From positions 1 to 64,000 of the forward strand of contig JASHOF010000012.1 of assembly GCA_030041255.1 (NCBI GenBank): a DNA stretch of 64,000 nucleotides, written 5' to 3'. The position numbers and the translations under genes were made by a program. Source of the DNA: Acetobacteraceae bacterium. GTDB lineage: Bacteria; Pseudomonadota; Alphaproteobacteria; Acetobacterales; Acetobacteraceae. How positions within the stretch are numbered: the first letter of the stretch is position 1; each line of letters begins with the position of its first letter. Below the pieces are notes generated by a model. That model worked only from the letters and a program-made list of their open reading frames with translations. It was not told where the DNA came from and did no database searches. This document shows positions 1 through 64,000 of the stretch, one piece after another.

Positions 1-241
1 CGAAGATTTTCCCGTCCAGACCGTCATGAGCTGCGGCTTTATACTCCAACCGTTCGGCTTCTTCGATCAAAACCCGACCCTCGACGTGCCACCTTCCTCG
101 AAGGATGGCAGTTGCTGCGTCTAAGTACCGCTCCACAGTAGACAACCAGGCCGACCTGGCACCCCCGATCCGGGGTGCCCGGCTGCCTGCAACGTAATCC
201 GCGAGAAGGCATCGGCTCCAATCCGAGATTGACCTCTTCAC
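1..241 (-). CDS. Partial hypothetical protein, runs off the left edge
   Basis: The minus strand is open from a GTG at 239-241 to the edge of the window (about 80 codons, no stop). The frame begins MKRSISDWSRCLLADYVAG and continues with a helix-rich, charged segment including TVERYLDAATAIL. The composition looks protein-like and is better than the alternative frame here, which is rich in Arg, Gly and Cys. There is no convincing ribosome binding site and I recognise no family. The C-terminus lies outside the window. It could be the downstream member of a pair with the small gene at 324-635, or chance open sequence. Confidence 0.3.
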   Translation of the reverse strand, partial: MKRSISDWSRCLLADYVAGSRAPRIGGARSAWLSTVERYLDAATAILRGRWHVEGRVLIEEAERLEYKAAAHDGLDGKIF

Positions 242-323
242 CTCGCGGCGGCTTTGTCAAAAACGGCTGGTCGACCTCGATAGTCCCTGGAAGCTGGGGA
301 TTCTCGGGTCGGCCAGATCCCCT

Positions 324-635
324 TCAAAATGGCGAAAAATCGTGACGCTGTGTCCTGGTGGCAGGCAGCCGTCCGTCGGGCAGTCGCTTTCCGGCTCGAA
401 CGATAGGAACAATAGCGTAATGGCGTCCGACCTCATTGAGTGTGAACTCCAAGTTGAAATGTACGAAGCTTCGGCAGTCAGTGGTCAACAGAGCAAATTC
501 GTCCGAATGGAGGCGGATGAGAGCATCCACGCGAAGGTGGCGGCGGAGATCTTCTATGAGAACGACCCGCTCACCAAGGCTGTCGAGAATGCCAATATGA
601 GTCGTGTTCGATAGCGGCAACCGATCGACGTTCAT
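324..635 (-). CDS. Small hypothetical protein (possible PIN-like/DUF5615 relative)
   Basis: This 103-residue frame has an N-terminal half with the stretch LLTTDCRSFVHFNLEF followed by GRHYAIVPIVRAGKRLPDG. That pattern loosely recalls the C-terminal half of PIN-like DUF5615 proteins, where a TxDxDF segment is followed by H-x-G-I-hydrophobic strands. The resemblance is by eye only. The opposite strand is also open over 342-614 (90 codons, acidic product, similar GC at third positions), so the coding strand is not settled. The DNA is less GC-rich than the rest of the window, which may indicate acquired sequence. From 636 to 813 I see no gene. Confidence 0.3.
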   Translation of the reverse strand: MNVDRLPLSNTTHIGILDSLGERVVLIEDLRRHLRVDALIRLHSDEFALLTTDCRSFVHFNLEFTLNEVGRHYAIVPIVRAGKRLPDGRLPATRTQRHDFSPF

Positions 636-813
636 GCCTCTGCCTCATTGAGCTCGTTACATAAGACGTATATCGGTCCGCGCAGGTTCCTGGTCACCAT
701 CTGCCGCCGATTGCTATCGCCATGAACCTACGAAGGAACGCATTCAGGTACAGCAACATCCGCTGAAACAGCGTTACGGCCATTGAAACGATGAGGGCCG
801 GTCGAAGTCGTGC

Positions 814-1638
814 CTATAGAACCTCCGCCAGGAATCGTGCAAACAGCGGATCGAACTGCCGCGGCGCTTCCCAGAACGGCGCGTGGCCGATGCCATCCAG
901 CACATGCACCTGCCCGTCCCACAACCGCGCGTACCTGATCGTGCGAAGGTACCCATTGTTCACGAATGGCTCCGCTCCACCGGAAACGATGGCAAGCGGG
1001 CGGTCACAGGTCTCCACAATGTGGCGCTGGTCCGCCCCCCAGCCGGCAGCAAAGGCGGCAAACATCGCCTCCCGCGCTCGCCCATCCGTGCGCCTTACGG
1101 CATCGAGCAGAAACTCCTCGAACGGCGCGTTGATACCGCAGGTGGCGTGCGCGTAGGCTTGCACATCGGCCTCGGTAAAGGAGCATTTCCCGGCGAGATT
1201 CATGTGCTCGGAGGGAAGGAAGCCGGCAGCGAGCGAGTCAGGCGAATTGGCAACTGGCGGCGTGCCGGTTGCAAGCAGCCCCACCATGCCCGCGTTGCGG
1301 CTGAACATCTCGATACCGATATGGCCACCGAGCGACCAGCCGAGCACCGCAAAGCGCGAAATACCGAGCCTGTCGAGGATCTCCGTTGCCATGTCGGCGT
1401 ACCCGGGCATGCAATAGCTCCGCCGCGGGTTGCGCGCGTTCGAGGACCTACCGTGTCCCGGCAGATCGATCGCGACAAGGCGGTAGCGGCGGCCGATCTC
1501 ACCCTCCATCTGATTGCGGAACACCTCTTTGCAGGATGAATTGCCATGCACCAGCAGCACCGGCCACCCGCTGCCGCCACTCTCGGCAACGGCGATCGTG
1601 GCGTGGCTCGTCTCCAGCATATAGCTCGTCTGCGGCAT
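814..1638 (-). CDS. Alpha/beta hydrolase fold protein
   Basis: A 274-residue alpha/beta hydrolase. The N-terminal strand leads into VLLVHGNSS, the usual HG oxyanion-hole motif (about residues 25-33). The nucleophile elbow LGWSLGGHIG (G-x-S-x-G) lies near residue 100, and a late GIGHAPFWE carries the catalytic His near residue 258. It has the length of small esterases or haloperoxidase-like hydrolases and no signal peptide. The ATG at 1638 was chosen because the open frame upstream of it has Cys/Arg-rich non-family sequence and overlaps the preceding oxidoreductase. It lies 25 bases behind that oxidoreductase and probably shares its transcript. The substrate cannot be told from sequence; an ester or lactone of a sugar-like acid would fit its neighbours. 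Confidence 0.85.
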   Translation of the reverse strand: MPQTSYMLETSHATIAVAESGGSGWPVLLVHGNSSCKEVFRNQMEGEIGRRYRLVAIDLPGHGRSSNARNPRRSYCMPGYADMATEILDRLGISRFAVLGWSLGGHIGIEMFSRNAGMVGLLATGTPPVANSPDSLAAGFLPSEHMNLAGKCSFTEADVQAYAHATCGINAPFEEFLLDAVRRTDGRAREAMFAAFAAGWGADQRHIVETCDRPLAIVSGGAEPFVNNGYLRTIRYARLWDGQVHVLDGIGHAPFWEAPRQFDPLFARFLAEVL

Positions 1639-1663
1639 GGCGTACCCCGTCAATGCGCCGAGG

Positions 1664-2752
1664 TTACAACTCGACGATGCACCTTGTGCGAACGCTTTCA
1701 TCGGCGGCCAGCACGATGCGCAGGCTCTGCACCGCGTCCCGCATATGATCGCCCAGGTCAATGTCCTCCCGGATCGCGCGCAACAGGAATACCTGCTCGC
1801 GCGCGCACAGCTCATCGTGCCCGGGTTCATCGTCCATACGGAACACCTCGTCAGGTCGAGCAAGCGAGTTGTCCGGGTTGAGCGCAGCGTGGTGGAGCCG
1901 GATCACGCTGGTCTTCGTATGCGTGTCGATGTCGGCCGACGTGGTCTCGGCCGCACCCGCCTTCACCTCCTTCCCCTGCTCGGGCATCACGATGCTGACC
2001 GCCCCTTTCGGCCCAACCACGTCTTTGACGAAGAAAGCGACCTCGCTCATCATCGGCCCCCAGCCTGCCTCGTACCAGCCGACCGATCCATCCTCGAACT
2101 CTACATGCAGGTGGCCATAATTGTAGGTTTTTACGTCAGAGGAAAGGTGCGCGCCTATCCCGTGCACGCGGACTGGCCTGGACTTCGTCATCTGGCACAT
2201 CACGTCAACGTAATGTACGCCGCAGTCGACGATCGGTGGCAGGCTCTGCATGAGCGCGCGGTGCCAGGTCCAGGCCGGTCCGACCGACTGCTGGTTCAGA
2301 TTCATGCGCATGACCAGCGGCTTGCCCAGCGTCCGCGCGATTTCTACGAACCGGATCCAGGAAGGATGCACGCGCAGAATGTAGCCGACGACCAACTTGC
2401 GCCCGCGCGCTGTTGCCGCATCGACCACCCGCTCTGCATCGGCAGCCGTCTCGGCGAGCGGTTTTTCAACGAACACGTGTGCGCCTGCCTCGATCGCCCG
2501 CAGGGCGAAAGCGGCGTGCGTATCCGGATAGGTATTGATCGAAACCACGTCCGGCCTGACCTCCGCCAGGGCCGTTGCGAAATCGGCAAAGCGCGGCACG
2601 TCGCGCCACGATTCCGGCAGGTCACGGCGAGATTTGATCGAACGGGCACAAAGGCCGGCAAGCGAGTAGCCGCCCAGCGTGCCGTAAGCGCGCGCATGTG
2701 CCATGCCCATATTTCCAAGGCCAACCACCAGCACGCGCAGATCATTCGCCAT
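1664..2752 (-). CDS. Gfo/Idh/MocA family NAD(P)-dependent oxidoreductase
   Basis: This 362-residue protein starts with a Rossmann fold (VLVVGLGNMGMAHARAYG) and continues with the family's EKPLAETAADAERV motif at about residues 95-108, where the Lys is the conserved catalytic/NAD-contact residue. The C-terminal half is the alpha/beta substrate domain, with DCGVHYVDV providing the conserved Asp and His. The ATG at 2752 follows a good AAGGAAG ribosome site. Members oxidise or reduce sugars, inositols and related polyols in the cytoplasm; the exact substrate is unknown. It is the first gene of a two-gene minus-strand unit with the hydrolase and is transcribed divergently from the amidase. The 223-base gap to the amidase should hold both promoters. 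Confidence 0.9.
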   Translation of the reverse strand: MANDLRVLVVGLGNMGMAHARAYGTLGGYSLAGLCARSIKSRRDLPESWRDVPRFADFATALAEVRPDVVSINTYPDTHAAFALRAIEAGAHVFVEKPLAETAADAERVVDAATARGRKLVVGYILRVHPSWIRFVEIARTLGKPLVMRMNLNQQSVGPAWTWHRALMQSLPPIVDCGVHYVDVMCQMTKSRPVRVHGIGAHLSSDVKTYNYGHLHVEFEDGSVGWYEAGWGPMMSEVAFFVKDVVGPKGAVSIVMPEQGKEVKAGAAETTSADIDTHTKTSVIRLHHAALNPDNSLARPDEVFRMDDEPGHDELCAREQVFLLRAIREDIDLGDHMRDAVQSLRIVLAADESVRTRCIVEL

Positions 2753-2975
2753 TGTCGCTTCCTTTGGCGGGTCCGATGCGATGCCGCCAGGACATGCAAA
2801 CGCTTGGCGCGGCTACGCTCGTGCCGCGCGTATCGCTCTTGACGGTCCACTCCGCTCGCCGTAGCGTAAACGTAACAGCGCGGAACACAACAACTTTCTC
2901 GTTGCGGCAACAGGGGAGGACGGAGCCGCCACATCGTCGCGGCCGGGGCGTTCCCCGCAATTGGAGGGGTACGTC

Positions 2976-4421
2976 ATGGGTAGTGTCACTGCCGATCTCG
3001 TGCGGCTCTATGCCGATAGTGATGCCGTAGCCCTCGGTGCGCTGGTACGCGCCGGCGAGATCACCGCGGCAGAGCTCGTGGAAACGGCGCTGTCTGTCAT
3101 CGACCGCGTCAACCCGAAGCTCAACGCTGTGGTGCATCGGCTGGAGGATATGGCCCGCGCACAAGTAGAAGCCGGTGTCCCGCGGGATGCGCCGTTCGCC
3201 GGTGTGCCGTATCTCCTGAAAGAGTTGGCGTCCATGTGGGAGGGCGCACCGCTGACGAATTGCTGCGCCTGGCTGCGCGGGGTGCGGGCGCCGGCGGATT
3301 CCGAGGTGACGCGGCGGATCAAGGCGGCCGGGTTCGTGCTGGTCGGCAAGTCCAACGCGCCGGAAAACGGTTGGGCGATCACGACCGAACCGCGCCTCTA
3401 TGGTGCGACACACAACCCCTGGCGCGAGGACGTGACGCCGGGTGGATCGAGCGGCGGTTCGGCCGCAGCCGTCGCAGCGCATCTCGTGCCGCTGGCCGAA
3501 GCCAGCGATGGTGCGGGTTCGATCCGTGTGCCGGCGTCCTGTTGCGGCGTTGTCGGGCTGAAGCCGTCACGCGGACGCGTGACCATCGCGCCGTTCGGCG
3601 ACTTTTGGTACGGCGGCGCCTGTTTCTTTTGCGTTTCACGCACGGTGCGCGACACCGCTGCCTATCTTGACGCGGTTGCCGGGGCGCTGCCCGGCGATCC
3701 CTATACGCCACCCGCGCCTGCAGGACGCTGGCGCGAACTTGCTGAGCGGGCGCCGCAGCGCCTGCGCATCGGCTTCACCGTGACGCCGCCGGACGGCAGC
3801 GCCATCGATCCCGAAGCGGTCCGCGCGGTGCAGCGCACCGCGCACCTGCTGGAAGGTCTCGGCCACGTGCTCGAGGAGCGCAATATGGCGCTCGACGCGG
3901 CGCAGGCCTGGCGCACCTACACGCGCATGACACCGGTCGAATCCGCTGCGCTCTTCGACGCGATGGAACCGCTGGTTGGCCGCCCCGTGACCGAGGCCGA
4001 TGTCGAGCCGGTCACCTGGGCCATCATCCAGCGTGGCCGCTCGCTCGGCGCCGTCCAGCACGCGACGGATGTGAATGCGCTGCGAGTCCTCTCGCGCGAG
4101 ATCGCCGCCGATCTGCTACCCTATGACGTGTACATCACGCCGACGCTCACACAGAAGCCGCGTCCCCTCGGGTACTGGAACATGAACGAGCCGGACCTCG
4201 ATCGCTATAACGCGAAGTGGACCGACGCCGTATTCATGTTCCCCTTCAACCTCTCCGGCTTGCCGGCGCTCTCGCTGCCACTGCACTGGTCTGCCGACGG
4301 GTTGCCCATGGGCGTGCAGCTCGTCGGCCGCTCCGGCGATGAGGCGACACTGCTGGCGCTGGCGAGAGTGCTGGAGCAGGAAATGCCCTGGCGCGATCGT
4401 CCCCCCCCTCTCCGCGTGTGA
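2976..4421 (+). CDS. Amidase signature family protein
   Basis: A 481-residue amidase of the Ser-cisSer-Lys class. The catalytic Lys lies in GVPYLLKELASM, the Gly/Ser-rich signature is TPGGSSGGSAAAVAA, and the nucleophile Ser sits in DGAGSIRVPASCCG, followed by the family's GLKPSRGRV. The C-terminal half (TPTLTQKPRPLG, FNLSGLPALSLPL, GVQLVGR) is also typical, and the length is normal. A TTG opens the frame 15 bases earlier, but ATG 2976 is preferred because GGAGGGG lies 6 bases before it. These enzymes hydrolyse amides or carbamates in the cytoplasm. GatA is unlikely, since no gatB or gatC is nearby and the GatA-specific context is absent. It probably belongs to the catabolic island with the hydrolase, the oxidoreductase and the GntR regulator. 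Confidence 0.92.
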   Translation: MGSVTADLVRLYADSDAVALGALVRAGEITAAELVETALSVIDRVNPKLNAVVHRLEDMARAQVEAGVPRDAPFAGVPYLLKELASMWEGAPLTNCCAWLRGVRAPADSEVTRRIKAAGFVLVGKSNAPENGWAITTEPRLYGATHNPWREDVTPGGSSGGSAAAVAAHLVPLAEASDGAGSIRVPASCCGVVGLKPSRGRVTIAPFGDFWYGGACFFCVSRTVRDTAAYLDAVAGALPGDPYTPPAPAGRWRELAERAPQRLRIGFTVTPPDGSAIDPEAVRAVQRTAHLLEGLGHVLEERNMALDAAQAWRTYTRMTPVESAALFDAMEPLVGRPVTEADVEPVTWAIIQRGRSLGAVQHATDVNALRVLSREIAADLLPYDVYITPTLTQKPRPLGYWNMNEPDLDRYNAKWTDAVFMFPFNLSGLPALSLPLHWSADGLPMGVQLVGRSGDEATLLALARVLEQEMPWRDRPPPLRV

Positions 4422-4592
4422 TAGCCGGGTGCAGGGAACGTTCCGGCTGAGCCTGCAAGGGTATGCAGGGCCGATGGCCGGCATCGCCATAGTGGCCAAG
4501 CCAACTCCTGAATGGTGCGTCTCTCTGTCGGGAGATGTCAGCCAGCGGCGGCCGGGTGCTGCGACACGGCTGCGGTATCAACGGGAAGAAGC

Positions 4593-4781
4593 GCGGGAAG
4601 CCTGGCCTTTGCAGGTGCTGCAAACGAATACTTCTGGATCGACCCCGCATGCCGGGTGGCAGGCGTGCTGCTGATGCAGTATTTCCCGTTTTGCGACCAT
4701 GCGGCCCTGGCCACCTTCTCTGCGCTCGAGACCGGGATCTACGGCCTGATCAAGGGGGGACAGCGGGTGCGGGGCCGGTGA
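4593..4781 (+). pseudogene. Relic of a beta-lactamase-family serine hydrolase (C-terminus only)
   Basis: Between the amidase and the GntR gene one plus-strand frame reads AGSLAFAGAANEYFWIDP, then VAGVLLMQYFPFCD and FSALETGIYGL, and stops at 4781. Class C beta-lactamase-like esterases end in just this way: a G-W-G-G-x-A-N-T-Y-F-W-x-D-P strand, then GVLMTQxxPFxD and a short helix. Nothing upstream encodes the Ser-x-x-Lys or Tyr-x-Asn parts, so about 60 codons of a lost gene of roughly 400 remain. The rest of 4422-4814 holds no gene I can support. Confidence 0.5.
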
Positions 4782-4814
4782 GGAACCAGCCCCGACAGCG
4801 ACCCCGCCGATGTG

Positions 4815-5621
4815 TCACGACTTGCCTCGAGAACTTCCCCGGGCGGGATGCCTGTGCACCGCCGACCATTCACTTTCCGGCATACCTCCAGGCCGCTCCA
4901 TCGAGAGATGAAACTCGAAGCGATCTGGCCGGTAGAGACCTTCGTCGACCTCGAGCGGCACACTGTTCTGGTCGCAAATGGTTCGTCGCATGCAGACGAG
5001 CGCCGCGCCCACGGGTATTTCAAGGAGCTTCGCGATCCTGACCTCCGCGAGCTTCGCCGTGACTGTCTGATCGGCGCGGGTGAGTCGAATGCCGGCTCTT
5101 TCAAGAAGCGGCAGCATCGGCCCCTTTTGCAGTTGTGCACGCGTGAATGTGCGCCCGACATCTTCCCTGAGATAGGTCGTCACGTAGCCGTACACGGCCC
5201 CCTTGCAACTGTCCAACCGCACGGCTTTCTGGACAACGTCATTCTCCTTCAAAACCAACTGGCGAGCGATGGCACTTGGCGGCCTCACATACTCGAATTC
5301 CAGAATCCTGGTCCTGGTGCGCAACCCCGGCGCCACCAGATAATCCATGAAGCCGCGCAGGTCGGCGGGCGCCGGCCGGGTCGTCAGCCGCTGCCGGCGC
5401 GGGAATGTGCCACGACCCTTTTCACGCGAGACCAGGCCTTCCTTTTGCAGCTTTTCCAATGTGGCGCGAATAGTAACGCGAGAGACATCATACATTCCGG
5501 CCAGCACAAGCTCGCTCGGAATCGGCTTGTCTTCGATGAATGAACCATCCAAGATCCGTTCGCGAAGGATCGTATAGATCTGATGGTACAATGGCAGGGG
5601 CATTTCGCCCTTACGATGCAT
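4815..5621 (-). CDS. GntR family transcriptional regulator, HutC/UTRA type
   Basis: A 268-residue repressor. The N-terminal winged helix spans about residues 10-75 (LPLYHQIYTILRERILDG, then PSELVLAGMYDVSRVTIRATLEKL and the wing GLVSREKGRGTF). The UTRA effector domain follows, with its usual end pattern (PVGAALVCMRRTICDQN, then VPLEVDEGLYRPDRFEF). ATG 5621 is preferred over a TTG at 5696 because the family normally starts shortly before the LPLYHQI helix. UTRA proteins sense small metabolites such as sugars or amino-acid breakdown products. It is transcribed toward the amidase and serine-hydrolase relic and is the natural candidate to control the 0.8-4.4 kb catabolic genes. Confidence 0.88.
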   Translation of the reverse strand: MHRKGEMPLPLYHQIYTILRERILDGSFIEDKPIPSELVLAGMYDVSRVTIRATLEKLQKEGLVSREKGRGTFPRRQRLTTRPAPADLRGFMDYLVAPGLRTRTRILEFEYVRPPSAIARQLVLKENDVVQKAVRLDSCKGAVYGYVTTYLREDVGRTFTRAQLQKGPMLPLLERAGIRLTRADQTVTAKLAEVRIAKLLEIPVGAALVCMRRTICDQNSVPLEVDEGLYRPDRFEFHLSMERPGGMPESEWSAVHRHPARGSSRGKS

Positions 5622-5855
5622 ATTTCGTTGTCCTGCACTGCTCTTATCGGCCACCCTTTTCTCAATAGCGCATGCCGAGAGGACTTCGCAAGACAACTGG
5701 TTCGTCGCCCGATCAGCGATCGGGCATACCGCTTACAAAGCGGAACCAGGCCGGTATGCCGGGGAGTGAAGCAAAGGGGCAAAGCAGACGAGACCGCTCG
5801 CTCTCAGTTGTAGCCGCGCACCTGTCCTCTGCGAGTGCCACCCCACACGGCGCCG

Positions 5856-6581
5856 CTATTGCAGAAGCGGAACCTCCGCGGCCCTCAGCTCCACACCCCG
5901 CACGTCCGCCTGGCCCGCCAGCAGGCGCACATATTGATTCATCGCCACGCGCTGCACGCGCTCGGCAAGCATGCCGGCAACGCGCTCCCGTACCGCCTCG
6001 AAGGGAACCCGCTCGCCGGATATGCGGCGATCGATCGCCACGATGTGAAATCCGAATCGCGACTTCACAAGCTGCGGCAGAATGCCGAGCGCGCCATCGC
6101 CAAACAGGGCCTGCTCGAATTCGGCAACAGTCTCCCCGCGTCCGATCTGGCCGAGATTCCCGCCATGCCGCCCCGAGGGGCAGTTCGAGAGCGTCAGCGC
6201 GCAGGTCGCAAAATCCTCCGGCGCCTCGAGAAGCTGTGCCAACGTCCGCTCGGCCTGCTCGCGCACCAGTGTCACGGGTGAGCCTGGTGTGACCTGGAAC
6301 AGGATGTGCCGCGCGAAGATCAGATCGCCGCTCCGGAACGCCTCCGGATGCGCATCGTAGAAGCGGCGACACTCTTCCTCGCCTGGCTCCGGCGTCGTCA
6401 CCTCGCGCTCGAGCAAGGCTTCGATCGCCGCCCCCTCCTCCTCCTGATCCGTCCCAGGCGCCAGCAATCCCACCGCCATGGCGCGCTGGCGCAGCAGTTC
6501 ACGCACCGCCGCCAGCTCCGGCGTCGGCCACGGCGCAGGGTCGACCGCGACGCCGTTGATCGAAATCGGTCCGCGCATCAT
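5856..6581 (-). CDS. Parvulin-type peptidyl-prolyl isomerase, last gene of the nar operon
   Basis: This 241-residue protein has a PpiC/parvulin domain at about residues 85-185: FARHILFQV, then the Gly-rich core CPSGRHGGNLGQIGRGETV and SRFGFHIVAIDRR. The N-terminal helical segment resembles NifM/SurA-type chaperone modules. No signal peptide is visible, so it is probably cytoplasmic. It begins 2 bases after the narI stop, making co-transcription near certain. Parvulins at the 3' end of nar clusters are known in other proteobacteria and are thought to help fold or mature the large reductase; that role is inference here. Confidence 0.85.
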   Translation of the reverse strand: MMRGPISINGVAVDPAPWPTPELAAVRELLRQRAMAVGLLAPGTDQEEEGAAIEALLEREVTTPEPGEEECRRFYDAHPEAFRSGDLIFARHILFQVTPGSPVTLVREQAERTLAQLLEAPEDFATCALTLSNCPSGRHGGNLGQIGRGETVAEFEQALFGDGALGILPQLVKSRFGFHIVAIDRRISGERVPFEAVRERVAGMLAERVQRVAMNQYVRLLAGQADVRGVELRAAEVPLLQ

Positions 6582-6582
6582 T

Positions 6583-7284
6583 TCACGACGTGTGCCGCCG
6601 CGTACGCACGAGCTGATAGGGGCGGAAGAGGTAGGCCAGCGATCCCACTCCGCTCCAGATATGGATCATGCGGGTGAAGGGCGAGATCAGGAAGATGGTA
6701 AAGCCGACGAAGATATGGACCCGATAGATGATCGGCGTGCCGAGCAGCAATGCTGCCACGCCCCCCTGAAAGGTGACGATGCCCTTCACGTACGTCACCA
6801 GCACCTCGAACATCGACCCGCTCATATGCATGGCCGAGAACGGCACCGTCAGCAGGCCAAGCGCCAGTTGCAGCCACAGCAGCAGCACCACCGCGATGTC
6901 CCACTTGCGGCTGTTGTTGCGAATGCGCGGGTCGCCGAGCCGGCGGTGAATCAAGATCGACATCCCGACGATGGCAATGAGCCCGGCAACACCGCCGGCG
7001 AGCATCGCCATCAGCTCGTGTTGCGCCGGGCCGATGGCCCAGTCGATCGCCCAGTCGGGCGTCAGGAAACCGATGAAATGACCGGCCACGACGACGAGGA
7101 TGCCGTAATGAAAAAGATTCGAGCCAAGCCGCATCTGGTGCCGGCGCAGAAGCTGCGAGGAATCACTCTTCCAGGTGTAGGGTTCTCGATCGAACCGGAC
7201 GAGCGAGCCGAGCAGCAGAACGGCCAGCGCGATATAGGGATAGATGCCGAACAGGAATTCGTTGAGGGCGGTGGCGAAACCCAT
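6583..7284 (-). CDS. narI: Respiratory nitrate reductase gamma subunit (cytochrome b)
   Basis: NarI anchors NarGH to the inner membrane and oxidises quinol, passing electrons through two b hemes to NarH. The 233-residue product has five hydrophobic segments: FLFGIYPYIALAVLLLG, FHYGILVVVAGHFIGF, a third around GGVAGLIAIVGMSILIH, a fourth with LLLWLQLALGLLTV, and the last at HIFVGFTIFLISPFTRMIHI. Candidate heme ligands are the His residues in HYGILVVVAGH, MHMSGS and TRMIHIWSG. The length equals the family norm. The ATG at 7284 overlaps the narJ stop (ATGA), indicating translational coupling; an open frame further upstream is narJ read in another frame. Confidence 0.95.
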   Translation of the reverse strand: MGFATALNEFLFGIYPYIALAVLLLGSLVRFDREPYTWKSDSSQLLRRHQMRLGSNLFHYGILVVVAGHFIGFLTPDWAIDWAIGPAQHELMAMLAGGVAGLIAIVGMSILIHRRLGDPRIRNNSRKWDIAVVLLLWLQLALGLLTVPFSAMHMSGSMFEVLVTYVKGIVTFQGGVAALLLGTPIIYRVHIFVGFTIFLISPFTRMIHIWSGVGSLAYLFRPYQLVRTRRHTS

Positions 7285-7919
7285 CAGCCCCTCCCCGCGC
7301 CCGGCGGTCCCGCCGGTTCGAAGGCCGGCCGCTCGAGCCACTCGGCGTCGAGATCTTCGCGCACCACCCGCCGCCCGGATGCCGCCTTCACGTCCAGCCC
7401 GGGCTCGCCGACGATGCCGAGCAAGGCCTGAAGCGCCGCCGCGTAGTCGCTTCCCCGTTTCAGCAACGCTTCTCCGACCGCGCGCAGGATGTGCGCGCAA
7501 TCGCCAAGCATCGCTTTCGCTTCCGCGATGTCGCGGCAACTCAGATATTCGAGGACGACCGGAAGATAATCGGGCAACTCGCGGCTGCTGAGCTCGAAGC
7601 CCGCCGCCGCATAGACCGCCTTCAGCTCGACCATGGCACCTCCCCTCTCGCGTGCCTCGCCATGCACATGTTCGAACAGATAGAGCGATGTCGCTCGCCC
7701 GCGATCGAACAGCTCGACATATCGTTCCTCGCTCACCAACGGCTCGGCAGCTCGTATGGATTCGACGAGGCGCAAGAGGCTCAGGCGATCCTTCGGCCGC
7801 ACTACGTGCGAGGCGCCGATGACTTCGGAAATTTCAGGCAGTGCTGCGCGCAACTCGGGGCGCGGATAGTCGAGCAGCGCACCGATGGCTTTCAGCACGA
7901 CCAGATCGCCTCGTTCCAT
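7284..7919 (-). CDS. narJ: Nitrate reductase molybdenum cofactor assembly chaperone
   Basis: NarJ is a cytoplasmic system-specific chaperone that binds the NarG N-terminus and holds NarGH until cofactor insertion is complete. The 211-residue product matches the TorD/NarJ fold pattern: ALLDYPRPELRAALPEI near the start, YVELFDRGRATSLYLFEHVHGE at the centre (the family's D-R-x-x-x-x-L-x-L-F-E-H-V-H-G motif), and LPDYLPVVLEYLS after it. It starts 10 bases after narH and overlaps narI by 4 bases, so the operon is tightly coupled. Confidence 0.94.
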   Translation of the reverse strand: MERGDLVVLKAIGALLDYPRPELRAALPEISEVIGASHVVRPKDRLSLLRLVESIRAAEPLVSEERYVELFDRGRATSLYLFEHVHGEARERGGAMVELKAVYAAAGFELSSRELPDYLPVVLEYLSCRDIAEAKAMLGDCAHILRAVGEALLKRGSDYAAALQALLGIVGEPGLDVKAASGRRVVREDLDAEWLERPAFEPAGPPGAGRG

Positions 7920-7929
7920 GGCCGGCGTC

Positions 7930-9462
7930 TCACTCGACTCCGAACCGGATCGGGCTGAGCTTGCGCTGCCCCATCGCGCCGCCGAAAAGGCCCGGCCTCA
8001 GTTCCCCGGCATCGCAGCCGTTGCCGAAGGAAAAGCCGCAAGTACCGCGAAGTTCATAGGCATTTTCCGCCTGCTCGCGGTGCGTGGTCGGGATCACGAA
8101 GCGGTCCTCGTAGTTGGCGATCGCCAGATAGCGATGCATCTCCTCGACCTCCGCAAGCCCGATGCCGACCTCTTCGAGCACCGCCATGTCGTCCGGTTCG
8201 CCAAGCTGCCGGGCGCGGAAGAAGCTGCGCATCGCCAGCAACCGCTCGAGCGCGGATACGACCGGCGCTTCTGCGCCGGCGGTCAGCAGGTTGGCCAGGT
8301 AGCGGACGGGGATGCGGAGCGAACGGACATCCGGAATCCGGCCGGCCATGTCGACCGCCCCGGCGTTCGCCCGCGCCTGGATCGGAGAAAGCGGCGGCAC
8401 GTACCACACCATCGGCAGCGTGCGATATTCCGGGTGCAGCGGAAAGGCGATCCTCCACTCGACCGCCATCTTGTAGGTGGGAGAGTGCTCGGCCGCAGCA
8501 ATCCAGGCCTCCGGCACACCGCCTGCCCTTGCCTCAGCCTGGATCCGCGGATCGTGCGGGTCAAGAAACAGCCCGAGCTGGGCCTCGTACAGATCCTCGG
8601 GGTCTTCGACACTCGCCGCCCGCTCGATTCCGTCGGCGTCATAAAGCAGCACACCGAGGTAGCGGATACGGCCCACACAAGTCTCGGAACAGACCGTCGG
8701 CTGGCCGACCTCGATGCGCGGATAGCAGAAGATGCATTTCTCCGCCTTGCCCGTATTCCAGTTGTAATAGATCTTCTTGTACGGACAGCCGGAGACGCAC
8801 ATCCGCCAGCCGCGGCACTTGTCCTGGTCGATCAGGACGATGCCATCCTCCTCGCGCTTGTAGATCGAGCCAGACGGGCAGGAGGCGACGCAGCTCGGAT
8901 TGAGACAATGCTCACATAACCGTGGCAAATACATCATGAAGGTGTTTTCGAACTCGCCGTAAATCTCCTTCTGCACCTGTTCGAAATTGTAGTCCTTGGA
9001 GCGCCTGGCGAACTCGCCACCCAGGATTTCCTCCCAGTTCGGGCCCCACTCGATCTTGTCCATCGTCTCGCCGCTGACGAGCGAGATCGGGCGCGCGACG
9101 GGCGAGGTGGCAAGCTCCGGCGCGTTGTGCAGGTACGCGTAATCGAACGTGAATGGCTCGTAATAGTCGTCGATCTCTGGCAGATTCGGGTTGGCGAAGA
9201 TATTGGCAAGGATGGCCCACCTGCCTCCCTGCCGCGGCACGATCCTGCCGTTCGCCTTCCGCTTCCACCCGCCCCGCCAGCGCTCCTGGTTCTCCCAGTC
9301 CTTGGGATAGCCGATGCCCGGCTTCGTCTCCACATTGTTGAACCACGCGTACTCCATGCCCTCGCGCGAGGTCCAGACATTCTTGCAGGTGACCGAGCAG
9401 GTGTGGCAGCCGATGCACTTGTCGAGGTTGAGGACCATCGCGATCTGCGCCCGGATCTTCAT
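7930..9462 (-). CDS. narH: Respiratory nitrate reductase beta subunit, four-cluster ferredoxin
   Basis: NarH carries electrons from NarI heme to NarG. The 510-residue product shows all four cysteine groups: CIGCHTCSVTC at residues 16-26, CEHCLNPSCVASCP near 183, CRGWRMCVSGCP near 216 (Trp in place of the second Cys marks the 3Fe-4S cluster, as in the family), and CIFCYPRIEVGQPTVCSETC near 243. The length is typical of NarH. There is no export signal, in keeping with a complex facing the cytoplasm. It follows narG by 13 bases and precedes narJ by 10. Confidence 0.97.
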   Translation of the reverse strand: MKIRAQIAMVLNLDKCIGCHTCSVTCKNVWTSREGMEYAWFNNVETKPGIGYPKDWENQERWRGGWKRKANGRIVPRQGGRWAILANIFANPNLPEIDDYYEPFTFDYAYLHNAPELATSPVARPISLVSGETMDKIEWGPNWEEILGGEFARRSKDYNFEQVQKEIYGEFENTFMMYLPRLCEHCLNPSCVASCPSGSIYKREEDGIVLIDQDKCRGWRMCVSGCPYKKIYYNWNTGKAEKCIFCYPRIEVGQPTVCSETCVGRIRYLGVLLYDADGIERAASVEDPEDLYEAQLGLFLDPHDPRIQAEARAGGVPEAWIAAAEHSPTYKMAVEWRIAFPLHPEYRTLPMVWYVPPLSPIQARANAGAVDMAGRIPDVRSLRIPVRYLANLLTAGAEAPVVSALERLLAMRSFFRARQLGEPDDMAVLEEVGIGLAEVEEMHRYLAIANYEDRFVIPTTHREQAENAYELRGTCGFSFGNGCDAGELRPGLFGGAMGQRKLSPIRFGVE

Positions 9463-9475
9463 CGCCTGTCCCCCC

Positions 9476-12400
9476 TTACTCCGCCGCCTGGCGTTCGGGT
9501 TCGTTCATCCAGTCGATCTTCGCCATCCGCCGCACGATCACGAACTCATCGCGATTTGCTCCTACCGTGCCGTAGTAGTTGAGCCCGTAGGAAAGCTGCG
9601 CGTAGCCACCAACCATGTGGGTTGGCTTGAGCAGCGTCCTGGTCACGGAGTTGTGGATTCCACCCCTGAGGCCGGTCACCTCGGAGCCCGGCACGTTCAC
9701 GATCTTCTCCTGCGCGTGATACATCAGGCACATACCCGCCTGCACGCGCTGGCTTACCACGGCGCGCGCCGTGATCGCGCCGTTCAGATTGAAAAGCTCG
9801 ATCCAGTCATTGTCGGCAATCCCTGCCGCCCTGGCGTCCGTCTCCGAGATCCACACGATCGGCCCGCCGCGCGAGAGCGTCAGCATGATCAGATTGTCGG
9901 TATAGGTCGTGTGGATGCCCCACTTCTGGTGCGGCGTGATGAAGTTGAGCACGATCTCGGGGGCTCCGTTGCTGCGCTTGCCAAGCAGCGGTGCCACCGT
10001 GCGGGTATCGACGGGCGGGCGGTAGAGGGCGAATCCCTCCCCGAAATCGCGCATCCACCGGTGATCCTGATAGAAATGCTGGCGTCCGGAAAGCGTCCGC
10101 CACGGAATAAGCTCGTGGACATTGGTGTAGCTTGCATTGTAGCTCACGCTCTCACTCTCGATCCCCGACCATGTCGGCGAGGTGATGATCTTGCGTGGCT
10201 GCGCTACGATATCGTGGAAGCGGATCTTCTCGTCCTCCCGTGCACTCGCGAGATGCCGATGCTCGCGGCCGGTGATCCGTGAAAGTGCTTCCCAGGCCTT
10301 GGCGGCGACGTGGCCATTGGTCTCGGGCGCAAGCGAAAGAATCACCTCTGCGGCATCGATGTCGGTCGCGATGGAAGGTCGCCCCTTCGTCGCCCCCTCT
10401 TCGACGACGAGATGGTTCAGCTCGCCAAGCTCATGCACCTCCGCCGCCGTGTTCCAACTGATCCCCTTGCCGCCGTTGCCCAAGGTATCCATGAGCGGCC
10501 CGAGTGCCGTATAGCGGCGATACGTATTCGGATAGTCCCGCTCCACCACGCTGATCCCGGGCCCCGTGCGGCCCGGAACGAGGTCGCATTCCCCTTTCTT
10601 CCAGTCCAGCACCTCCAATGGCTGCGCCAGTTCCGTCGGCGTGTCGTGCTGCAACGGCGTCAGCACCACGTCCTGCTCGATACCGAGATGGCCCGGCGCG
10701 AGCGCCGAGAAGCGCCCGGCGATCGCCTTGTAGATCTCCCAGTCGCTTCGCGATTCCCACACCGGATCGACCGCCGCGGAAAGTGGATGGATGAACGGAT
10801 GCATGTCCGTGGTATTGAGATCGTTCTTCTCGTACCAGGTTGCGGTCGGCAGAACGACGTCCGAGTAAAGACAGCTCGTGGACATCCGGAAATCGAGCGT
10901 CACCACAAGATCGAGTTTTCCCTCCGGCGCCGGATCGCGCCAGACGACCTCTTCCGGCTTCTGCCCGCCTTCCTCGCCGAGATCCTTGCCCTGCAGGCCG
11001 TTTTTCGTGCCGAGGAAATGGCGCAGGAAATACTCATGGCCCTTGCCGGACGAGCCGAACAGGTTGGAACGCCAGAGGAAGAGATTGCGAGGGAAATTCG
11101 CCGGCTTGTCGGGATCCTCCGCGGCCATGCGCAGCCGCCCGGATTTCAGCCCTTCGACCACATAGTCCTTCACCGCCACTCCCGCCTCTCGCGCCGCGGC
11201 GGCGAGCCCCAGGGGATTGGTCTCGAGTTGCGGCGCCGAAGGCAGCCAGCCCATGCGCTCGGCCCGCACATTGAGATCGATCATGCCACCCTGGTACGCG
11301 CGCTTGTCCGCCAGCGGAGAGAGCAGTTCCTCCACCCCTACCTTCTCGTAGCGCCACTGGTCGCTGTGCGCGTAGAAGAACGACGTTCCCGCCATGTGCC
11401 GCGGCGGCCGTACCCAGTCCAGCGCGAAGGTGAGCGCGGCCCAGCCGGTCTGCGGGCGCACCTTCTCCTGCCCGACATAATGCGAGAAGCCGCCACCCGA
11501 GACGCCGACCGTGCCGCACATCATGAGGAAATTGATGATGCTGCGATAGGTCATGTCCTGGTGGTACCAGTGATTGACGCCCGCGCCGATGATGACCATC
11601 GAGCGGCCCCGGGTCTTTTCAGCGGTCTCCGCGAAGCCGCGCGCAAGCGCAATCGCCTGGTCCGCCGCGACGCCCGTGATCGGCTCCTGCCAGGCCGGCG
11701 TGTAGGGCACGTTGTCGGCGAACGACTGCGCCGCCGCTCCGCCCAGGCCGCGTTCCAGGCCATAATGCGCGCACAGGATATCGAACACGGTCGCGACCTC
11801 TGCGTCACCGTCGGCAAGCCTCACACGGCGCACAGGTACGTTTCGCACCAGCACATCCCCGCCCTGGTCGTTGCCGGTGAAGCGCTCGTGCGGCTGGTTG
11901 CCGAAATAGGGAAAGGCGAGCGGTAGAACTTCATCCCGCTTCCCGATCAGGCTGAGCGCAAGCCGCACCTCGCGCCGCGAAGCCCCGTCCTTCTCCTCGA
12001 GATTCCACTGCCCGCCCCCACCCGCCTTCGGCCAGCGATAGCCGATCGAGCCCTGCGGAACGACGATCTCACCCGTTGCCTCGTCCACCGCGAGTGTCTT
12101 CCACTCCGCGTTGTCGGCGGCACTTGTGCCGGGAAGGTCGCTCGCACGCAGAGTGCGTCCCGCAACCCAGCGCCCGCCCTGGCGATCGAGCCGCACCAGC
12201 ATCGGCAGGTCCGTGAAGCGGCGGCAATAATCTTCGAAATAAGGCACCTGGCGGTCGAGGAAGAATTCGCGAAGGATCACGTGTCCCACCGCCATCGCGA
12301 GTGCCGAGTCGGTGCCCTGCTTGGGATGCAGCCAGAGATCGGAGAGCTTGGCGACCTCCGAATAGTCCGGCGTGATCGCCACCACCTTGGTGCCGTTGTA

Positions 12401-13213
12401 GCGCGCCTCGACGAAGAAATGCGCATCGGGTGTGCGCGTCTGCGGCACGTTCGAGCCCCAGGCGATGAGGTACGCCGAATTGTACCAGTCGGCCGATTCC
12501 GGCACGTCGGTCTGTTCGCCCCAGGTCTGCGGGCTCGAGGGGGGCAGGTCGCAGTACCAGTCGTAGAAGGAGAGCATCGTCCCGCCGATCAGGCTGAGAT
12601 AGCGGGCGCCCGATGCAAAGGAGACCATCGACATCGCCGGAATCGGCGAGAACCCGACCACGCGATCCGGCCCGTATGTTTTGATGGTATGGATGTTGGC
12701 CGCGGCGATGATCTCGGTCACCTCCTCCCAGCTCGAGCGCACGAACCCCCCGCGCCCGCGCATGCTCTTGTAGCCACCTGCCTGTCCGGCATCGTTCACG
12801 ATCGCAGCCCACGCCTCGACCGGCGCCAGCCTCTCCCGCGCCCGGCGCCAGGCCTGCACCAGCCGCCCGCGCACCATCGGATATTTGAGCCGGTTCGCAC
12901 TGTACAGATACCAACTGTAGGAGGCACCGCGCGAACACCCGCGCGGCTCGTGATTCGGCATGCCGGGACGCGTGCGCGGATAGTCGGTCTGCTGCGTTTC
13001 CCACGTGACGACGCCGCCCTTGACGTAGATTTTCCAACTGCAGGAGCCGGTGCAGTTCACCCCGTGCGTCGAGCGCACGATCTTGTCGTGCTGCCAACGC
13101 AGCCGATAGCCCTCCTCCCAGGTGCGATTCTCCTGCCGCACTTCGCCGAGCCCGCTCGCGAACGGCTCACGCCTGCGCGTGAAATAGCTGAGCCGATCCA
13201 GGAAGTGGCTCAT
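9476..13213 (-). CDS. narG: Respiratory nitrate reductase alpha subunit (Mo-bisMGD catalytic subunit)
   Basis: NarG reduces nitrate to nitrite on the cytoplasmic side. The product has 1245 residues, the expected size. The FS0 iron-sulfur site is seen as His50, Cys54, Cys58 (STHGVNCTGSCSW) and Cys93 (EPRGCSRGASYSW). The molybdenum Asp lies in FYDWYCDLPPSSPQTWGEQT, and SNVPQTRTPDAHF and the family C-terminus (GGYAQLSYGLNYYGTVG, NRDEFV) follow. The ATG at 13213 overlaps the narK stop by 4 bases. The frame stays open upstream, but that part is narK read in another frame. The conserved N-terminus MSHFLDRLSYFTRRREPFA supports this start. Confidence 0.97.
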   Translation of the reverse strand: MSHFLDRLSYFTRRREPFASGLGEVRQENRTWEEGYRLRWQHDKIVRSTHGVNCTGSCSWKIYVKGGVVTWETQQTDYPRTRPGMPNHEPRGCSRGASYSWYLYSANRLKYPMVRGRLVQAWRRARERLAPVEAWAAIVNDAGQAGGYKSMRGRGGFVRSSWEEVTEIIAAANIHTIKTYGPDRVVGFSPIPAMSMVSFASGARYLSLIGGTMLSFYDWYCDLPPSSPQTWGEQTDVPESADWYNSAYLIAWGSNVPQTRTPDAHFFVEARYNGTKVVAITPDYSEVAKLSDLWLHPKQGTDSALAMAVGHVILREFFLDRQVPYFEDYCRRFTDLPMLVRLDRQGGRWVAGRTLRASDLPGTSAADNAEWKTLAVDEATGEIVVPQGSIGYRWPKAGGGGQWNLEEKDGASRREVRLALSLIGKRDEVLPLAFPYFGNQPHERFTGNDQGGDVLVRNVPVRRVRLADGDAEVATVFDILCAHYGLERGLGGAAAQSFADNVPYTPAWQEPITGVAADQAIALARGFAETAEKTRGRSMVIIGAGVNHWYHQDMTYRSIINFLMMCGTVGVSGGGFSHYVGQEKVRPQTGWAALTFALDWVRPPRHMAGTSFFYAHSDQWRYEKVGVEELLSPLADKRAYQGGMIDLNVRAERMGWLPSAPQLETNPLGLAAAAREAGVAVKDYVVEGLKSGRLRMAAEDPDKPANFPRNLFLWRSNLFGSSGKGHEYFLRHFLGTKNGLQGKDLGEEGGQKPEEVVWRDPAPEGKLDLVVTLDFRMSTSCLYSDVVLPTATWYEKNDLNTTDMHPFIHPLSAAVDPVWESRSDWEIYKAIAGRFSALAPGHLGIEQDVVLTPLQHDTPTELAQPLEVLDWKKGECDLVPGRTGPGISVVERDYPNTYRRYTALGPLMDTLGNGGKGISWNTAAEVHELGELNHLVVEEGATKGRPSIATDIDAAEVILSLAPETNGHVAAKAWEALSRITGREHRHLASAREDEKIRFHDIVAQPRKIITSPTWSGIESESVSYNASYTNVHELIPWRTLSGRQHFYQDHRWMRDFGEGFALYRPPVDTRTVAPLLGKRSNGAPEIVLNFITPHQKWGIHTTYTDNLIMLTLSRGGPIVWISETDARAAGIADNDWIELFNLNGAITARAVVSQRVQAGMCLMYHAQEKIVNVPGSEVTGLRGGIHNSVTRTLLKPTHMVGGYAQLSYGLNYYGTVGANRDEFVIVRRMAKIDWMNEPERQAAE

Positions 13214-14493
13214 GCAGCGTCCCCCTTTCTGGCCGCGGTCACGACTTTTCCGTACGCGGATTCGGCCGGCATATCGCCCATCACCGGCAGGCGCCTGACT
13301 TCGGTAACATAGATCAGGATCAGAGAGACCCAGACGATGCCGTAGAGAAGCATGAAGCAGCTCGAATTGATGCCGATCCAGTCGCGGATCGCGCCGAACA
13401 GGATCGGCAGCAGAAAGCCACCGAGCCCGCCGGCAAGGCCCACGATGCCGGTCACGATGCCCATTTCCCGGGGAAAATCGTCGCCGATATATTTGAAGGT
13501 CGAGGCCATGCCCGCGGCAAACGCCACGCCCAGCACGAACACAAGCATGGTGAACCCCCAGACGGGCAGGCCGATATGGAACTGCGCCTGGCCGCGGACG
13601 GTGTGAATGATGAGTTCGGTCTGCGGATAGGACAGGATGAAGAGTGCGATCCAGGCCGCCCACAGCACCCACCACGTTACGTTGTGGGCGCCGAAGCGGT
13701 CCGCAAGCCAGCCGCCGAGCGCCCGCAGCGCGCCACCAGGCAGCGAGAAACACGCCGCCAGCAGTCCGGCGGCGGTGATGCCGAGGCCATATTCCTGCAC
13801 GAAATATTGCGGCATCCACACCGAAAGCGCCGTGAAGCCGCCGAACACGATCGAGTAATACTGGCAGTATTTCCAGACCCGCGGGTCCCTCAGGACGGCA
13901 AGCTGCTTTTCGAATGAGGGTGCCGGCCCCCCGAGCAGCGGATCCGGGGCGGACAAGATCCAGAAAATGCCGGCCGTAAGCACCAGCGCGACCGCATAGA
14001 CCCGTGGCACGACAGGCCAACCGTAATGCGTGATGATGAGTGGTGCCACGAACATGTTGATCGCCGCCCCGCTCGTGCCGGCGCCGAACACCCCCATGGC
14101 GAAACCCTTCCGTTCGGGCGGAAAGAATCGCGACACATAGGGCGTGCCGACCGCAAACGAAGCGCCGACCAGCCCGAGCGCCAGCCCCAGCAGCAGCAAC
14201 TGCCAGAGTGCCGCCGCATAGCTCGAGACCCACACCGGCACCGCGCAGAGGAGCAGCAGGACAAACATCACGATCCTGCCGCCGAAACGGTCGGTCCAGA
14301 TGCCGAGCGGCAGGCGGAACAGGGCGCCGGTCAGAACCGGTGTTGCGGTCAGCAGCCCGAATTGCGTGGCATCGAGCCCGAGTTCCTTACGTATCGGAAT
14401 GCCGGTCACGCCGAACATCATCCAGACGGCAAAACATACGATGAAGGCCCAGGTCGTCACGAGCAGAACAACGATGTTGCTGGCCTGCCGCAT
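13210..14493 (-). CDS. narK: Nitrate/nitrite transporter, NarK type (MFS)
   Basis: A 427-residue major facilitator protein with about 12 membrane segments, first gene of the nar operon. The substrate-site arginines seen in NarK structures have counterparts in ALFRLPLGIWTDRFGGR (TM2 region) and GGALRALGGWLADRFG (TM8 region). A nitrate-signature-like Gly-rich segment, GVFGAGTSGAAINMFVAP, is also present. A frame-extending ATG lies at 14523, but ATG 14493 has CGGGGA about 8 bases upstream and gives the usual start just before TM1. It overlaps narG by 4 bases. There is one NarK copy, not the NarK1-NarK2 fusion found in denitrifiers. Whether it is a proton symporter or a nitrate/nitrite antiporter cannot be decided. 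Confidence 0.94.
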   Translation of the reverse strand: MRQASNIVVLLVTTWAFIVCFAVWMMFGVTGIPIRKELGLDATQFGLLTATPVLTGALFRLPLGIWTDRFGGRIVMFVLLLLCAVPVWVSSYAAALWQLLLLGLALGLVGASFAVGTPYVSRFFPPERKGFAMGVFGAGTSGAAINMFVAPLIITHYGWPVVPRVYAVALVLTAGIFWILSAPDPLLGGPAPSFEKQLAVLRDPRVWKYCQYYSIVFGGFTALSVWMPQYFVQEYGLGITAAGLLAACFSLPGGALRALGGWLADRFGAHNVTWWVLWAAWIALFILSYPQTELIIHTVRGQAQFHIGLPVWGFTMLVFVLGVAFAAGMASTFKYIGDDFPREMGIVTGIVGLAGGLGGFLLPILFGAIRDWIGINSSCFMLLYGIVWVSLILIYVTEVRRLPVMGDMPAESAYGKVVTAARKGDAA

Positions 14494-14594
14494 GTTTGCG
14501 TTCCCCGCGTTGACGTACATCATTGGCTCACGGTCCGCGAGTCGTTTTCCTCGGCGGAAGGGCTCCTTTCGCGCTGCCGCCGACCATGCGCCCC

Positions 14595-14613
14595 GATCCC
14601 GATCTACGGGATC
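14595..14613. promoter_or_regulatory. Inverted repeat between dksA and narK
   Basis: GATCCCG and CGGGATC flank the 5-base spacer ATCTA, a perfect 7-base inverted repeat 102 bases before the narK start and downstream of dksA. There is no T-run, so it is a poor terminator; its position suits an operator for the nar operon. I see no TTGAT-N4-ATCAA FNR site in 14494-14718. Confidence 0.3.
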
Positions 14614-14718
14614 CGCGTAACGATCAGGGTTGCGCTCGAATCCGGCGTGCCTCGGGCGGTTTCTTGTACCGGTTACGCCAGGCGGCGGCTGCGCGCAGGC
14701 GACAGACCCGGCACGGCT

Positions 14719-15135
14719 TCAGTCGCCACGATGCACCCGTTCCATTCGCTCGTGCCGCTCCTGCGCTTCGAGCGAAAGGGTGGCAATCGGTCGCGCCTCG
14801 AGCCGGCGGATGCCGATCGGCTCGCCGCTCTCCTCGCAGTAACCGTAGGCGCCGGCCTCGATCCGCGCCAACGCCTGATCGATCTTGCTGACCAGTTTGC
14901 GGGCGCGATCACGGGTGCGAAGTTCCAGCGCCCGGTCGGTTTCAACGCTGGCCCGGTCCGTCACGTCGGCCTCGCGGATGCCGCCTTCGGAAAGGCTGGC
15001 CAGGGTGCCATCGGCTTCGCGCAGCAAGTCGGCGCGCCAGTTGAGAAGCTTGCGCCGGAAATACTCGATCTGCAGGGGATTCATGAATTCCTCGCTCTCT
15101 GAAGGGCGATAATCGGGCGGCAACGTCACCATCAT
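14719..15135 (-). CDS. dksA: RNA polymerase-binding transcription factor DksA, cysteine-poor type
   Basis: DksA binds the secondary channel of RNA polymerase and works with ppGpp in the stringent response. The 138-residue product has the coiled coil (about residues 25-95, with DVTDRASVETDRALELRTRD; the two Asp of the DxxDxA-like tip are present) and the globular end AYGYCEESGEPIGIRRLEAR, then ATLSLEAQERHE. Of the four zinc cysteines only one (Cys100) remains; the others are Ser, Ser and Ala. From memory, alphaproteobacterial DksA proteins commonly look like this, so it is probably functional without zinc. The start is ATG 15135, directly followed by a second ATG. Confidence 0.92.
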   Translation of the reverse strand: MMVTLPPDYRPSESEEFMNPLQIEYFRRKLLNWRADLLREADGTLASLSEGGIREADVTDRASVETDRALELRTRDRARKLVSKIDQALARIEAGAYGYCEESGEPIGIRRLEARPIATLSLEAQERHERMERVHRGD

Positions 15136-15262
15136 CGAGCCTTGTTCCTGCGTGTCGGCCGGCCCGCCGGACCGGGCCGCGCGGCTTATAGCCACCACCA
15201 GGCATTCCGCCAAGCCGCCAGCACGCCGCCAGCACGCACATTCAACTAACTGACACTGAAGC

Positions 15263-15687
15263 TCATTCCTGCCCGGCCTCGCTTCGGGCGAGCTCGACCC
15301 GGGCGCGCAGCGCCACCGCCCGAACAAGCGCTGCAAGCTTCGGATCCGCCGCCTCCGGAAGTGCCTCCGCCAGCCTGGCCAGGCGGCGGAGCGTTCCCGC
15401 CTCGGCCGCCCCGCCGAGCAGCCGACCTGCAGCGCTCTCAACGCGTCCAGCATCGTCTCCCCGTGCCGTCGCGCCGCACGATTGCGGCTGCTGTTCGGCT
15501 CCGCCTCCTGCAGCGCCAGCATGGCGCCGAGGAGAGCGCTGGGCGCGGCAGCGCTGACGCTTCCCGTCTCCGGCCCGGCGGCCGGCGTTTCGGGCAAGGC
15601 GAAACCCGCACCCCCAGTCGGCGCAAGCCGTCCGCGACCAACCGCCGCGCTCCGGCCTGGCCCTCCAAGGCGGTCGATCGTCGTCAT
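15263..15687 (-). pseudogene. fliX: Flagellar assembly regulator FliX, split by a frameshift
   Basis: FliX couples flagellar basal-body assembly to FlbD-dependent transcription in alphaproteobacteria. From ATG 15687 one frame reads MTTIDRLGGPG, then AGFALPETPAA, LLGAMLALQEAE and ETMLDALRALQ, a typical FliX N-terminal half. Near 15425 the family sequence jumps to another frame, which continues RLLGGAAEAGTLRRLARLAE and ALRARVELARSEAGQE to a stop at 15263. Adding one base near 15425 (GTCGG to GTCGGG) would join them into about 141 residues, the usual FliX length. So one base is missing, either as a real mutation or as a sequence error. Everything else is intact, which suggests a recent event or an artefact. 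Confidence 0.7.
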
Positions 15688-15904
15688 TGCTCGAGGCTCC
15701 TTCGACCCGAACCAACCTGCCGGCCGGCAACTCCTGCCGCCTGCCCCGCAGCAAACCACCACCGCCACCATCGATTCGCGCGGCAGGCTGCTTCGGCAGA
15801 CCCTTGGCACGCGGCTTGCCTCATCGAAGTGTCGTCAAAATTCCTTGACGTCCTGCTACCTGGGCCGGGCCGACCGGGAGGCCCAAAGGGATACCGGAAA
15901 CAGC

Positions 15905-17002
15905 ATGCGCTGGTGCCTTCTCCTGATCCTGCTCGCCGGTCTCCTTCCACAAGCCGCCAGGGCCCAGGTGCGGATCAAGGACATCACCGACGTCGAAGGT
16001 GTGCGCTCCAATCCGCTCGTCGGCTATGGCCTCGTGGTCGGGCTGAACGGCACCGGGGATCAACTCAACAACTCCGTGTTCACCCGCCAGTCGCTGATCG
16101 GCATGCTCGGCCGTCTCGGGGTCAGCGTGACCAACCTTGCCACCCAACTCCAGACCAAGGACGTGGCCGCCGTCATGGTCACCGCCAGCCTGCCGCCCTT
16201 CGCCCGCGAGGGCAGTCGCTTCGATGTCGCCGTCTCGGCGATGGGCGATGCCACCGATCTCAGCGGCGGCAACCTGCTGGTCACACCGCTCCTCGGCGCC
16301 GACGGCCAGGTCTATGGGGTCGCCCAAGGCCCCGTCGCCACCGGCGCCATCGCCGCCCACGGCGCGGCCCAGTCGGTCTCGCAAGGGGTGCCGACCTCGG
16401 GCAGGATCGCCAACGGCGCAACCGTCGAGCGCGAGGTCCCGTTCCGCCTGAGCACCGAACACACCCTCACGCTCGCACTCCGCAATCCAGACCTGACGAC
16501 CGCCGAACGGATCGCGACTGCCGTCAACCAGGCCATCGGCGACGGGACGGCGCACGTGAGCGACCCGCGCACCGTCACCCTCGAATTCGGCGGGCGGGAT
16601 GTCGTGGCCTCGCTCGCCAGAATCGAAGATTTGCCGGTTGCACCCGACAGCCCGGCGATCGTCGTGATCGACGAAGCCACCGGCACCATCGTGATGGGCG
16701 CCAACGTGCGAATCAGCGAAGTCGCGATCGCCCAGGGCAACCTGACCATCCGCGTCACCGAGACGCCGCAGGTGAGCCAGCCCGGGCCGCTCTCCAACGG
16801 CCGTACCGTGGTGACGCCGCAGACCAACATCCAGATCAGCACCGGCAGCGGCCACCGCCTCGCGCTGCTGAAACCGACGGTCACGCTCCAGCAGCTCGTG
16901 AGCGGCCTCAACTCCCTCGGCGTCGGGCCGTGCGACATGATCACCATTCTCCAGAACATCAAAGCTGCCGGCGCCCTTCAGGCCGAGCTCCGGGTGCGGT
17001 GA
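15905..17002 (+). CDS. flgI: Flagellar P-ring protein FlgI
   Basis: FlgI forms the periplasmic P ring around the flagellar rod. The 365-residue product has a Sec signal peptide (MRWCLLLILLAGLLPQAARA) directly followed by the family start QVRIKDITDVEGVRSNPLVG. Typical blocks follow: GYGLVVGLNGTGDQ, SLIGMLGRLGV, RTVVTPQTNIQI and the C-terminal TLQQLVSGLNSLGVGP. The frame extends upstream, but ATG 15905 gives the signal peptide and normal length. It is transcribed divergently from fliX. Its stop overlaps the next start (TGATG), so translation is coupled. Confidence 0.96.
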   Translation: MRWCLLLILLAGLLPQAARAQVRIKDITDVEGVRSNPLVGYGLVVGLNGTGDQLNNSVFTRQSLIGMLGRLGVSVTNLATQLQTKDVAAVMVTASLPPFAREGSRFDVAVSAMGDATDLSGGNLLVTPLLGADGQVYGVAQGPVATGAIAAHGAAQSVSQGVPTSGRIANGATVEREVPFRLSTEHTLTLALRNPDLTTAERIATAVNQAIGDGTAHVSDPRTVTLEFGGRDVVASLARIEDLPVAPDSPAIVVIDEATGTIVMGANVRISEVAIAQGNLTIRVTETPQVSQPGPLSNGRTVVTPQTNIQISTGSGHRLALLKPTVTLQQLVSGLNSLGVGPCDMITILQNIKAAGALQAELRVR

Positions 17003-17472
17003 TGGAATTTCCGCTCAGCGCAATGTCCCCGCTCGCGCCCGCCGCCACCCGCCAGATGATCGCCGGCAGTGCCGGTTTGCTCGCAGGTTCGGACCAGAGC
17101 CGCTTTCCGGTCCCGGAAAGCGCCTTCGCCGAGGCGCCGGGCGTTCCCGGGAGCCAGGTCGTCGGGGACTGGAGAAAGGCCGGGGACTTCGCCGCCATGG
17201 CGATCGGCGAGCTCCTGCAGCCGATCTTCGACACCGTGCACCTCTCGACGACCCTCTTCGGCGGCGGCACCGGCGAAGCGGCATGGAAGCCGATCCTGGT
17301 GCAGGCGATCGGCCAGGGGATCGCCCGCGACGGCGGCCTCGGCCTCACCGACACCGTCTTTCGCGAGCTGCTCCGCCAGCAGCAGGCCGCCGCGACCCCG
17401 CAACCTGGCGGCCCGCAACCTGGCGGACCGTCCGCGCCCGCCGCAGAGACCGCACCTCAAGGAGGCCCATGA
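17002..17472 (+). CDS. FlgJ N-terminal-like rod-binding protein (CheL type)
   Basis: A 156-residue protein that matches the rod-binding half of FlgJ and lacks the C-terminal muramidase; in alphaproteobacteria this stand-alone form is often called CheL. The core KAGDFAAMAIGELLQPIFDT, then FGGGTGEAAWKPILVQAIGQ and LTDTVFRELLRQQQ (residues about 55-135) is the family pattern of a helix, an (F)GGGxGExxW stretch and a final helix. The Pro/Gln tail carries a direct duplication of 15 bases (PQPGG twice). It overlaps flgI by one base and ends inside the start of the next gene. It probably guides rod assembly through the peptidoglycan. Confidence 0.85.
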   Translation: MEFPLSAMSPLAPAATRQMIAGSAGLLAGSDQSRFPVPESAFAEAPGVPGSQVVGDWRKAGDFAAMAIGELLQPIFDTVHLSTTLFGGGTGEAAWKPILVQAIGQGIARDGGLGLTDTVFRELLRQQQAAATPQPGGPQPGGPSAPAAETAPQGGP

Positions 17473-17864
17473 TGAACCAGGACTTGATCGACGCGGCCGT
17501 GGAGCTGGCCGATTCCCTGGCGCGCGAAAACGAGGCACTGACGCGGCTCGACCTCGCCCGCGCCGCCGCCATGCTCGGCGCCAAGCAGCGCGCCGCGGCC
17601 GCCTTCGAGCAGGCGCGCACAGCCGTGCCGCAGGCAACGGAGCACGGACAGCCCCCGGCCGCCCAGGAAGTCGAACGCCAGCTTGCCGCATTGGCGAAGG
17701 AGAACCGCCTCCTCCTCGAACGCGCGATCCGCGTGCAGCGACGCATCATCGGCACGGTCGCCTCGGCCCTGCCGCGCACCGAGACGGCGGGCGGATATCG
17801 CCCCGATGGCGCTCTCACGCAACGGCGCAGAGTGCCCGCCTTCGCCCTTTCCGCCCGCGCCTGA
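17472..17864 (+). CDS. Small FlgN-like flagellar protein
   Basis: A 130-residue, almost wholly helical product: LIDAAVELADSLARENEALT, a central Ala/Arg-rich helix, and VERQLAALAKENRLLLERAI, with predicted coiled coils at about residues 5-30 and 65-95. Its size, helix pattern (with NRLLLERAI resembling the FlgN C-terminus) and place behind flgI and the rod-binding gene fit a FlgN-type export chaperone, but similarity is weak. Two ATGs adjoin (17469 and 17472); the second is preferred because GGAGG ends 6 bases before it. It is the last gene of this three-gene flagellar operon. Confidence 0.65.
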   Translation: MNQDLIDAAVELADSLARENEALTRLDLARAAAMLGAKQRAAAAFEQARTAVPQATEHGQPPAAQEVERQLAALAKENRLLLERAIRVQRRIIGTVASALPRTETAGGYRPDGALTQRRRVPAFALSARA

Positions 17865-17895
17865 AACGACCCCCTCCGGGCGCCAGGCCCCCCCA

Positions 17896-18819
17896 TCACA
17901 TAGAGCGTAACGAAGCCCCCGCCTCGGCGCCAGGCTCTCCAGGCGCACGCAGGATCGCCCTGAGTGCCTCGGCAGCACGGCTTGGAAAATGCTCGCGATG
18001 AACGAGCACGGTGTAGTCGCGCGTTGGCAGCGCGAAACCGGCGCGCACCAGCGAGCCGGCGCCGAGCGCCGCCGCGACGACCCGCTCCGAGATCGCAGTC
18101 GCCCCGGCACCGGCCTCGACCGCGGCACGCACCGCCTCGTTCGAAGGCAGTTCGAGTACCGGGGAGAGATCGGCGAGCGCAATGCCATGCAGAGCGAGCG
18201 CCGTCTCGAACACCGATCGCGTCCCCGAACCGGGCTCGCGCAGCACCCAGCCGCTTGCGAGCAACTGCTCAGGGGTCAGCGGCACCCGGTCGGCCCACTG
18301 ATGCCCGGGCGCAACGACCAGCACGAGCCGATCGTGCGCCACCGTCTCGCTCGCCAGGTGCGGATCATCGACCGCCCCTTCGACGAGGCCCAGTTCCACG
18401 GCGCCTTCGGCAACGGCCCGCGCCACCTCGGCGGTGTTGCCGATCCTCACCGCCAGCGCCACCTGCGGAAAGTCCCTCTGGAAGCGCACCAGCCGCCGCG
18501 GCAGCCAGTAGCTCGCGATGGTCTGGCTCGCTTGCAGTGAAAGGCGCCCCCTCCTCAGCCCACCCAGTTCGGCGAGCGCCCGCTCCGCCGCCTCGGCGCG
18601 CCCCAACACGCCGCGCGCCTCGCCGAGAAAAATCCGCCCGGCCTCCGTCAGCATCACGCCGCGCCCGACACGATGAAAAAGCGGGGTTGCGTATTCCCGT
18701 TCCAGCGCCCGCACGGCCGCGCTCACGGCGGACTGGGTGCGGCCGAGTCCCTGCGCCGCGCGCGTGAGATGTTCGCGCTCCGCGACGGCGACGAATATGC
18801 GAAGCTGTTCAAGCGTCAT
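17896..18819 (-). CDS. LysR family transcriptional regulator
   Basis: A 307-residue LysR regulator. The winged helix-turn-helix is at residues 1-60 (MTLEQLRIFVAVAEREHLTR, then GLGRTQSAVSAAVRALE and LFHRVGRGVMLTEAG). The periplasmic-binding-like effector domain starts around residue 90 (GRLSLQASQTIASYWLPRRL). The domain resembles the CysB/CbbR-like branch that reads small acids or sulfur compounds, but the ligand is unknown. ATG 18819 gives the standard start. It is divergent from uppP with a 173-base gap and convergent with the flagellar operon; LysR proteins often act on the divergent neighbour. Confidence 0.9.
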   Translation of the reverse strand: MTLEQLRIFVAVAEREHLTRAAQGLGRTQSAVSAAVRALEREYATPLFHRVGRGVMLTEAGRIFLGEARGVLGRAEAAERALAELGGLRRGRLSLQASQTIASYWLPRRLVRFQRDFPQVALAVRIGNTAEVARAVAEGAVELGLVEGAVDDPHLASETVAHDRLVLVVAPGHQWADRVPLTPEQLLASGWVLREPGSGTRSVFETALALHGIALADLSPVLELPSNEAVRAAVEAGAGATAISERVVAAALGAGSLVRAGFALPTRDYTVLVHREHFPSRAAEALRAILRAPGEPGAEAGASLRSM

Positions 18820-18992
18820 CGGGCCAGTCTCGGAGCGACTTCCAGGAGGGACCGCCCGCCGCTCCTGATCGTCAAGAGAGCGCAACAATCTCCCCCAATG
18901 TTGCCTCGGGCCGGGATTTCGGCCAGGAAGCCGCCCGAAGATGGAAGGGCGAGCAGCTTGTTGCAGACGATTCGTGGGAGCACGCGCCGGGC

Positions 18993-19823
18993 ATGAACGC
19001 CTTTCAGGCCATCGTGCTCGCCACGGTGCAGGGCGCGACCGAGCTTTTCCCGGTGAGCAGCCTTGGACACGCGGTGCTCCTTCCGGCGCTCGCAGGCTGG
19101 CATTTCGACCGCGCAGCGCCCTCCTTTCTGCCGTTCCTGGTGATGCTGCATATCGGCACGGCGGCCGCTCTCCTGATCTATTTCTGGCGCGACTGGTGGT
19201 TGCTCGTCGTTGGCCTGCTCGGCTTCGCTGACCGGCACCAGGTGGCGGAAAGCCGCCGCGTCGTCGCGCTGATCGTGCTGGCGACAATCCCGGCCGTCAT
19301 CATCGGCCTCCTGCTCGAACACTTCGTGCAACGGCTGTTCGGCACGCCGGCGGCCGCCGTCGTGTTCCTGATCGCCAACGGCGCGTTGCTGCTGCTCGGC
19401 GAGCGGTTGCGTGCCGGAAGCCGCCGCGCCCTCGATACCCTCACGCCGCTCGATGCGTTCGTCATCGGGCTCTGGCAATGCACGGCCTTCCTGCCAGGTA
19501 TCTCGCGCTCGGGCGCGACCATGGTCGGCGGGCTCATGCGCGGCATCGACCACGAGGACGCGGCACACTTCTCGTTCCTGATCGCAACGCCGGTGATCGG
19601 CGGAGCGGCCGTCCTCGAGGTACCGAAGCTCCTGCGCGCCGGCGTGCCGCATCAGATGCTCGGAATCTCGCTCCTCGGCGCCCTGGTGGCGGGGGTCATC
19701 GCTTTTGCAAGCACGGCGTTCCTGATGCACTATTTCCGCCGCCATGATACCTGGGCGCTGGCGCCTTTCGCCTGGTATTGCGTGGCCCTCGGGCTCGGCG
19801 CCGCTGTTTTGCTCTGCGCTTGA
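18993..19823 (+). CDS. uppP: Undecaprenyl-diphosphatase (BacA/UppP)
   Basis: UppP removes a phosphate from undecaprenyl pyrophosphate, recycling the lipid carrier for peptidoglycan and O-antigen synthesis. The 276-residue membrane protein has both family motifs: QGATELFPVSSLGH near residue 12 (usually EFLPVSSSGH) and FLPGISRSGATMVGG near residue 165, carrying the catalytic Ser/Arg. About eight hydrophobic segments are present. The ELFPVSSLGH variant marks a divergent branch of the family. It starts from ATG 18993 and stands alone on its strand after the divergent LysR gene. Confidence 0.94.
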   Translation: MNAFQAIVLATVQGATELFPVSSLGHAVLLPALAGWHFDRAAPSFLPFLVMLHIGTAAALLIYFWRDWWLLVVGLLGFADRHQVAESRRVVALIVLATIPAVIIGLLLEHFVQRLFGTPAAAVVFLIANGALLLLGERLRAGSRRALDTLTPLDAFVIGLWQCTAFLPGISRSGATMVGGLMRGIDHEDAAHFSFLIATPVIGGAAVLEVPKLLRAGVPHQMLGISLLGALVAGVIAFASTAFLMHYFRRHDTWALAPFAWYCVALGLGAAVLLCA

Positions 19824-19898
19824 AAGCGAAGGGATGAACCCGGCGATGACAGGCGGGCAAGCCCGCCGCAGCACCCGCCAACGCAACAGGATCGCGCC

Positions 19899-20687
19899 AT
19901 GAAGCGTTGGGGCATTGCCTTGCTCCTGGGATGTCTCCTGGCAGCCATCCCCAAGGCGCCCACCGCCGCGTCGCGCGTCAATCTCGCCGCCGTGCCGATC
20001 TCTCGCATGGATCTCTCGTGGTGGCGGCAACGCTTCGAGGAGAAAGCGGCCGAACTCCGTCACGGGAAGGTCGATCTGGTCTGGTACGGCGATTCCATTA
20101 CCGAGGATTTCGAACACCACGCCCCGCCCGCGTGGCAGGACTTCGCACCCGTCTGGCAGCGCTTCTATGGCGGACGGCACGCGGTCAATCTCGGCTTCGT
20201 CGGAGATTCGACGGCCAATCTGATCTGGCGCATCGACCACGGCGAAGCGAGCGGCATCTCGCCGAGGGTCGCCGTCGTGCTGATCGGCGCCAACAATTTC
20301 GGCCTCCCGCACTGGCCGGCAAGCGAAACCGTCCCTGGCATCGAGGAAGTGGTGCGGCTTCTTCGCGACCACCTCCCGCACGCCGCGATCGTGCTCTTGA
20401 GCGTGCTCCCAAGCCAGCGCTCGACCTGGGTCAGCGAGAATACGGCGGTGACCAACGCCGCACTCGCCAAGCGATACGCCGCCAGCCGTAGCGTTCACTA
20501 CATCGATCTCACCGGCATCTTCGTCAAAGCGGGAAAACTCGATCGCGCGCTCTTCCTCGACCGCTTCTTCTCCCCGCCCGAGCCGCTCCTGCATCCGACC
20601 CCTGCTGCACAAACCCTGATCTGCGCAGCCATCGAGCCGACCATCGCGCTCCTGATGAACGATCGCAACCGCCTCCTGCCGCGCTGA
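19899..20687 (+). CDS. Exported SGNH/GDSL-family hydrolase
   Basis: A 262-residue protein with a Sec signal peptide (MKRWGIALLLGCLLAAIP, cleavage likely near residue 25). The SGNH blocks are visible: VDLVWYGDSITE (block I, catalytic Ser in GDS), NLGFVGDST (block II Gly region), VVLIGANNFG (block III Asn), and LLHPTPAAQ (block V, a degenerate D-x-x-H with the His retained). It resembles the PAF-acetylhydrolase-like GDSL group that includes carbohydrate esterases. The substrate is unknown, but export suggests an envelope or extracellular acyl ester. It follows uppP by 75 bases and may share its transcript. Confidence 0.85.
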   Translation: MKRWGIALLLGCLLAAIPKAPTAASRVNLAAVPISRMDLSWWRQRFEEKAAELRHGKVDLVWYGDSITEDFEHHAPPAWQDFAPVWQRFYGGRHAVNLGFVGDSTANLIWRIDHGEASGISPRVAVVLIGANNFGLPHWPASETVPGIEEVVRLLRDHLPHAAIVLLSVLPSQRSTWVSENTAVTNAALAKRYAASRSVHYIDLTGIFVKAGKLDRALFLDRFFSPPEPLLHPTPAAQTLICAAIEPTIALLMNDRNRLLPR

Positions 20688-20773
20688 ACATTTTCCGAAC
20701 GCAAGGTGTCGGAGTGGACAGCCCGACGGCATCGGATGTGCCGGCATCGGGTCTATCCCTGTCCCGGTTGCTG

Positions 20774-20907
20774 GTGTGCCGACTCCAACGCTTGATACCG
20801 TAGGATGCACCATAGTGGTCGGCACACTGCTCTTCATTTTCAGTGGCCTGCTGATCCCCTTTCGTTTGCTGCCGGCGGCAGCAAACGGCGGGGGCAGGAC
20901 ACTGGCG
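20774..20907 (+). repeat. Dispersed structured repeat, full-length copy A
   Basis: The 134-base element has two hairpins. The first is made by GTGTGCCGAC (20774-20783) and its perfect complement GTCGGCACAC (20818-20827). The second is CGTTTGCTGCC (20863-20873) with GGCAGCAAACG (20877-20887) around a 3-base loop. The end GGGGGCAGGACACTGGCG is shared with copy B at 40292-40425. It lies between the convergent SGNH hydrolase and cinA-type genes. Confidence 0.8.
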
Positions 20908-20926
20908 GACGCGACGGGGCCTTGAT

Positions 20927-21688
20927 TCAGGCGGGAGGTTCGCCCGGCATGGGATTGCCGCCGAGGCCGCGCATGAGGGCCGTGACCTCGACGATCGCGG
21001 CCTCGGCGGCGGCGCGGTCGGTTCCCTTGGCGACAACCGCGACGCCATTGCCGTCCGGGCGGTAGAAGGGATAGCTGCCGAGATCGACTTCCCGGTGGCG
21101 GATCTGGATCGCACCGAGGCCAGCGGCGAGCATCCCTTCGGCGATTCCGACTGCGTGCACGGTGAGTGAGAGGACCGGCGGGCCCCCCTCGAGGCGCGGG
21201 ACGAGGGTTTCAAACATTGCGCGCATCACCTGTGGAACGCCGGCCATGACAAAGACGTTGCCGATTTCGAAGCCGGGAGCGACCGAGACCGGATTTTCAA
21301 TCAGGCGCGCGCCGCGCGGCATCGTGGCCATGCGCTGGCGGGCGGGGTTGAAGCCGCCCGGTGGATAGCGGGCCTCCAGAAGTGCCCAGGCCTCAGGGTG
21401 CGGCTCCCAGGGCAGGCCGAAAGCAGTGGAGATACACTCGCTGGTGATGTCGTCGTGGGTCGGGCCGATGCCGCCGGTGGTGAAGAGGTAGGTGAAGCGC
21501 GCGCGTGTTTCGTTGACAGTGGCAACGATGATCTCGGCGATGTCCGGAATGATCCTGACCTCGCGAAGCGGAATGCCGATCTCGCCCAGGCGCGTGGCAA
21601 GGAACTTCACGTTGACGTCCTGCGTGCGACCGGAAAGAACCTCATTGCCGATCACGAGCAGGCCGGCGGTGGGGGATGGGACAGGCAC
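20927..21688 (-). CDS. CinA-type molybdopterin-binding-domain protein
   Basis: A 253-residue protein with the MoCF-like fold of CinA: LLVIGNEVLSGRTQDVN at the start, FTTGGIGPTHDDITSECIS near residue 70, RMATMPRGARLIENPVS near 120 and VFVMAGVPQVMRAMFE near 145. The C-terminal nicotinamide-nucleotide amidase domain of full CinA is absent, as in many short alphaproteobacterial homologues. Full-length CinA proteins have pyrophosphatase activity on NAD-related nucleotides; whether this short form does is unknown. It begins 7 bases after the GNAT-NUDIX fusion gene, so the two form an operon with a nucleotide-housekeeping flavour. Confidence 0.88.
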   Translation of the reverse strand: MPVPSPTAGLLVIGNEVLSGRTQDVNVKFLATRLGEIGIPLREVRIIPDIAEIIVATVNETRARFTYLFTTGGIGPTHDDITSECISTAFGLPWEPHPEAWALLEARYPPGGFNPARQRMATMPRGARLIENPVSVAPGFEIGNVFVMAGVPQVMRAMFETLVPRLEGGPPVLSLTVHAVGIAEGMLAAGLGAIQIRHREVDLGSYPFYRPDGNGVAVVAKGTDRAAAEAAIVEVTALMRGLGGNPMPGEPPA

Positions 21689-21695
21689 AGGCTGC

Positions 21696-22724
21696 TCAGA
21701 CGAGGAAGTCGCGAAGCATCACGACGAGCGGCTTGTCGGCGGGCGGGGTCGGGTAATCGGCGAGGCGATCGGGACGGACCCAGGCGAGGCGTTGGCGTTC
21801 CTGCGGGGATGGCGTGCCGCGCCAGCGGCGGCACAGATAGAGGGGCATCAGGAGATTGAAGGCCGCATACGCATGGGAGGCGAAGGTGAAGGGGGCGAGG
21901 CAGGCCGCGGCCACATCGATCCCCAGTTCTTCCTTGAGCTCGCGGAGCAGAGCCGATTCGGGCGTTTCGCCGGGTTGGACCTTGCCGCCCGGGAATTCCC
22001 ACAGCCCGGCCATGGGTTTTCCCTCCGGGCGTCGGGCGAGGAGGACGCGACCGTCCGTATCGACCAGGGCGGCCGCCGCAACGAGGAGCAGCGGACGGGA
22101 CGCCGCCGGCCCCGAGGCTTCGCTCGCAGCAACCATCGCACTCGAGGTTGTCAGGGCGCCGAAAAGGTCTTCGCGGGTGGCTTCGAACAGCAGGACTTCC
22201 TGGGCGGCGCCACGGGAGAGGAAGGGCTCGACCGCGGTACCCGTCGGGCGAAAGCCGATGCGGCGCAGTACCTCGGCGGAGGCGGTGTTGTCGGTCGCGA
22301 CGCGGGCGGTGAGACGCTCGAGCGGAAGGTTGGCCAGCGCCCAGCGGGAAAGGCGCCCGGCGGCTTCGGTGGCGACGCCATGGCCCCAGTAGGGCCGCCC
22401 GACCCAATAGCCGAGATCGGCGGCGCCGACGCCCTCGAGACGCAGCCCTACCGCACCGACCAGGATTTCACGGCCATCTTCCTTCCCGGTGATGGCGAGA
22501 TGAAAAGCTCGGCCCGCAGCGAGTTCGATGGCAGTGGAGGCGATCCACTCGTCGGCGAGCGCGCGTGGATAAGGATAGGGAAGGCGGGCAAGGCCGCGCA
22601 CGACGTTCCAGTCATTGACGAGGCGATGCAGCTCCGCGGCGTCGGCAAGGCGCAAGGGGCGGAGCATCAGTCGCTCCGTGGCGAGCAGCAGCAAAGCCGA
22701 CGCAGCATCGGCCAAAGCATGCAT
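21696..22724 (-). CDS. Fusion of a GNAT N-acetyltransferase and a MutT-type NUDIX hydrolase
   Basis: Two enzymes in one 342-residue chain. Residues about 15-185 are a RimJ/RimL-type GNAT: ATERLMLRPLRLADAAELHR, then GYWVGRPYWGHGVATEAAGR (acetyl-CoA loop) and DNTASAEVLRRIGF. Residues about 210-340 are a MutT-like NUDIX domain: AAAALVDTDGRVLLARRPEG, AGLWEFPGGKVQPG, and the NUDIX box GETPESALLRELKEELGI. MutT homologues remove 8-oxo-dGTP. No stop or frame change separates the parts. The ATG at 22724 is chosen because GGTGA lies 5 bases upstream; the frame is open 34 codons further. The target of the acetyltransferase is unknown. Confidence 0.9.
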   Translation of the reverse strand: MHALADAASALLLLATERLMLRPLRLADAAELHRLVNDWNVVRGLARLPYPYPRALADEWIASTAIELAAGRAFHLAITGKEDGREILVGAVGLRLEGVGAADLGYWVGRPYWGHGVATEAAGRLSRWALANLPLERLTARVATDNTASAEVLRRIGFRPTGTAVEPFLSRGAAQEVLLFEATREDLFGALTTSSAMVAASEASGPAASRPLLLVAAAALVDTDGRVLLARRPEGKPMAGLWEFPGGKVQPGETPESALLRELKEELGIDVAAACLAPFTFASHAYAAFNLLMPLYLCRRWRGTPSPQERQRLAWVRPDRLADYPTPPADKPLVVMLRDFLV

Positions 22725-23023
22725 GCCGGTCACCGCGTAACCCGGGAATGCCGACGCCAGGATGCGAAGCGGGCCGGATCGTATGGCGGCATGGGGATGA
22801 ACCTGAACGGGTGGGGATGGTGGCAAAGCAGGGCGGAGGAAGCAAGAGCGAGACCCGGCTCTCAGGTTTCAACAGGTTGTCCAGCCGGTCCTGTCGGGGA
22901 GAAGCTGCGGGTGCCGAAGCCATAGCGGTCCAGGAGAGAGAGCGGATGAAGGTGCCCGTTGGACAGCAGTTGGGCACCTCTCAGCGCCGCTGAATTCCGG
23001 CGTATAATCCCTTGGAATCGTCC

Positions 23024-23096
<73 letters not shown>

Positions 23097-23163
23097 GCCG
23101 TGCGGGCGAAGCCCGCATGCCCGCGCCTATACCAAGCACGGCCTCCCTTGTGAAGCATCGGAG

Positions 23164-23673
23164 CTACCCCCGTCGGCTATGCGCCCGCGCCCCGGTCCGG
23201 TGATAACGGCGCCGGAAATAAATCAGCGCCTCGTCCTCCTCCGCACCCAACCGGATCGCCTCGACCGCACAGAAAAAAACGCTGTGCGTGCCGACCTCCG
23301 TCACTTGCGAGACCAGGCAGTCGAAGCTCACCACCGCCCCCGCCAGCACCGGGGCGCCCGTTGCCAGGCACTCCCACTGTCCCGCCGTGAACCGCTCGCG
23401 CACCTTTCTGCCGGTCTCTCCGGCAAACAGCGGGGAGAGCACGGCTTGGCCGGCCCCCAGGGTGTTCACGCACAGTACCGTATTCGCGCGTGCCAGCGCG
23501 CACATCTCGCTGCCGCGATTGAGGCAAACGAGCAGCGTCGGCGGATCGTCCGTCACGCTGCACACTGCCGAGGCCGTGCAGCCGCCCCGTCCGGCAACGC
23601 CATCCGTCGTCACCACATTCACTGCGGCCCCAAGCCTGGCCATCGCTTCCCGATAAATTTCCCGGCTCACCAT
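23164..23673 (-). CDS. Flavin reductase domain protein
   Basis: A 169-residue protein of the FMN-binding split-barrel flavin reductase family (HpaC/RutF-like): MARLGAAVNVVTTDGVAG, GGCTASAVCSVTDDPPTLLV, then NRGSEMCALARANTVLCVN and CLVSQVTEVGTHSVFFCAV, a pattern in which the GTHSVFF region precedes the final strand. Such proteins reduce FMN or FAD with NAD(P)H and feed a partner monooxygenase. No monooxygenase is nearby, so the partner is encoded elsewhere. It is divergent from cca; the 175-base gap holds repeat copy D. Confidence 0.87.
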   Translation of the reverse strand: MVSREIYREAMARLGAAVNVVTTDGVAGRGGCTASAVCSVTDDPPTLLVCLNRGSEMCALARANTVLCVNTLGAGQAVLSPLFAGETGRKVRERFTAGQWECLATGAPVLAGAVVSFDCLVSQVTEVGTHSVFFCAVEAIRLGAEEDEALIYFRRRYHRTGARAHSRRG

Positions 23674-23753
23674 CCGGATGCCGCCGCCCCACGCCCGAGC
23701 CCCGCAAGGTAGAAAGCCCTGCCCGATCGCGGAAGCCCGCCCCGACCGTGCTA

Positions 23754-23804
23754 GTGTGCCGATCGCTACGGCGCATCAACGGACACCAGGCGTGAGCGTC
23801 GGCA
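23754..23804 (-). repeat. Dispersed structured repeat, short copy D (first hairpin only)
   Basis: GTGTGCCGA at 23754 and TCGGCA ending near 23804 bracket a middle (CTACGGCGCATCAACGGA) close to that of copy C at 57184-57280. Read on the minus strand it aligns with the first hairpin of copies A and B. The second hairpin and shared tail are missing. It lies between the flavin reductase and cca. Confidence 0.65.
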
Positions 23805-23848
23805 GAGCAGCCTTCCCGAACCGATATCATCCCCCGAGGAGATTTCCT

Positions 23849-25063
23849 CTGCCCTCCGAACCGGCACCGGTGCTGAGAATTGCCCCCCCTGCTTTTCTCT
23901 TCGAGCCCGGCCTCGCCAGCATCCTCACCGCTCTCGCCGACGCCCGGATCGTCGGCGGTGCCGTGCGCGATACCCTGCTCTGCCGCCCGGTCACCGATAT
24001 CGACATTGCAACGCCTGAGAGCCCCGAGCGGGTCACCGCGGCACTCGAAGGCGCCGGCCTGCGCGTGCTGCCGACCGGCCTTTCGCACGGCACGGTCACC
24101 GCACTTGGCCCGGTTCGGAGCTACGAGGTCACCACTCTCCGCCAGGACATCGAAACCGACGGCCGCCACGCCGAGGTCGCCTTCACCACGAGCTGGCAGG
24201 CCGATGCATCGCGTCGCGATTTCACCTTGAACGCTCTCTCGCTCACCCGCTCCGGCGCCGTGTTCGACTATTACGGTGGCCTTCCCGATCTCATCGCCGG
24301 CCGCCTCCGCTTCGTCGGGCGTCCCGAGCAACGGATCGCCGAGGACCGCCTCCGGGCGCTCCGCTACTTCCGCTTCTTCGCCTTTTTCGCCCACCTGCCG
24401 CCCGACACCCCAACCTTCGCCGCCCTCGCCGGTGCCGCCACCGAGCTCGACAATCTCTCCGCGGAGCGCGTCTGGAGCGAGTTGAAGCGCCTGCTTGCGG
24501 CACCCGACCCGCGCGCCGCCCTCGCCCTCATGCATCGCGCCGGCGTGCTTCGCGCGCTCCTCCCGGAGGCCCGAGACCCCGCGGCCCTGGCGAGCCTCGC
24601 CGCTCTCGCCGCACCACCCGACCCGTTGCTCCGGCTGGCCGCACTCATCGGCGGCGCTCCGGCATCCAAAGAGCTCCCGGGCGCGCTTGCCAGCCGCTTC
24701 CGCCTTTCCGCCGCCGAGGCCAGGACACTGGCCCGCCTTCTCTCGGGTCCGATCCCGCCCGTGACGGCCGAACCGGCAGCCCTCCGCCGCCTGCTGGCCG
24801 AGGAAGCGGCCGAATCCCTGATCGCCCGCACCTTGCTTGCCGGCATCGGCGGGGCGGAAGGCGGGCGGCTCCGGGCACGCCTGGCCACGACCCCGCACCC
24901 CGTCTTCCCGCTCGCCGGACGCGATGCGCTGGCGCTCGGCATGGCCCCTGGCGAGGCCGTCGGCAGGGCGCTCGCCGCCGTCCGCGCCTGGTGGCTCGCC
25001 GGCGGCTGCGTCGCCGACGCAGCGGCCTGCCGGGCGGAACTTCTAAGCCGGCTCAGAGACTGA
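23849..25063 (+). CDS. cca: CCA tRNA nucleotidyltransferase / poly(A) polymerase family
   Basis: The enzyme adds or repairs the 3' CCA of tRNAs. Motifs of the class II nucleotidyltransferase head are clear: ARIVGGAVRDTLL, DIDIAT (metal-binding DxD), the RRDFTLNALSL stretch and AEDRLRALRYFRFF; a helical neck/body follows to about 404 residues. The start is uncertain. No ATG lies where the family begins. GAGGAG (23836-23841) sits 7 bases before an in-frame CTG at 23849, giving LPSEPAPVLRIAPPAFLF; a GTG at 23870 is the other candidate. Upstream the frame runs through repeat copy D, so it is unlikely to be coding there. Confidence 0.9.
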   Translation: MPSEPAPVLRIAPPAFLFEPGLASILTALADARIVGGAVRDTLLCRPVTDIDIATPESPERVTAALEGAGLRVLPTGLSHGTVTALGPVRSYEVTTLRQDIETDGRHAEVAFTTSWQADASRRDFTLNALSLTRSGAVFDYYGGLPDLIAGRLRFVGRPEQRIAEDRLRALRYFRFFAFFAHLPPDTPTFAALAGAATELDNLSAERVWSELKRLLAAPDPRAALALMHRAGVLRALLPEARDPAALASLAALAAPPDPLLRLAALIGGAPASKELPGALASRFRLSAAEARTLARLLSGPIPPVTAEPAALRRLLAEEAAESLIARTLLAGIGGAEGGRLRARLATTPHPVFPLAGRDALALGMAPGEAVGRALAAVRAWWLAGGCVADAAACRAELLSRLRD

Positions 25064-25076
25064 TAAACGCCCTGCC

Positions 25077-26822
25077 ATGCGTCCCCTCGCTCCGGACTCG
25101 ACGCGCGTCCTGGTGTACCGGCTCTGGCGCGAGCACATCCGCCCGGAAGGCAGGATCTTCGTCCCGATTCTCCTCCTTACCCTGCTCGGCGCCGGCGCAA
25201 CCGCCCTCTATCCGGTGGTCATCGACCACGCCTTCACCATGTTCACCGACAAGGACGCGCGCATCCTCTATCAGATTCCTGTCCTGGTGATCATCGTCAC
25301 CGGCACCCGTGCCGCCGCCCAGTATGGGCAGACCGTGCTGGTGCAGAAGGCAGTCCTCGGGGTGATCCGCTCGCTCCAGGTCCGGATGTTCGAGCACCTC
25401 GTGCGCGCCGACCTCGCACGCGTCGAGCGCGATTCCCCGGCCCAGCTCGCCACCCGTTTCACCACCGATGCCGCGGTGATCCGTGAGGCGCTCTCGCGCG
25501 CCGCCAACGGCCTCGGCGACGCCTTCACGCTGTTCGGGCTGTTCGCCTCTATGCTCTGGCTCGACTGGCTGCTGACCCTGATCGCCGCCGCTCTCTATCC
25601 GCTCGCTGGCCTTCCCATCCTCCGCCTCGGAGACCGCATCCGCCGCGCCTCGAGCGGCATGCAGGAACGGGTCGGCGAAGCCTCGGCCCTCCTCAACGAG
25701 AGTTTTGCCCAGGCGCGGATCGTCCGCGCCTACCGCCTCGAGGAAACCGAAGCCGCCCGCGCCCGCACCGCCTTCCAGCGTCTCTACTCGTCCCTCTACC
25801 GGATCGCCCGCAACCGCGCCCGCGTCGATCCTGTGCTGGAGGTGCTTGGCGGCACCGCTGTCGCGCTGGTGATCGGCTTTGCCGGCTGGCGTGCCGCGCT
25901 CGGCGGTCACTCGATCGGCAATTTCACCGGCTTCGTTGCCGCCCTCCTGATCGCCTCCCGCCCGCTCCGTTCCTTGGGTTCTCTCAACGCCTCGCTCCAG
26001 GAGGGACTGGCCGGCCTGGCCCGTGTCTTCGCCGTCATCGACGAGCAACCCTCGATCGTCGAGCCGCCGGATGCCGTGCCGCTGCCACCGGGCGCGGGCC
26101 GCGTCCGCTTCGAGCATGCCGGATTCGTCTATCCCGACGGGCGCACCGGCCTCGTCGATCTGGACTTCGAGGCAGAGCCTGGCCTGACGGTCGCTCTCGT
26201 CGGCCCGTCCGGGGCGGGCAAATCGACGGCGCTGGCCCTCATTCCCCGCCTCCACGACACGACCCGCGGCCGCATTCTGATCGATGGTGTCGATGTCCGT
26301 CATCTCCGCCTCGAAAGCCTCCGTGATGCGATCGCCTATGTCGGCCAGGACACGCTGCTGTTCGACGACACGATCGCCGCCAACATTCGCATGGGCCGGC
26401 CCGGCGCTTCCGACGAAGCAATCGCCGCCGCTGCTGCTGCCGCCGCGGCCGATTTCATCGCCGCCCTGCCCGAAGGCTACGCAACGCGCGTCGGCCCCGG
26501 CGGGCAGCGGCTCTCAGGGGGGCAGCGCCAGCGCGTCGCTCTCGCCCGCGCGCTGCTGCGCAACCCGCGCATTCTCCTGCTCGACGAGGCGACCAGTTCC
26601 CTCGACACCGAAAGCGAGGCCGCCATCCAGCAGGCCCTCGCCCGCCTCCGCCATGGCCGCACCACGATCGTGATCGCGCATCGTCTCTCCACGGTGCGCG
26701 ACGCTGACCTCGTGGTGGCCATGGCGGGGGGCCGCGCGACCGAACGGGGCACGCATGCCGGCCTCCTTGCCGAAGACGGCCTCTACGCCCGCCTCGTCCG
26801 CACCCAGGCCCTCGCCCAGTGA
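25077..26822 (+). CDS. ABC exporter, MsbA-like permease-ATPase
   Basis: A 581-residue half-transporter. A six-helix membrane domain (residues about 25-310) precedes the ATPase with Walker [10 protein letters not shown] near 375, Q-loop YVGQDTLLFDD, signature LSGGQRQRVALARALL, Walker B ILLLDEATSSLD and the switch His in IAHRLSTVRDAD. The type matches MsbA-like lipid or drug exporters; it probably works as a homodimer in the inner membrane. An unusual alanine run (IAAAAAAAAAADFI) lies between the Q-loop and the signature. It follows cca by 13 bases and is probably co-transcribed. The substrate is unproven. Confidence 0.92.
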   Translation: MRPLAPDSTRVLVYRLWREHIRPEGRIFVPILLLTLLGAGATALYPVVIDHAFTMFTDKDARILYQIPVLVIIVTGTRAAAQYGQTVLVQKAVLGVIRSLQVRMFEHLVRADLARVERDSPAQLATRFTTDAAVIREALSRAANGLGDAFTLFGLFASMLWLDWLLTLIAAALYPLAGLPILRLGDRIRRASSGMQERVGEASALLNESFAQARIVRAYRLEETEAARARTAFQRLYSSLYRIARNRARVDPVLEVLGGTAVALVIGFAGWRAALGGHSIGNFTGFVAALLIASRPLRSLGSLNASLQEGLAGLARVFAVIDEQPSIVEPPDAVPLPPGAGRVRFEHAGFVYPDGRTGLVDLDFEAEPGLTVALVGPSGAGKSTALALIPRLHDTTRGRILIDGVDVRHLRLESLRDAIAYVGQDTLLFDDTIAANIRMGRPGASDEAIAAAAAAAAADFIAALPEGYATRVGPGGQRLSGGQRQRVALARALLRNPRILLLDEATSSLDTESEAAIQQALARLRHGRTTIVIAHRLSTVRDADLVVAMAGGRATERGTHAGLLAEDGLYARLVRTQALAQ

Positions 26823-26829
26823 CGGCCGC

Positions 26830-27702
26830 TCACGGCCAGCGCACCTCGGGTGGGAGGCTCATCAGGATCGCCTCCGGATTGCCTCCTGTCCGGAGGCCGA
26901 ACATTGTTCCTCTATCGTAAAGAAGATTGAACTCGACGTACCGCCCGCGCCGGATGAGTTGATGCGCGCGCTCTTCGGCGCTCCAGCGGCGGCCCATGCG
27001 CGCGCGCACGATGGGCGGATAGACCTCGAGAAAGGCGAGCCCGACATCGCGCGTGAACGCGAAGTCCGCTGCCGCGTCGCCGCTGAAGAAATGGTCATAG
27101 AAAATGCCGCCCGCCCCCCGTGGCTCGCCCCGGTGCGGCAGGAAAAAATACGCGTCGCACCATTTCTTGAAACGCGGATAGTACTCCGGGTCGTGCTTTT
27201 CGCACGCTGCCCGGAGCGCCGCATGGAAGGTCTCGGCGTCCTCGAGCGACTCGGGCGATTCGGGACGCATCGGCGTCAGATCCGCCCCGCCACCGAACCA
27301 CCCGCGCGTCGTGATGACGAGCCGCGTGTTCATGTGCGCTGCCGGCACGTGCGGGCTCTGCATGTGCGCAACCAGGCTGATGCCGGCGGCAAAGAAGCGC
27401 GGATCCTCCTCTGCACCGGGAATCTGGCCCCGAAACTCCGCATCGAAGCGCCCCGAAACCGCCGAGACGTTCACTCCCACCTTCTCGAACACCCGCCCGT
27501 GCATCAGCGCGATCTCGCCTCCGCCCGCCAGGTCTGGCCGGGTCCAGGGCGTCCGCACAAAATGCCCTGCCGTCCCGAGGGCCCCTTCGGCCTCCTTCTC
27601 GATCGACTCGAAGGCCGCCATCAGCCGCCCTTGCAAGGCGCGGAACCACGCTATCGCGTCGTCCTTGAGCAGCGTGTGCCCGGACGGGTCGTCCTTTGCC
27701 AC
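26830..27702 (-). CDS. hemF: Oxygen-dependent coproporphyrinogen III oxidase
   Basis: HemF oxidatively decarboxylates coproporphyrinogen III to protoporphyrinogen IX in aerobic heme synthesis. The 290-residue product shows the family blocks [55 protein letters not shown] and [19 protein letters not shown]. The start is a GTG at 27702 giving MAKDDPSGH; there is no ATG in a family-consistent place and upstream sequence is Arg/Ser-rich. It is convergent with the ABC exporter (7-base gap) and divergent from petB, with a 217-base shared upstream region in which I see no further gene. Confidence 0.95.
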
Positions 27703-27919
27703 GTCGCTAGCCCCGCGCCAGGGCGTGTTGCAGGAGGGAAGCCGGCCACCTAGTATGGGCGCCGCCCGCCGCCGGGATGCCCCGGGCGGGTGGTACTGCT
27801 TGTGCTGTCCGCCTGGCGAGGCCCTCCCTCCTGCCCGATCGCGTACGCGGGATGGGGTTCTCGTCCGCCCGGATGGTCGAAAGCGGCACCGGATCGCCGA
27901 ACGAAAGAGTGAGAGAACG

Positions 27920-29197
27920 ATGGCCGAACTCGGTCTCCAGGAAAACGAATTCAAAAACCCGGTCGTGCACTGGATCGACGCCAGGCTTCCCGTCTTCACG
28001 GCCATGCACAAGGAATACCGCCAGTTCCCGACCCCCAAGAATTTCAACTATTTTTGGAATTTCGGCGCGCTCGCCACCGTCAACCTCGCGATCATGATCG
28101 TCACCGGGATCTTCCTGGCGATGAATTACAACCCGAGCACCGCCGGCGCCTTCGATTCCGTCGAGCGCATCATGCGCGATGTGAACTGGGGCTGGATGAT
28201 CCGCTATCTTCACGTGGTCGGCGCCACTCTTTTCTTCGTCACTATCTATGTGCATATCTTCCGCGGCCTCTATTACGGCTCCTACAAGAAGCCGCGCGAG
28301 ATGATCTGGATGCTCGGCGTCGTGCTGCTGCTGCTGCTGATGGCCACCGCTTTCATGGGCTATGTGCTGCCATGGGGCCAGATGTCGTTCTGGGGCGCCA
28401 CCGTCATCACCAATCTCTTCGGCGCCATTCCGGTGGTCGGCCACGGCATCGTCACCTGGCTCTGGGGCGGCTTCGCGGTGGCCAACCCCACGCTCAACCG
28501 CTTCTACAGCCTGCACTACCTCCTGCCCTTCATCATCGTCGGCTTCCTGGTCCTGCACATCATGGCGCTGCACACGGTGGGCTCGAACAATCCGCTCGGC
28601 ATCGATGTCAAGGGTCCGCAGGATACGCTGCCCTTCCACCCCTATTACACGGTTAAGGACAGTGTCGGCGTCTGCGTTTACCTGATCGTCTTCGCGATCC
28701 TGGTCTTCTTCATCCCGCACCAGCCGCTGCTGATGGACCCGAACAACTCCATCCAGGCCAATCCCCTCCAGACTCCCTCCGATATCGTGCCGGAGTGGTA
28801 CTTCCTGCCGTTCTACGCGATCCTCCGTTCGGTGCCGAACAAGCTGGGCGGGGTCGTGCTCCTGTTCGGCTCGATCTTCGTCCTCTTCTTCCTGCCCTGG
28901 CTCGACACCAGCCCGGTCCGAAGCTGCCGCTTCCGCCCGATCATGCGCTGGCTCTGGGTCCTCTTCGTCATCGACGTGTTCGTGCTCGGCTACGTCGGCG
29001 CCAACAGGCCGGTCGGCATCTTCATCCTGCTCGGTCGCATCGCCACCGTCTGGTACTATATCCACATGCTGATTTTGCTTCCCCTGATCGGCAAGCTCGA
29101 GCGGCCGCTGCCGCTGCCCGAAAGCATCAGCAAGAGCGTGCTCGGCGGGGGCGCCCTGCCCTCGGCCGCAGTGGCCCGGCCGATGGAGAAAGCCTGA
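27920..29197 (+). CDS. petB: Ubiquinol-cytochrome c reductase cytochrome b subunit
   Basis: Cytochrome b of the bc1 complex holds both quinone sites and hemes bL and bH. The 425-residue membrane protein has the two His pairs in the usual places ([20 protein letters not shown] and [21 protein letters not shown]), the Qo motif [13 protein letters not shown], and [16 protein letters not shown]. About eight hydrophobic helices are present. ATG 27920 gives [11 protein letters not shown]; sequence further upstream lies opposite hemF. The Rieske gene petA, which normally precedes petB, is not here. petC follows with a 1-base overlap (TGATG). Confidence 0.96.
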
Positions 29198-29958
29198 TGC
29201 GCACGCTCGCTCTTGCCGCCGCGGCCCTCGGCCTCGCCCTTTCCGCGCTACCTGCGGCGGCCCAGGAAACCCCGCCCCTGCCGCGCGTCTTCTGGAGCTT
29301 CGAGGGACCCTTCGGTACCATCGACCAAGCCGCCGCCCAGCGCGGCTATCAGGTCTACAAGCAGGTCTGCTCCGCCTGCCACTCGATGACGCAGTTCCAC
29401 TTCCGCGACCTTGCCGGCATCGGCTACACGCCCGGGCAGATCGCAGCGATCGCGGCCTCCGTGCGGGTGCCGGGCCCCCCCAATGCGCAAGGCCAGAGCA
29501 GCCCAGTCCCGGGCAAGCCGGCGGACGCCTTTCCCTCGCCGTTCCCGACTGAGGCCGCCGCCGAGGCGGTATTCAACGGCGCGGTGCCGCCGGACCAATC
29601 GCTGATGGCCAACGCCTTCGAGGGCGGCCCCACCTACATCTATGCGATTCTGAATGGATTCCGGAATCCGCCTCCGGGCGTCACCGTTCCCCCGGGGCGC
29701 TACTATAACATCTACTTCTCCGGCAACCTCATCGCCATGCCGCCGCCGCTGCATGACGGCGCTGTCACCTATGCCGACGGCACGCCGGCCACCGTTCCGC
29801 AGATGGCGCACGATGTCGCGACCTTCCTTTATTTTGTCGCCAACCCGCACGCCGATCAGCGCAAGCGCATCGGCGTGCACGTCGTGCTCTTTCTGGTCTT
29901 CGTCACCGGCCTCACTTACGCTCTGAAGCGCAAAGTCTGGTCCGACGTCGAGCATTGA
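29197..29958 (+). CDS. petC: Cytochrome c1 of the bc1 complex
   Basis: A 253-residue periplasm-facing cytochrome anchored by its C-terminus. It has a signal peptide ([19 protein letters not shown], cleavage after AQ near residue 24), the heme motif CSACH in VYKQVCSACHSMTQFHF, and the distal Met region NLIAMPPPL. The last helix GVHVVLFLVFVTGLTYALKRKVW is the membrane anchor. It takes electrons from the Rieske protein and passes them to a soluble or membrane cytochrome c. It overlaps petB and, through TGATG, mtnP. Confidence 0.96.
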   Translation: MRTLALAAAALGLALSALPAAAQETPPLPRVFWSFEGPFGTIDQAAAQRGYQVYKQVCSACHSMTQFHFRDLAGIGYTPGQIAAIAASVRVPGPPNAQGQSSPVPGKPADAFPSPFPTEAAAEAVFNGAVPPDQSLMANAFEGGPTYIYAILNGFRNPPPGVTVPPGRYYNIYFSGNLIAMPPPLHDGAVTYADGTPATVPQMAHDVATFLYFVANPHADQRKRIGVHVVLFLVFVTGLTYALKRKVWSDVEH

Positions 29959-30845
29959 TGCCGGGAGCGGTCGAGCCGCTGGTCGGAATCATCGGCGGCT
30001 CCGGCCTCTACGAGATCGCGGGCCTCGAGGAAAAGCGGTGGCAGCGCCTTCATACTCCCTGGGGTGCGCCTTCTGACGCGCTGCTGTTCGGCCGCCTCGA
30101 TGGCTACGCTTGCGTCTTCCTCGCCCGCCATGGCCGCGGCCACATGCTCTCGCCGACCCATCTCAATTACCGCGCCAATATCGATGCCTTGAAACGCGCC
30201 GGCGTCACCGAGATTCTCTCGCTCTCCGCCGTCGGCAGCCTCGACGGGAAGCTGGAACCCGGCCGCTTCGTTCTCGTCGACCAGTTCATCGACCGCACTT
30301 TCGCCCGCGAGAAGAGCTTCTTCGGCGAAGGCTGCGTCGCCCACGTCTCGATGGCCGAGCCGGTCTGTCGACGCCTCGACGACGCTCTTGCCGACGCCGC
30401 CGCCACGATCGCCCTTCCCGTCACGCGCGGCGGCGTCTATCTCGTGATGGAAGGCCCACAATTCTCTACCCGCGCCGAAAGCATGCTCTACCGCTCATGG
30501 GGCGCTTCCGTGATCGGCATGACCAACATGCCGGAGGCCAAGCTCGCCCGTGAAGCGGAGCTCTGCTACGCAACCGTCGCCATGGTCACCGACTATGACT
30601 GCTGGCACCCGGATCACGATCATGTCACGGTCGAAGCGGTCGTGCGAACGCTGAACGAGAACGCCTCCCGCGCCCAGGCATTGCTCCGTGCCGTCCTGCC
30701 GCGTCTTGCCCTGCCCCGCCCGCCCTGCCCCGCCGGCTGTCAGCACGCGCTCGACAATGCCATCATCACCGCGCCCGCGATGCGTAACCCGCTGCTGATG
30801 GCGAAACTCGATGCAGTGGCGGGTCGCATCCTCAATCCCGCCTGA
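29958..30845 (+). CDS. mtnP: S-methyl-5'-thioadenosine phosphorylase
   Basis: MtnP splits methylthioadenosine into adenine and methylthioribose-1-phosphate in methionine salvage. The 295-residue product has the phosphorylase blocks VGIIGGSGLYEIAGLEE, FLARHGRGHMLSPTHLNYRA, LSLSAVGSLDGKLEPG, the diagnostic MEGPQFSTRAES, and MTNMPEAKLAREAELCYATV. The length is normal. The ATG at 29958 overlaps the petC stop, so it is translationally coupled to the bc1 genes although the pathways are unrelated. The upstream TTG at 29955 is an alternative of no consequence. Confidence 0.95.
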   Translation: MPGAVEPLVGIIGGSGLYEIAGLEEKRWQRLHTPWGAPSDALLFGRLDGYACVFLARHGRGHMLSPTHLNYRANIDALKRAGVTEILSLSAVGSLDGKLEPGRFVLVDQFIDRTFAREKSFFGEGCVAHVSMAEPVCRRLDDALADAAATIALPVTRGGVYLVMEGPQFSTRAESMLYRSWGASVIGMTNMPEAKLAREAELCYATVAMVTDYDCWHPDHDHVTVEAVVRTLNENASRAQALLRAVLPRLALPRPPCPAGCQHALDNAIITAPAMRNPLLMAKLDAVAGRILNPA

Positions 30846-30943
30846 GGGAGCACGCACCGGGGCGATTGCGCTCGCTCGCTCCCGGGACAAGAATAGCAGT
30901 GCGGCTGCGGGGCAGCGGCCGTTTCCAGTGTGGAGAGTTTCGC

Positions 30944-31378
30944 ATGCCGGAGGACGCACGCACGGCGCTGATGTCCGGCCTTAGCAGCGACGGCAAGCCC
31001 GTCGACAGGCCGCTTTCACCGCATCTGCAGGTCTATCGCCCGCAGATCACCACCGTCCTCTCCATCATGCACCGCTTCAGCGGCATCTGGCTCGGCGTCG
31101 GCACGCTCTTCCTGACGTGGTGGCTGGTGGCCCTCGCCAGCGGACCGGCTCCCTTCGCGACCGTCCAGGCCTTCTTTGCCTCCATCTTCGGAAAGATCCT
31201 CCTCTTTCTCTGGACGGCGGCGCTTATGTTTCATTTCTGTAATGGAATGCGCCATCTCGCCTGGGATTCCGGGTTGGGCTTCGAAAAGCCGACCTACCAC
31301 GCTTCCGGCTGGACGGTGATCGCAGCGGCAACCGCACTGACCGTGCTGATCTTCGTCATCGGCCTCGTTGCCGGCTAG
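30944..31378 (+). CDS. sdhC: Succinate dehydrogenase cytochrome b556 subunit
   Basis: SdhC is one of two membrane anchors of complex II and supplies a heme ligand and part of the quinone site. The 144-residue product begins MPEDARTALMSGLSSDGKPV, then RPLSPHLQVYRPQITTVLSI with the SIMHRFSG motif, and has three membrane helices; the heme His is probably in LMFHFCNGMRHLAWD. ATG 30944 has GGAGAG 7 bases upstream; an earlier in-frame ATG at 30866 gives a poor N-terminus. It is the first gene of the sdh operon; the 98 bases before it probably hold its promoter. Confidence 0.93.
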   Translation: MPEDARTALMSGLSSDGKPVDRPLSPHLQVYRPQITTVLSIMHRFSGIWLGVGTLFLTWWLVALASGPAPFATVQAFFASIFGKILLFLWTAALMFHFCNGMRHLAWDSGLGFEKPTYHASGWTVIAAATALTVLIFVIGLVAG

Positions 31379-31389
31379 GACAGAGCGCC

Positions 31390-31788
31390 ATGGCCAACAT
31401 GACCGCCGTGACGATGCGTTCCACGCTCGGCCGCGTGCGCGGCCTCGGCGCCGCCCGTAGCGGCCTCCTCGAATGGTGGGGCCAGCGGGTAACAGCCGCC
31501 GCCCTGGTCCCGCTCGCGATCTGGTTTGTGGTCTCGCTCCTGGTGCACCTCGACGAAGGGGCCTCGAGCGTCGCGCATTGGGTGGGGCGGCCCTGGAACG
31601 GGGTGCTGCTGCTGGCCCTCCTGATGGCACTCTTCCGCCATCTCGGGCTCGGCCTCAAGGTGGTGATCGAGGATTACATCCATGCCGAAGCAACGAAACT
31701 GGCGGCGCTCCTGGCGATGAAAGCAGTGCTGACGCTGTTCTGGATTGCGGCGACTGTTTCGGTTCTCAAACTCGCGTTCGCAGGATAG
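31390..31788 (+). CDS. sdhD: Succinate dehydrogenase hydrophobic membrane anchor
   Basis: The second anchor of complex II, 132 residues with three hydrophobic helices. The family start MRSTLGRVRGLGAARSGL is followed by EWWGQRVTAAALVPLAIWFV. The His of LFRHLGLGLKVVIEDYIHAE is the likely heme-b ligand and quinone-site region. It starts 11 bases after sdhC and ends 15 bases before sdhA. Confidence 0.92.
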   Translation: MANMTAVTMRSTLGRVRGLGAARSGLLEWWGQRVTAAALVPLAIWFVVSLLVHLDEGASSVAHWVGRPWNGVLLLALLMALFRHLGLGLKVVIEDYIHAEATKLAALLAMKAVLTLFWIAATVSVLKLAFAG

Positions 31789-31803
31789 CTCCGGAGAAAC
31801 CCG

Positions 31804-33615
31804 ATGAACGCGATAACGCTACCCTCTTCGCGGGCCTACCAGATCGTCGATCATACCTACGACGTGGTGGTGGTGGGCGCGGGCGGCGCGGGCCTGCGTG
31901 CCACGCTCGGCATGGGCGCTGCGGGCCTCAAGACCGCCTGCATCACCAAGGTCTTTCCCACCCGCAGCCACACCGTCGCCGCCCAGGGCGGCATCAGCGC
32001 CGCACTCGGCAACATGGGCGCAGATGACTGGCGCTGGCACATGTACGATACCGTCAAGGGATCGGACTGGCTGGGCGACCAGGATGCGATCGAGTACATG
32101 TGCCGCGAGGCGATTCCGGCGGTCATCGAGCTCGAGCATTTCGGCGTGCCGTTCAGCCGCACCGAAGACGGGCGCATCTACCAGCGCCCGTTCGGCGGCC
32201 ACATGAAGGACTACGGCAAGACCCCGGCCATGCGCGCCTGCGCTGCTGCCGATCGTACCGGGCATGCCATCCTGCACACGCTCTATCAGCAAAGCCTGAA
32301 GCATGCCGTCGAATTCTTCGTCGAGTACTACGCGCTCGACCTGATCATGGACGAGGACGGTGCCTGCCGCGGTGTGATGGCCTGGTGCCTCGATGACGGC
32401 TCACTGCACCGGTTCCGTGCCGGCCTCGTCGTGCTCGCCACCGGCGGCTACGGACGGACCTACCTTTCCTGCACCTCCGCCCATACCTGCACCGGCGACG
32501 GCAACGCGATGATCCTGCGCGCCGGCCTGCCGGCCCAGGACATGGAGTTCGTACAGTTCCACCCGACGGGAATCTTCCCGGCCGGCTGCCTGATCACCGA
32601 AGGCGCGCGCGGCGAGGGCGGGTATCTGACCAACAGCGAGGGGGAGCGGTTCATGGAGCGCTATGCCCCGACCGCAAAAGATCTCGCTTCGCGCGATGTC
32701 GTTTCCCGCTCGATGACGATCGAGATCAACGAAGGCCGCGGCGTGGGACCCCACAAGGAGTACCTGCTGCTGCACCTCGAGCATCTGGGCCCTGACATCC
32801 TGCATCAGCGCTTGCCCGGCATCTCCGAAACGGCGCGCGTCTTTGCCGGCGTCGAGGTGACGAAAGATCCGATCCCGGTACTGCCGACCGTGCATTACAA
32901 CATGGGCGGAATCCCCACCAACTATCGCGGCGAGGCGCTGCGCCCTACGCCGGCGGATCCGGATGCCACGGTCCCGGGCCTGATGGCGGTCGGCGAGTGC
33001 GCGTGCGTCTCCGTGCATGGTGCCAACCGGCTCGGCACGAACTCGCTGCTCGATCTCGTGGTGTTCGGGCGTGCCGCCGCGCTTCGGGCGGCAGAGATTT
33101 TGCGCCCTGGCACGAGCCAGCCGCCGTTGCCGCCGAAAGCTGGCGAAAATGCGCTCGACCTTTTCGATCGCACGCGCCACGCCCAAGGTGCCACCCGGGT
33201 TGCCGAGCTTCGCCTGGCGATGCAGCGGACGATGCAGAATCATGCCGCCGTGTTCCGCAACAGCAAGAGGCTGAGCGAGGGTGTGAGCAAGCTCAGCGCG
33301 CTTTGGGACGGCATGGCGGACATTTCGGTCACCGACCGCAGCCTGATCTGGAATTCCGACCTGATGGAGGCGCTCGAGCTCGACAACCTCATGCACAACG
33401 CCATGACGACGATGGCAAGCGCCGAGGCGCGCCATGAAAGTCGCGGCGCGCACGCGCATGACGATTACCCCGAGCGCGACGACCAGCACTGGATGAAGCA
33501 CACGCTTTCCCGGCTCGATCGTGCCGGCAATGTCACGCTCGATTACCGCCCCGTAAGGATGCAGACCCTGACCAACGAGGTCTCCGTCTTTCCTCCTAAG
33601 AAACGTGTATACTGA
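31804..33615 (+). CDS. sdhA: Succinate dehydrogenase flavoprotein subunit
   Basis: SdhA carries covalently bound FAD and oxidises succinate to fumarate. The 603-residue product has the dinucleotide motif [16 protein letters not shown], the FAD-attachment His in [20 protein letters not shown], the active-site [31 protein letters not shown] and the end [19 protein letters not shown]. The length matches the family. The next frame begins before it ends, but the true downstream start is at 33629. Confidence 0.97.
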
Positions 33616-33628
33616 AAGTGGCAACGCC

Positions 33629-33889
33629 ATGGCGATTCACGTGTCTTCCCTGATCGGCATCCTGATTATCGGCGCTTTGGCCGGCTGGATCGCCGGGCTG
33701 ATCGTGCGCGGGCACGGCTTCGGCCTCATCGGCAACATCGTGGTCGGCATCATCGGCGCGATCATCGGCGGCTTCGTGCTCCGCGCCCTGCACATCCTCC
33801 TGGTCGGCGGATTCATCGCCAGCCTCATCGGCGCCATCATTGGCGCGGTGGTGCTACTCATCATCATCGGCCTCGTGAAGCGCGCCTGA
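33629..33889 (+). CDS. GlsB/YeaQ/YmgE-family small membrane protein
   Basis: An 86-residue, almost wholly hydrophobic protein with three glycine-rich segments: LIGILIIGALAGWIAGLIV, FGLIGNIVVGIIGAIIGGFV and FIASLIGAIIGAVVLLIIIG. This is the transglycosylase-associated (GlsB/YeaQ) pattern. The role is poorly understood; members are often stress-induced. ATG 33629 was chosen because the family starts right before the first helix. It lies 13 bases after sdhA and 48 before sdhB, so it is inside the sdh operon, which is unusual. Confidence 0.88.
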   Translation: MAIHVSSLIGILIIGALAGWIAGLIVRGHGFGLIGNIVVGIIGAIIGGFVLRALHILLVGGFIASLIGAIIGAVVLLIIIGLVKRA

Positions 33890-33937
33890 ACGTCTGCTCG
33901 CCGCGGCACGGTTGCAACTGATCGAGGATCGAACCCG

Positions 33938-34720
33938 ATGGCAAGCTTCAGCCTCCCCACCAACAGCCGGATCGGCGAGGGCCGCACCCACAAAGCCGCA
34001 CCGGGCACCAAACGCATCAAGACGTTCCGCATCTATCGCTGGAACCCCGATGACGGTGCCAATCCCCGCTTCGACACCTACGAAGTCGATCTCGACTCTT
34101 GTGGCCCCATGGTCCTGGACGCGCTCATCAAGATCAAGAACGAGGTGGATCCCACCCTCACTTTCCGCCGCTCCTGCCGCGAGGGAATTTGCGGCTCCTG
34201 CGCCATGAATATAGACGGCACCAACACTCTCGCCTGCCTGAAGCCGATCGCGGATCTGAAGGGCCCGGCCCGCATCACGCCCCTGCCGCATATGCCGGTC
34301 GTCAAAGACCTGGTGCCCAACCTCGATCAGGCCTACGCGCAGTACCGCAGCATCGAGCCGTGGTTGAAGACTGAGACCCTACCCCCGCCCGACGGAGAAC
34401 AGAGGCAGAGCATCGCCGAACGTGCCGCACTCGATGGGATGTGGGAGTGCATACTCTGCTTCTGTTGCACGACTGCCTGCCCGAGCTACTGGTGGAACGG
34501 AGACCGCTATCTCGGCCCCGCCGTGCTGCTCGCCGCCTACCGCTGGCTCGCCGACTCCCGTGACGAGGCAACCGGAGAGCGGCTCGACTCGCTCGAAGAT
34601 CCATTCCGGCTCTATCGTTGCCATACCATTATGAACTGCACGGAGACCTGCCCCAAGGGCCTCAATCCCGCGCGCGCCATCGGGCGCATCAAGCAGATGA
34701 TCGCCGAACGCGCCGGCTGA
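33938..34720 (+). CDS. sdhB: Succinate dehydrogenase iron-sulfur subunit
   Basis: SdhB links the flavin to the quinone through three clusters. The 260-residue product has the 2Fe-2S motif [16 protein letters not shown] with the further Cys in NTLACL, the 4Fe-4S site [17 protein letters not shown] and the 3Fe-4S site [20 protein letters not shown]. It begins [16 protein letters not shown] and has the normal length. It closes the sdh operon, and the palindromic repeat at 34780-34887 follows it. Confidence 0.97.
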
Positions 34721-34779
34721 AACGCCGACACGCCCGCCGCTTGCGGGTCCGGGGCCGGTCGTGCCACGAATCACGTCAC

Positions 34780-34887
34780 CTAGAGCAATTTCCGTTCGCC
34801 TTGGCTCACGGTAACTGCTCTAGCTCCTTGTTTTGGCGAGCATCTTCACGCGATCAGCCGATTCCGTCTGATCGCGATCTGCTCTAG
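34780..34887. repeat. Intergenic palindromic repeat of the CTAGAGCA type
   Basis: CTAGAGCA at 34780-34787 is matched by its complement TGCTCTAG at 34816-34823 and again at 34880-34887. Inside the second half, CGCGATCAG (34849-34857) pairs perfectly with CTGATCGCG (34868-34876). Elements with CTAGAGCA ends are common between genes in alphaproteobacteria (from memory). It fills most of the 202-base gap between sdhB and galU and may work as an RNA hairpin ending sdh transcription. Confidence 0.7.
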
Positions 34888-34922
34888 GCTCCGCCTGCCC
34901 TCAGCTCCGGAGAACGTCTGCC

Positions 34923-35798
34923 GTGATCAAGCCGTTGCGTAAAGCCGTTCTGCCGGTCGCCGGCCTCGGCACCCGCTTTCTGCCCGCCACCAAGGCGATG
35001 GCCAAGGAAATGCTGCCGATCGTTGATCGTCCGCTGATTCAATATTCGGTGGACGAGGCGAGGGCCGCCGGCATCGAACTCTTCTGCATGGTCACCGGCC
35101 GCGGCAAGACCGAGCTCGTCGAATATTTCGATGTCGCGTACGAACTCGAGACCACTCTTCGCGAACGCGGCAAACGCGAGGCGCTGCAGGCGTTGCGCGA
35201 CAGCTCCACCGCACCCGGCACCATGGTCACCGTCCGCCAACAGGTGCCGCTCGGCCTCGGGCACGCGATATGGTGCGCCCGTGCGTTCATCGGGGAGGAT
35301 CCCTTCGCGATCATGCTGCCGGATGATCTCGTCCTCTCGGAGGTCCCTTGCCTCAAGCAGCTCGCAGACGCCTATTACGAGACCGGCGGCAACGTCGTCG
35401 CCGTGGTCGAAGTACCGCGTGCCCAGACCAACCGCTACGGCGTACTCGCGATCGGCGCCGACGATGGCCGCCTTGTCGAGGTCAAGGGCCTTGTCGAGAA
35501 GCCCGAACCGGCGAAGGCGCCGTCCACGCTCTCGATCATCGGTCGCTATGTGTTGATGCCCTCGGTGCTGCGGCACCTCGCCAACCTCGAACGCGGCGCC
35601 GGCGGTGAGGTGCAGCTCACCGACGCGATGGCACGCATGATCGGTGAGGGACCATTCCACGGCCTGCGCTTCGAAGGCCATCGCTTCGATTGCGGAGACA
35701 AGGCGGGATTCCTCGAGGCGCAGATCGCTTTTGCGCTGAAGCGGCCTGATCTCGGGCCAATGGTGCGCGCCTTCCTGCCCCGCTATGTCGCATCCTGA
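34923..35798 (+). CDS. galU: UTP-glucose-1-phosphate uridylyltransferase
   Basis: GalU makes UDP-glucose for polysaccharides and lipopolysaccharide. The 291-residue product begins with the nucleotide-binding GLGTRFLPATKAMAKEMLP and has RPLIQYSVDEARAAGI, PLGLGHAIWCAR, ILPDD-like IMLPDDLVLSE, and GLVEKPEPAKAPS. The start codon is GTG at 34923 (MIKPLRKAVLPVAG). It precedes a phosphohexomutase by 18 bases; together they convert glucose-6-phosphate to UDP-glucose. Confidence 0.96.
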   Translation: MIKPLRKAVLPVAGLGTRFLPATKAMAKEMLPIVDRPLIQYSVDEARAAGIELFCMVTGRGKTELVEYFDVAYELETTLRERGKREALQALRDSSTAPGTMVTVRQQVPLGLGHAIWCARAFIGEDPFAIMLPDDLVLSEVPCLKQLADAYYETGGNVVAVVEVPRAQTNRYGVLAIGADDGRLVEVKGLVEKPEPAKAPSTLSIIGRYVLMPSVLRHLANLERGAGGEVQLTDAMARMIGEGPFHGLRFEGHRFDCGDKAGFLEAQIAFALKRPDLGPMVRAFLPRYVAS

Positions 35799-35816
35799 TC
35801 CCCGGGCAGCAGTGGA

Positions 35817-37220
35817 ATGCGCATGAGCTTCTCCCACCGCTTCGATCCCTCTGTCCTGCGCGAATATGATATCCGCGGCATCGTCGGCCAGACGCTTCAC
35901 CCCATCGACGCCTTCGCCGTCGGGCGTGCCTTCGGCAGCCTCGTCGCGCGCGCCGGCGGTTCGCGCGTCGTCGTCGGCTACGACGGCCGCCTCTCCTCTC
36001 CCGCGCTCGAGCCACCTCTCGTCGAGGGGCTCAAGGCGAGCGGGATCACGGCAATCCGGATCGGTCGCGGTCCGACACCGATGCTCTATTACGCGGCGGT
36101 GCGCGAGAAGGCAGACGGTGCGGCCATGGTGACGGGCAGCCACAATCCGCCAGATCATAACGGCTTCAAGATGATGTTCGCAGGCAAGCCCTTCTTCGGA
36201 GAGGCGATCCGGGGCTTAGGCCGGCTCGCGGAAAGCGGCGATTTCGTCACCGCCGCCGGTGACGAACGGCGCATCGATGTCACCGATACCTACGTCGCCC
36301 GCCTCGCACGCGACTGGGACGGCGGCAGCCGCGCGCTGACCGTCGTCTGGGATAATGGCAATGGCGCGGCCGGTGAGGTTCTGGGCCGGCTCGTGGCGCG
36401 CATCCCGGGCCGCCACGTGCTGCTCAACGGCGTCGTTGACGGGCACTTCCCGGCGCATCATCCCGATCCTACGGTGCCGAAGAACCTGGAAGAACTCAGA
36501 ACCGAAGTCGAGCGGCAGAAGGCGGATCTCGGCATTGCATTCGACGGCGATGCCGACCGGATCGGCATCGTGGACGACAGCGGGGCCATCCTTTTCGGTG
36601 ATCAACTCATGATCCTCCTCGCCCGCGACGTTCTCAGCCGTAATCCTGGGGCGACGATCATCGCCGACGTCAAGGCAAGCCAGGTGCTGTTCGACGAGAT
36701 CACCCGTGCCGGCGGCAATGCCCTGATGTGGCGTACCGGCCATTCCCTGATCAAGGCGAAGATGGCGGAAACGAAGGCCCCGCTCGCCGGCGAGATGTCA
36801 GGCCATATCTTCTTTGCCGAGCGATGGTACGGCTTCGATGACGCGCTTTACGCCGCGGTGCGCCTGCTCGGTGTCATTGCTCGCAGCGGCAGCCCGCTCT
36901 CCGAACTCAGAAGTGCGCTACCCGAGGTGGTGAACACGCCGGAACTTCGTTTCCCCTGCCCCGAGGAACGCAAGTTCGCCGTTGTCGACGAAGTGGCAGA
37001 ACGGCTCAGGGCACGTGGCGCTCGCCTGGCCGATATCGACGGCGTACGCGTGGCAACCGCCGACGGCTGGTGGCTGTTGCGTGCCTCCAATACCCAGGCG
37101 GTGCTGGTGGCGCGTGCCGAGGCCAGGGACGCCGAGGGTCTCGAGCGCCTGAAAGCCGCCCTCTCCGCCGAGCTTGCCGCTTCCGGCGTTGCCGCCCCGG
37201 ATTTTTCCGCCCCCCACTGA
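35817..37220 (+). CDS. Phosphomannomutase/phosphoglucomutase
   Basis: A 467-residue alpha-D-phosphohexomutase, interconverting hexose-6- and hexose-1-phosphates. All four loops are visible: phosphoserine [14 protein letters not shown] near residue 106, metal loop FDGDADRIG near 242, sugar loop GEMSGHIFF near 325, and phosphate loop [15 protein letters not shown] near 422. GEMSGH marks the PMM/PGM bifunctional group (ManB/AlgC-like). ATG 35817 and ATG 35823 are both possible. Its place after galU favours a phosphoglucomutase role in this operon. Confidence 0.94.
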
Positions 37221-37236
37221 CGCAAGGCATCACACG

Positions 37237-39030
37237 ATGGCCGGCCTCGATCTCGCCGTCATCGGCAATTGCACCGTGGCCTCGCTGATCGCGCCGGACA
37301 GCCGGCACGTCTGGTTCTGCTTTCCCCGCCTCGATGCCGACCCGGTCTTCCACGCCCTGCTCGGTGGCGAAAAGCCGGCGCGCGGATTCATGGAGGCTGT
37401 TCTCCGCGACCACCGTGCAAGCCGCCAGTACTATCTCGAGAACAGCGCAATCGTTGCAACCGGACTCGAAGACGCGACGGGCGGCAAAGTTCGTATCATC
37501 GACTTCTGTCCTCGTTTCCGCCACTACGGACGGATCTTCCGCCCGCCGATGATCGTCCGCAGGATCGAACCTCTCGCCGGCCGCCCACGCATCACCGTCC
37601 GCATCCGCCCCGGCTTCGATTACGGTGCCGCCGCCCCGGAGCTCGTCTTCGGCAGCAACCATCTCCGCTTCATCGGCCCGCATACCGTGCTTCGCCTCAC
37701 CACCGACATGCCGCTTTCGCACATCGTGCACGAAACGGAGATGGTGCTCGATCGGCCGGTCAGCCTCTTCGTCGGTTCAGACGAGCCGGTGCCCGAAAAT
37801 CCCGATGCGCTGGCCCGCGAATTCCTCGACGAGACCTTGCAATACTGGCAGGACTGGGTGCGGGATCTCAATGTCCCGTTCGATTGGCAGGAAGCCGTGG
37901 TCCGCGCTGCGATCACACTCAAGCTCTGCAGCTATGACGACACCGGCGGCATCCTTGCTGCGCTGACCACCTCGATCCCCGAATCGCCCGGCTCCGGGCG
38001 CAACTGGGACTATCGCTTCTGCTGGCCGCGCGATTCCTGGTTCACCGTGACCGCGCTCAACCGCCTCTCCGCCACGCGCACCATGGAAGGCTTCCTGCGT
38101 TACCTGATGAACACAGTTCTGAAGGAGAACAATCCCGAGATCGCTCCCCTCTATCCGGCCGCTCCCGGTATCGGGCTCGAGGAGCGCGTCGCCGAATCGC
38201 TCGACGGATACGGGGCCGAGCGGCCGGTGCGGATCGGCAATGCCGCCGCCACGCAGCGCCAGAACGATGTCTATGGCGCGATCATCCTCACCGCGGCGCA
38301 GATGTTCTGGGACCGCCGCCTGCCGCATCTCGGCGATCGCACCCTCTACGACGAACTCTGCCCGATCGGCGCCGAGGCTGAACGGATCGCGCTCGAACCG
38401 GATGCCGGACCCTGGGAGTATCGCGGCCGCGCCCGCTGCCACACCTTCTCCGCTGCGATGTGCTGGGCGGGCCTGCATCACCTCGGCGGTATCGCCCGCC
38501 TGCTCGACCTCGAACAGGATTCAACCCGCTGGTTCGAGCGCGCCGAATCCCTGCGCCGCGCCGTGCTTGCCCGTGCCGTCAACCACGGCTGGATCTCCGG
38601 TGCACTTGATTTCGAAGCGCTCGATGCCTCGACACTCCTCCTGCCCGAGATCGGCTTCATCCGCCCCGACGATCCGCGTTTCCACTCCACCCTCGCCGAG
38701 ATCGAAAAGCGGCTGCTCCGCAACGGCTTCGTCATGCGTTACGACGAGGCCGACGATTTCGGCCAGCCGGAAACCGCCTTTCTCGTCTGCACGTTCTGGT
38801 ATATCGATGCCCTCGCCGCCGTCGGCCGCAGCGCGGAGGCCAAGGCGCTGTTCCGGAACCTGCTCGCCCATCGCAATCACGTCGGTCTGTTGTCCGAGGA
38901 CATCCATCCGGAAACCGGCATGCTCTGGGGCAATTTCCCGCAAAGCTATTCCCAGGTCGGATTGATCCTCTCGGCGATGCGCCTCTCGAGAAGCTGGGAG
39001 GAGGGCCTTCGCTCGGCGGCGTGGCTTTGA
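37237..39030 (+). CDS. Glycoside hydrolase family 15 protein (glucoamylase or trehalase)
   Basis: A 597-residue cytoplasmic GH15 enzyme without signal peptide. The N-terminal beta-sandwich (LAVIGNCTVASLIAPDSRHV) leads to the (alpha/alpha)6 barrel with GRNWDYRFCWPRDSWFTVTA near residue 250, QNDVYGAIILTAAQMFW near 350, and the C-terminal PETGMLWGNFPQSYSQVGLI. These are standard family landmarks. Members cleave alpha-1,4 glucans or trehalose; sequence alone does not separate the two. The ATG at 37237 follows the mutase by 16 bases, linking it to galU-pgm and so to glycogen or trehalose turnover. Confidence 0.92.
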   Translation: MAGLDLAVIGNCTVASLIAPDSRHVWFCFPRLDADPVFHALLGGEKPARGFMEAVLRDHRASRQYYLENSAIVATGLEDATGGKVRIIDFCPRFRHYGRIFRPPMIVRRIEPLAGRPRITVRIRPGFDYGAAAPELVFGSNHLRFIGPHTVLRLTTDMPLSHIVHETEMVLDRPVSLFVGSDEPVPENPDALAREFLDETLQYWQDWVRDLNVPFDWQEAVVRAAITLKLCSYDDTGGILAALTTSIPESPGSGRNWDYRFCWPRDSWFTVTALNRLSATRTMEGFLRYLMNTVLKENNPEIAPLYPAAPGIGLEERVAESLDGYGAERPVRIGNAAATQRQNDVYGAIILTAAQMFWDRRLPHLGDRTLYDELCPIGAEAERIALEPDAGPWEYRGRARCHTFSAAMCWAGLHHLGGIARLLDLEQDSTRWFERAESLRRAVLARAVNHGWISGALDFEALDASTLLLPEIGFIRPDDPRFHSTLAEIEKRLLRNGFVMRYDEADDFGQPETAFLVCTFWYIDALAAVGRSAEAKALFRNLLAHRNHVGLLSEDIHPETGMLWGNFPQSYSQVGLILSAMRLSRSWEEGLRSAAWL

Positions 39031-39031
39031 T

Positions 39032-39083
39032 GAGCCCGCGATCGCCCGCGGCGGGATCGTCGGAGGGCGTGAATCGCGGGCTC
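39032..39083. terminator. Stem-loop between convergent GH15 and dehydrogenase genes
   Basis: GAGCCCGCGAT (39032-39042) is exactly complementary to ATCGCGGGCTC (39073-39083), an 11-base stem with a 30-base GC-rich loop. It starts 2 bases after the GH15 stop and could end transcription from both sides, but no strong T-run follows. Confidence 0.45.
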
Positions 39084-39133
39084 GAATAAACCGCAAGACC
39101 TGTGTCGGTCTGTACAGTCAGCCCGGCACAGGT

Positions 39134-40207
39134 TCAGGCGCCTTTCCCCACCATCTCTGCCAGCGCCTTGCCCACCTCCCCGGTTGCGGCCTTTCCGCCC
39201 ATGTCGGGCGTCCGCGGCCCGCCTTCGCCAAGCAGCCTCTCGATCGCGGCAACGATCGCTGCCGCCGCTTCGCCCTCGCCCAGATGCTCCAGCATCATCG
39301 CGCCCGACCAGATCTGGCCGATCGGATTGCAGATCTTTTTTCCTGCAATGTCCGGCGCCGAGCCGTGCACCGGCTCGAACATCGAAGGAAAGATCCGCTC
39401 GGGATTGATGTTCGCCGAAGGGGCGATGCCGATCGAGCCGGCCACCGCCGGTCCCAGATCCGAAAGAATGTCGCCGAACAGGTTCGAGCCCACCACCACG
39501 TCGAACCAGTCCGGATGCTGCACGAAATGCGCCGTCAGAATATCGATGTGAAACTGGTCTGTCCTGACGTCCGGGTAATCCTTCCCGACCGCCCGGAACC
39601 GCTCGTCCCAGTACGGCATCGTAAAGGTAATCCCGTTCGACTTGGTGGCCGAGGTCAGATGCTTCTTCGGCCGGCCCCTCGCCAGTTCGAACGCATAACG
39701 CAGTACCCTGTCTACGCCGGCCCGCGTGAACACACTCTCCTGGGTGACGAACTCGCGCTCGGTACCGGCAAACATCCGCCCTCCCGTCGCGCTGTATTCA
39801 CCCTCCGTGTTTTCGCGCACGACATAGAAATCGATTTCCCCTCGTTCCCTTCCCGCCAGTGGCGTCTTCACCCCCGGCAAAAGCCGGCACGGCCGAAGAT
39901 TCACATACTGGTCGAACTGCCTTCGCAGGGGAATCAGGAGCCCCCAGAGAGATACGTGATCCGGCACGTCGGGCCAGCCGACCGCGCCGAGGAAGATCGC
40001 ATCGCTTCCGCGAAGCCGCTCGATCCCGTCGTCAGGCATCATCTTCCCCGTGCGCCGATAGGCCTCGCACGACCAGTCGTACTCGCTCATCTCGAGCGCA
40101 AAACCGAATCGTCCGGCCGCCGCGTCCAGCACCCGAAGCCCCTCCGGCACGGTCTCCCTGCCGATCCCATCGCCCGGAATGACCGCGATCCGGTAGCGTC
40201 TCACCAT
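39134..40207 (-). CDS. Tartrate dehydrogenase / D-malate dehydrogenase (decarboxylating) family
   Basis: A 357-residue member of the isocitrate/isopropylmalate dehydrogenase family. The start RRYRIAVIPGDGIGRETVPE, the substrate loop LRPCRLLPGVKTPL, YVVRENTEGEYSATGG, the catalytic Lys in SATKSNGI and the NAD site EPVHGSAPDIAGK are clear. The SLWGLLIPLRRQFDQYVNLR segment is that of tartrate/D-malate dehydrogenases (TtuC/DmlA) rather than LeuB. It oxidises tartrate or decarboxylates D-malate with NAD. It stands alone, convergent with GH15. Confidence 0.9.
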   Translation of the reverse strand: MVRRYRIAVIPGDGIGRETVPEGLRVLDAAAGRFGFALEMSEYDWSCEAYRRTGKMMPDDGIERLRGSDAIFLGAVGWPDVPDHVSLWGLLIPLRRQFDQYVNLRPCRLLPGVKTPLAGRERGEIDFYVVRENTEGEYSATGGRMFAGTEREFVTQESVFTRAGVDRVLRYAFELARGRPKKHLTSATKSNGITFTMPYWDERFRAVGKDYPDVRTDQFHIDILTAHFVQHPDWFDVVVGSNLFGDILSDLGPAVAGSIGIAPSANINPERIFPSMFEPVHGSAPDIAGKKICNPIGQIWSGAMMLEHLGEGEAAAAIVAAIERLLGEGGPRTPDMGGKAATGEVGKALAEMVGKGA

Positions 40208-40291
40208 CCCTCGCCTCCACGCCGCTCCCGGTAAAGCTGCAAGTCCGGACGCACTTCGTCAACCATGGACGGCGGACCGCGGGCAGCGCTA

Positions 40292-40425
40292 GTGTGCCGA
40301 CTCTGACGCTTGATACCGTAGGATGCACCATAACGGTCGGCACACTACTCTTTATTTTCAGTGGCCTGCCGATCCCATCACGGTTGCTGCCGAGGGCAGC
40401 AACCGACGGGGGCAGGACACTGGCG
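40292..40425 (+). repeat. Dispersed structured repeat, full-length copy B
   Basis: It aligns without gaps to copy A (20774-20907) over 134 bases with about 15 differences counted by eye. Hairpin 1: GTGTGCCGAC (40292-40301) with GTCGGCACAC (40336-40345). Hairpin 2: CGGTTGCTGCC (40381-40391) with GGCAGCAACCG (40395-40405), loop GAG. In hairpin 2 a T:A pair of copy A is G:C here, so pairing is kept. It ends 30 bases before pyrE. Confidence 0.8.
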
Positions 40426-40455
40426 TCTGACCACGAAGCTGCGCGGAGGGGGCCT

Positions 40456-41181
40456 ATGGCCGGGATCGGAACGAGCGACTGGGATCGTGACGCCGCGCTC
40501 GCGACCGCGCGCATCCTGCTCGAGATCAAGGCGGTGAACTTCCGCCCGAGCGAGCCCTATTTCTTCACCTCGGGCTGGGCCTCTCCGGTCTATATCGATT
40601 GCCGGCGCATCATCTATTTCCCCCGCGCCCGTGCGCGGATCTGCACGCTGGCGGTCGAGAAGATCGGCCGTCATATCGGATTCGAGACAATAGAGGTCGT
40701 GGCCGGCGGCGAGACCGCCGGCATTCCCTTCGCCGCCTGGATCGCCGACCGCATGCTCGCCCCGATGGCCTATGTCCGCAAGCGCCCGAAGGGTTTCGGA
40801 CGCAACGCGCTGATCGAAGGTGACGTGCCCGAAGGCAAGGAAACCCTTCTGGTCGAGGATCTCACCACCGACGGCCAGTCGAAGATCCAGTTTGCCGAGG
40901 CGTTGCGCGGCGCCGGCGCCGTCGTCAACCACGCCTTCGTCGTCTTCTTCTATGGCGTCTTCCCGGGCAGTCTTGAGACTCTGCGCGAGATGGGCATCAC
41001 GCTGCACCATCTCTGCACCTGGTGGGATGTGCTCGAGGCCTGCAAGGATCGTCCTTATTTCGCCGCATCTGCGCTGACCGAGGTCCGCCACTTCCTGGAG
41101 GACCCTGTCTCCTGGTCGGCGGTGCACGGCGGGGTCGCCAGCGCCGAAGAGGCAGCGGCTCGCAAGGCCGCCAATGCCTGA
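40456..41181 (+). CDS. pyrE: Orotate phosphoribosyltransferase
   Basis: PyrE joins orotate with PRPP in pyrimidine synthesis. The 241-residue product has VNFRPSEPYFFTSGWASPVY, VVAGGETAGIPFAAWIAD, AYVRKRPKGFGRNALIEG and the PRPP loop TLLVEDLTTDGQSKIQF. ATG 40456 follows GGAGGGGG; the frame continues upstream only through repeat copy B, whose translation is not family-like. Having the repeat in the 5' region means it may be part of the pyrE leader. The stop codon touches that of the convergent amidohydrolase. Confidence 0.94.
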   Translation: MAGIGTSDWDRDAALATARILLEIKAVNFRPSEPYFFTSGWASPVYIDCRRIIYFPRARARICTLAVEKIGRHIGFETIEVVAGGETAGIPFAAWIADRMLAPMAYVRKRPKGFGRNALIEGDVPEGKETLLVEDLTTDGQSKIQFAEALRGAGAVVNHAFVVFFYGVFPGSLETLREMGITLHHLCTWWDVLEACKDRPYFAASALTEVRHFLEDPVSWSAVHGGVASAEEAAARKAANA

Positions 41182-42078
41182 TCAGGCAAGTGGCGGAAAC
41201 CCGTAGAGCAGAGCAGGATTCTCGACCAGGATCTGCGCTTGCAGGGCAGCCGCCGGTGCCCATGCACCCAGGAGATCGAGCAACTCTCCGTCATCCGGCA
41301 TCGTCGCCATGTAGTTCGGATGCGGCCAGTCCGTGCCCCAGAGACAACGTTCCGCTGCTGCCGCAATCAATGCCTCGGCCATGCGTGCCATGTCGGCGAA
41401 AGGATGGCCTGCTGCCGAGCTTCGATAGCCGCATAGTTTCACCCACGTTCTTCCGCCCTCGAGCAGCCGGAGCAGAGCCTGGAATTCCGGATGTCTTTCG
41501 CCCTTGTCGCTGGAAATACCGCCCATGTGATCGATCACTACCGGCAGCCCGAGCCCGCCCAGAGAAGAAGCAACCTCGAGCAACTGCCCGCCGTGCAGGT
41601 AAAGCTGCACATGCCACCCGAACGGTGCGATGCGTCGCGCGAGTGTCCGCAACTGCTCGAGCGGCGTGCCATTGCCGCTCACCGCGTTGAAGCGCACCCC
41701 GCGCACTCCCGCCTCGTGCAACTTGCGCAGCGCTGGTGTCGTTGCGCTTTCGTCCAGAACCGCTACCGCCCGCGCGCGCTTCGGGCCAAACGCCGCCACC
41801 GCATCGGTGGTACAGCGATTGTCCGTGCCATAGATCGACGGCTGCACCACCACCATCCGTTCGATCCCGAGCACCGCTGCCATTGCCTCGTATTCGGGAA
41901 CCGTCGCCTCGGGCGGCGTGTAGTGCCGTGCCGGGTGCAGGCGATAGCGCCCATGCGGCCCGAAGATATGGAAGTGGCAATCCGTGCTGCCCGCAGGCGC
42001 CCGGAGCGAGGGCTTCCTGATGTGCACCCTCGGGGCCTGGCAACCCTGGATCTCGATCTTCTCCGCTCCCTCGCTCAT
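41182..42078 (-). CDS. Amidohydrolase 2 family (LigI/PDC-hydrolase-like)
   Basis: A 298-residue TIM-barrel hydrolase. The start of the barrel STDCHFHIFGPHGRYRLHP (metal-site HxH) and YTPPEATVPEYEAM match 2-pyrone-4,6-dicarboxylate hydrolase-like proteins. LPVVIDHMGG and CLWGTDWPHPNYMATMPDDG provide the later His and Asp. These enzymes open lactone rings of aromatic-acid intermediates, but many relatives act on other lactones, so the substrate is open. ATG 42078 starts the family sequence (MSEGAEKIEIQGCQAP). It lies 44 bases after dnaE and is probably read from the same direction. Confidence 0.86.
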   Translation of the reverse strand: MSEGAEKIEIQGCQAPRVHIRKPSLRAPAGSTDCHFHIFGPHGRYRLHPARHYTPPEATVPEYEAMAAVLGIERMVVVQPSIYGTDNRCTTDAVAAFGPKRARAVAVLDESATTPALRKLHEAGVRGVRFNAVSGNGTPLEQLRTLARRIAPFGWHVQLYLHGGQLLEVASSLGGLGLPVVIDHMGGISSDKGERHPEFQALLRLLEGGRTWVKLCGYRSSAAGHPFADMARMAEALIAAAAERCLWGTDWPHPNYMATMPDDGELLDLLGAWAPAAALQAQILVENPALLYGFPPLA

Positions 42079-42122
42079 CGCGGATCTCCTTCCACCCGCT
42101 CCGGCTCTCCCGGCGCCCCGCC

Positions 42123-45100
42123 TCAGATCGCTTCCACCCGTTCCACACCCGGCACGAGCTTCAGCGCCTGTGCCAGTCTCGGCGTGACCCGGAATCCGCC
42201 CGGCAGCGCGATCTCCACCGACTCCGCGCGCGCCAGGCGCGGCAGCAGAACAACCCGCCCGCGCCCGCCTGCTTCGTGCCCGAGCAGACTCCTGATCGGC
42301 CCTACAGCCTCGATGCGGTCGAGCCACACCCGAAGGCCCTCCGCGGTCGCCGCGGCGGCTTCATCGAGTGGCGCCATCTCGTGCGCCGTGACGCGCAGAC
42401 TTTCTCCATCCAGTCGCACATCCGCTATCGCCAGCAGATTCGTGCCTGCCTCCAGAAGCCCGTGCGTGCGTGCCAGCACCTCGCTGAACACCGTGATCTC
42501 GAACGTCCCCCCGCCATCGGAAAGCCGGACCCATGCCATCCGGTTGCCGTTCCTGGTCGTTCGCTCCTTGACCGCAATCACCGTGCCAGCCAGCTTCAGC
42601 CGTGCTGCCCCCGCTGCTGCCCGTGCCTCGATCCGGTTGCTCGCTACCACCCCCATCCGCGCGAGAACGTCGGCATAGGCATCGAGCGGATGCGCCGACA
42701 GGTGAAACCCGATCGCTTCCGCCTCGAAGGAAAGCCGCTCCATCGGCGGCCAGTCGTCAAGCGGCGGCAGTTCCAGCGCCGCCGTTGCCGCACCCCCGAA
42801 CAGCCCGATCTGTCCGCTTCCGTTCTCTGCCGCCACGACCTGTGCGCGCCGCAGAATCGTTTCGCACGCCGAAAAAAAACGCGCCCGATTCGCCTCCAGC
42901 GCGTCGAACGCCCCTGCCTTCACCAGATTCTCAAGCTGCATCCGATTGAGATGGCGCGGATCGACCCGCCGCGCGAAATCGCCGATATCGCTGAATGGCC
43001 GCTCTCCGCGTGCCGCCACCACCGCCTGCATCGCCGCCAGGCCCACTTTCTTTACCGCCGCCAGCGCGTAACGGATGGCAAGCGCGCCTCCCGCACAGCG
43101 CTCGACCGAAAAATCCGCCCCCGAGCGGTTGATGTCGGGTGGCAGCACGGCAATGCCGAGCCGCGCCGCCTCCTGCCGATAAGCCGCCAGCTTGTCGGTA
43201 TTGGAAAGGGCAAGGCTCATGCACGCGGCCAGGAACACCGCCGGGTGGTTCGCCTTCATCCATGCCGTCTGATACGCCACCAGCGCGTAGGCGCAGGCAT
43301 GGCTCTTGTTGAAGCCGTAATCGGCGAAACGCGCCATCAGGTCGAAGATCTCGCCTGCCTTTTCAGCCGGAATGCCGTGCGCTATGGCGCCCTCGGTGAA
43401 CGTCTCGCGCTGGCTTTCCATTTCGGCGCGGATTTTCTTCCCCATCGCCCGCCGCAGGAGATCGGCCGCCCCCAGGCTGTAGCCGGCGAGCAGCTGGGCG
43501 ATCTGCATCACCTGCTCCTGATAGACCATGATCCCGTAAGTCTCGCCCAGAATTTCCGAGAGCGCCGGATGCGGCGGCTCCCACGCCTCGCCGTGCTTCC
43601 TCTGGCAGAACGCCGGGATATTCGCCATCGGGCCGGGCCGGTACAGTGCCACCGCGGCGATCAGGTCCTCGAACCGATCGGGCCGCATCTGGCGCAGCAC
43701 ATCGCGCATGCCCTGGCCTTCGAACTGGAACACTCCGCCCGCATCGCTCCGGCTCAGCATCGCGTAGGTTGCCGGATCATCGAGCGGCAATCGATCGAGA
43801 TCGACCGCGATGCCGAGTTCGGCCAGGAAGTCAGCGGCACGCTTGAGCACCGTGAGCGTCGTCAGACCAAGGAAATCGAACTTGATCAGCCCCGCATGCT
43901 CGATGTGTTTCATCGAGTACTGGGTCACCAGGAAGTCCGAGCGCGGATCGCGATAAAGCGGTACCAGCTCGATCAGCGGCCGATCCCCGATCACCACCCC
44001 GGCGGCGTGCGTGCTGGCATGCCGATACAGCCCCTCGATCCTGAGCGCGATTTCGAACAAGCGCCGCACCTCCTCATCCGAATCCCGCATCTGCTGAAGC
44101 CGCGGTTCCATCGCGATCGCCTGCTCGAGGCTCACCGGATGCGCCGGATTGTTGGGAATAAGTTCCGCCACCTTGTTCACCTGCCCGTACGGCAATCCCA
44201 GCACGCGCCCCACATCGCGCACCGCCGCCCGCGCCTGCAACGTGCCGAAGGTGATGATCTGCGCCACCCGGTCCGCACCGTACTCGGAGCGCACATAGCC
44301 GATCACCTCGTCGCGCCGCTCCTGGCAGAAATCGATGTCGAAATCGGGCATCGACACCCGTTCGGGATTGAGAAACCGCTCGAACAGAAGGCCGAACCGG
44401 ATCGGATCGAGATCCGTGATCGTGAGCGCCCACGCGACCACCGAGCCCGCACCGGAGCCACGTCCCGGCCCGACCGGAATGCGCTGCGATTTCGCCCACT
44501 GCACGAAATCGGCGACGATCAGGAAATAACCGGCAAACCCCATCCGCGAGATCACGCCGAGCTCGTATTCCAGTCTCTCCTGGTAACGTTTGCGCAGCGC
44601 GCCGGCCGCCACTGCCATCCGCCGGTCGAGCCCCGCCCGCGCCATCATCGTCAACTGCTCTTCCTCGCTCGCCCCGGCCTCGAGCTTCGGGAAGCGCGGC
44701 AGCATCGGCTTCCTTGCTTCCGCCATCACCGCACAACGCTCTGCGATCGCCAGCGTGTTGTCGCAGGCATCCGCCAGATCCGCGAACAGGGCCCGCATCG
44801 CCGGTGCCGGCTTGAACCACTGCTCCGGCGAGGCACGCCTGCGATCCGTCTCTGCGAGCAGGCGCCCTTCGGCAATGCAGAGCAATGCATCCTGCGCTTC
44901 GAACATTGCCGGATCCGCAAACAGGCAGTCGTTGGTTGCAACCAGCGGCAATCCGGCCTCCTCGGAGAGCCGAATGAGCCCGACCTCCACGATTGGTTCT
45001 GCCGCCAGCCCGTGGCGGTTGAGCTCGACCGCGATGCGGTCGGCAAACGCCTCCTTGAGCACCGCGAGCGACGCCCGCGCCTCCGCCTCCTGTCCCTCGG

Positions 45101-45533
45101 CCAGAAGCCGCCCGAGCGGTCCCGTCGTGCCGCCGGTGAGCAGAAACAACCCCGCGGCATGTTCGAGGATTCGGGCTGTGGTCAGACGCGGCCCGAGCCC
45201 GGGCTCCGTCTCCAGAAAGGAAAGCGAGGAAAGCCGTTGCAGGTTGGCGAATCCGACCTCGTCCATCGCCAGCAGTACCAACGGGTCGGGAGCAAGCCGC
45301 GAATTGCCGGCCCGCGCGAGCCCGACCTGGCAGCCCATGATCGGCTGCACACCCTGGTCCGACGCTGCCTCACTGAACTCGAGCGCTCCGAACAGATTGC
45401 CCGAATCGGTCAACGCCACCGCCGGCATTCCGGCGTCTGCCGCGAGTGCGGCGATCGCTCCGGCCTTGATCGCCCCTTCGCTCAGGGAACAGGCGGAATG
45501 AACCCTCAGATGCACGAAATCGGCGCGCGGCAC
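42123..45533 (-). CDS. dnaE: DNA polymerase III alpha subunit
   Basis: The replicative polymerase, 1136 residues. The N-terminal PHP domain ([16 protein letters not shown], then [18 protein letters not shown]) is followed by the polymerase core with [16 protein letters not shown], the catalytic Asp pair in [29 protein letters not shown] and the [12 protein letters not shown] fingers. The helix-hairpin-helix and C-terminal OB domain ([20 protein letters not shown]) are present. The PHP His pair is degenerate (HLRVH, not HxH), as in polymerases that rely on DnaQ. It is the last gene of proS-lolC-lolD-dnaE; a long frame on the opposite strand is a composition effect. Confidence 0.97.
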   Translation of the reverse strand: [1136 protein letters not shown]

Positions 45534-45552
45534 AGCTGGTCCTCGATTCGTG

Positions 45553-46248
45553 TCAGTGAAGCACTTCGATCCTACCCTCCCTGAGGGTCAACCGGCGATC
45601 CATCCGCCCCGCAAGCTCCGGATTGTGGGTGGCAATCAGTGCCGCCAGCCCATGCGTGCGCGCGGCCGCCAGCAATTCCTCGAACACCACCCCTGCCGTT
45701 GCGACATCCAGATTTCCGGTTGGCTCGTCCGCCAGCAGCACTGCCGGCCCGTTCGCCAGCGCCCGTGCGATCGCCACTCGCTGCTGTTCTCCTCCCGAGA
45801 GGGCACCGGGCAGATGCCGTGCCCGCCCTGCCAACCCGAAAGACGTCAGCAGCGCCATCGCCCGCTCCTCGGCCGCCCGCCTCGTCACGCCGGCAATCAA
45901 CTGCGGCAGCATCACGTTCTCGGCCGCGCTGAACTCCCTGAGCAGATGGTGCATCTGGTAGACGAAGCCGATTCTCCGGAGCCGGATCTCCGTCCGCCCC
46001 ACGTCGGCGAGCCTCCCGGTGTCCTTTCCTTCGATCAGCACCGCCCCGCCATCCGGCCTCTCGAGCAGTCCCGCCAGATGCAGCAGGGTCGATTTGCCGG
46101 CGCCCGATGGTGCCAGCAGCCCCACGATCTCCCCCGCCGCCAGGGCAAGCTCGGCGCCCCGCAGCACGGCAAGCCCGCCCGCCCCGGTGCGATAGACACG
46201 CTCAAGTCGCCGCAGCACCAGCACCTCAGCCACGCGCTTGCACCTCAC
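45553..46248 (-). CDS. lolD: Lipoprotein-releasing system ATPase
   Basis: LolD powers release of outer-membrane lipoproteins from the inner membrane. The 231-residue ATPase has Walker [19 protein letters not shown]-loop [20 protein letters not shown], signature [15 protein letters not shown] and Walker [13 protein letters not shown], with the family's EPTGNLD ending. The start is a GTG at 46248 whose GTGA overlaps the lolC stop, so the two are coupled. A GTG five codons in is an alternative. Confidence 0.95.
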
Positions 46249-47501
46249 TCATGCCGGAGCGCTTCGACCGGATCCGTCCGCGCCGCCCGCCAGCTTGGAT
46301 AGATCGTGGCCAGGAACGCCAGCGCCAGCGCCATCACGATCACCCGGATCACCTCGCGCCAGTCGAGCACGGCAGGAAGCTGCTCGAGGTAATAGACTTC
46401 CGGATTGAAGAGATCGGTCCCCGTGAGCCCCTGCAGCCATTGCCTGATCGTTTCGATGTTGTGGCAGAAAAGAATGCCGATCACCGTGCCCGCAACCGTT
46501 CCCACCACCCCGACCGACGCCCCGCACATCAGGAAGATGCGCATCACCGCCCCGCGGCTCGCCCCGATCGTGCGCAGAACTGCGATGTCTCCCGTCTTGT
46601 CCTTCACCATCATGATCAGGGACGAAACGATATTGAACGCGGCTACCAGGATGATCAGCGTGAGGATCAGGAACATTACGTTCCGCTCCACTGTGACCGC
46701 CGCGAAGAAGCTGTCGTTCGCCTGCTGCCAGTCGATGATTCTGAGCGGCCGCCCGGCGAGAGTCCGTGCGATCTTCGCTTCCACGCCACCGACCGCATCG
46801 GGATTCGAGAGCGTCACCTGGATTTGCGTTGCCGCGTTGGGCTTCTGGAAGAATACCTGCGCGGCCACGAGCGGCAGGAATACGAAGGTTGAATCGTACT
46901 CGTTCATCCCGACCTGGAAGATTGCCACTACCCGGTACGCGCGAATGCGCGGAATGGTGCCGAGCACGGTCGCCGCCCCCTGCGGCGAGACGAGCGTGAT
47001 CCGATCACCGACACGAAGTCCGAGCGCGCTCGCCACCCCGCTGCCGATGGCGGCCGCATCCTCGCTCGTGAAGTCCTTCAGGTCGCCCGCGATGACATGC
47101 CCGCTCACCGAACTCAGTGCTTCCAGGTCGGCTTGCCCGATGCCGCGGATCAGCCCACCGACCGCCGCCCCGTGATCATTGCTGAGCAGGACCTGGCCCT
47201 CAACGATCGGCATAGCCGAAACGACACCTGGCACCGCCCGGATCGTCCTCGCGATCGCTTGGTAATCGCTGATTGCCACACCCACCCCGTAGACACCGAG
47301 ATCTCCGTTGAGCCCGAGGATCCGGGCCAGCAACTCCTGGCGGAACCCGTTCATCACGCTCATCACGATGATCAGTGTCGCCACACCGAGCGCGATTCCG
47401 ATCAGCGAGAACGCGGCGATGACCGAGACGAACCGCTCGCCCCGCCGCGCCCGCAGATAGCGGAGCGCGACCGTCCGCTCAAAGGCACCGAACATGCTCA
47501 A
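46245..47501 (-). CDS. lolC: Lipoprotein-releasing system permease (LolC/LolE)
   Basis: A 418-residue inner-membrane permease. [20 protein letters not shown] leads into the first helix [21 protein letters not shown] periplasmic domain (about residues 50-270) is followed by three helices, the first with [20 protein letters not shown], the coupling region, and the end [20 protein letters not shown], which is the FtsX/LolC family signature. With one such gene, it probably forms a LolC2D2 (LolF-like) complex. It overlaps both proS (ATGA) and lolD. Confidence 0.95.
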
Positions 47502-48808
47502 ACGATCTGCGCGAGAGCCGAATCGAGCGAGAGCTCCTGCCGCTCGCCGCTCGCCCTACGCTTCAGCTCCACCTGGCCCCTCGCCGCCCCGCGCGGGCCG
47601 ACGATGAGCTGCCAGGGATGACCCATCAGGTCGGCATCCGCGAACTTGACACCCGCGCGTTCCTCCCGGTCGTCATAAAGCACCGACGGGGCAAGTTTCC
47701 CGTAAAGGTCTTCCGCCATCCGCTCGCACGCCGGATCACCGGCCTTGAGATTCAGGATCGCCGCGCGGAACGGCGCCACCGCATCCGGCCAGATGATCCC
47801 CGCCTCGTCGTGGAACGCCTCGATCAGGGCGCCGACCAGCCGGCTCACACCGATGCCGTAGCTGCCCATTTCCGGTGCCACCGGACGCCCGTCCGGCCCG
47901 GCTACAGCAAAGCCCATCGCGGTGCTGTATTTGGTGCCGAAATAGAAAACGTGCCCGACTTCGATCCCGCGCCCTTCGCGCCGCCGCCCTGCCGCAAGTG
48001 CTGCAAAGGCTGCCGGATCGTGCTTCTCGTCGGTCGCGGCGTAGTGCGTCGTCACCAGCCCGAAGAAGCGATCGAGATCGGCTTCCGAAAAAATATCAAA
48101 GCCGCTCGCAGAATAATCGATTTCCTCGAACGCCGCATCGTAATAGACGGCGCTCTCCCCGGTTGGTGCGAGGATGATGAACTCGTGGCTCATATTGCCG
48201 CCGATCGGCCCGGATTCGGCCTGCATCGGAATCGCCTTCAGCCCCATCCGGCGGAACGTGCGCATATAGGAAAGCATCATCCGGCGGTAGCTCGCCACCG
48301 CACCCGCGTAGTCGATGTCGAAACTGTAAGCGTCCTTCATCAGGAACTCGCGCCCCCGCATCACCCCGAAGCGCGGCCTCACCTCATCGCGGAACTTCCA
48401 CTGGATATGATAGAGGATCTGCGGCAGGGCACGGTACGAGCGCACCGACTGGCGGAACAGATCCGTGATCATCTCCTCGTTGGTCGGCCCGTAGAGAAGA
48501 TCACGTTCGTGCCGGTCTTTCAGGCGCAGCATCTCCTTGCCGTAGTCCTCGTAGCGCCCGCTCTCGCGCCAGAGCTCTGCCGGCTGGATGGTCGGCATCA
48601 GAAGCTCCTGCGCGCCGGCTGCGTCCTGCTCTTCGCGCACGATCCGGGCTACCTTCTGCAGCACCCTGAGGCCAGCCGGCAGCCAGGCGTAGATGCCGGC
48701 CGCGGTCTGCCGCACCAGGCCCGCGCGCAGCATGAGCCGGTGCGAGACGATCTGCGCTTCGGTTGGAGTTTCCTTCAATGTCGGCACCAGGCTGTGGGAA
48801 AGGCGCAT
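47498..48808 (-). CDS. proS: Prolyl-tRNA synthetase, short (alphaproteobacterial) type
   Basis: The 436-residue class II synthetase charges tRNA-Pro. Motif 1 region [20 protein letters not shown], motif 2 [25 protein letters not shown] (an interior part is shown by [12 protein letters not shown]), motif 3 [17 protein letters not shown], and the C-terminal anticodon domain are present. The large editing insertion of bacterial ProRS is absent, which is the mitochondrial/alphaproteobacterial form. It is the first gene of the proS-lolC-lolD-dnaE operon. Confidence 0.95.
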
Positions 48809-48894
48809 CGCGCGCTTGGTCCTCCTTACTTCGCGGCTGGCACGCTACAGGCCCGGCTCGCCGGCGGCCAGACGGTCATCGCCGTACGCCACTT

Positions 48895-48909
48895 TTGTGC
48901 ACTGCACAA
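48895..48909. promoter_or_regulatory. Palindrome TTGTGCACTGCACAA upstream of proS
   Basis: A perfect 7-base inverted repeat around one C. It shares the core GCACTGCA with the palindrome at 60938-60948. It lies 86 bases before proS on one side and about 50 bases before the candidate promoter at 48962 on the other. It could be an operator for either direction. Confidence 0.4.
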
Positions 48910-48961
48910 TAGAGCCGCGCAATAAAATCGATAATTTCCCGTTTCACCGGAACGAAATCGC

Positions 48962-48990
48962 GTGACACGCAATCGGCAAACGGCTAACAG
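48962..48990 (+). promoter_or_regulatory. Candidate sigma-70-like promoter of the pre-kdsB transcript
   Basis: GTGACA (48962-48967) and TAACAG (48985-48990) are 17 bases apart. The -35 box is good, the -10 box mediocre. A start near 48997 would fit the terminator-ended transcript that follows. Confidence 0.35.
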
Positions 48991-48996
48991 AGACTG

Positions 48997-49081
48997 GGCA
49001 GTTGGCCAAGTTTAGGGAGAGAACGTATCCTCTGCTTGGCGGGATGAGGAGGGCTTCCTCATCCTGCCTATTTTTGTTTTT
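48997..49081 (+). ncRNA. Candidate small RNA or kdsB leader ending in a strong terminator
   Basis: The 332-base gap between proS and kdsB holds no supported gene. About 85 bases downstream of a candidate promoter end in a perfect-looking Rho-independent terminator, so a short independent transcript is plausible. GCCAAG (49004-49009) can pair with CTTGGC (49035-49040), whose last three bases also form the foot of the terminator stem, so the two structures exclude each other in part, like an attenuator. TTGGCCAA appears at both 49002-49009 and 49080-49087. I recognise no known RNA family. Confidence 0.4.
49038..49081 (+). terminator. Rho-independent terminator before kdsB
   Basis: GGCGGGATGAGGA (49038-49050) pairs with TCCTCATCCTGCC (49056-49068) through 13 positions including one G-T, with a 5-base loop. 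TATTTTTGTTTTT follows. It ends 60 bases before the kdsB start. Confidence 0.8.
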
Positions 49082-49140
49082 GGCCAACCGAGCGAATCCT
49101 CCGCATCGCTCGCCGACACGCATCCGAGGCATTCCTCCCT

Positions 49141-49878
49141 GTGCGACCCGTCGTCGTCATTCCTACGCGCCTGGGCTCTCAGCGCCTGCCCGGTAAAGCG
49201 CTGACCGAAATCGCCGGCGAGCCGATGATCGTGCAGGTCTGGCGCCGTGGCATGGAAGCCGATATCGGCCCCGTGCTCGTCGCCTGCGGCGACGCTCCGA
49301 TTGCGGATGCGATCCGTGCCGCCGGCGGCGAGGCGGTGCTCACCGATCCTGCGCTCCCCACCGGATCCGACCGCGTGCAGGCCGCACTAGCCTTGACCGA
49401 TCCCGGCTGTCGCTACGACATCGTCGTCGTGCTGCAGGGCGATCTGCCGACCATCGATCCCGCCGTGCTGCGTGCCACCCTCCCGCCGCTCGCCGAGCCC
49501 GAAGTCAGCATCTCCACACTCGCCACCGAAATCACGGATCCGCTCGAGCTCCAGGCCCCCCAGGTCGTCAAGATCGCGCTCGCCATTCGCCCCGGTCGTG
49601 CGACCGGCCGTGCGCTCTATTTCAGCCGCGCCGTCATCCCCGGCGGCGCCGGGCCGCATTATCATCATGTTGGCCTCTACACCTATCGCCGCCCGGCACT
49701 CGACCGCTATGTGTCGCTCCCACGCGGAGTACTGGAAAGGCGTGAAAATCTCGAACAGCTCCGCGCTCTCGAACACGGCATGCGCATCGACGCTACTGTG
49801 ATCGAGACCGAGCCTCTCGGCGTGGACACACTCGCGGATCTCGAACGCGCGCGCTCCTTCCTTGGCAGAATGCCTTGA
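49141..49878 (+). CDS. kdsB: 3-deoxy-manno-octulosonate cytidylyltransferase
   Basis: KdsB activates Kdo as CMP-Kdo for lipid A core synthesis. The 245-residue product has the nucleotide loop VVVIPTRLGSQRLPGKALTE, the metal-site VVVLQGDLPTIDP, ALYFSRAVIPGG and HHVGLYTYRRPALDRYV. The start is GTG at 49141 (MRPVVVIPTRLGSQRLPGK). A strong terminator lies 60 bases upstream, so kdsB either has its own promoter in that short gap or depends on read-through. It is convergent with secA. Confidence 0.95.
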   Translation: MRPVVVIPTRLGSQRLPGKALTEIAGEPMIVQVWRRGMEADIGPVLVACGDAPIADAIRAAGGEAVLTDPALPTGSDRVQAALALTDPGCRYDIVVVLQGDLPTIDPAVLRATLPPLAEPEVSISTLATEITDPLELQAPQVVKIALAIRPGRATGRALYFSRAVIPGGAGPHYHHVGLYTYRRPALDRYVSLPRGVLERRENLEQLRALEHGMRIDATVIETEPLGVDTLADLERARSFLGRMP

Positions 49879-50000
49879 CACCCCTCTCGATTCACGCCGT
49901 TCCCCCTTGGTTGCCATCTCATCGAAGAGAGAGGGCCTTGGGCTCAGCAGGGCCAAGCGGCGTATGTCCCACGCCTTCCCGGCACACCCTGTGTGCGACC

Positions 50001-52751
50001 CTAAATCAGCCTTCCATGGCAGTGCTTGTACTTCTTCCCTGACCCGCACGGACATGGTGCGTTGCGTGGCGTCGTTCGCCATGTGGCCGGATCCGCCAGA
50101 TTGAGTGGCACCGTCCTGACCGGCTGCGGCACCATCCGCGGCTGCTCCGCCTGCGCCGGCGTGCCGCCCGCCCCGACCAGCTCGAGTTCGGCGCTGGCCA
50201 TCGCCGGATCGGGATGGCTCTCGTACACGACCTGCTGCCGCGGCTGAAAGTCGGCGGCCGGCGGTGCTTCGGCGGTAATCTCGACGCGCGCCAGCAGCAT
50301 CGTCACCCGCTCTTTCAACTCGTCCAGCATGGCGTTGAACATCAGGAACGCCTCGCCCTTGTACTCGTTCAAGGGGTCGCGCTGGCCATAGGCACGCAGC
50401 CCGATTCCCTGCCGCAGATGATCGAGCAGCAGCAGATGCTCCTTCCACACCTGGTCAAGCGTCTGGATCAGCAGCGATTTCTCGATCAGCCGCATCAGCT
50501 CCCGGCCGTAATTGGCGGCCTTCGCCGCCATCAAGGTATCCGTCGCCCGCTCGATCCGGGTGCGGATCTCGACCTCGGCGATTCCCTCTTCTGCAGCCCA
50601 TTCCTCGACCGGCAGAGAAAGGTTGAAGATGCGCTGCACATCCTCGCCGAGTTCCTTCATCTCCCATTGCTCGGCGAATGCACGCTCGGGAATGCGCCGC
50701 GCTACCAGCGCGGCAATAACCTCGCCACGCATCGCCGCAATCGTCTCGGAGACATCCTCACTCTTCATGAACTCACGACGTTGCGCGTATACCTCCTTGC
50801 GCTGATCGTTCATCACGTCATCGTATTTCAGCACGTTCTTGCGGGTGTCGAAGTTACGCTCCTCGACCTTCTTCTGCGCCCGCTCCAGCGCCTTATTGAT
50901 CCATGGATGGATGATCGCCTCACCCTCCTTGAGCCCGAGCTTTTGCAGCATCCCGCCCATCTTGTCCGAGCCAAAGATGCGCATCAGGTCGTCCTCAAGC
51001 GAGAGGAAGAAGCGCGAACGCCCCGGATCGCCCTGTCGCCCCGAGCGGCCGCGGAGCTGGTTGTCGATCCGTCGGCTCTCGTGCCGCTCGGTGCCGATCA
51101 CAAACAGGCCACCCGCACTCTTCACTGCCTCGTTGGCGACCGCCACTTCCGCCTGGATTTCTGCCGCCCGTACCGCGCGCGCCGCCTCGTCCTCTGTTCC
51201 GGCGAGCTCGTGCTTCAGGCGCATCGCGAGGTTGCCGCCAAGCTGGATGTCGGTGCCGCGCCCGGCCATGTTGGTCGCGATCGTCACCGTGCCCGGGGCG
51301 CCGGCCTCGGCGATGATGCCGGCCTCCTGTTCATGGAATCGCGCATTCAGGACGTTGTGCGGAATTCGCTTCTTCTTCAGAAGTCCGCTCAGATGCTCGC
51401 TCTTCTCGATGCTCACCGTGCCCACCAGCACCGGTTGGCCACGCTTGCGCGATTCCTCGATCAGCGCCACCACCGCCCGATTTTTCTCTTCGGTGGTGCG
51501 GTACACCTCGTCGTCTTCGTCATTGCGGATCACCGGCTCATTGGTCGGGATCTCCACCGCGTCGAGTTTGTAGATCTCGCCGAACTCGTCGGCTTCGGTG
51601 ATCGCCGTCCCGGTCATGCCGGCAAGCTTCGGGTAGAGGCGGAAATAGTTCTGGAAGGTGATCGAGGCGAGCGTCTGGTTCTCTGCCTGCACGGTCACGA
51701 ATTCCTTGGCTTCGAGCGCCTGGTGCAGCCCTTCCGAATAGCGCCTGCCCTCCATCATCCGTCCGGTGAACTCGTCGATGATCACCACTTTGTCCTGGCG
51801 TACGATATAATCGGTATCGCGCGCAAACAACACATGCGCGCGCAGGCTTTGCGTCACGTGGTGCAGTACCGAGACGTTGAAGATGTCGTAGAGATTGCCC
51901 TCCTCGATGAGCCCTGCGGTCTTCAGCATATCCTCCACCCGCTCCGAGCCCGGTTCGGTCAGCGCAACGGTGCGGAACTTCTCGTCCTTTTCGTAGGTCT
52001 CGGGATCCTTCACCAGCTCCGCCACCACCGCGTTGACCCGCCGATAGAGGTCGGAAGAGTCCTCTGCCGGCCCGGAGATGATCAAGGGCGTCCTCGCCTC
52101 GTCGATCAGGATGCTGTCCACCTCATCCACGATCCCATAGTCGAACTCCCGCTGCACCATGTCCTCGAGGCGGAACTTCATGTTGTCGCGGAGATAATCG
52201 AAGCCGAATTCGTTGTTCGTGCCGTAGGTGACATCGGCCGCGTAGGCCGCACGCTTCTGGGTATCGTCCTGCCCGTGCACGATCACACCGACGCTCATGC
52301 CAAGGAACTTATAGATCTCTCCCATCCACTCGGCGTCGCGCCGGGCGAGATAATCGTTCACCGTCACCACATGCACGCCCTTGCCGGCCAGGGCGTTCAG
52401 ATAAACCGGCAATGCGGCGACCAGCGTCTTGCCCTCGCCCGTCTTCATCTCGGCGATCTTGCCCTCGTGCAGCACCATGCCCCCGATGAGCTGCACGTCG
52501 AAGGGGCGCATCCCAAGCGTCCGCTTCGCCGCCTCACGCGCCACCGCGAAGGCCTCCGGCAGCAGCGCTTCGAGAGTCGCACCATCGGTGAGCCGCGCCC
52601 TGAACTCTACCGTCCTGGCCGCCAGCGCCGCATCCGTGAGCGCGGCCATCGCCGGCTCGAGTGCATTGATCTCCGGCACCCGCCTCCGATAGGCGCGCAG
52701 TGCCCGCTCATTGGCGGTGCCGAATACCTTGCGGGCGATGGCGGAGAACAT
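50001..52751 (-). CDS. secA: Preprotein translocase ATPase SecA
   Basis: SecA drives proteins through SecYEG. The 916-residue product has Walker [56 protein letters not shown], the motif [17 protein letters not shown], the [11 protein letters not shown] helicase motif and a C-terminal SecB/zinc tail [21 protein letters not shown] opens the frame at 52766, but ATG 52751 ([11 protein letters not shown]) has AAGGG 6 bases upstream. The length is typical of alphaproteobacteria. It is divergent from argJ with a 186-base gap. Confidence 0.97.
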
Positions 52752-52937
52752 AAAGACCCTTCGCAACTGGCGGTGAGGTCATGTCGGGCCCCCCGGCTGC
52801 GCACGAGATAGGGCTCGCCTCTCGCCCGGTCAACGCAGGCCGCACTGATCCCGGGCCCGCGTTCTTGTCCGTCCCGACGGCCCGGCGCATCATCGGCTTA
52901 CCCGTTCATCTCCAGATTTGCCCATGCGGAGCGCCCG

Positions 52938-54164
52938 ATGCCATCCGTTTCCCCACTCGCCGTGCCTTTGCCGGAACTTCCGCCCGTACCCGGAGTCCGC
53001 CTTGCCGCCGGCGCGGCCGGGATCCGTTACCAGAACCGATCCGATCTGATGCTCGCCGAGTTTTCCCCCGGCACCACGGTCGCCGGCGTCTTCACCCGGA
53101 ACCGCTGTCCCGGCGCCCCCGTCGATTGGTGCCGCTCGTCTCTTCGTTCCGGCCGCGCCCGCGCGCTCGTCGTCAACTCCGGCAATGCCAACGTCTTCAC
53201 CGGCCGTGCCGGCCGCACCGCGGTCGAGGCCACCGCTGCCACCGCCTCCCGCCTCATCGGCTGTCCGGCCCGCCAGGTCTTCCTTGCCTCGACCGGCGTC
53301 ATCGGCGAGGCCCTTCCCTACGAGCGCCTCACGGCCGCACTTCCCGCCCTCTACACCAACCTCTCTGGACACGGCTGGGAAGCCGCCGCCCGCGCCATCA
53401 TGACCACCGACACTTTCCCCAAGGCCGCCACCCGCACCGCCACCATCGGCGGCACCGAGGTGCGATTGAGCGGCATCGCCAAAGGCAGCGGCATGATCGC
53501 CCCCGACATGGCGACCCTGCTGGCTTTCGTTTTCACGGACGCCAAGCTCCCCGCGCCGCTCCTGAGCCGCCTCCTTGCCGCCGGCACCGCCCAGAGCTTC
53601 AACGCCATAACCGTGGATTCCGATACCTCGACCTCGGACACTCTCCTGTTCTTCGCCACCGGCCAGGCCCACCATCCGCGCGTCCCTCCCGCCGGCGGGT
53701 CAGCCCTAGCCGACTTCCGCCGTGCGCTCTTTGCCCTCCTCTCCGACCTCGCCGTTGCCGTCGCGCGTGACGGCGAGGGCGCAGAGAAGCTCATTGCCAT
53801 CGATGTCTCAGGCGCCGTCTCCGCCCGCTCCGCCCGGCGCGTCGCGTTCGCGATCGCCAATTCCCCCCTCGTCAAGACTGCAGTCGCCGGCGCAGATGCC
53901 AACTGGGGCCGCATCGTCATGGCAGTTGGCAAGGCTGGCGAGCCCGCCGACCGCGACCGGCTTTCGATTGCCATCGGCGGCGTGTGGCTGGCGCGCGCCG
54001 GGAGCGTCGTCCCCGGCTACGACGAGGCGCCGGTCGTGCGTCACATGCAGGGCCACGAGATTGCCATCGCTGTCGATCTCGGCCTCGGCAAAGGCTCGGC
54101 CCGCGTTTTCACCTGCGATCTCACGCACGGTTATATCGACATCAACGGCAGCTACCGAAGCTAG
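52938..54164 (+). CDS. argJ: Bifunctional glutamate N-acetyltransferase / amino-acid acetyltransferase
   Basis: ArgJ recycles the acetyl group from N-acetylornithine to glutamate in arginine synthesis. The 408-residue precursor is cleaved autocatalytically before the Thr of the KGSGMIAPDMATLLAF motif (here the segment IAPDMATLLAFVFTD, with cleavage before the Thr). Other blocks are VAGVFTRNRCPGAPVDW, ALVVNSGNANVFTG and the end VFTCDLTHGYIDINGSYRS. GGAG lies 7 bases before ATG 52938. The parvulin gene that often lies between secA and argJ in relatives is absent. Confidence 0.95.
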   Translation: MPSVSPLAVPLPELPPVPGVRLAAGAAGIRYQNRSDLMLAEFSPGTTVAGVFTRNRCPGAPVDWCRSSLRSGRARALVVNSGNANVFTGRAGRTAVEATAATASRLIGCPARQVFLASTGVIGEALPYERLTAALPALYTNLSGHGWEAAARAIMTTDTFPKAATRTATIGGTEVRLSGIAKGSGMIAPDMATLLAFVFTDAKLPAPLLSRLLAAGTAQSFNAITVDSDTSTSDTLLFFATGQAHHPRVPPAGGSALADFRRALFALLSDLAVAVARDGEGAEKLIAIDVSGAVSARSARRVAFAIANSPLVKTAVAGADANWGRIVMAVGKAGEPADRDRLSIAIGGVWLARAGSVVPGYDEAPVVRHMQGHEIAIAVDLGLGKGSARVFTCDLTHGYIDINGSYRS

Positions 54165-54169
54165 CCAGA

Positions 54170-54409
54170 CTTCGCCGTTTCGGCCGCGCGCCAGGGTGTT
54201 TTGCGGTGCAAGTAGTTGATTTGGAAGGCATCGCGGTGACGAAGGCATGGCGCGCCAGGCTGGCGAGATCGGCGAGCAGAGTGCGGAAGCCGTGCACCGG
54301 CAGCCCACCGGGGGTGAGGCCGATGGTCTCTTTGCTGATGGCTGCCGATGAGCGCTCAGCCTTGGCGACGATGCTTGTGCGCTCTGCTGCTGCGGTCTCT
54401 TTGTTTTTT
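54170..54409 (-). pseudogene. Transposase C-terminal relic
   Basis: A minus-strand frame without an upstream start reads KNKETAAAERTSIVAKAERS, then GLTPGGLPVHGFRTLLADLA and SLARHAFVTAM, after which similarity stops. From memory this GLPVHxFRxLLxDLAxLxR pattern is typical of the C-terminus of DDE transposases of the IS1634-like type. The 5' two-thirds and any terminal repeats are missing. AGCGGGT (54411-54417) and ACCCGCT (54446-54452) form a perfect inverted repeat at its edge. The remainder to 54729 shows nothing else supportable. Confidence 0.45.
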
Positions 54410-54729
54410 CAGCGGGTCGTGTCCCTAGTTACGATTGTTCCCGTAACCCGCTATGACAAGCCCGCGAACGGCGCAGGCGATCGCCGAGCAAGCTCCGGCC
54501 GCCAAACCACCGCCTGCACTGTTCCCGGACGGCTATCAGCTCTTTCGCCAGCCGTGCCGGTTGCCGCTTCGCGATGGTTCTATAAATGTTTCTGTCGGCC
54601 GGCAGTACAATAGCGACGATCGCACGTCTCACCAGATTGGGGTCCGCGCACCAATGGGCCCGTACTCATGCATCCGCGGCCTGCCCATCGCGCAGACCGG
54701 CTCGCGTTGCTTCCGTTAACTGGCGGTCA

Positions 54730-54778
54730 TGTTCCATTAATGTTCCAGTAATAATATCACAAGTGCAATGAGCATTGC
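54730..54778. promoter_or_regulatory. Tandem repeat plus palindrome upstream of the dehydrogenase
   Basis: TGTTCCATTAA (54730-54740) is directly followed by TGTTCCAGTAA (54741-54751), and 13 bases later GCAATG and CATTGC form a perfect palindrome (54765-54778). The stretch is clearly AT-rich against its surroundings and ends 94 bases before ATG 54872. It looks like a promoter and operator region, but no regulator gene adjoins. Confidence 0.4.
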
Positions 54779-54871
54779 GTGACAAGAACAACTGGTGCCC
54801 AAAGCCACCCAGGGCTGGTCGACTGCCTGCCGCTCCGTCACACTTCGGCAGCGGCTGCGGAGGGGCAATTC

Positions 54872-55765
54872 ATGCGGGTCGGTGTGATCGGACTGGGCAA
54901 TATGGGTATGGGCGCAGCGGTCAGCCTGCGGCGCGCCGGGCACCTGGTTTTCGGCTGCGATCTCAATGCGCAAGCCCGATCCGAGCTGGCCGCTGCCGGG
55001 GCCGAAACCGTTGCTCGGCCTGACCTTCTCCCATCCGATCTCGAGGCCCTTGTGCTCCTCGTCGTGAATGCCTCCCAGGCCGAAGAGGTACTGTTCGGCC
55101 GCGCAGGCGCTGTCCCCTCCCTCTCACCCGGAACAGTCGTTCTCATCTCCGTAACCATGGCCCCGGAAGCGGTCCGGGCCCTCGCTGCCCGACTATCAAG
55201 CTCAGGGTTTCTCGCGCTCGATGCGCCGATCTCCGGCGGGCCCGCCCGGGCTCGCGAAGGCACCCTTTCCGTCATGGCCTCCGGCTCCCCTGCAGCCTTC
55301 GCTGCCGCCGAGCCGGTACTCTCTGCCATCGCCGCCAAGGTTTGGCGGCTTGGCGAGGAGCCAGGCCTCGGCAGCACGGTGAAGATGGTCAACCAGCTTC
55401 TCGCCGGCGTGCACATCGCCGCCGCTGCCGAGGCGCTTGCGCTGGGCATCCGCGCCGGCGCGGATGCCAACACGCTCTTCGAGGTGATTGGCGCCTCCGC
55501 AGGCAGTTCCTGGATGTGGCAGAACCGTGTGCCGCACATCCTCGAGGGCGATGATACGCCCCGGTCCGCTGTCAGCATCTTCGTCAAGGACCTTGGCATC
55601 GTGCTCGATCAGGCCCGCTCGCTTACCTTCCCCCTCCCACTCGCCGCTGCCGCACACCAGCTTTTTCTGGCCGCCGCCGCGTCCGGTCATGGCGACCGTG
55701 ACGACGCTTTTGTCATCCGGGTCTGGCAGACGCTGACCGGGATTCCCCTGCCGGCCAAGGGCTGA
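54872..55765 (+). CDS. NAD-dependent beta-hydroxyacid dehydrogenase (L-threonate dehydrogenase-like)
   Basis: A 297-residue member of the 3-hydroxyisobutyrate/6-phosphogluconate dehydrogenase family. It has the Rossmann start MRVGVIGLGNMGMGAAVSL, the substrate loop FLALDAPISGGPARAREGTL, the catalytic Lys in GSTVKMVNQLLAGVHIAAAA, and the helical C-terminal domain with SSWMWQNRVPHILEGD and VSIFVKDLGIVLDQA. The GSTVKMVNQLLAGVHI segment fits the LtnD (L-threonate/4-hydroxy acid) branch. GGAGGGGC precedes ATG 54872. It is followed 12 bases later by a GFA gene. Confidence 0.88.
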   Translation: MRVGVIGLGNMGMGAAVSLRRAGHLVFGCDLNAQARSELAAAGAETVARPDLLPSDLEALVLLVVNASQAEEVLFGRAGAVPSLSPGTVVLISVTMAPEAVRALAARLSSSGFLALDAPISGGPARAREGTLSVMASGSPAAFAAAEPVLSAIAAKVWRLGEEPGLGSTVKMVNQLLAGVHIAAAAEALALGIRAGADANTLFEVIGASAGSSWMWQNRVPHILEGDDTPRSAVSIFVKDLGIVLDQARSLTFPLPLAAAAHQLFLAAAASGHGDRDDAFVIRVWQTLTGIPLPAKG

Positions 55766-55777
55766 GGAGATAGAAAC

Positions 55778-56170
55778 ATGTTGACCGGCGGCTGCCTCTG
55801 CGGGGCGATCCGATACCAAACCGACGGCGCACCATTTCACGAATCGATCTGCCACTGCTCGCTCTGTCGCCGCTCGAGCGGCGCGCCCTTTGTTGCGTGG
55901 TTCAGTGTTCCGCGCACAAGTGCCACGCTGACTGCTGGCGCTCCCGTCTGGTTCCGCTCTTCGATTTATGGCGAGCGCGGCTTTTGCGCCCAGTGCGGTA
56001 CCTCCCTCTTCTTCCGGTCAGCCGACCTCCCGGACGAGATCGACATCACCACCGCAAGCCTCGACGATCCAGGGCTCCTTCCGCCGCGGGACCAGCTTTA
56101 CACGGCAACTCGCATCCAGTGGATTGAAGACGTGCTCGCCCTTCCCTCTTTCCCGGCCGCACGCACCTGA
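55778..56170 (+). CDS. GFA/CENP-V domain protein
   Basis: A 130-residue zinc protein of the glutathione-dependent formaldehyde-activating (GFA) family. The Cys motifs are complete: GGCLCGAIRY, CHCSLCRRSSGAPF and GFCAQCGTSLFF. Members carry two zincs; a few act on glutathione adducts, most are uncharacterised. It follows the dehydrogenase by 12 bases and is probably co-transcribed. An ISAs1 relic starts 6 bases after its stop. Confidence 0.9.
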   Translation: MLTGGCLCGAIRYQTDGAPFHESICHCSLCRRSSGAPFVAWFSVPRTSATLTAGAPVWFRSSIYGERGFCAQCGTSLFFRSADLPDEIDITTASLDDPGLLPPRDQLYTATRIQWIEDVLALPSFPAART

Positions 56171-56176
56171 AGCGCA

Positions 56177-56452
56177 TCACGTGTCGCGCCCATTGAATGC
56201 GGAATCCGACCGGCTGACATGAGTTCGCGAGATCCGGGCGACGACGCAGACTGGCGCTGCGATCGCCAGCAGCGCCAACAGCTTCGGGGTGGCGACGATC
56301 TGGTTGGATTTGTCTGCCACTTTCACCTGGCCGAGCACCAGGTTCTGGCAGGCTGCGAAAGCGGAGACCATGGGAATCGGCGACTGGCCCATCCGCTTGT
56401 GACCCGATCGGAACTCACCTGCGGGCAAGGATCTGTTGGTGCCAGTGTGCAT
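56177..56452 (-). pseudogene. ISAs1-family transposase relic
   Basis: The minus strand encodes IPMVSAFAACQNLVLGQVKV followed by ADKSNQIVATPKLLALLAI, which matches the ISAs1 transposase pattern HxVSAFAxxxxLVLGQxKVxDKSNEITAIPxLLxLL. After this the frame loses similarity (AAPVCVVARISRT); the expected G-A-I-V-T-I-D-A-M-G is missing, so the catalytic region is gone. About 45 matching codons remain of some 370. The rest of 56453-56610 holds an AT-rich stretch (56488-56500) that may contain the promoter of the next gene. Confidence 0.6.
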
Positions 56453-56610
56453 TGATCCGGATCAAGGCCGGTCGCGGGTTCGGAGGCTAATATATTTATT
56501 TGCTTGCTACCGCCGGCATCGAGCACGGTCACCGTACGGGGCAGGAAACAAGGGTAAAGAGAGTGACGCGTGGGCGTTGGCCGGCGGGCGGCGAAAGGAA
56601 GGTGAGTGCG

Positions 56611-57168
56611 ATGCTGGAGGAGAGCGCCGTTACGGCAGGAGAATTGATGACACGCGATATCGTCGTCGTGCATCCCGACAACTCGCTGATGGAGGCGGTA
56701 AAGCTGATGGCCCGGCGGGGGATCAGCGGTCTTCCGGTGGTCGATGCGGCGGGCGCGATCGTCGGGATGCTCACCGAGGGCGACCTGGTACGCTGGCACG
56801 AAGAGCATAGCGAGAAGCAGGCGCGGTGGCTGGACATGCTGGCGGAGGGCGGAAACCTTGCGCCGGCCTTCCTCGAGAGCATCCGTGACGAACATCACAA
56901 GGTCAAGTCGGCGATGTCATCAGCTGTGATAACCGCCAGCGAGGATACGCCGGCGCGCGAGATCGCGAGCCTGATGATGAGTAAAGGAATCAAGCGCGTC
57001 CCTGTGCTGCGGGACGGGAGGCTGGTCGGGATCGTCGCGCGGTCCGACCTTGTGCGAGCGCTTGCCGAGAGGCTGGGCGAAAGGCCGCATGCACCAGCGG
57101 CGGAGGCACCGGCGCGGAGCATCGATGAGGCTCTCAAACGGCGACGCGGGGAGACCGTGCCCCGCTGA
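56611..57168 (+). CDS. CBS-domain pair protein
   Basis: A 185-residue protein made of two CBS domains: residues about 8-65 (AGELMTRDIVVVHPDNSLME, then GISGLPVVDAAGAIVGMLTE) and about 95-150 (AMSSAVITASEDTPAREIAS, then KGIKRVPVLRDGRLVGIVAR). Such pairs bind adenine nucleotides and act as energy sensors, often stress-linked. No enzymatic domain is attached. AAGGAAGG lies 8 bases before ATG 56611. It is separated from ackA, its convergent neighbour, by repeat copy C. Confidence 0.9.
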   Translation: MLEESAVTAGELMTRDIVVVHPDNSLMEAVKLMARRGISGLPVVDAAGAIVGMLTEGDLVRWHEEHSEKQARWLDMLAEGGNLAPAFLESIRDEHHKVKSAMSSAVITASEDTPAREIASLMMSKGIKRVPVLRDGRLVGIVARSDLVRALAERLGERPHAPAAEAPARSIDEALKRRRGETVPR

Positions 57169-57183
57169 CGCGCCTGACGCCGT

Positions 57184-57280
57184 CAGCAAACGAAAAGGGG
57201 ATGAGAGGCCACTGAAAATAAAAAGTAGTGTACCGACCGCTACGGCGTATCAACGGATACCGGGCGTGAGAGTCGGCACC
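57184..57280 (-). repeat. Dispersed structured repeat, copy C (reverse orientation)
   Basis: Read on the minus strand this contains the first hairpin (GTGCCGACTCTCACGCC ... GGTCGGTACAC), the linker with TATTTTCAGTGGCCTCTCAT, and the first arm GTTTGCTG of the second hairpin, matching copies A and B. The rest of the second hairpin and the shared tail are lost or replaced. The inner part GTATC-CGTT-GATAC is a perfect small stem here. It lies between the convergent CBS and ackA genes. Confidence 0.7.
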
Positions 57281-57356
57281 TGTGCGAGGGCGAGCGCGGT
57301 CGCGCGCGGCGTTCTGAGCCGAGTGCGGACAAGTGTGGCGCGGGAGTTGCCGTCGG

Positions 57357-58598
57357 TCATTCCGGCGGCGTGGGTGCGGCAGCCAGCACCGCGGCAGTAT
57401 GGCGGGCGATCATCTGCTCTTCGTCCGTCGGAACGACCCATGCCGAAGCGGCAGCACCATCGGCGCTGATCCGGGCGCTGCCGGCTAAATTGCGCGCATC
57501 GTCGAGCACGAGGCCGAGCCAACGGCAGCCGGCCAGCACCTCGGCGCGGGTCGCCGCATCGTTCTCGCCGATGCCGGCCGTAAAGACGAGGGCGTCGAGC
57601 CCGCCGAGGGCAGCGGCGAGGGAGCCGGTTTCGCGCACGATCCGATAGACGAAGAGTGCGATCGCCTCCGCCGCCGCGGGATCCCGCGATGCGCGCAAGG
57701 TGCGCATGTCGGAAGAGATGCCCGAGACACCGAGGAGGCCGGACTGGCGGTAGATCAGATCCTCAAGCTCGCGCACGCCCATCTTGTATTCATCCATGAG
57801 ATAGAGGAGGGCGCCGGGATCGACCGATCCGCAGCGGGTGCCCATCATCAGGCCGTCCGCAGCCGTGAAGCCCATCGTGCTGGCGATGCTTCGCCCGCCC
57901 TGCAGGGCGCAGAGGCTGGCGCCGTTGCCGAGATGCGCGACGACGACCCGGGCGGTGGCGATCTCGGGGGCGACCGCCGGCAGGCGGGAGGCGATGTACT
58001 CGTAGGAAAGACCATGGAAGCCGTAGCGGCGGATGCCGGCCTCGGTGAGCCTGCGCGGCAGGGGAAAGAGCTGAGCAAGATGCGGCTGGCCGCGATGGAA
58101 TGCGGTGTCGAAACAAGCGACCTGGGGGATTTGCGGAGCGGCCTCGGCAATCGTGCGAATCGGGGCGAGGTTATGCGGCTGATGAAGGGGGGCGAGCGGT
58201 ACGAGTTCCTCGAGCGAGGCCAGCACGCCGGCATCGATCCTGACCGGTGCGGCGTACTCAGTGCCACCATGCACGACGCGGTGCCCGACGCCGAGCACTG
58301 GTTTCTCTCGAATCAACTCCCGTATGGTCGAGAAGATTTGCCGGGTCGCCGCGTTCTGATCGAGGCTCCCGGCGGGCCAGTTTCGTTCGGCAAGGATTTC
58401 GCCGCGCGGGTCTGCGACCCGGAGATGGGCGGCCAGCCCGATCTTCTCGATCTCGCCCCGGAAAAGAGCGGGATCGAATTGGCGGATGTCGTAGGTGGCG
58501 AACTTGATGCTGGAGGATCCGGCATTGAGCACCACGATGCAGGCCGGCGATCCGGCAGCATCAAACCCACGGTCTTGTGGGCGAACAGCTTCAGGCAA
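57357..58598 (-). CDS. ackA: Acetate/propionate kinase
   Basis: AckA makes ATP from acetyl phosphate, or the reverse. The roughly 400-residue product has VVLNAGSSSIKFATYD, GHRVVHGGTEYAAPV, CFDTAFH, RRYGFHGLSYEYIASRL, VVAHLGNGASLCAL and MMGTRCGSVDPGALLY. The start is unclear: no ATG is in place. A TTG at 58598 overlaps the fabI end by 8 bases and has GGAG 9 bases upstream, while GTGs at 58535 and 58532 would leave almost no residues before VLNAGSSS. I use the TTG (413 residues). It is the last gene of the operon. Confidence 0.94.
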   Translation of the reverse strand: MPEAVRPQDRGFDAAGSPACIVVLNAGSSSIKFATYDIRQFDPALFRGEIEKIGLAAHLRVADPRGEILAERNWPAGSLDQNAATRQIFSTIRELIREKPVLGVGHRVVHGGTEYAAPVRIDAGVLASLEELVPLAPLHQPHNLAPIRTIAEAAPQIPQVACFDTAFHRGQPHLAQLFPLPRRLTEAGIRRYGFHGLSYEYIASRLPAVAPEIATARVVVAHLGNGASLCALQGGRSIASTMGFTAADGLMMGTRCGSVDPGALLYLMDEYKMGVRELEDLIYRQSGLLGVSGISSDMRTLRASRDPAAAEAIALFVYRIVRETGSLAAALGGLDALVFTAGIGENDAATRAEVLAGCRWLGLVLDDARNLAGSARISADGAAASAWVVPTDEEQMIARHTAAVLAAAPTPPE

Positions 58599-59370
58599 CG
58601 ATATTGGCTCCGCCGTCCACGTAGACGGTGCCGCCGGTGATGCGACGCGCGAAGGGGGTGGCGAGGTAGGTGCAGGTAAATCCCACATCCATGATGTCCA
58701 CCATCTCGCCGAGTGGCGCCTTGTGCGCCGCTTCGTTGAGCAGCAGCTCGAAGTGCTTCAGACCCGAGGCCGCACGGGTCTTCAGCGGGCCGGGCGAGAT
58801 CGCGTGCACGCGGATTCCGGCCGTGCCGAGTTCGTAGGCGAGATAGCGGCAGGCTGCTTCCAGCGCCGCCTTGACCGGCCCCATGACATTGTAATTGGGG
58901 ACCACACGGTTGGCGCCGTAATAGCTCATGGCGAACATGCTTCCGCCCTCGGTCATCAGCGGAGCGGCGAGTCGGGCCATGCGGATGAAGGAATGGCAGG
59001 AGACGTCCATTGCTTTTGCAAATCCTTCGGCCGAACAAGAGAGCAGCCCGCCCTGCAAATCCTCTTTCGGTGCGAAGGCGATGGAATGGACGAGGATGTC
59101 GAGCTTTCCCCAGCGCCGGGTGATGATCTCGAACAGGGACTCGAGCTGGCCGGGAACGGTGACATCGAGCGGCGCCGTGATGCCTGCCTCGAGCTCCTGT
59201 GCGAGCGGTTCCACGTACTGCCGCGCTTTGTCGTTGAGCCAGGTGATCGCAAGGTCGGCGCCGACGGTACGAAACGCCTTGGCACAGCCGAAGGCAATCG
59301 AGTGCTCGTTGGCGATTCCGACGACGAGCGCCTTCTGTCCCGTCAGGACAGGCCGGATCGTTTCGCTCAT
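58591..59370 (-). CDS. fabI: Enoyl-[acyl-carrier-protein] reductase, FabI type
   Basis: FabI catalyses the last step of each fatty-acid elongation round. The 259-residue SDR protein has the FabI-specific nucleotide site ALVVGIANEHSIAFGCAKAF, LDILVHSIAFAPKEDLQG, the catalytic pair in MSYYGANRVVPNYNVMGPVKAALEA (Tyr and Lys with FabI spacing: Y-x6-K), and VYVDGGANIVA at the end. ATG 59370 gives MSETIRPVLTGQKALVV. In this setting it may serve acyl-CoA or PHB-linked metabolism and may be a second copy; other copies cannot be seen here. Confidence 0.94.
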   Translation of the reverse strand: MSETIRPVLTGQKALVVGIANEHSIAFGCAKAFRTVGADLAITWLNDKARQYVEPLAQELEAGITAPLDVTVPGQLESLFEIITRRWGKLDILVHSIAFAPKEDLQGGLLSCSAEGFAKAMDVSCHSFIRMARLAAPLMTEGGSMFAMSYYGANRVVPNYNVMGPVKAALEAACRYLAYELGTAGIRVHAISPGPLKTRAASGLKHFELLLNEAAHKAPLGEMVDIMDVGFTCTYLATPFARRITGGTVYVDGGANIVA

Positions 59371-59380
59371 GGTCGCTCCT

Positions 59381-60346
59381 TCAACGGATGGCGGCGGATG
59401 CGTCACCCCGGCGCGCGGCGGCGAGCAGGACGGCAACGGCGCAGGATGCGAGCCGGGTGAGCATCGAGTCCGCGCGGCTCGTCAGTATGATCGGCACGCG
59501 CGCCCCGAGCACGATGCCGGCGGCGTCTGCGCCGGCCAGGAAAGAGAGACTCTTCACCAGCATGTTGCCGGCTTCGAGATCGGGAACCACCAGCACATTG
59601 GCGCGGCCGGCGACCGGCGAGACGATATGCTTGATCGCCGCCGCCTCCGGCTGGATGGCATTGTCGAGTGCGAGCGGACCGTCCAGCAAAGCGCCGGTGA
59701 TCTGCCCGCGGTCTGCCATCTTGCAGAGGGCGGCTGCTTCGATCGTCGAAGGCACTTTTGGATTGACGGTCTCCATTGCGCTCAGGATTGCCACCCTCGG
59801 ATCACCCATGCCCATCGCATGGGCGAGATCGATGGCGTTCTGCACGATGTCGACCTTTTCCTCGAGGGTTGGCACGATATTGACGGCGGCATCGGTAATG
59901 ATCAGTGCGTCCGGATGACCGGGGACGTCCATGATGAAGCAATGGCTGATGCGCCGTGCCGTGCGGATGCCGCTGTCATGGGCGACGACGGCGCCCATCA
60001 GCTCGTCCGTGTGCAGGCTCCCCTTCATCAGGGCTTCGGCCCGACCGGACCTGACCAGGGCGACCGCCTTTGCGGCCGAATCGTGGCTGTGCGCGGCATC
60101 GACGAGCTCCATGGCGCTGATGTCGAGTTTCGCGCGCAGGGCGAGGTCATGCAGGCGAGCGGCCGGGCCGACCAGGACAGGAACGATCAGCCCGAGGCGT
60201 TCTGCTTCCACCACGCTTTCAAGAGATACTTCGTCGCAGGGATGAGCGATCGCCGTCGTCATACGGGGCAGACCCTGCGCGATTTTGACGAGGCGTTCGT
60301 ATTTATCGTGCCTGCGGCCGGGATCCGCTGTTGCGACGTCAGGCAT
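59381..60346 (-). CDS. Phosphate acetyl/butyryltransferase (Pta/Ptb domain)
   Basis: A 321-residue phosphotransacylase converting acyl-CoA to acyl phosphate. Landmarks are VEAERLGLIVPVLVGP, ALMKGSLHTDELMGAVV, FIMDVPGHPDALIITDAAVN, ALLDGPLALDNAI and VLVVPDLEAGNMLVKSLSFL. Relatives in such operons often carry an N-terminal MaoC enoyl-CoA hydratase domain; here it is absent, so it is the Ptb-like short form. The ATG at 60346 overlaps the end of the truncated DUF3141 gene by 8 bases. With ackA it makes a pathway from acyl-CoA to carboxylate plus ATP. Confidence 0.92.
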   Translation of the reverse strand: MPDVATADPGRRHDKYERLVKIAQGLPRMTTAIAHPCDEVSLESVVEAERLGLIVPVLVGPAARLHDLALRAKLDISAMELVDAAHSHDSAAKAVALVRSGRAEALMKGSLHTDELMGAVVAHDSGIRTARRISHCFIMDVPGHPDALIITDAAVNIVPTLEEKVDIVQNAIDLAHAMGMGDPRVAILSAMETVNPKVPSTIEAAALCKMADRGQITGALLDGPLALDNAIQPEAAAIKHIVSPVAGRANVLVVPDLEAGNMLVKSLSFLAGADAAGIVLGARVPIILTSRADSMLTRLASCAVAVLLAAARRGDASAAIR

Positions 60347-60839
60347 TGACCGCCTCGCCTGCCGCCGGCTTGCCCTCGACGTCCGGATGGCGCGCCGCGA
60401 CCTCTGCAACGAACATCGCCTCGGCCCGGCAGGCAGCCTCGACCGTCTGGCCCGGGATGGGCGCCGGAAGGAAGCCAACGAAACAGCAGGGATGGCCGGC
60501 GGCAAGGGCTTCGCCGATCTCGCTTTCCTGCTTCATTCCGCCGATGCCCGGGCCATGGCCGGCACGCGGATCGACGACGATGAAGGGCCGCTTCCAGGGA
60601 TCCGGTTCTCTGCCGCCAGGCGGAACGATACGGACCGGCCCATCGTTCACCGGCCGCTCGAGCTGGCGGCCGTCCTTGACCAGTGCGGCCTTGAACTCAA
60701 TGACGAACGGCACTGCGAGCGCATTGTGCTCGAAGCAGATATTGCCACGCTCCCGCAACACGTCGAGCAAGAGCACCGTGCGTCGGCAGGCGTCCTGCCA
60801 GTCATCAACGAACGGGTCGAAGCGGTCGTCGAGAGACAT
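60339..60839 (-). pseudogene. Truncated DUF3141 (PHA-synthase-like alpha/beta hydrolase) N-terminal part
   Basis: The 166-residue frame starts MSLDDRFDPFVDDWQDACRR, then LLLDVLRERGNICFEH, PFVIEFKAALVKDGRQLERP, FIVVDPRAGHGPGIGGMKQE and FVGFLPAPIPGQTVEAACRA, the N-terminal domain of DUF3141 proteins (usually about 700-800 residues). After RHPDVEGKP, where the family continues into the nucleophile elbow, it runs AAGEAVNA and stops. So the catalytic Ser region and all that follows are missing. The stop overlaps the phosphotransacylase start, as if an internal deletion fused the gene's beginning to its operon neighbour. It may still be translated. Confidence 0.75.
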
Positions 60840-60929
60840 ACGTGAATCCTCTGGCAGGAATCCCCTGGCTCGCTGGCCTGCTGGAGCCGCGTCGGCGCTT
60901 GCAGAAGGTACGAGTGCATTTCTCAGACG

Positions 60930-60958
60930 ACTATATTTTGCACTGCAACAGGAAGCAA
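60930..60958 (-). promoter_or_regulatory. Promoter with an embedded palindrome, for the DUF3141'-pta-fabI-ackA operon
   Basis: On the minus strand TTGCTT (60953-60958) and TATAGT (60930-60935) are separated by exactly 17 bases. Inside the spacer lies TTGCAGTGCAA (60938-60948), a perfect palindrome around its centre. A protein bound there would block RNA polymerase. Sites of the form TTGCA-N-TGCAA are, from memory, like those of the PHB regulator PhaR, which fits a PHA-related first gene. Confidence 0.55.
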
Positions 60959-61106
60959 GCACGCGGCACCGATCCGGGCTGATGCTGGGATCCCCTGCCG
61001 ATCGTGACGATTATGTTTCAATATGGTCGATTGCCGGGCGGCAATTCCTCAGCGGCCCCGAGGGCAGCGCCCTTGGTCCCTCGCGATGGGATGCCCGCGG
61101 GTGCGA

Positions 61107-62231
61107 TCAGTGCCACCAGCGTCCGTCGAGGACGGCACCACGGCAGATGAAACGACGCGTGCCGTGCACTTGCTCGCCCAGCACGTCGGTGAAAGTGAAG
61201 TTTCCCTCTTCGATCGCGAGCAGCGTTGCATCGCCGAGCAGGCCGGGCTCGAGAGTACCGCGATCGGTGAGGCGGACGGCACGGGCGGCGTTGATCGATG
61301 AAGTGCGGATGATCTCGACAAGAGGCATGCCGAGATGCAGGAATTTGGACATCGTATCGAGAAGATTGAAGGCCGGCCCGTCGATCGAGAGCACGTGCAC
61401 GTCGGAGGAGAGGACGTCGGGCAAGAAGCCTTCTTTCAGCATCGCCATTGCCGTTGCGAATCCGAACGAGCCCTTGCCATGGCCGATATCGAAGATGACG
61501 CCGCGGCGGCGCGCCGCCAGCACGTCCGCCTGCACGGAGGCGTCGGGGGCGAGGGAGGCGTTCGGCCAGGGGCGGAAACAGTGCGTCAGGATATCGCCGG
61601 GGCGAAGGCGCTGCATGACCTCCGGACGCGAGGGCGGCGGATAGTCGAGATGGGTCATCAGCGGGAGGCCGAGTGTTCCAGCCACCTCGAGGGCGATGTC
61701 CATCGGTGCGATTCCGGAATTACCTGAACCGACACGGCCGAGGCGAACCTTGATGCCGACGACGATATCCGCGTGCTCGCGCGCGGCATCGCGGCAGGCT
61801 TCGGGATCGAGCAGGCGGAGATCGGCCGATTCGGGGACCATGAAATAGCGGCTGAAAGCGAAGATCCCGGGGAAGGAGATGTGCAGGAAAGGCAGGATGC
61901 GGACCTCGGCGCGCTCGATCACGTGGCGGCGGAAACCCGCGATGTTGCCGGCACCGGCAGAGCCGGCATCGATCAGAGTGGTGATGCCGCAGGGTTTCGC
62001 GTAGGCGTCCGGATCGACGCCGAGAGCGGAGCCGCCCCAATAGACGTGGGTGTGGAGATCGATCAGGCCGGGCACCACGAGGAGGCCGGCTGCGTCGCGG
62101 CGCTCGGCGGCCGCGCCGAGATCGTGACCGAGGGCGGACACCTTGCCGTCCGAGAAGGCGATGTCGACGATGGCGTCGACGTTCTGCCCGGGGTCGATCA
62201 CCCGTCCGCCCTGCAACACGAGATCATGCAT
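61107..62231 (-). CDS. Amidohydrolase/deacetylase family metallohydrolase (COG3964 type)
   Basis: A 374-residue TIM-barrel hydrolase. The start LVLQGGRVIDPGQNVDAIVD and the metal site VPGLIDLHTHVYWGGSALGV are followed by the carboxylated-Lys region VVGIKVRLGRVGSGN, the His sites LPLMTHLDYPP and GDILTHCFRPW, and the Asp in VLSSDVHVLSIDGPAF. This matches the Atu3266/EF0837 group, whose tested members deacetylate N-acyl or O-acyl compounds; the natural substrate is largely unknown. ATG 62231 is divergent from the aminotransferase with an 88-base gap. The 61-64 kb genes probably act together. Confidence 0.88.
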   Translation of the reverse strand: MHDLVLQGGRVIDPGQNVDAIVDIAFSDGKVSALGHDLGAAAERRDAAGLLVVPGLIDLHTHVYWGGSALGVDPDAYAKPCGITTLIDAGSAGAGNIAGFRRHVIERAEVRILPFLHISFPGIFAFSRYFMVPESADLRLLDPEACRDAAREHADIVVGIKVRLGRVGSGNSGIAPMDIALEVAGTLGLPLMTHLDYPPPSRPEVMQRLRPGDILTHCFRPWPNASLAPDASVQADVLAARRRGVIFDIGHGKGSFGFATAMAMLKEGFLPDVLSSDVHVLSIDGPAFNLLDTMSKFLHLGMPLVEIIRTSSINAARAVRLTDRGTLEPGLLGDATLLAIEEGNFTFTDVLGEQVHGTRRFICRGAVLDGRWWH

Positions 62232-62319
62232 AAGCCGGCCCTCCTCAGGCGCCTGCGAGTGGCGCATAGTGACAATCACCCGATTTCCCGCCGATGGCGT
62301 CAAGGCCAGGATTGCAAAG

Positions 62320-63714
62320 ATGGATCAGCCGCTCGAGACCGTTCGCACCAACTCGCGAATCGTTGCCGAATATCGCGCCCGCACGGCGGGCTCCGCCGCG
62401 CTGGCGAAGGAGGCGCTGGGGCTCCTGCCGAGCGGGATCGCCCATGACGGGCGACACATCGCGCCCTACGGCATCTATGTCGCGCGGGCGGAAGGGCCGC
62501 GCAAATGGGATGTCGATGGCAACGGCTATGTCGATTACTTCGGCGGACACGGGGCGCTGCTGCTCGGCCATCGGCATCCGGAGGTGATGCGGGCGGTGGA
62601 GGCAGCACTTGGCGCAGGCACGCATTTCGGCGCCAATCATCCGGGCGAGGTCAGGTGGGCGACGGCGATCCGGCGTCTCGTGCCGTATGTGGAGCGCGTG
62701 CGATTCACATCGTCCGGCACCGAGGCGACACTGATGGCAGTGCGCCTGGCGCGCGCCTTCACCGGGCGGAACACGCTGGTGCGCTTCAAGGGCCATTTCC
62801 ACGGCTGGCACGATCACATGACGTCGGGCTTTGCGAGCCATTTCGATGGCACGCCGACGGTGGGCGTGATCGAGGGTATTCCGGCGAAGGTGCGGCTCCT
62901 GGAGGCGGGCGACGAGCGAACGCTCGAGGCGGCGTTCGCGGAGGATCGGGACCTCGCCGCGGCGATCATCGAGCCGACCGGGGCCTCGTTCGGGCAGGTA
63001 CCCGTGAGGCCCGAGTTCGTGCGGGCGCTGAGGCGGATCACGGAGCGGCACGGCGCGCTGTTGATCCTGGACGAGGTGGTCACGGGCTTCAGGGTTTCGC
63101 GCGGTGGCGCGGCGATGGCGTTCGGCGTGACGCCGGACCTGGTGAGCTATGCCAAGATCGTCGCCGGCGGGCTGCCGGGCGGGGCGGTGGCCGGGCGAGC
63201 AGATGTCCTGGATCGGCTCGACTTTGCGGCGATGGCGCGCGCGGGGCAGGAGAAGATCCAGCATCCCGGGACCTTCAATGCCAATCCGGTCTCTGCCGCG
63301 GCGGGGATCACCACGCTTGGAATCATTGCGGAGGGCGATGCGAATGAACGCGCCGATGCGACGGCAACCCAACTCAGGGAGGTGCTGAACGAGGTGTTCA
63401 CGGAGGCCCGTTGCGGCTGGGCGGCGTACGGAACGGGTTCCGGGTTTCACGTTTTCCTGAATGCGGCAGAGAGGCCGATCGATCCCAGGCGCTTCGATGC
63501 CGAGGCCATATCGGCAGAAGAACTCAAGCGGCAGCCGGCGAGGCTGGCGGAGCGGCTGAGGCTGGCGCTGCTCTTGAAGGGCGTGGACGTGAACGGGCGG
63601 ATCGGCGGGTTCGTTTCGGCAACGCATGGAGCGGCCGAGATTGCGGAGACCGCGGCGGCGTTCCGCGAGGCGATCCGCATGCTGCGCGCCGAGGGGGAGA
63701 TGGCGCGGGGCTGA
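62320..63714 (+). CDS. PLP-dependent aminotransferase class III, glutamate-1-semialdehyde aminomutase-like
   Basis: A 464-residue class III aminotransferase. It shows KWDVDGNGYVDYFGGHGALL, RVRFTSSGTEATLMAVRLAR, FKGHFHGWHDHMTSGFASH, LILDEVVTGFRVSRGG (PLP Asp) and YAKIVAGGLPGGAVAGRADV (Schiff-base Lys). It is longer than HemL and differs in its N-terminus (LLPSGIAHDGRHIAPYGIYV), so it is more likely a catabolic transaminase or mutase than HemL itself. Its neighbours, a deacetylase-type hydrolase and an exported binding protein, support degradation of an acylated amino compound; the substrate is unknown. Confidence 0.87.
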   Translation: MDQPLETVRTNSRIVAEYRARTAGSAALAKEALGLLPSGIAHDGRHIAPYGIYVARAEGPRKWDVDGNGYVDYFGGHGALLLGHRHPEVMRAVEAALGAGTHFGANHPGEVRWATAIRRLVPYVERVRFTSSGTEATLMAVRLARAFTGRNTLVRFKGHFHGWHDHMTSGFASHFDGTPTVGVIEGIPAKVRLLEAGDERTLEAAFAEDRDLAAAIIEPTGASFGQVPVRPEFVRALRRITERHGALLILDEVVTGFRVSRGGAAMAFGVTPDLVSYAKIVAGGLPGGAVAGRADVLDRLDFAAMARAGQEKIQHPGTFNANPVSAAAGITTLGIIAEGDANERADATATQLREVLNEVFTEARCGWAAYGTGSGFHVFLNAAERPIDPRRFDAEAISAEELKRQPARLAERLRLALLLKGVDVNGRIGGFVSATHGAAEIAETAAAFREAIRMLRAEGEMARG

Positions 63715-63894
63715 GGCGCGGCCATGCCAGGGTCCGATTGGCGTCGTACCGTTACCCATACCACATCTCGTGTCCCAACCAGAACCAGCCTCAACATATC
63801 GGTCCCGAGGAATCAGTGCGCTTGCCGGGGCAGGAGTGGTTGTGGTACCATTTTTGCGTACTAAAGACGTGAACCCATCGGGAGGGGCGAGCAG

Positions 63895-64000
63895 ATGTCC
63901 GAAAGAAAGGAACAGGAATTCGTCCTGCAGCAGGACGCGCGGCGGCAGTTGCAGCAGGGCAGAATCGACAGGCGCGAATTCCTGACGCGAAGCCTGCTGA
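63895..64000 (+). CDS. Start of a Tat-exported protein, probably a solute-binding protein
   Basis: From ATG 63895, with GGGAGGGG 7 bases upstream, the frame encodes MSERKEQEFVLQQDARRQLQ, then QGRIDRREFLTRSLL and runs off the window. RREFL with a following hydrophobic start is a twin-arginine export signal of the kind found on peptide/opine-type ABC binding proteins. The mature part is outside the window, so an exported redox enzyme cannot be excluded. The 180-base gap before it holds a possible promoter but no gene. Confidence 0.7.
   Translation, partial: MSERKEQEFVLQQDARRQLQQGRIDRREFLTRSLL

Follow-up and report, generated by a model that had tools for sequence, protein, structure and literature searches.

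The window analysed here, 64,000 nucleotides of an Acetobacteraceae contig (JASHOF010000012.1, positions 1 to 64,000, forward strand), contains a non-coding locus between two divergent genes: proS on the minus strand (47498–48808; PF00587 and PF03129), which served as the synteny anchor, and kdsB on the plus strand (49141–49878; CTP_transf_3, PF02348, E = 2.2e-32), the next plus-strand gene downstream. Between them, a plus-strand hairpin of 13 pairs, one of them G-U (arms 49038–49050 and 49056–49068, 5-nt loop 49051–49055), is followed by a T-rich tail (49069–49081), so that the terminator-like element as a whole occupies 49038–49081. Upstream on the same strand (48962–48990) lies a promoter-like pair, GTGACA (48962–48967) and TAACAG (48985–48990), separated by 17 nt. 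A second plus-strand stem within 49005–49040, GCCAAG (49005–49010) with CTTGGC (49035–49040), would hold a G/A-rich core in its loop and excludes the foot of the terminator stem; the locus thereby has two mutually exclusive stems, one of them a terminator, as an attenuated leader would need. The hairpin, T-tract, promoter pair and competing stem, as well as the opposite strand of proS, were all found by direct reading as the original prediction had described them. From the promoter and terminator, the fold of a 93-nt segment (z = -4.1 against 200 shuffles) and the conserved block structure, a small RNA is predicted at 48997–49081 (+), whose 5′ end would lie about 6–7 nt past the -10 box.

The hairpin had been called the clearest terminator in the window. 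This is correct for intergenic DNA: scoring of the whole window (with a formula of the d'Aubenton-Carafa type) gave three positive sites, among which the locus hairpin ranked second, the first being inside the dnaE frame. The latter site (42880–42903, minus strand), a hairpin with eight T, is probably a chance occurrence in coding DNA. Within the 6 kb scanned the hairpin is the longest terminator-like stem, one of 5 such sites against 2.7 expected from shuffles; a chance terminator was dropped as an explanation, since the stems are conserved. A simple consensus scan of the same 6 kb called no promoters, leaving the GTGACA/TAACAG pair uncalled.

At gathering thresholds, an Rfam scan of the whole window returned tRNA only and no RF00519, and a new Rfam family on the plus strand was rejected (chance-level matches only). 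The earlier statement that the element belongs to no known RNA family thus stands for Rfam on the plus strand. It does not stand for the locus, which appears to be the antisense of an alphaR8-type sRNA gene. The minus strand resembles mmgR/suhB weakly and over part of its length (11.8 bits, E = 9.4), short of the RF00519 gathering score of 41 bits, and in place of the alphaR8 10-mer UUUCCUCCCU it reads UUCUCUCCCU, differing at 2 of 10 positions. A DNA search of 40 relatives matched four other members of the genus (best E from 3e-114 to 3e-6) and, in many members of the family, a stretch of 22 bases corresponding to window positions 49005–49026. When 20 matching stretches were scanned, 14 reached the RF00519 cut-off, three scored 34.3–37.4 bits and three had no match; in the RF00519-type stretches the sRNA strand was always opposite to the window plus sequence. 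Since the sRNAs of the relatives are read from the opposite strand, the plus strand of the window carries the complement of the alphaR8 core; at the level of sequence, 49005–49026 (+) is the reverse complement of the conserved alphaR8/mmgR core.

Type a of these loci (GGACGTTTCCTCCCTAAACTTGGCGG) is the canonical alphaR8 locus. It scores 52.7 bits in the window's own genome, where it adjoins a gene for N-formylglutamate amidohydrolase (FGase; PF05013, E = 2.8e-80), and the same FGase linkage is described for Caulobacter SisA (PMC12559287). Type b (GTGACTGGCGTTTCCTCCCTAAAC) is found upstream of proS, in the same orientation as that gene, and is built of a 5′ hairpin, the core and a terminator. 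An alphaR8-like sRNA linked to proS was present at 16 of 80 named proS loci, in 16/16 cases on the proS strand, and the proS-linked sRNAs of relatives have the 10-mer, the 5′ hairpin and the terminator. Of 397 genomes of the family, 215 contain the type-b core pattern; where carriers are named, they belong mostly to the Acetobacteraceae (Caldovatus, Belnapia, Siccirubricoccus and Neoroseomonas). Three type-b sRNAs (L027, L030 and L040, 34–37 bits) were noted under the RF00519 cut-off of 41. Judged by sequence, the window locus is of the proS-linked type b, and what had been taken for a terminator is the type-b 5′ hairpin in antisense; it is homologous to that of the ancestral minus-strand sRNA. 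The relic of that sRNA gene spans 48991–49068 (-), its sense promoter and terminator being past recognition. The locus therefore resembles the alphaR8/mmgR/suhB family (SisA-D, MmgR) in descending from an alphaR8-like gene, with the core kept on the opposite strand, and differs from it in that, in the window genus, promoter and terminator are both absent from the sense strand; the window copy scores below the Rfam cut-off. The presence of mmgR itself on the minus strand was dropped as an explanation, the sense signals being absent.

At most proS-linked family loci, the strand opposite the type-b sRNA carries a predicted promoter of consensus tTGAC-17-TAaaAA, which adjoins the T-run of the sRNA and in the relatives is directed into the sRNA gene. 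Plain counting of consensus promoters placed the genus members no better than shuffles, and a free motif search locked onto the A-tract opposite the T-run; both were replaced by anchored and held-out tests. TGAC stood 22 nt before TA in 33 of 88 dereplicated proS-linked loci (the next-best offset reached 4), and this register was found in 5/5 genus members and in none of the 16 type-a loci with a TA. When a matrix trained on one half of the loci was applied to the other half, the median scores were 12.3 and 12.5 bits, compared with 3.7 and 3.4 for shuffles. The spacing was 17 in 69 of 90 family loci, the score exceeded the shuffle 95% point in 69/90, and the family median of 11.8 bits compares with 11.8–14.4 bits in the genus. 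A strict form of the promoter matched in 15 of 299 genomes and 7 of 102 genera, and a reversed control pattern had 0 matches. By these sequence comparisons the GTGACA-17-TAACAG pair of the window is the family antisense promoter; the promoter suspected in the original prediction is thus one conserved in relatives, and the case for its reality rests on that conservation.

We then compared the signals of the two strands between the family and the genus of the window. In a collection that favours intact sense copies (relatives were gathered with patterns requiring a near-intact core), the sRNA-strand terminator was positive at 81 of 90 proS-linked family loci and in 0/5 genus members, and the terminator of the opposite (+) strand was positive at 7/90 and in 4/5, respectively. 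The sense terminator scores -36.3 in the window and is negative in all five members. The plus terminator reaches 23.5 in the window species and its close twin only, is marginal in two members (3.2 and 2.3) and scores -12.4 in one. The sense promoter, TTGGAC-18-CATCAT, has a family median of 12.8 bits (shuffles 1.7, 95% point 8.0), and the five genus members score -4.3 to 1.9 bits. When the signals were tallied jointly, sense promoter, sense terminator and antisense promoter occurred together at 52 of the 90 family loci, and Caldovatus and Belnapia are examples of relatives with both sets of signals; in the genus both sense signals were gone and the antisense promoter was retained in 5/5, with an antisense terminator in 4/5. 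For these comparisons, rows sharing 80% identity or more in the central 140 nt were collapsed (107 to 90, 36 to 29 and 37 to 36), and the dereplicated set also trained the promoter matrices, the genus members being outside the training. For sequence comparison 100 of the pattern-listed places were picked by hand, loci with the core too near a contig end were left out, the window-species rows L001 and L002, missed by the locus pattern, were added by hand, and four extra loci entered the joint tally because a pattern had picked them up.

Since the sense signals are lost and the antisense signals kept in the genus, the locus seems to have been strand-switched, and we regard such a switch of an alphaR8-like locus as likely. 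The genus evidence comes from five genomes, two of them near-identical at the locus, and probably records one evolutionary event. In other lineages, the antisense promoter survives at L312, L315 and L316, where the sense signals are gone and there is no plus terminator; L313 has retained neither promoter. Because L312, L315 and L316 are without a plus terminator and L313 kept none of these signals, the loss of sense signals could also be plain decay.

Within the genus, constraint follows the elements of the predicted plus-strand RNA. When four representatives of the genus are compared, identity is high for the -35 element (1.00), the -10 box (0.89), the core complement (0.91), the 3′ arm of the alternative stem (0.86) and the hairpin arms (0.96). 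It drops to 0.57 for the promoter spacer, 0.42 for the leader, 0.44 for the link and 0.27 for the loop; between the hairpin and kdsB, a stretch that includes the old sense promoter, it is 0.31. The conservation of the stems in relatives, named beforehand as a check, was found: the hairpin is paired in 65 of 65 cells on the plus strand (62/65 on the minus strand), and the alternative stem in 29 of 30, although the latter is absent from the minimum-energy fold of the window RNA. Both substitutions in the genus hairpin keep the pair on the plus strand (as G-U) and break it on the minus strand; because there are only two, the difference in pairing between the strands is weak evidence by itself. 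Outside the genus such wobble counts are mixed, with 15 loci favouring plus and 6 minus in the TTGGCCC clade, and 5 favouring plus and 11 minus in the CGGGCC clade. Conservation of the promoter boxes, core and stems thus supports the two products originally proposed, a free plus-strand RNA some 85 nt long or a terminated kdsB leader. These readings are compatible and can both be true.

What such an RNA might do is suggested by its complementarity to an sRNA of the same cell. Its predicted pairing with the FGase-linked type-a alphaR8 sRNA of its own genome covers 21 of 22 positions, with 15 contiguous pairs, an A-C mismatch, a G-U and 5 more pairs, and the A-to-G changes in the cores of L004 and L005 each retain a G-U pair with the target. 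The type-a sRNA scores above the RF00519 cut-off in 5/5 genus genomes, and an Hfq gene was found in 4/5, the miss (G003) being an incomplete assembly. In the window species, the cofold is 16.2 kcal/mol more favourable than the two RNAs folded separately. Whole-length duplex energies discriminate poorly for this species, the value of -64.1 not being extreme among shuffles (mean -51.3, s.d. 5.4, minimum -68.6); in L004 and L005 they lie beyond all 200 shuffles.

An antagonist acting in this way is described in Caulobacter crescentus: according to PMC12559287, a G/A-rich stem-loop of the CrfA RNA pairs with the alphaR8 10-mer, depends on Hfq and lowers SisA-D. The plus-strand RNA resembles CrfA in having its own predicted promoter and a G/A-rich sequence complementary to the alphaR8 10-mer, which may likewise lie in a stem-loop, and it would antagonise several siblings; an independent promoter (5/5 members) and terminator (4/5) are predicted. 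It differs in being the antisense strand of a former alphaR8-like gene, located upstream of kdsB. Common descent with crfA is unlikely, because the present locus descends from an alphaR8-like gene. By analogy, a CrfA-like action is the most likely one for the plus-strand RNA.

We favour, by a modest degree of confidence, the explanation that the plus-strand RNA is a CrfA-like alphaR8 antagonist derived from the front end of the transcription unit of kdsB. The genus would have dropped the promoter and terminator of the minus-strand sRNA, retained the antisense side and gained a terminator for it. An Hfq-type RNA of about 85 nt would be transcribed from the former antisense promoter and present the G/A-rich UUUAGGGAGAGAACG, partly in the loop of the GCCAAG/CUUGGC stem, and this sequence would pair with the CUCCCUAAACUUGG core of the cell's surviving alphaR8 sRNA or sRNAs. 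The pairing would keep these sRNAs off the ribosome-binding sites of mRNAs and/or mark them for decay, as with CrfA. By eye, no separate kdsB promoter is evident in 49082–49140, and therefore read-through from the promoter of the plus-strand RNA may feed kdsB. Read-through beyond the hairpin would then place the antagonist level and kdsB transcription under one promoter. From transcription and its start site to Hfq binding, antagonism and the coupling to kdsB, these steps are what we infer.

A narrower reading, to which we give roughly one part in four of our belief, is that the antisense promoter of a dying sRNA gene ended up in front of kdsB and that the plus-strand RNA is only the kdsB 5′ leader with a partial terminator, the alphaR8 complement being a relic or used in cis. 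Indeed, kdsB is directly downstream in 5/5 genus members (L001–L005), and tblastn found it at 0 of 107 proS-linked family loci, an absence that is weakly tested because only about 0.4–0.5 kb was covered on the kdsB side for most of them. The G/A-rich core could also pair, by folding, with ATTCCTCCCT at 49131–49140 (+), just before the kdsB start and one mismatch from the alphaR8 10-mer; the kept core could serve the leader's own folding alone. However, this CU-rich partner was not seen in L005, and ATTCCTCCCT may be a chance occurrence, because the window holds 5 matches to the 10-mer with at most one mismatch where 2.1 are expected. Identity in the core, moreover, is 91%, against 31–44% in the leader, link and tail, which speaks against a function confined to the leader.

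It is unlikely, in our view, that the locus served cis-antisense control only, interfering with the overlapping sRNA or forming a duplex with it across the family, and that the window genus keeps a non-functional remainder. The antisense promoter, which stands out from shuffles at most family loci, and the frequent coexistence of sense and antisense signals there fit such control; in the genus, though, no sense partner is left, yet the core and the promoter are still constrained. Less probable still is that a minus-strand alphaR8-like sRNA remains the product, its signals missed by the models and the plus signals incidental: the core is conserved, and in L004 and L005 a weak minus-strand hairpin is still followed by a short T-run (CTTTTGTT), but the sense promoter scores of the genus lie far below the family median and the shuffle 95% point, the sense terminator is negative throughout, and the broken hairpin cells are on the minus strand only.

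If the CrfA-like reading is extended to the history of the locus, an sRNA gene would have become an antagonist of its own family through strand switching: a pre-existing, lineage-wide antisense promoter would have been kept, the sense RNA dropped, and a terminated sponge tied to an envelope gene, kdsB. We put this forward tentatively, as somewhat doubtful in its entirety. The nearest precedent for the ancestral arrangement seems to be CJnc190/CJnc180 of Campylobacter jejuni, a trans-acting sRNA with a cis-encoded antisense antagonist (PMC8687705). There, as predicted at most family loci here, an sRNA overlaps with an RNA of the opposite strand that has a promoter of its own; both strands are made in C. 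jejuni, whereas the window genus has the antisense side only, which would act on paralogues elsewhere.

A literature search, with subscription papers mostly outside its scope, returned nothing on antisense RNA of alphaR8 sRNAs or on strand switching of sRNAs. The MicF sponge of Salmonella is said to derive from a 5′-UTR; the plus-strand RNA would share with it an origin in the leader of a protein gene, with no sequence relation between the two. To our knowledge, the origin of bacterial sponge RNAs is largely unknown. The present locus would offer a traceable one, with relatives that carry sense and antisense signals and a genus that carries the antisense side only, and it makes the question testable in culturable Acetobacteraceae, with a predicted target sRNA. 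If the proposal is true, a regulator can become the antagonist of its own family when read from the other strand. L312, L315 and L316 look part-way along the same path, and strand switching would then be a route by which sponge RNAs arise repeatedly in bacteria. The comparison also suggests that the proS-linked alphaR8 branch carries a conserved antisense promoter and scores below the Rfam cut-off, and Rfam probably misses this type-b branch for that reason.

Several further alphaR8-like sequences were seen in these genomes. In some genera, type-b sRNAs (L151–L180) lie shortly before a gene other than proS, apparently, by eye, without the antisense promoter. The window's own genome holds another sub-cut-off candidate, L286 (G000:C138:20739-20812; 33.4 bits), with the core ACGTTCCCTCCCCCGAAACTTGG and a T-run terminator, and its counterpart in G004, L287, scores 30.6 bits. 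The core pattern occurs seven times in G081, two of these on a separate contig (C3), and six times in G265, where two of the copies lie on C12 at a distance of 264 bases; the copies in both genomes represent an expansion of alphaR8 siblings.
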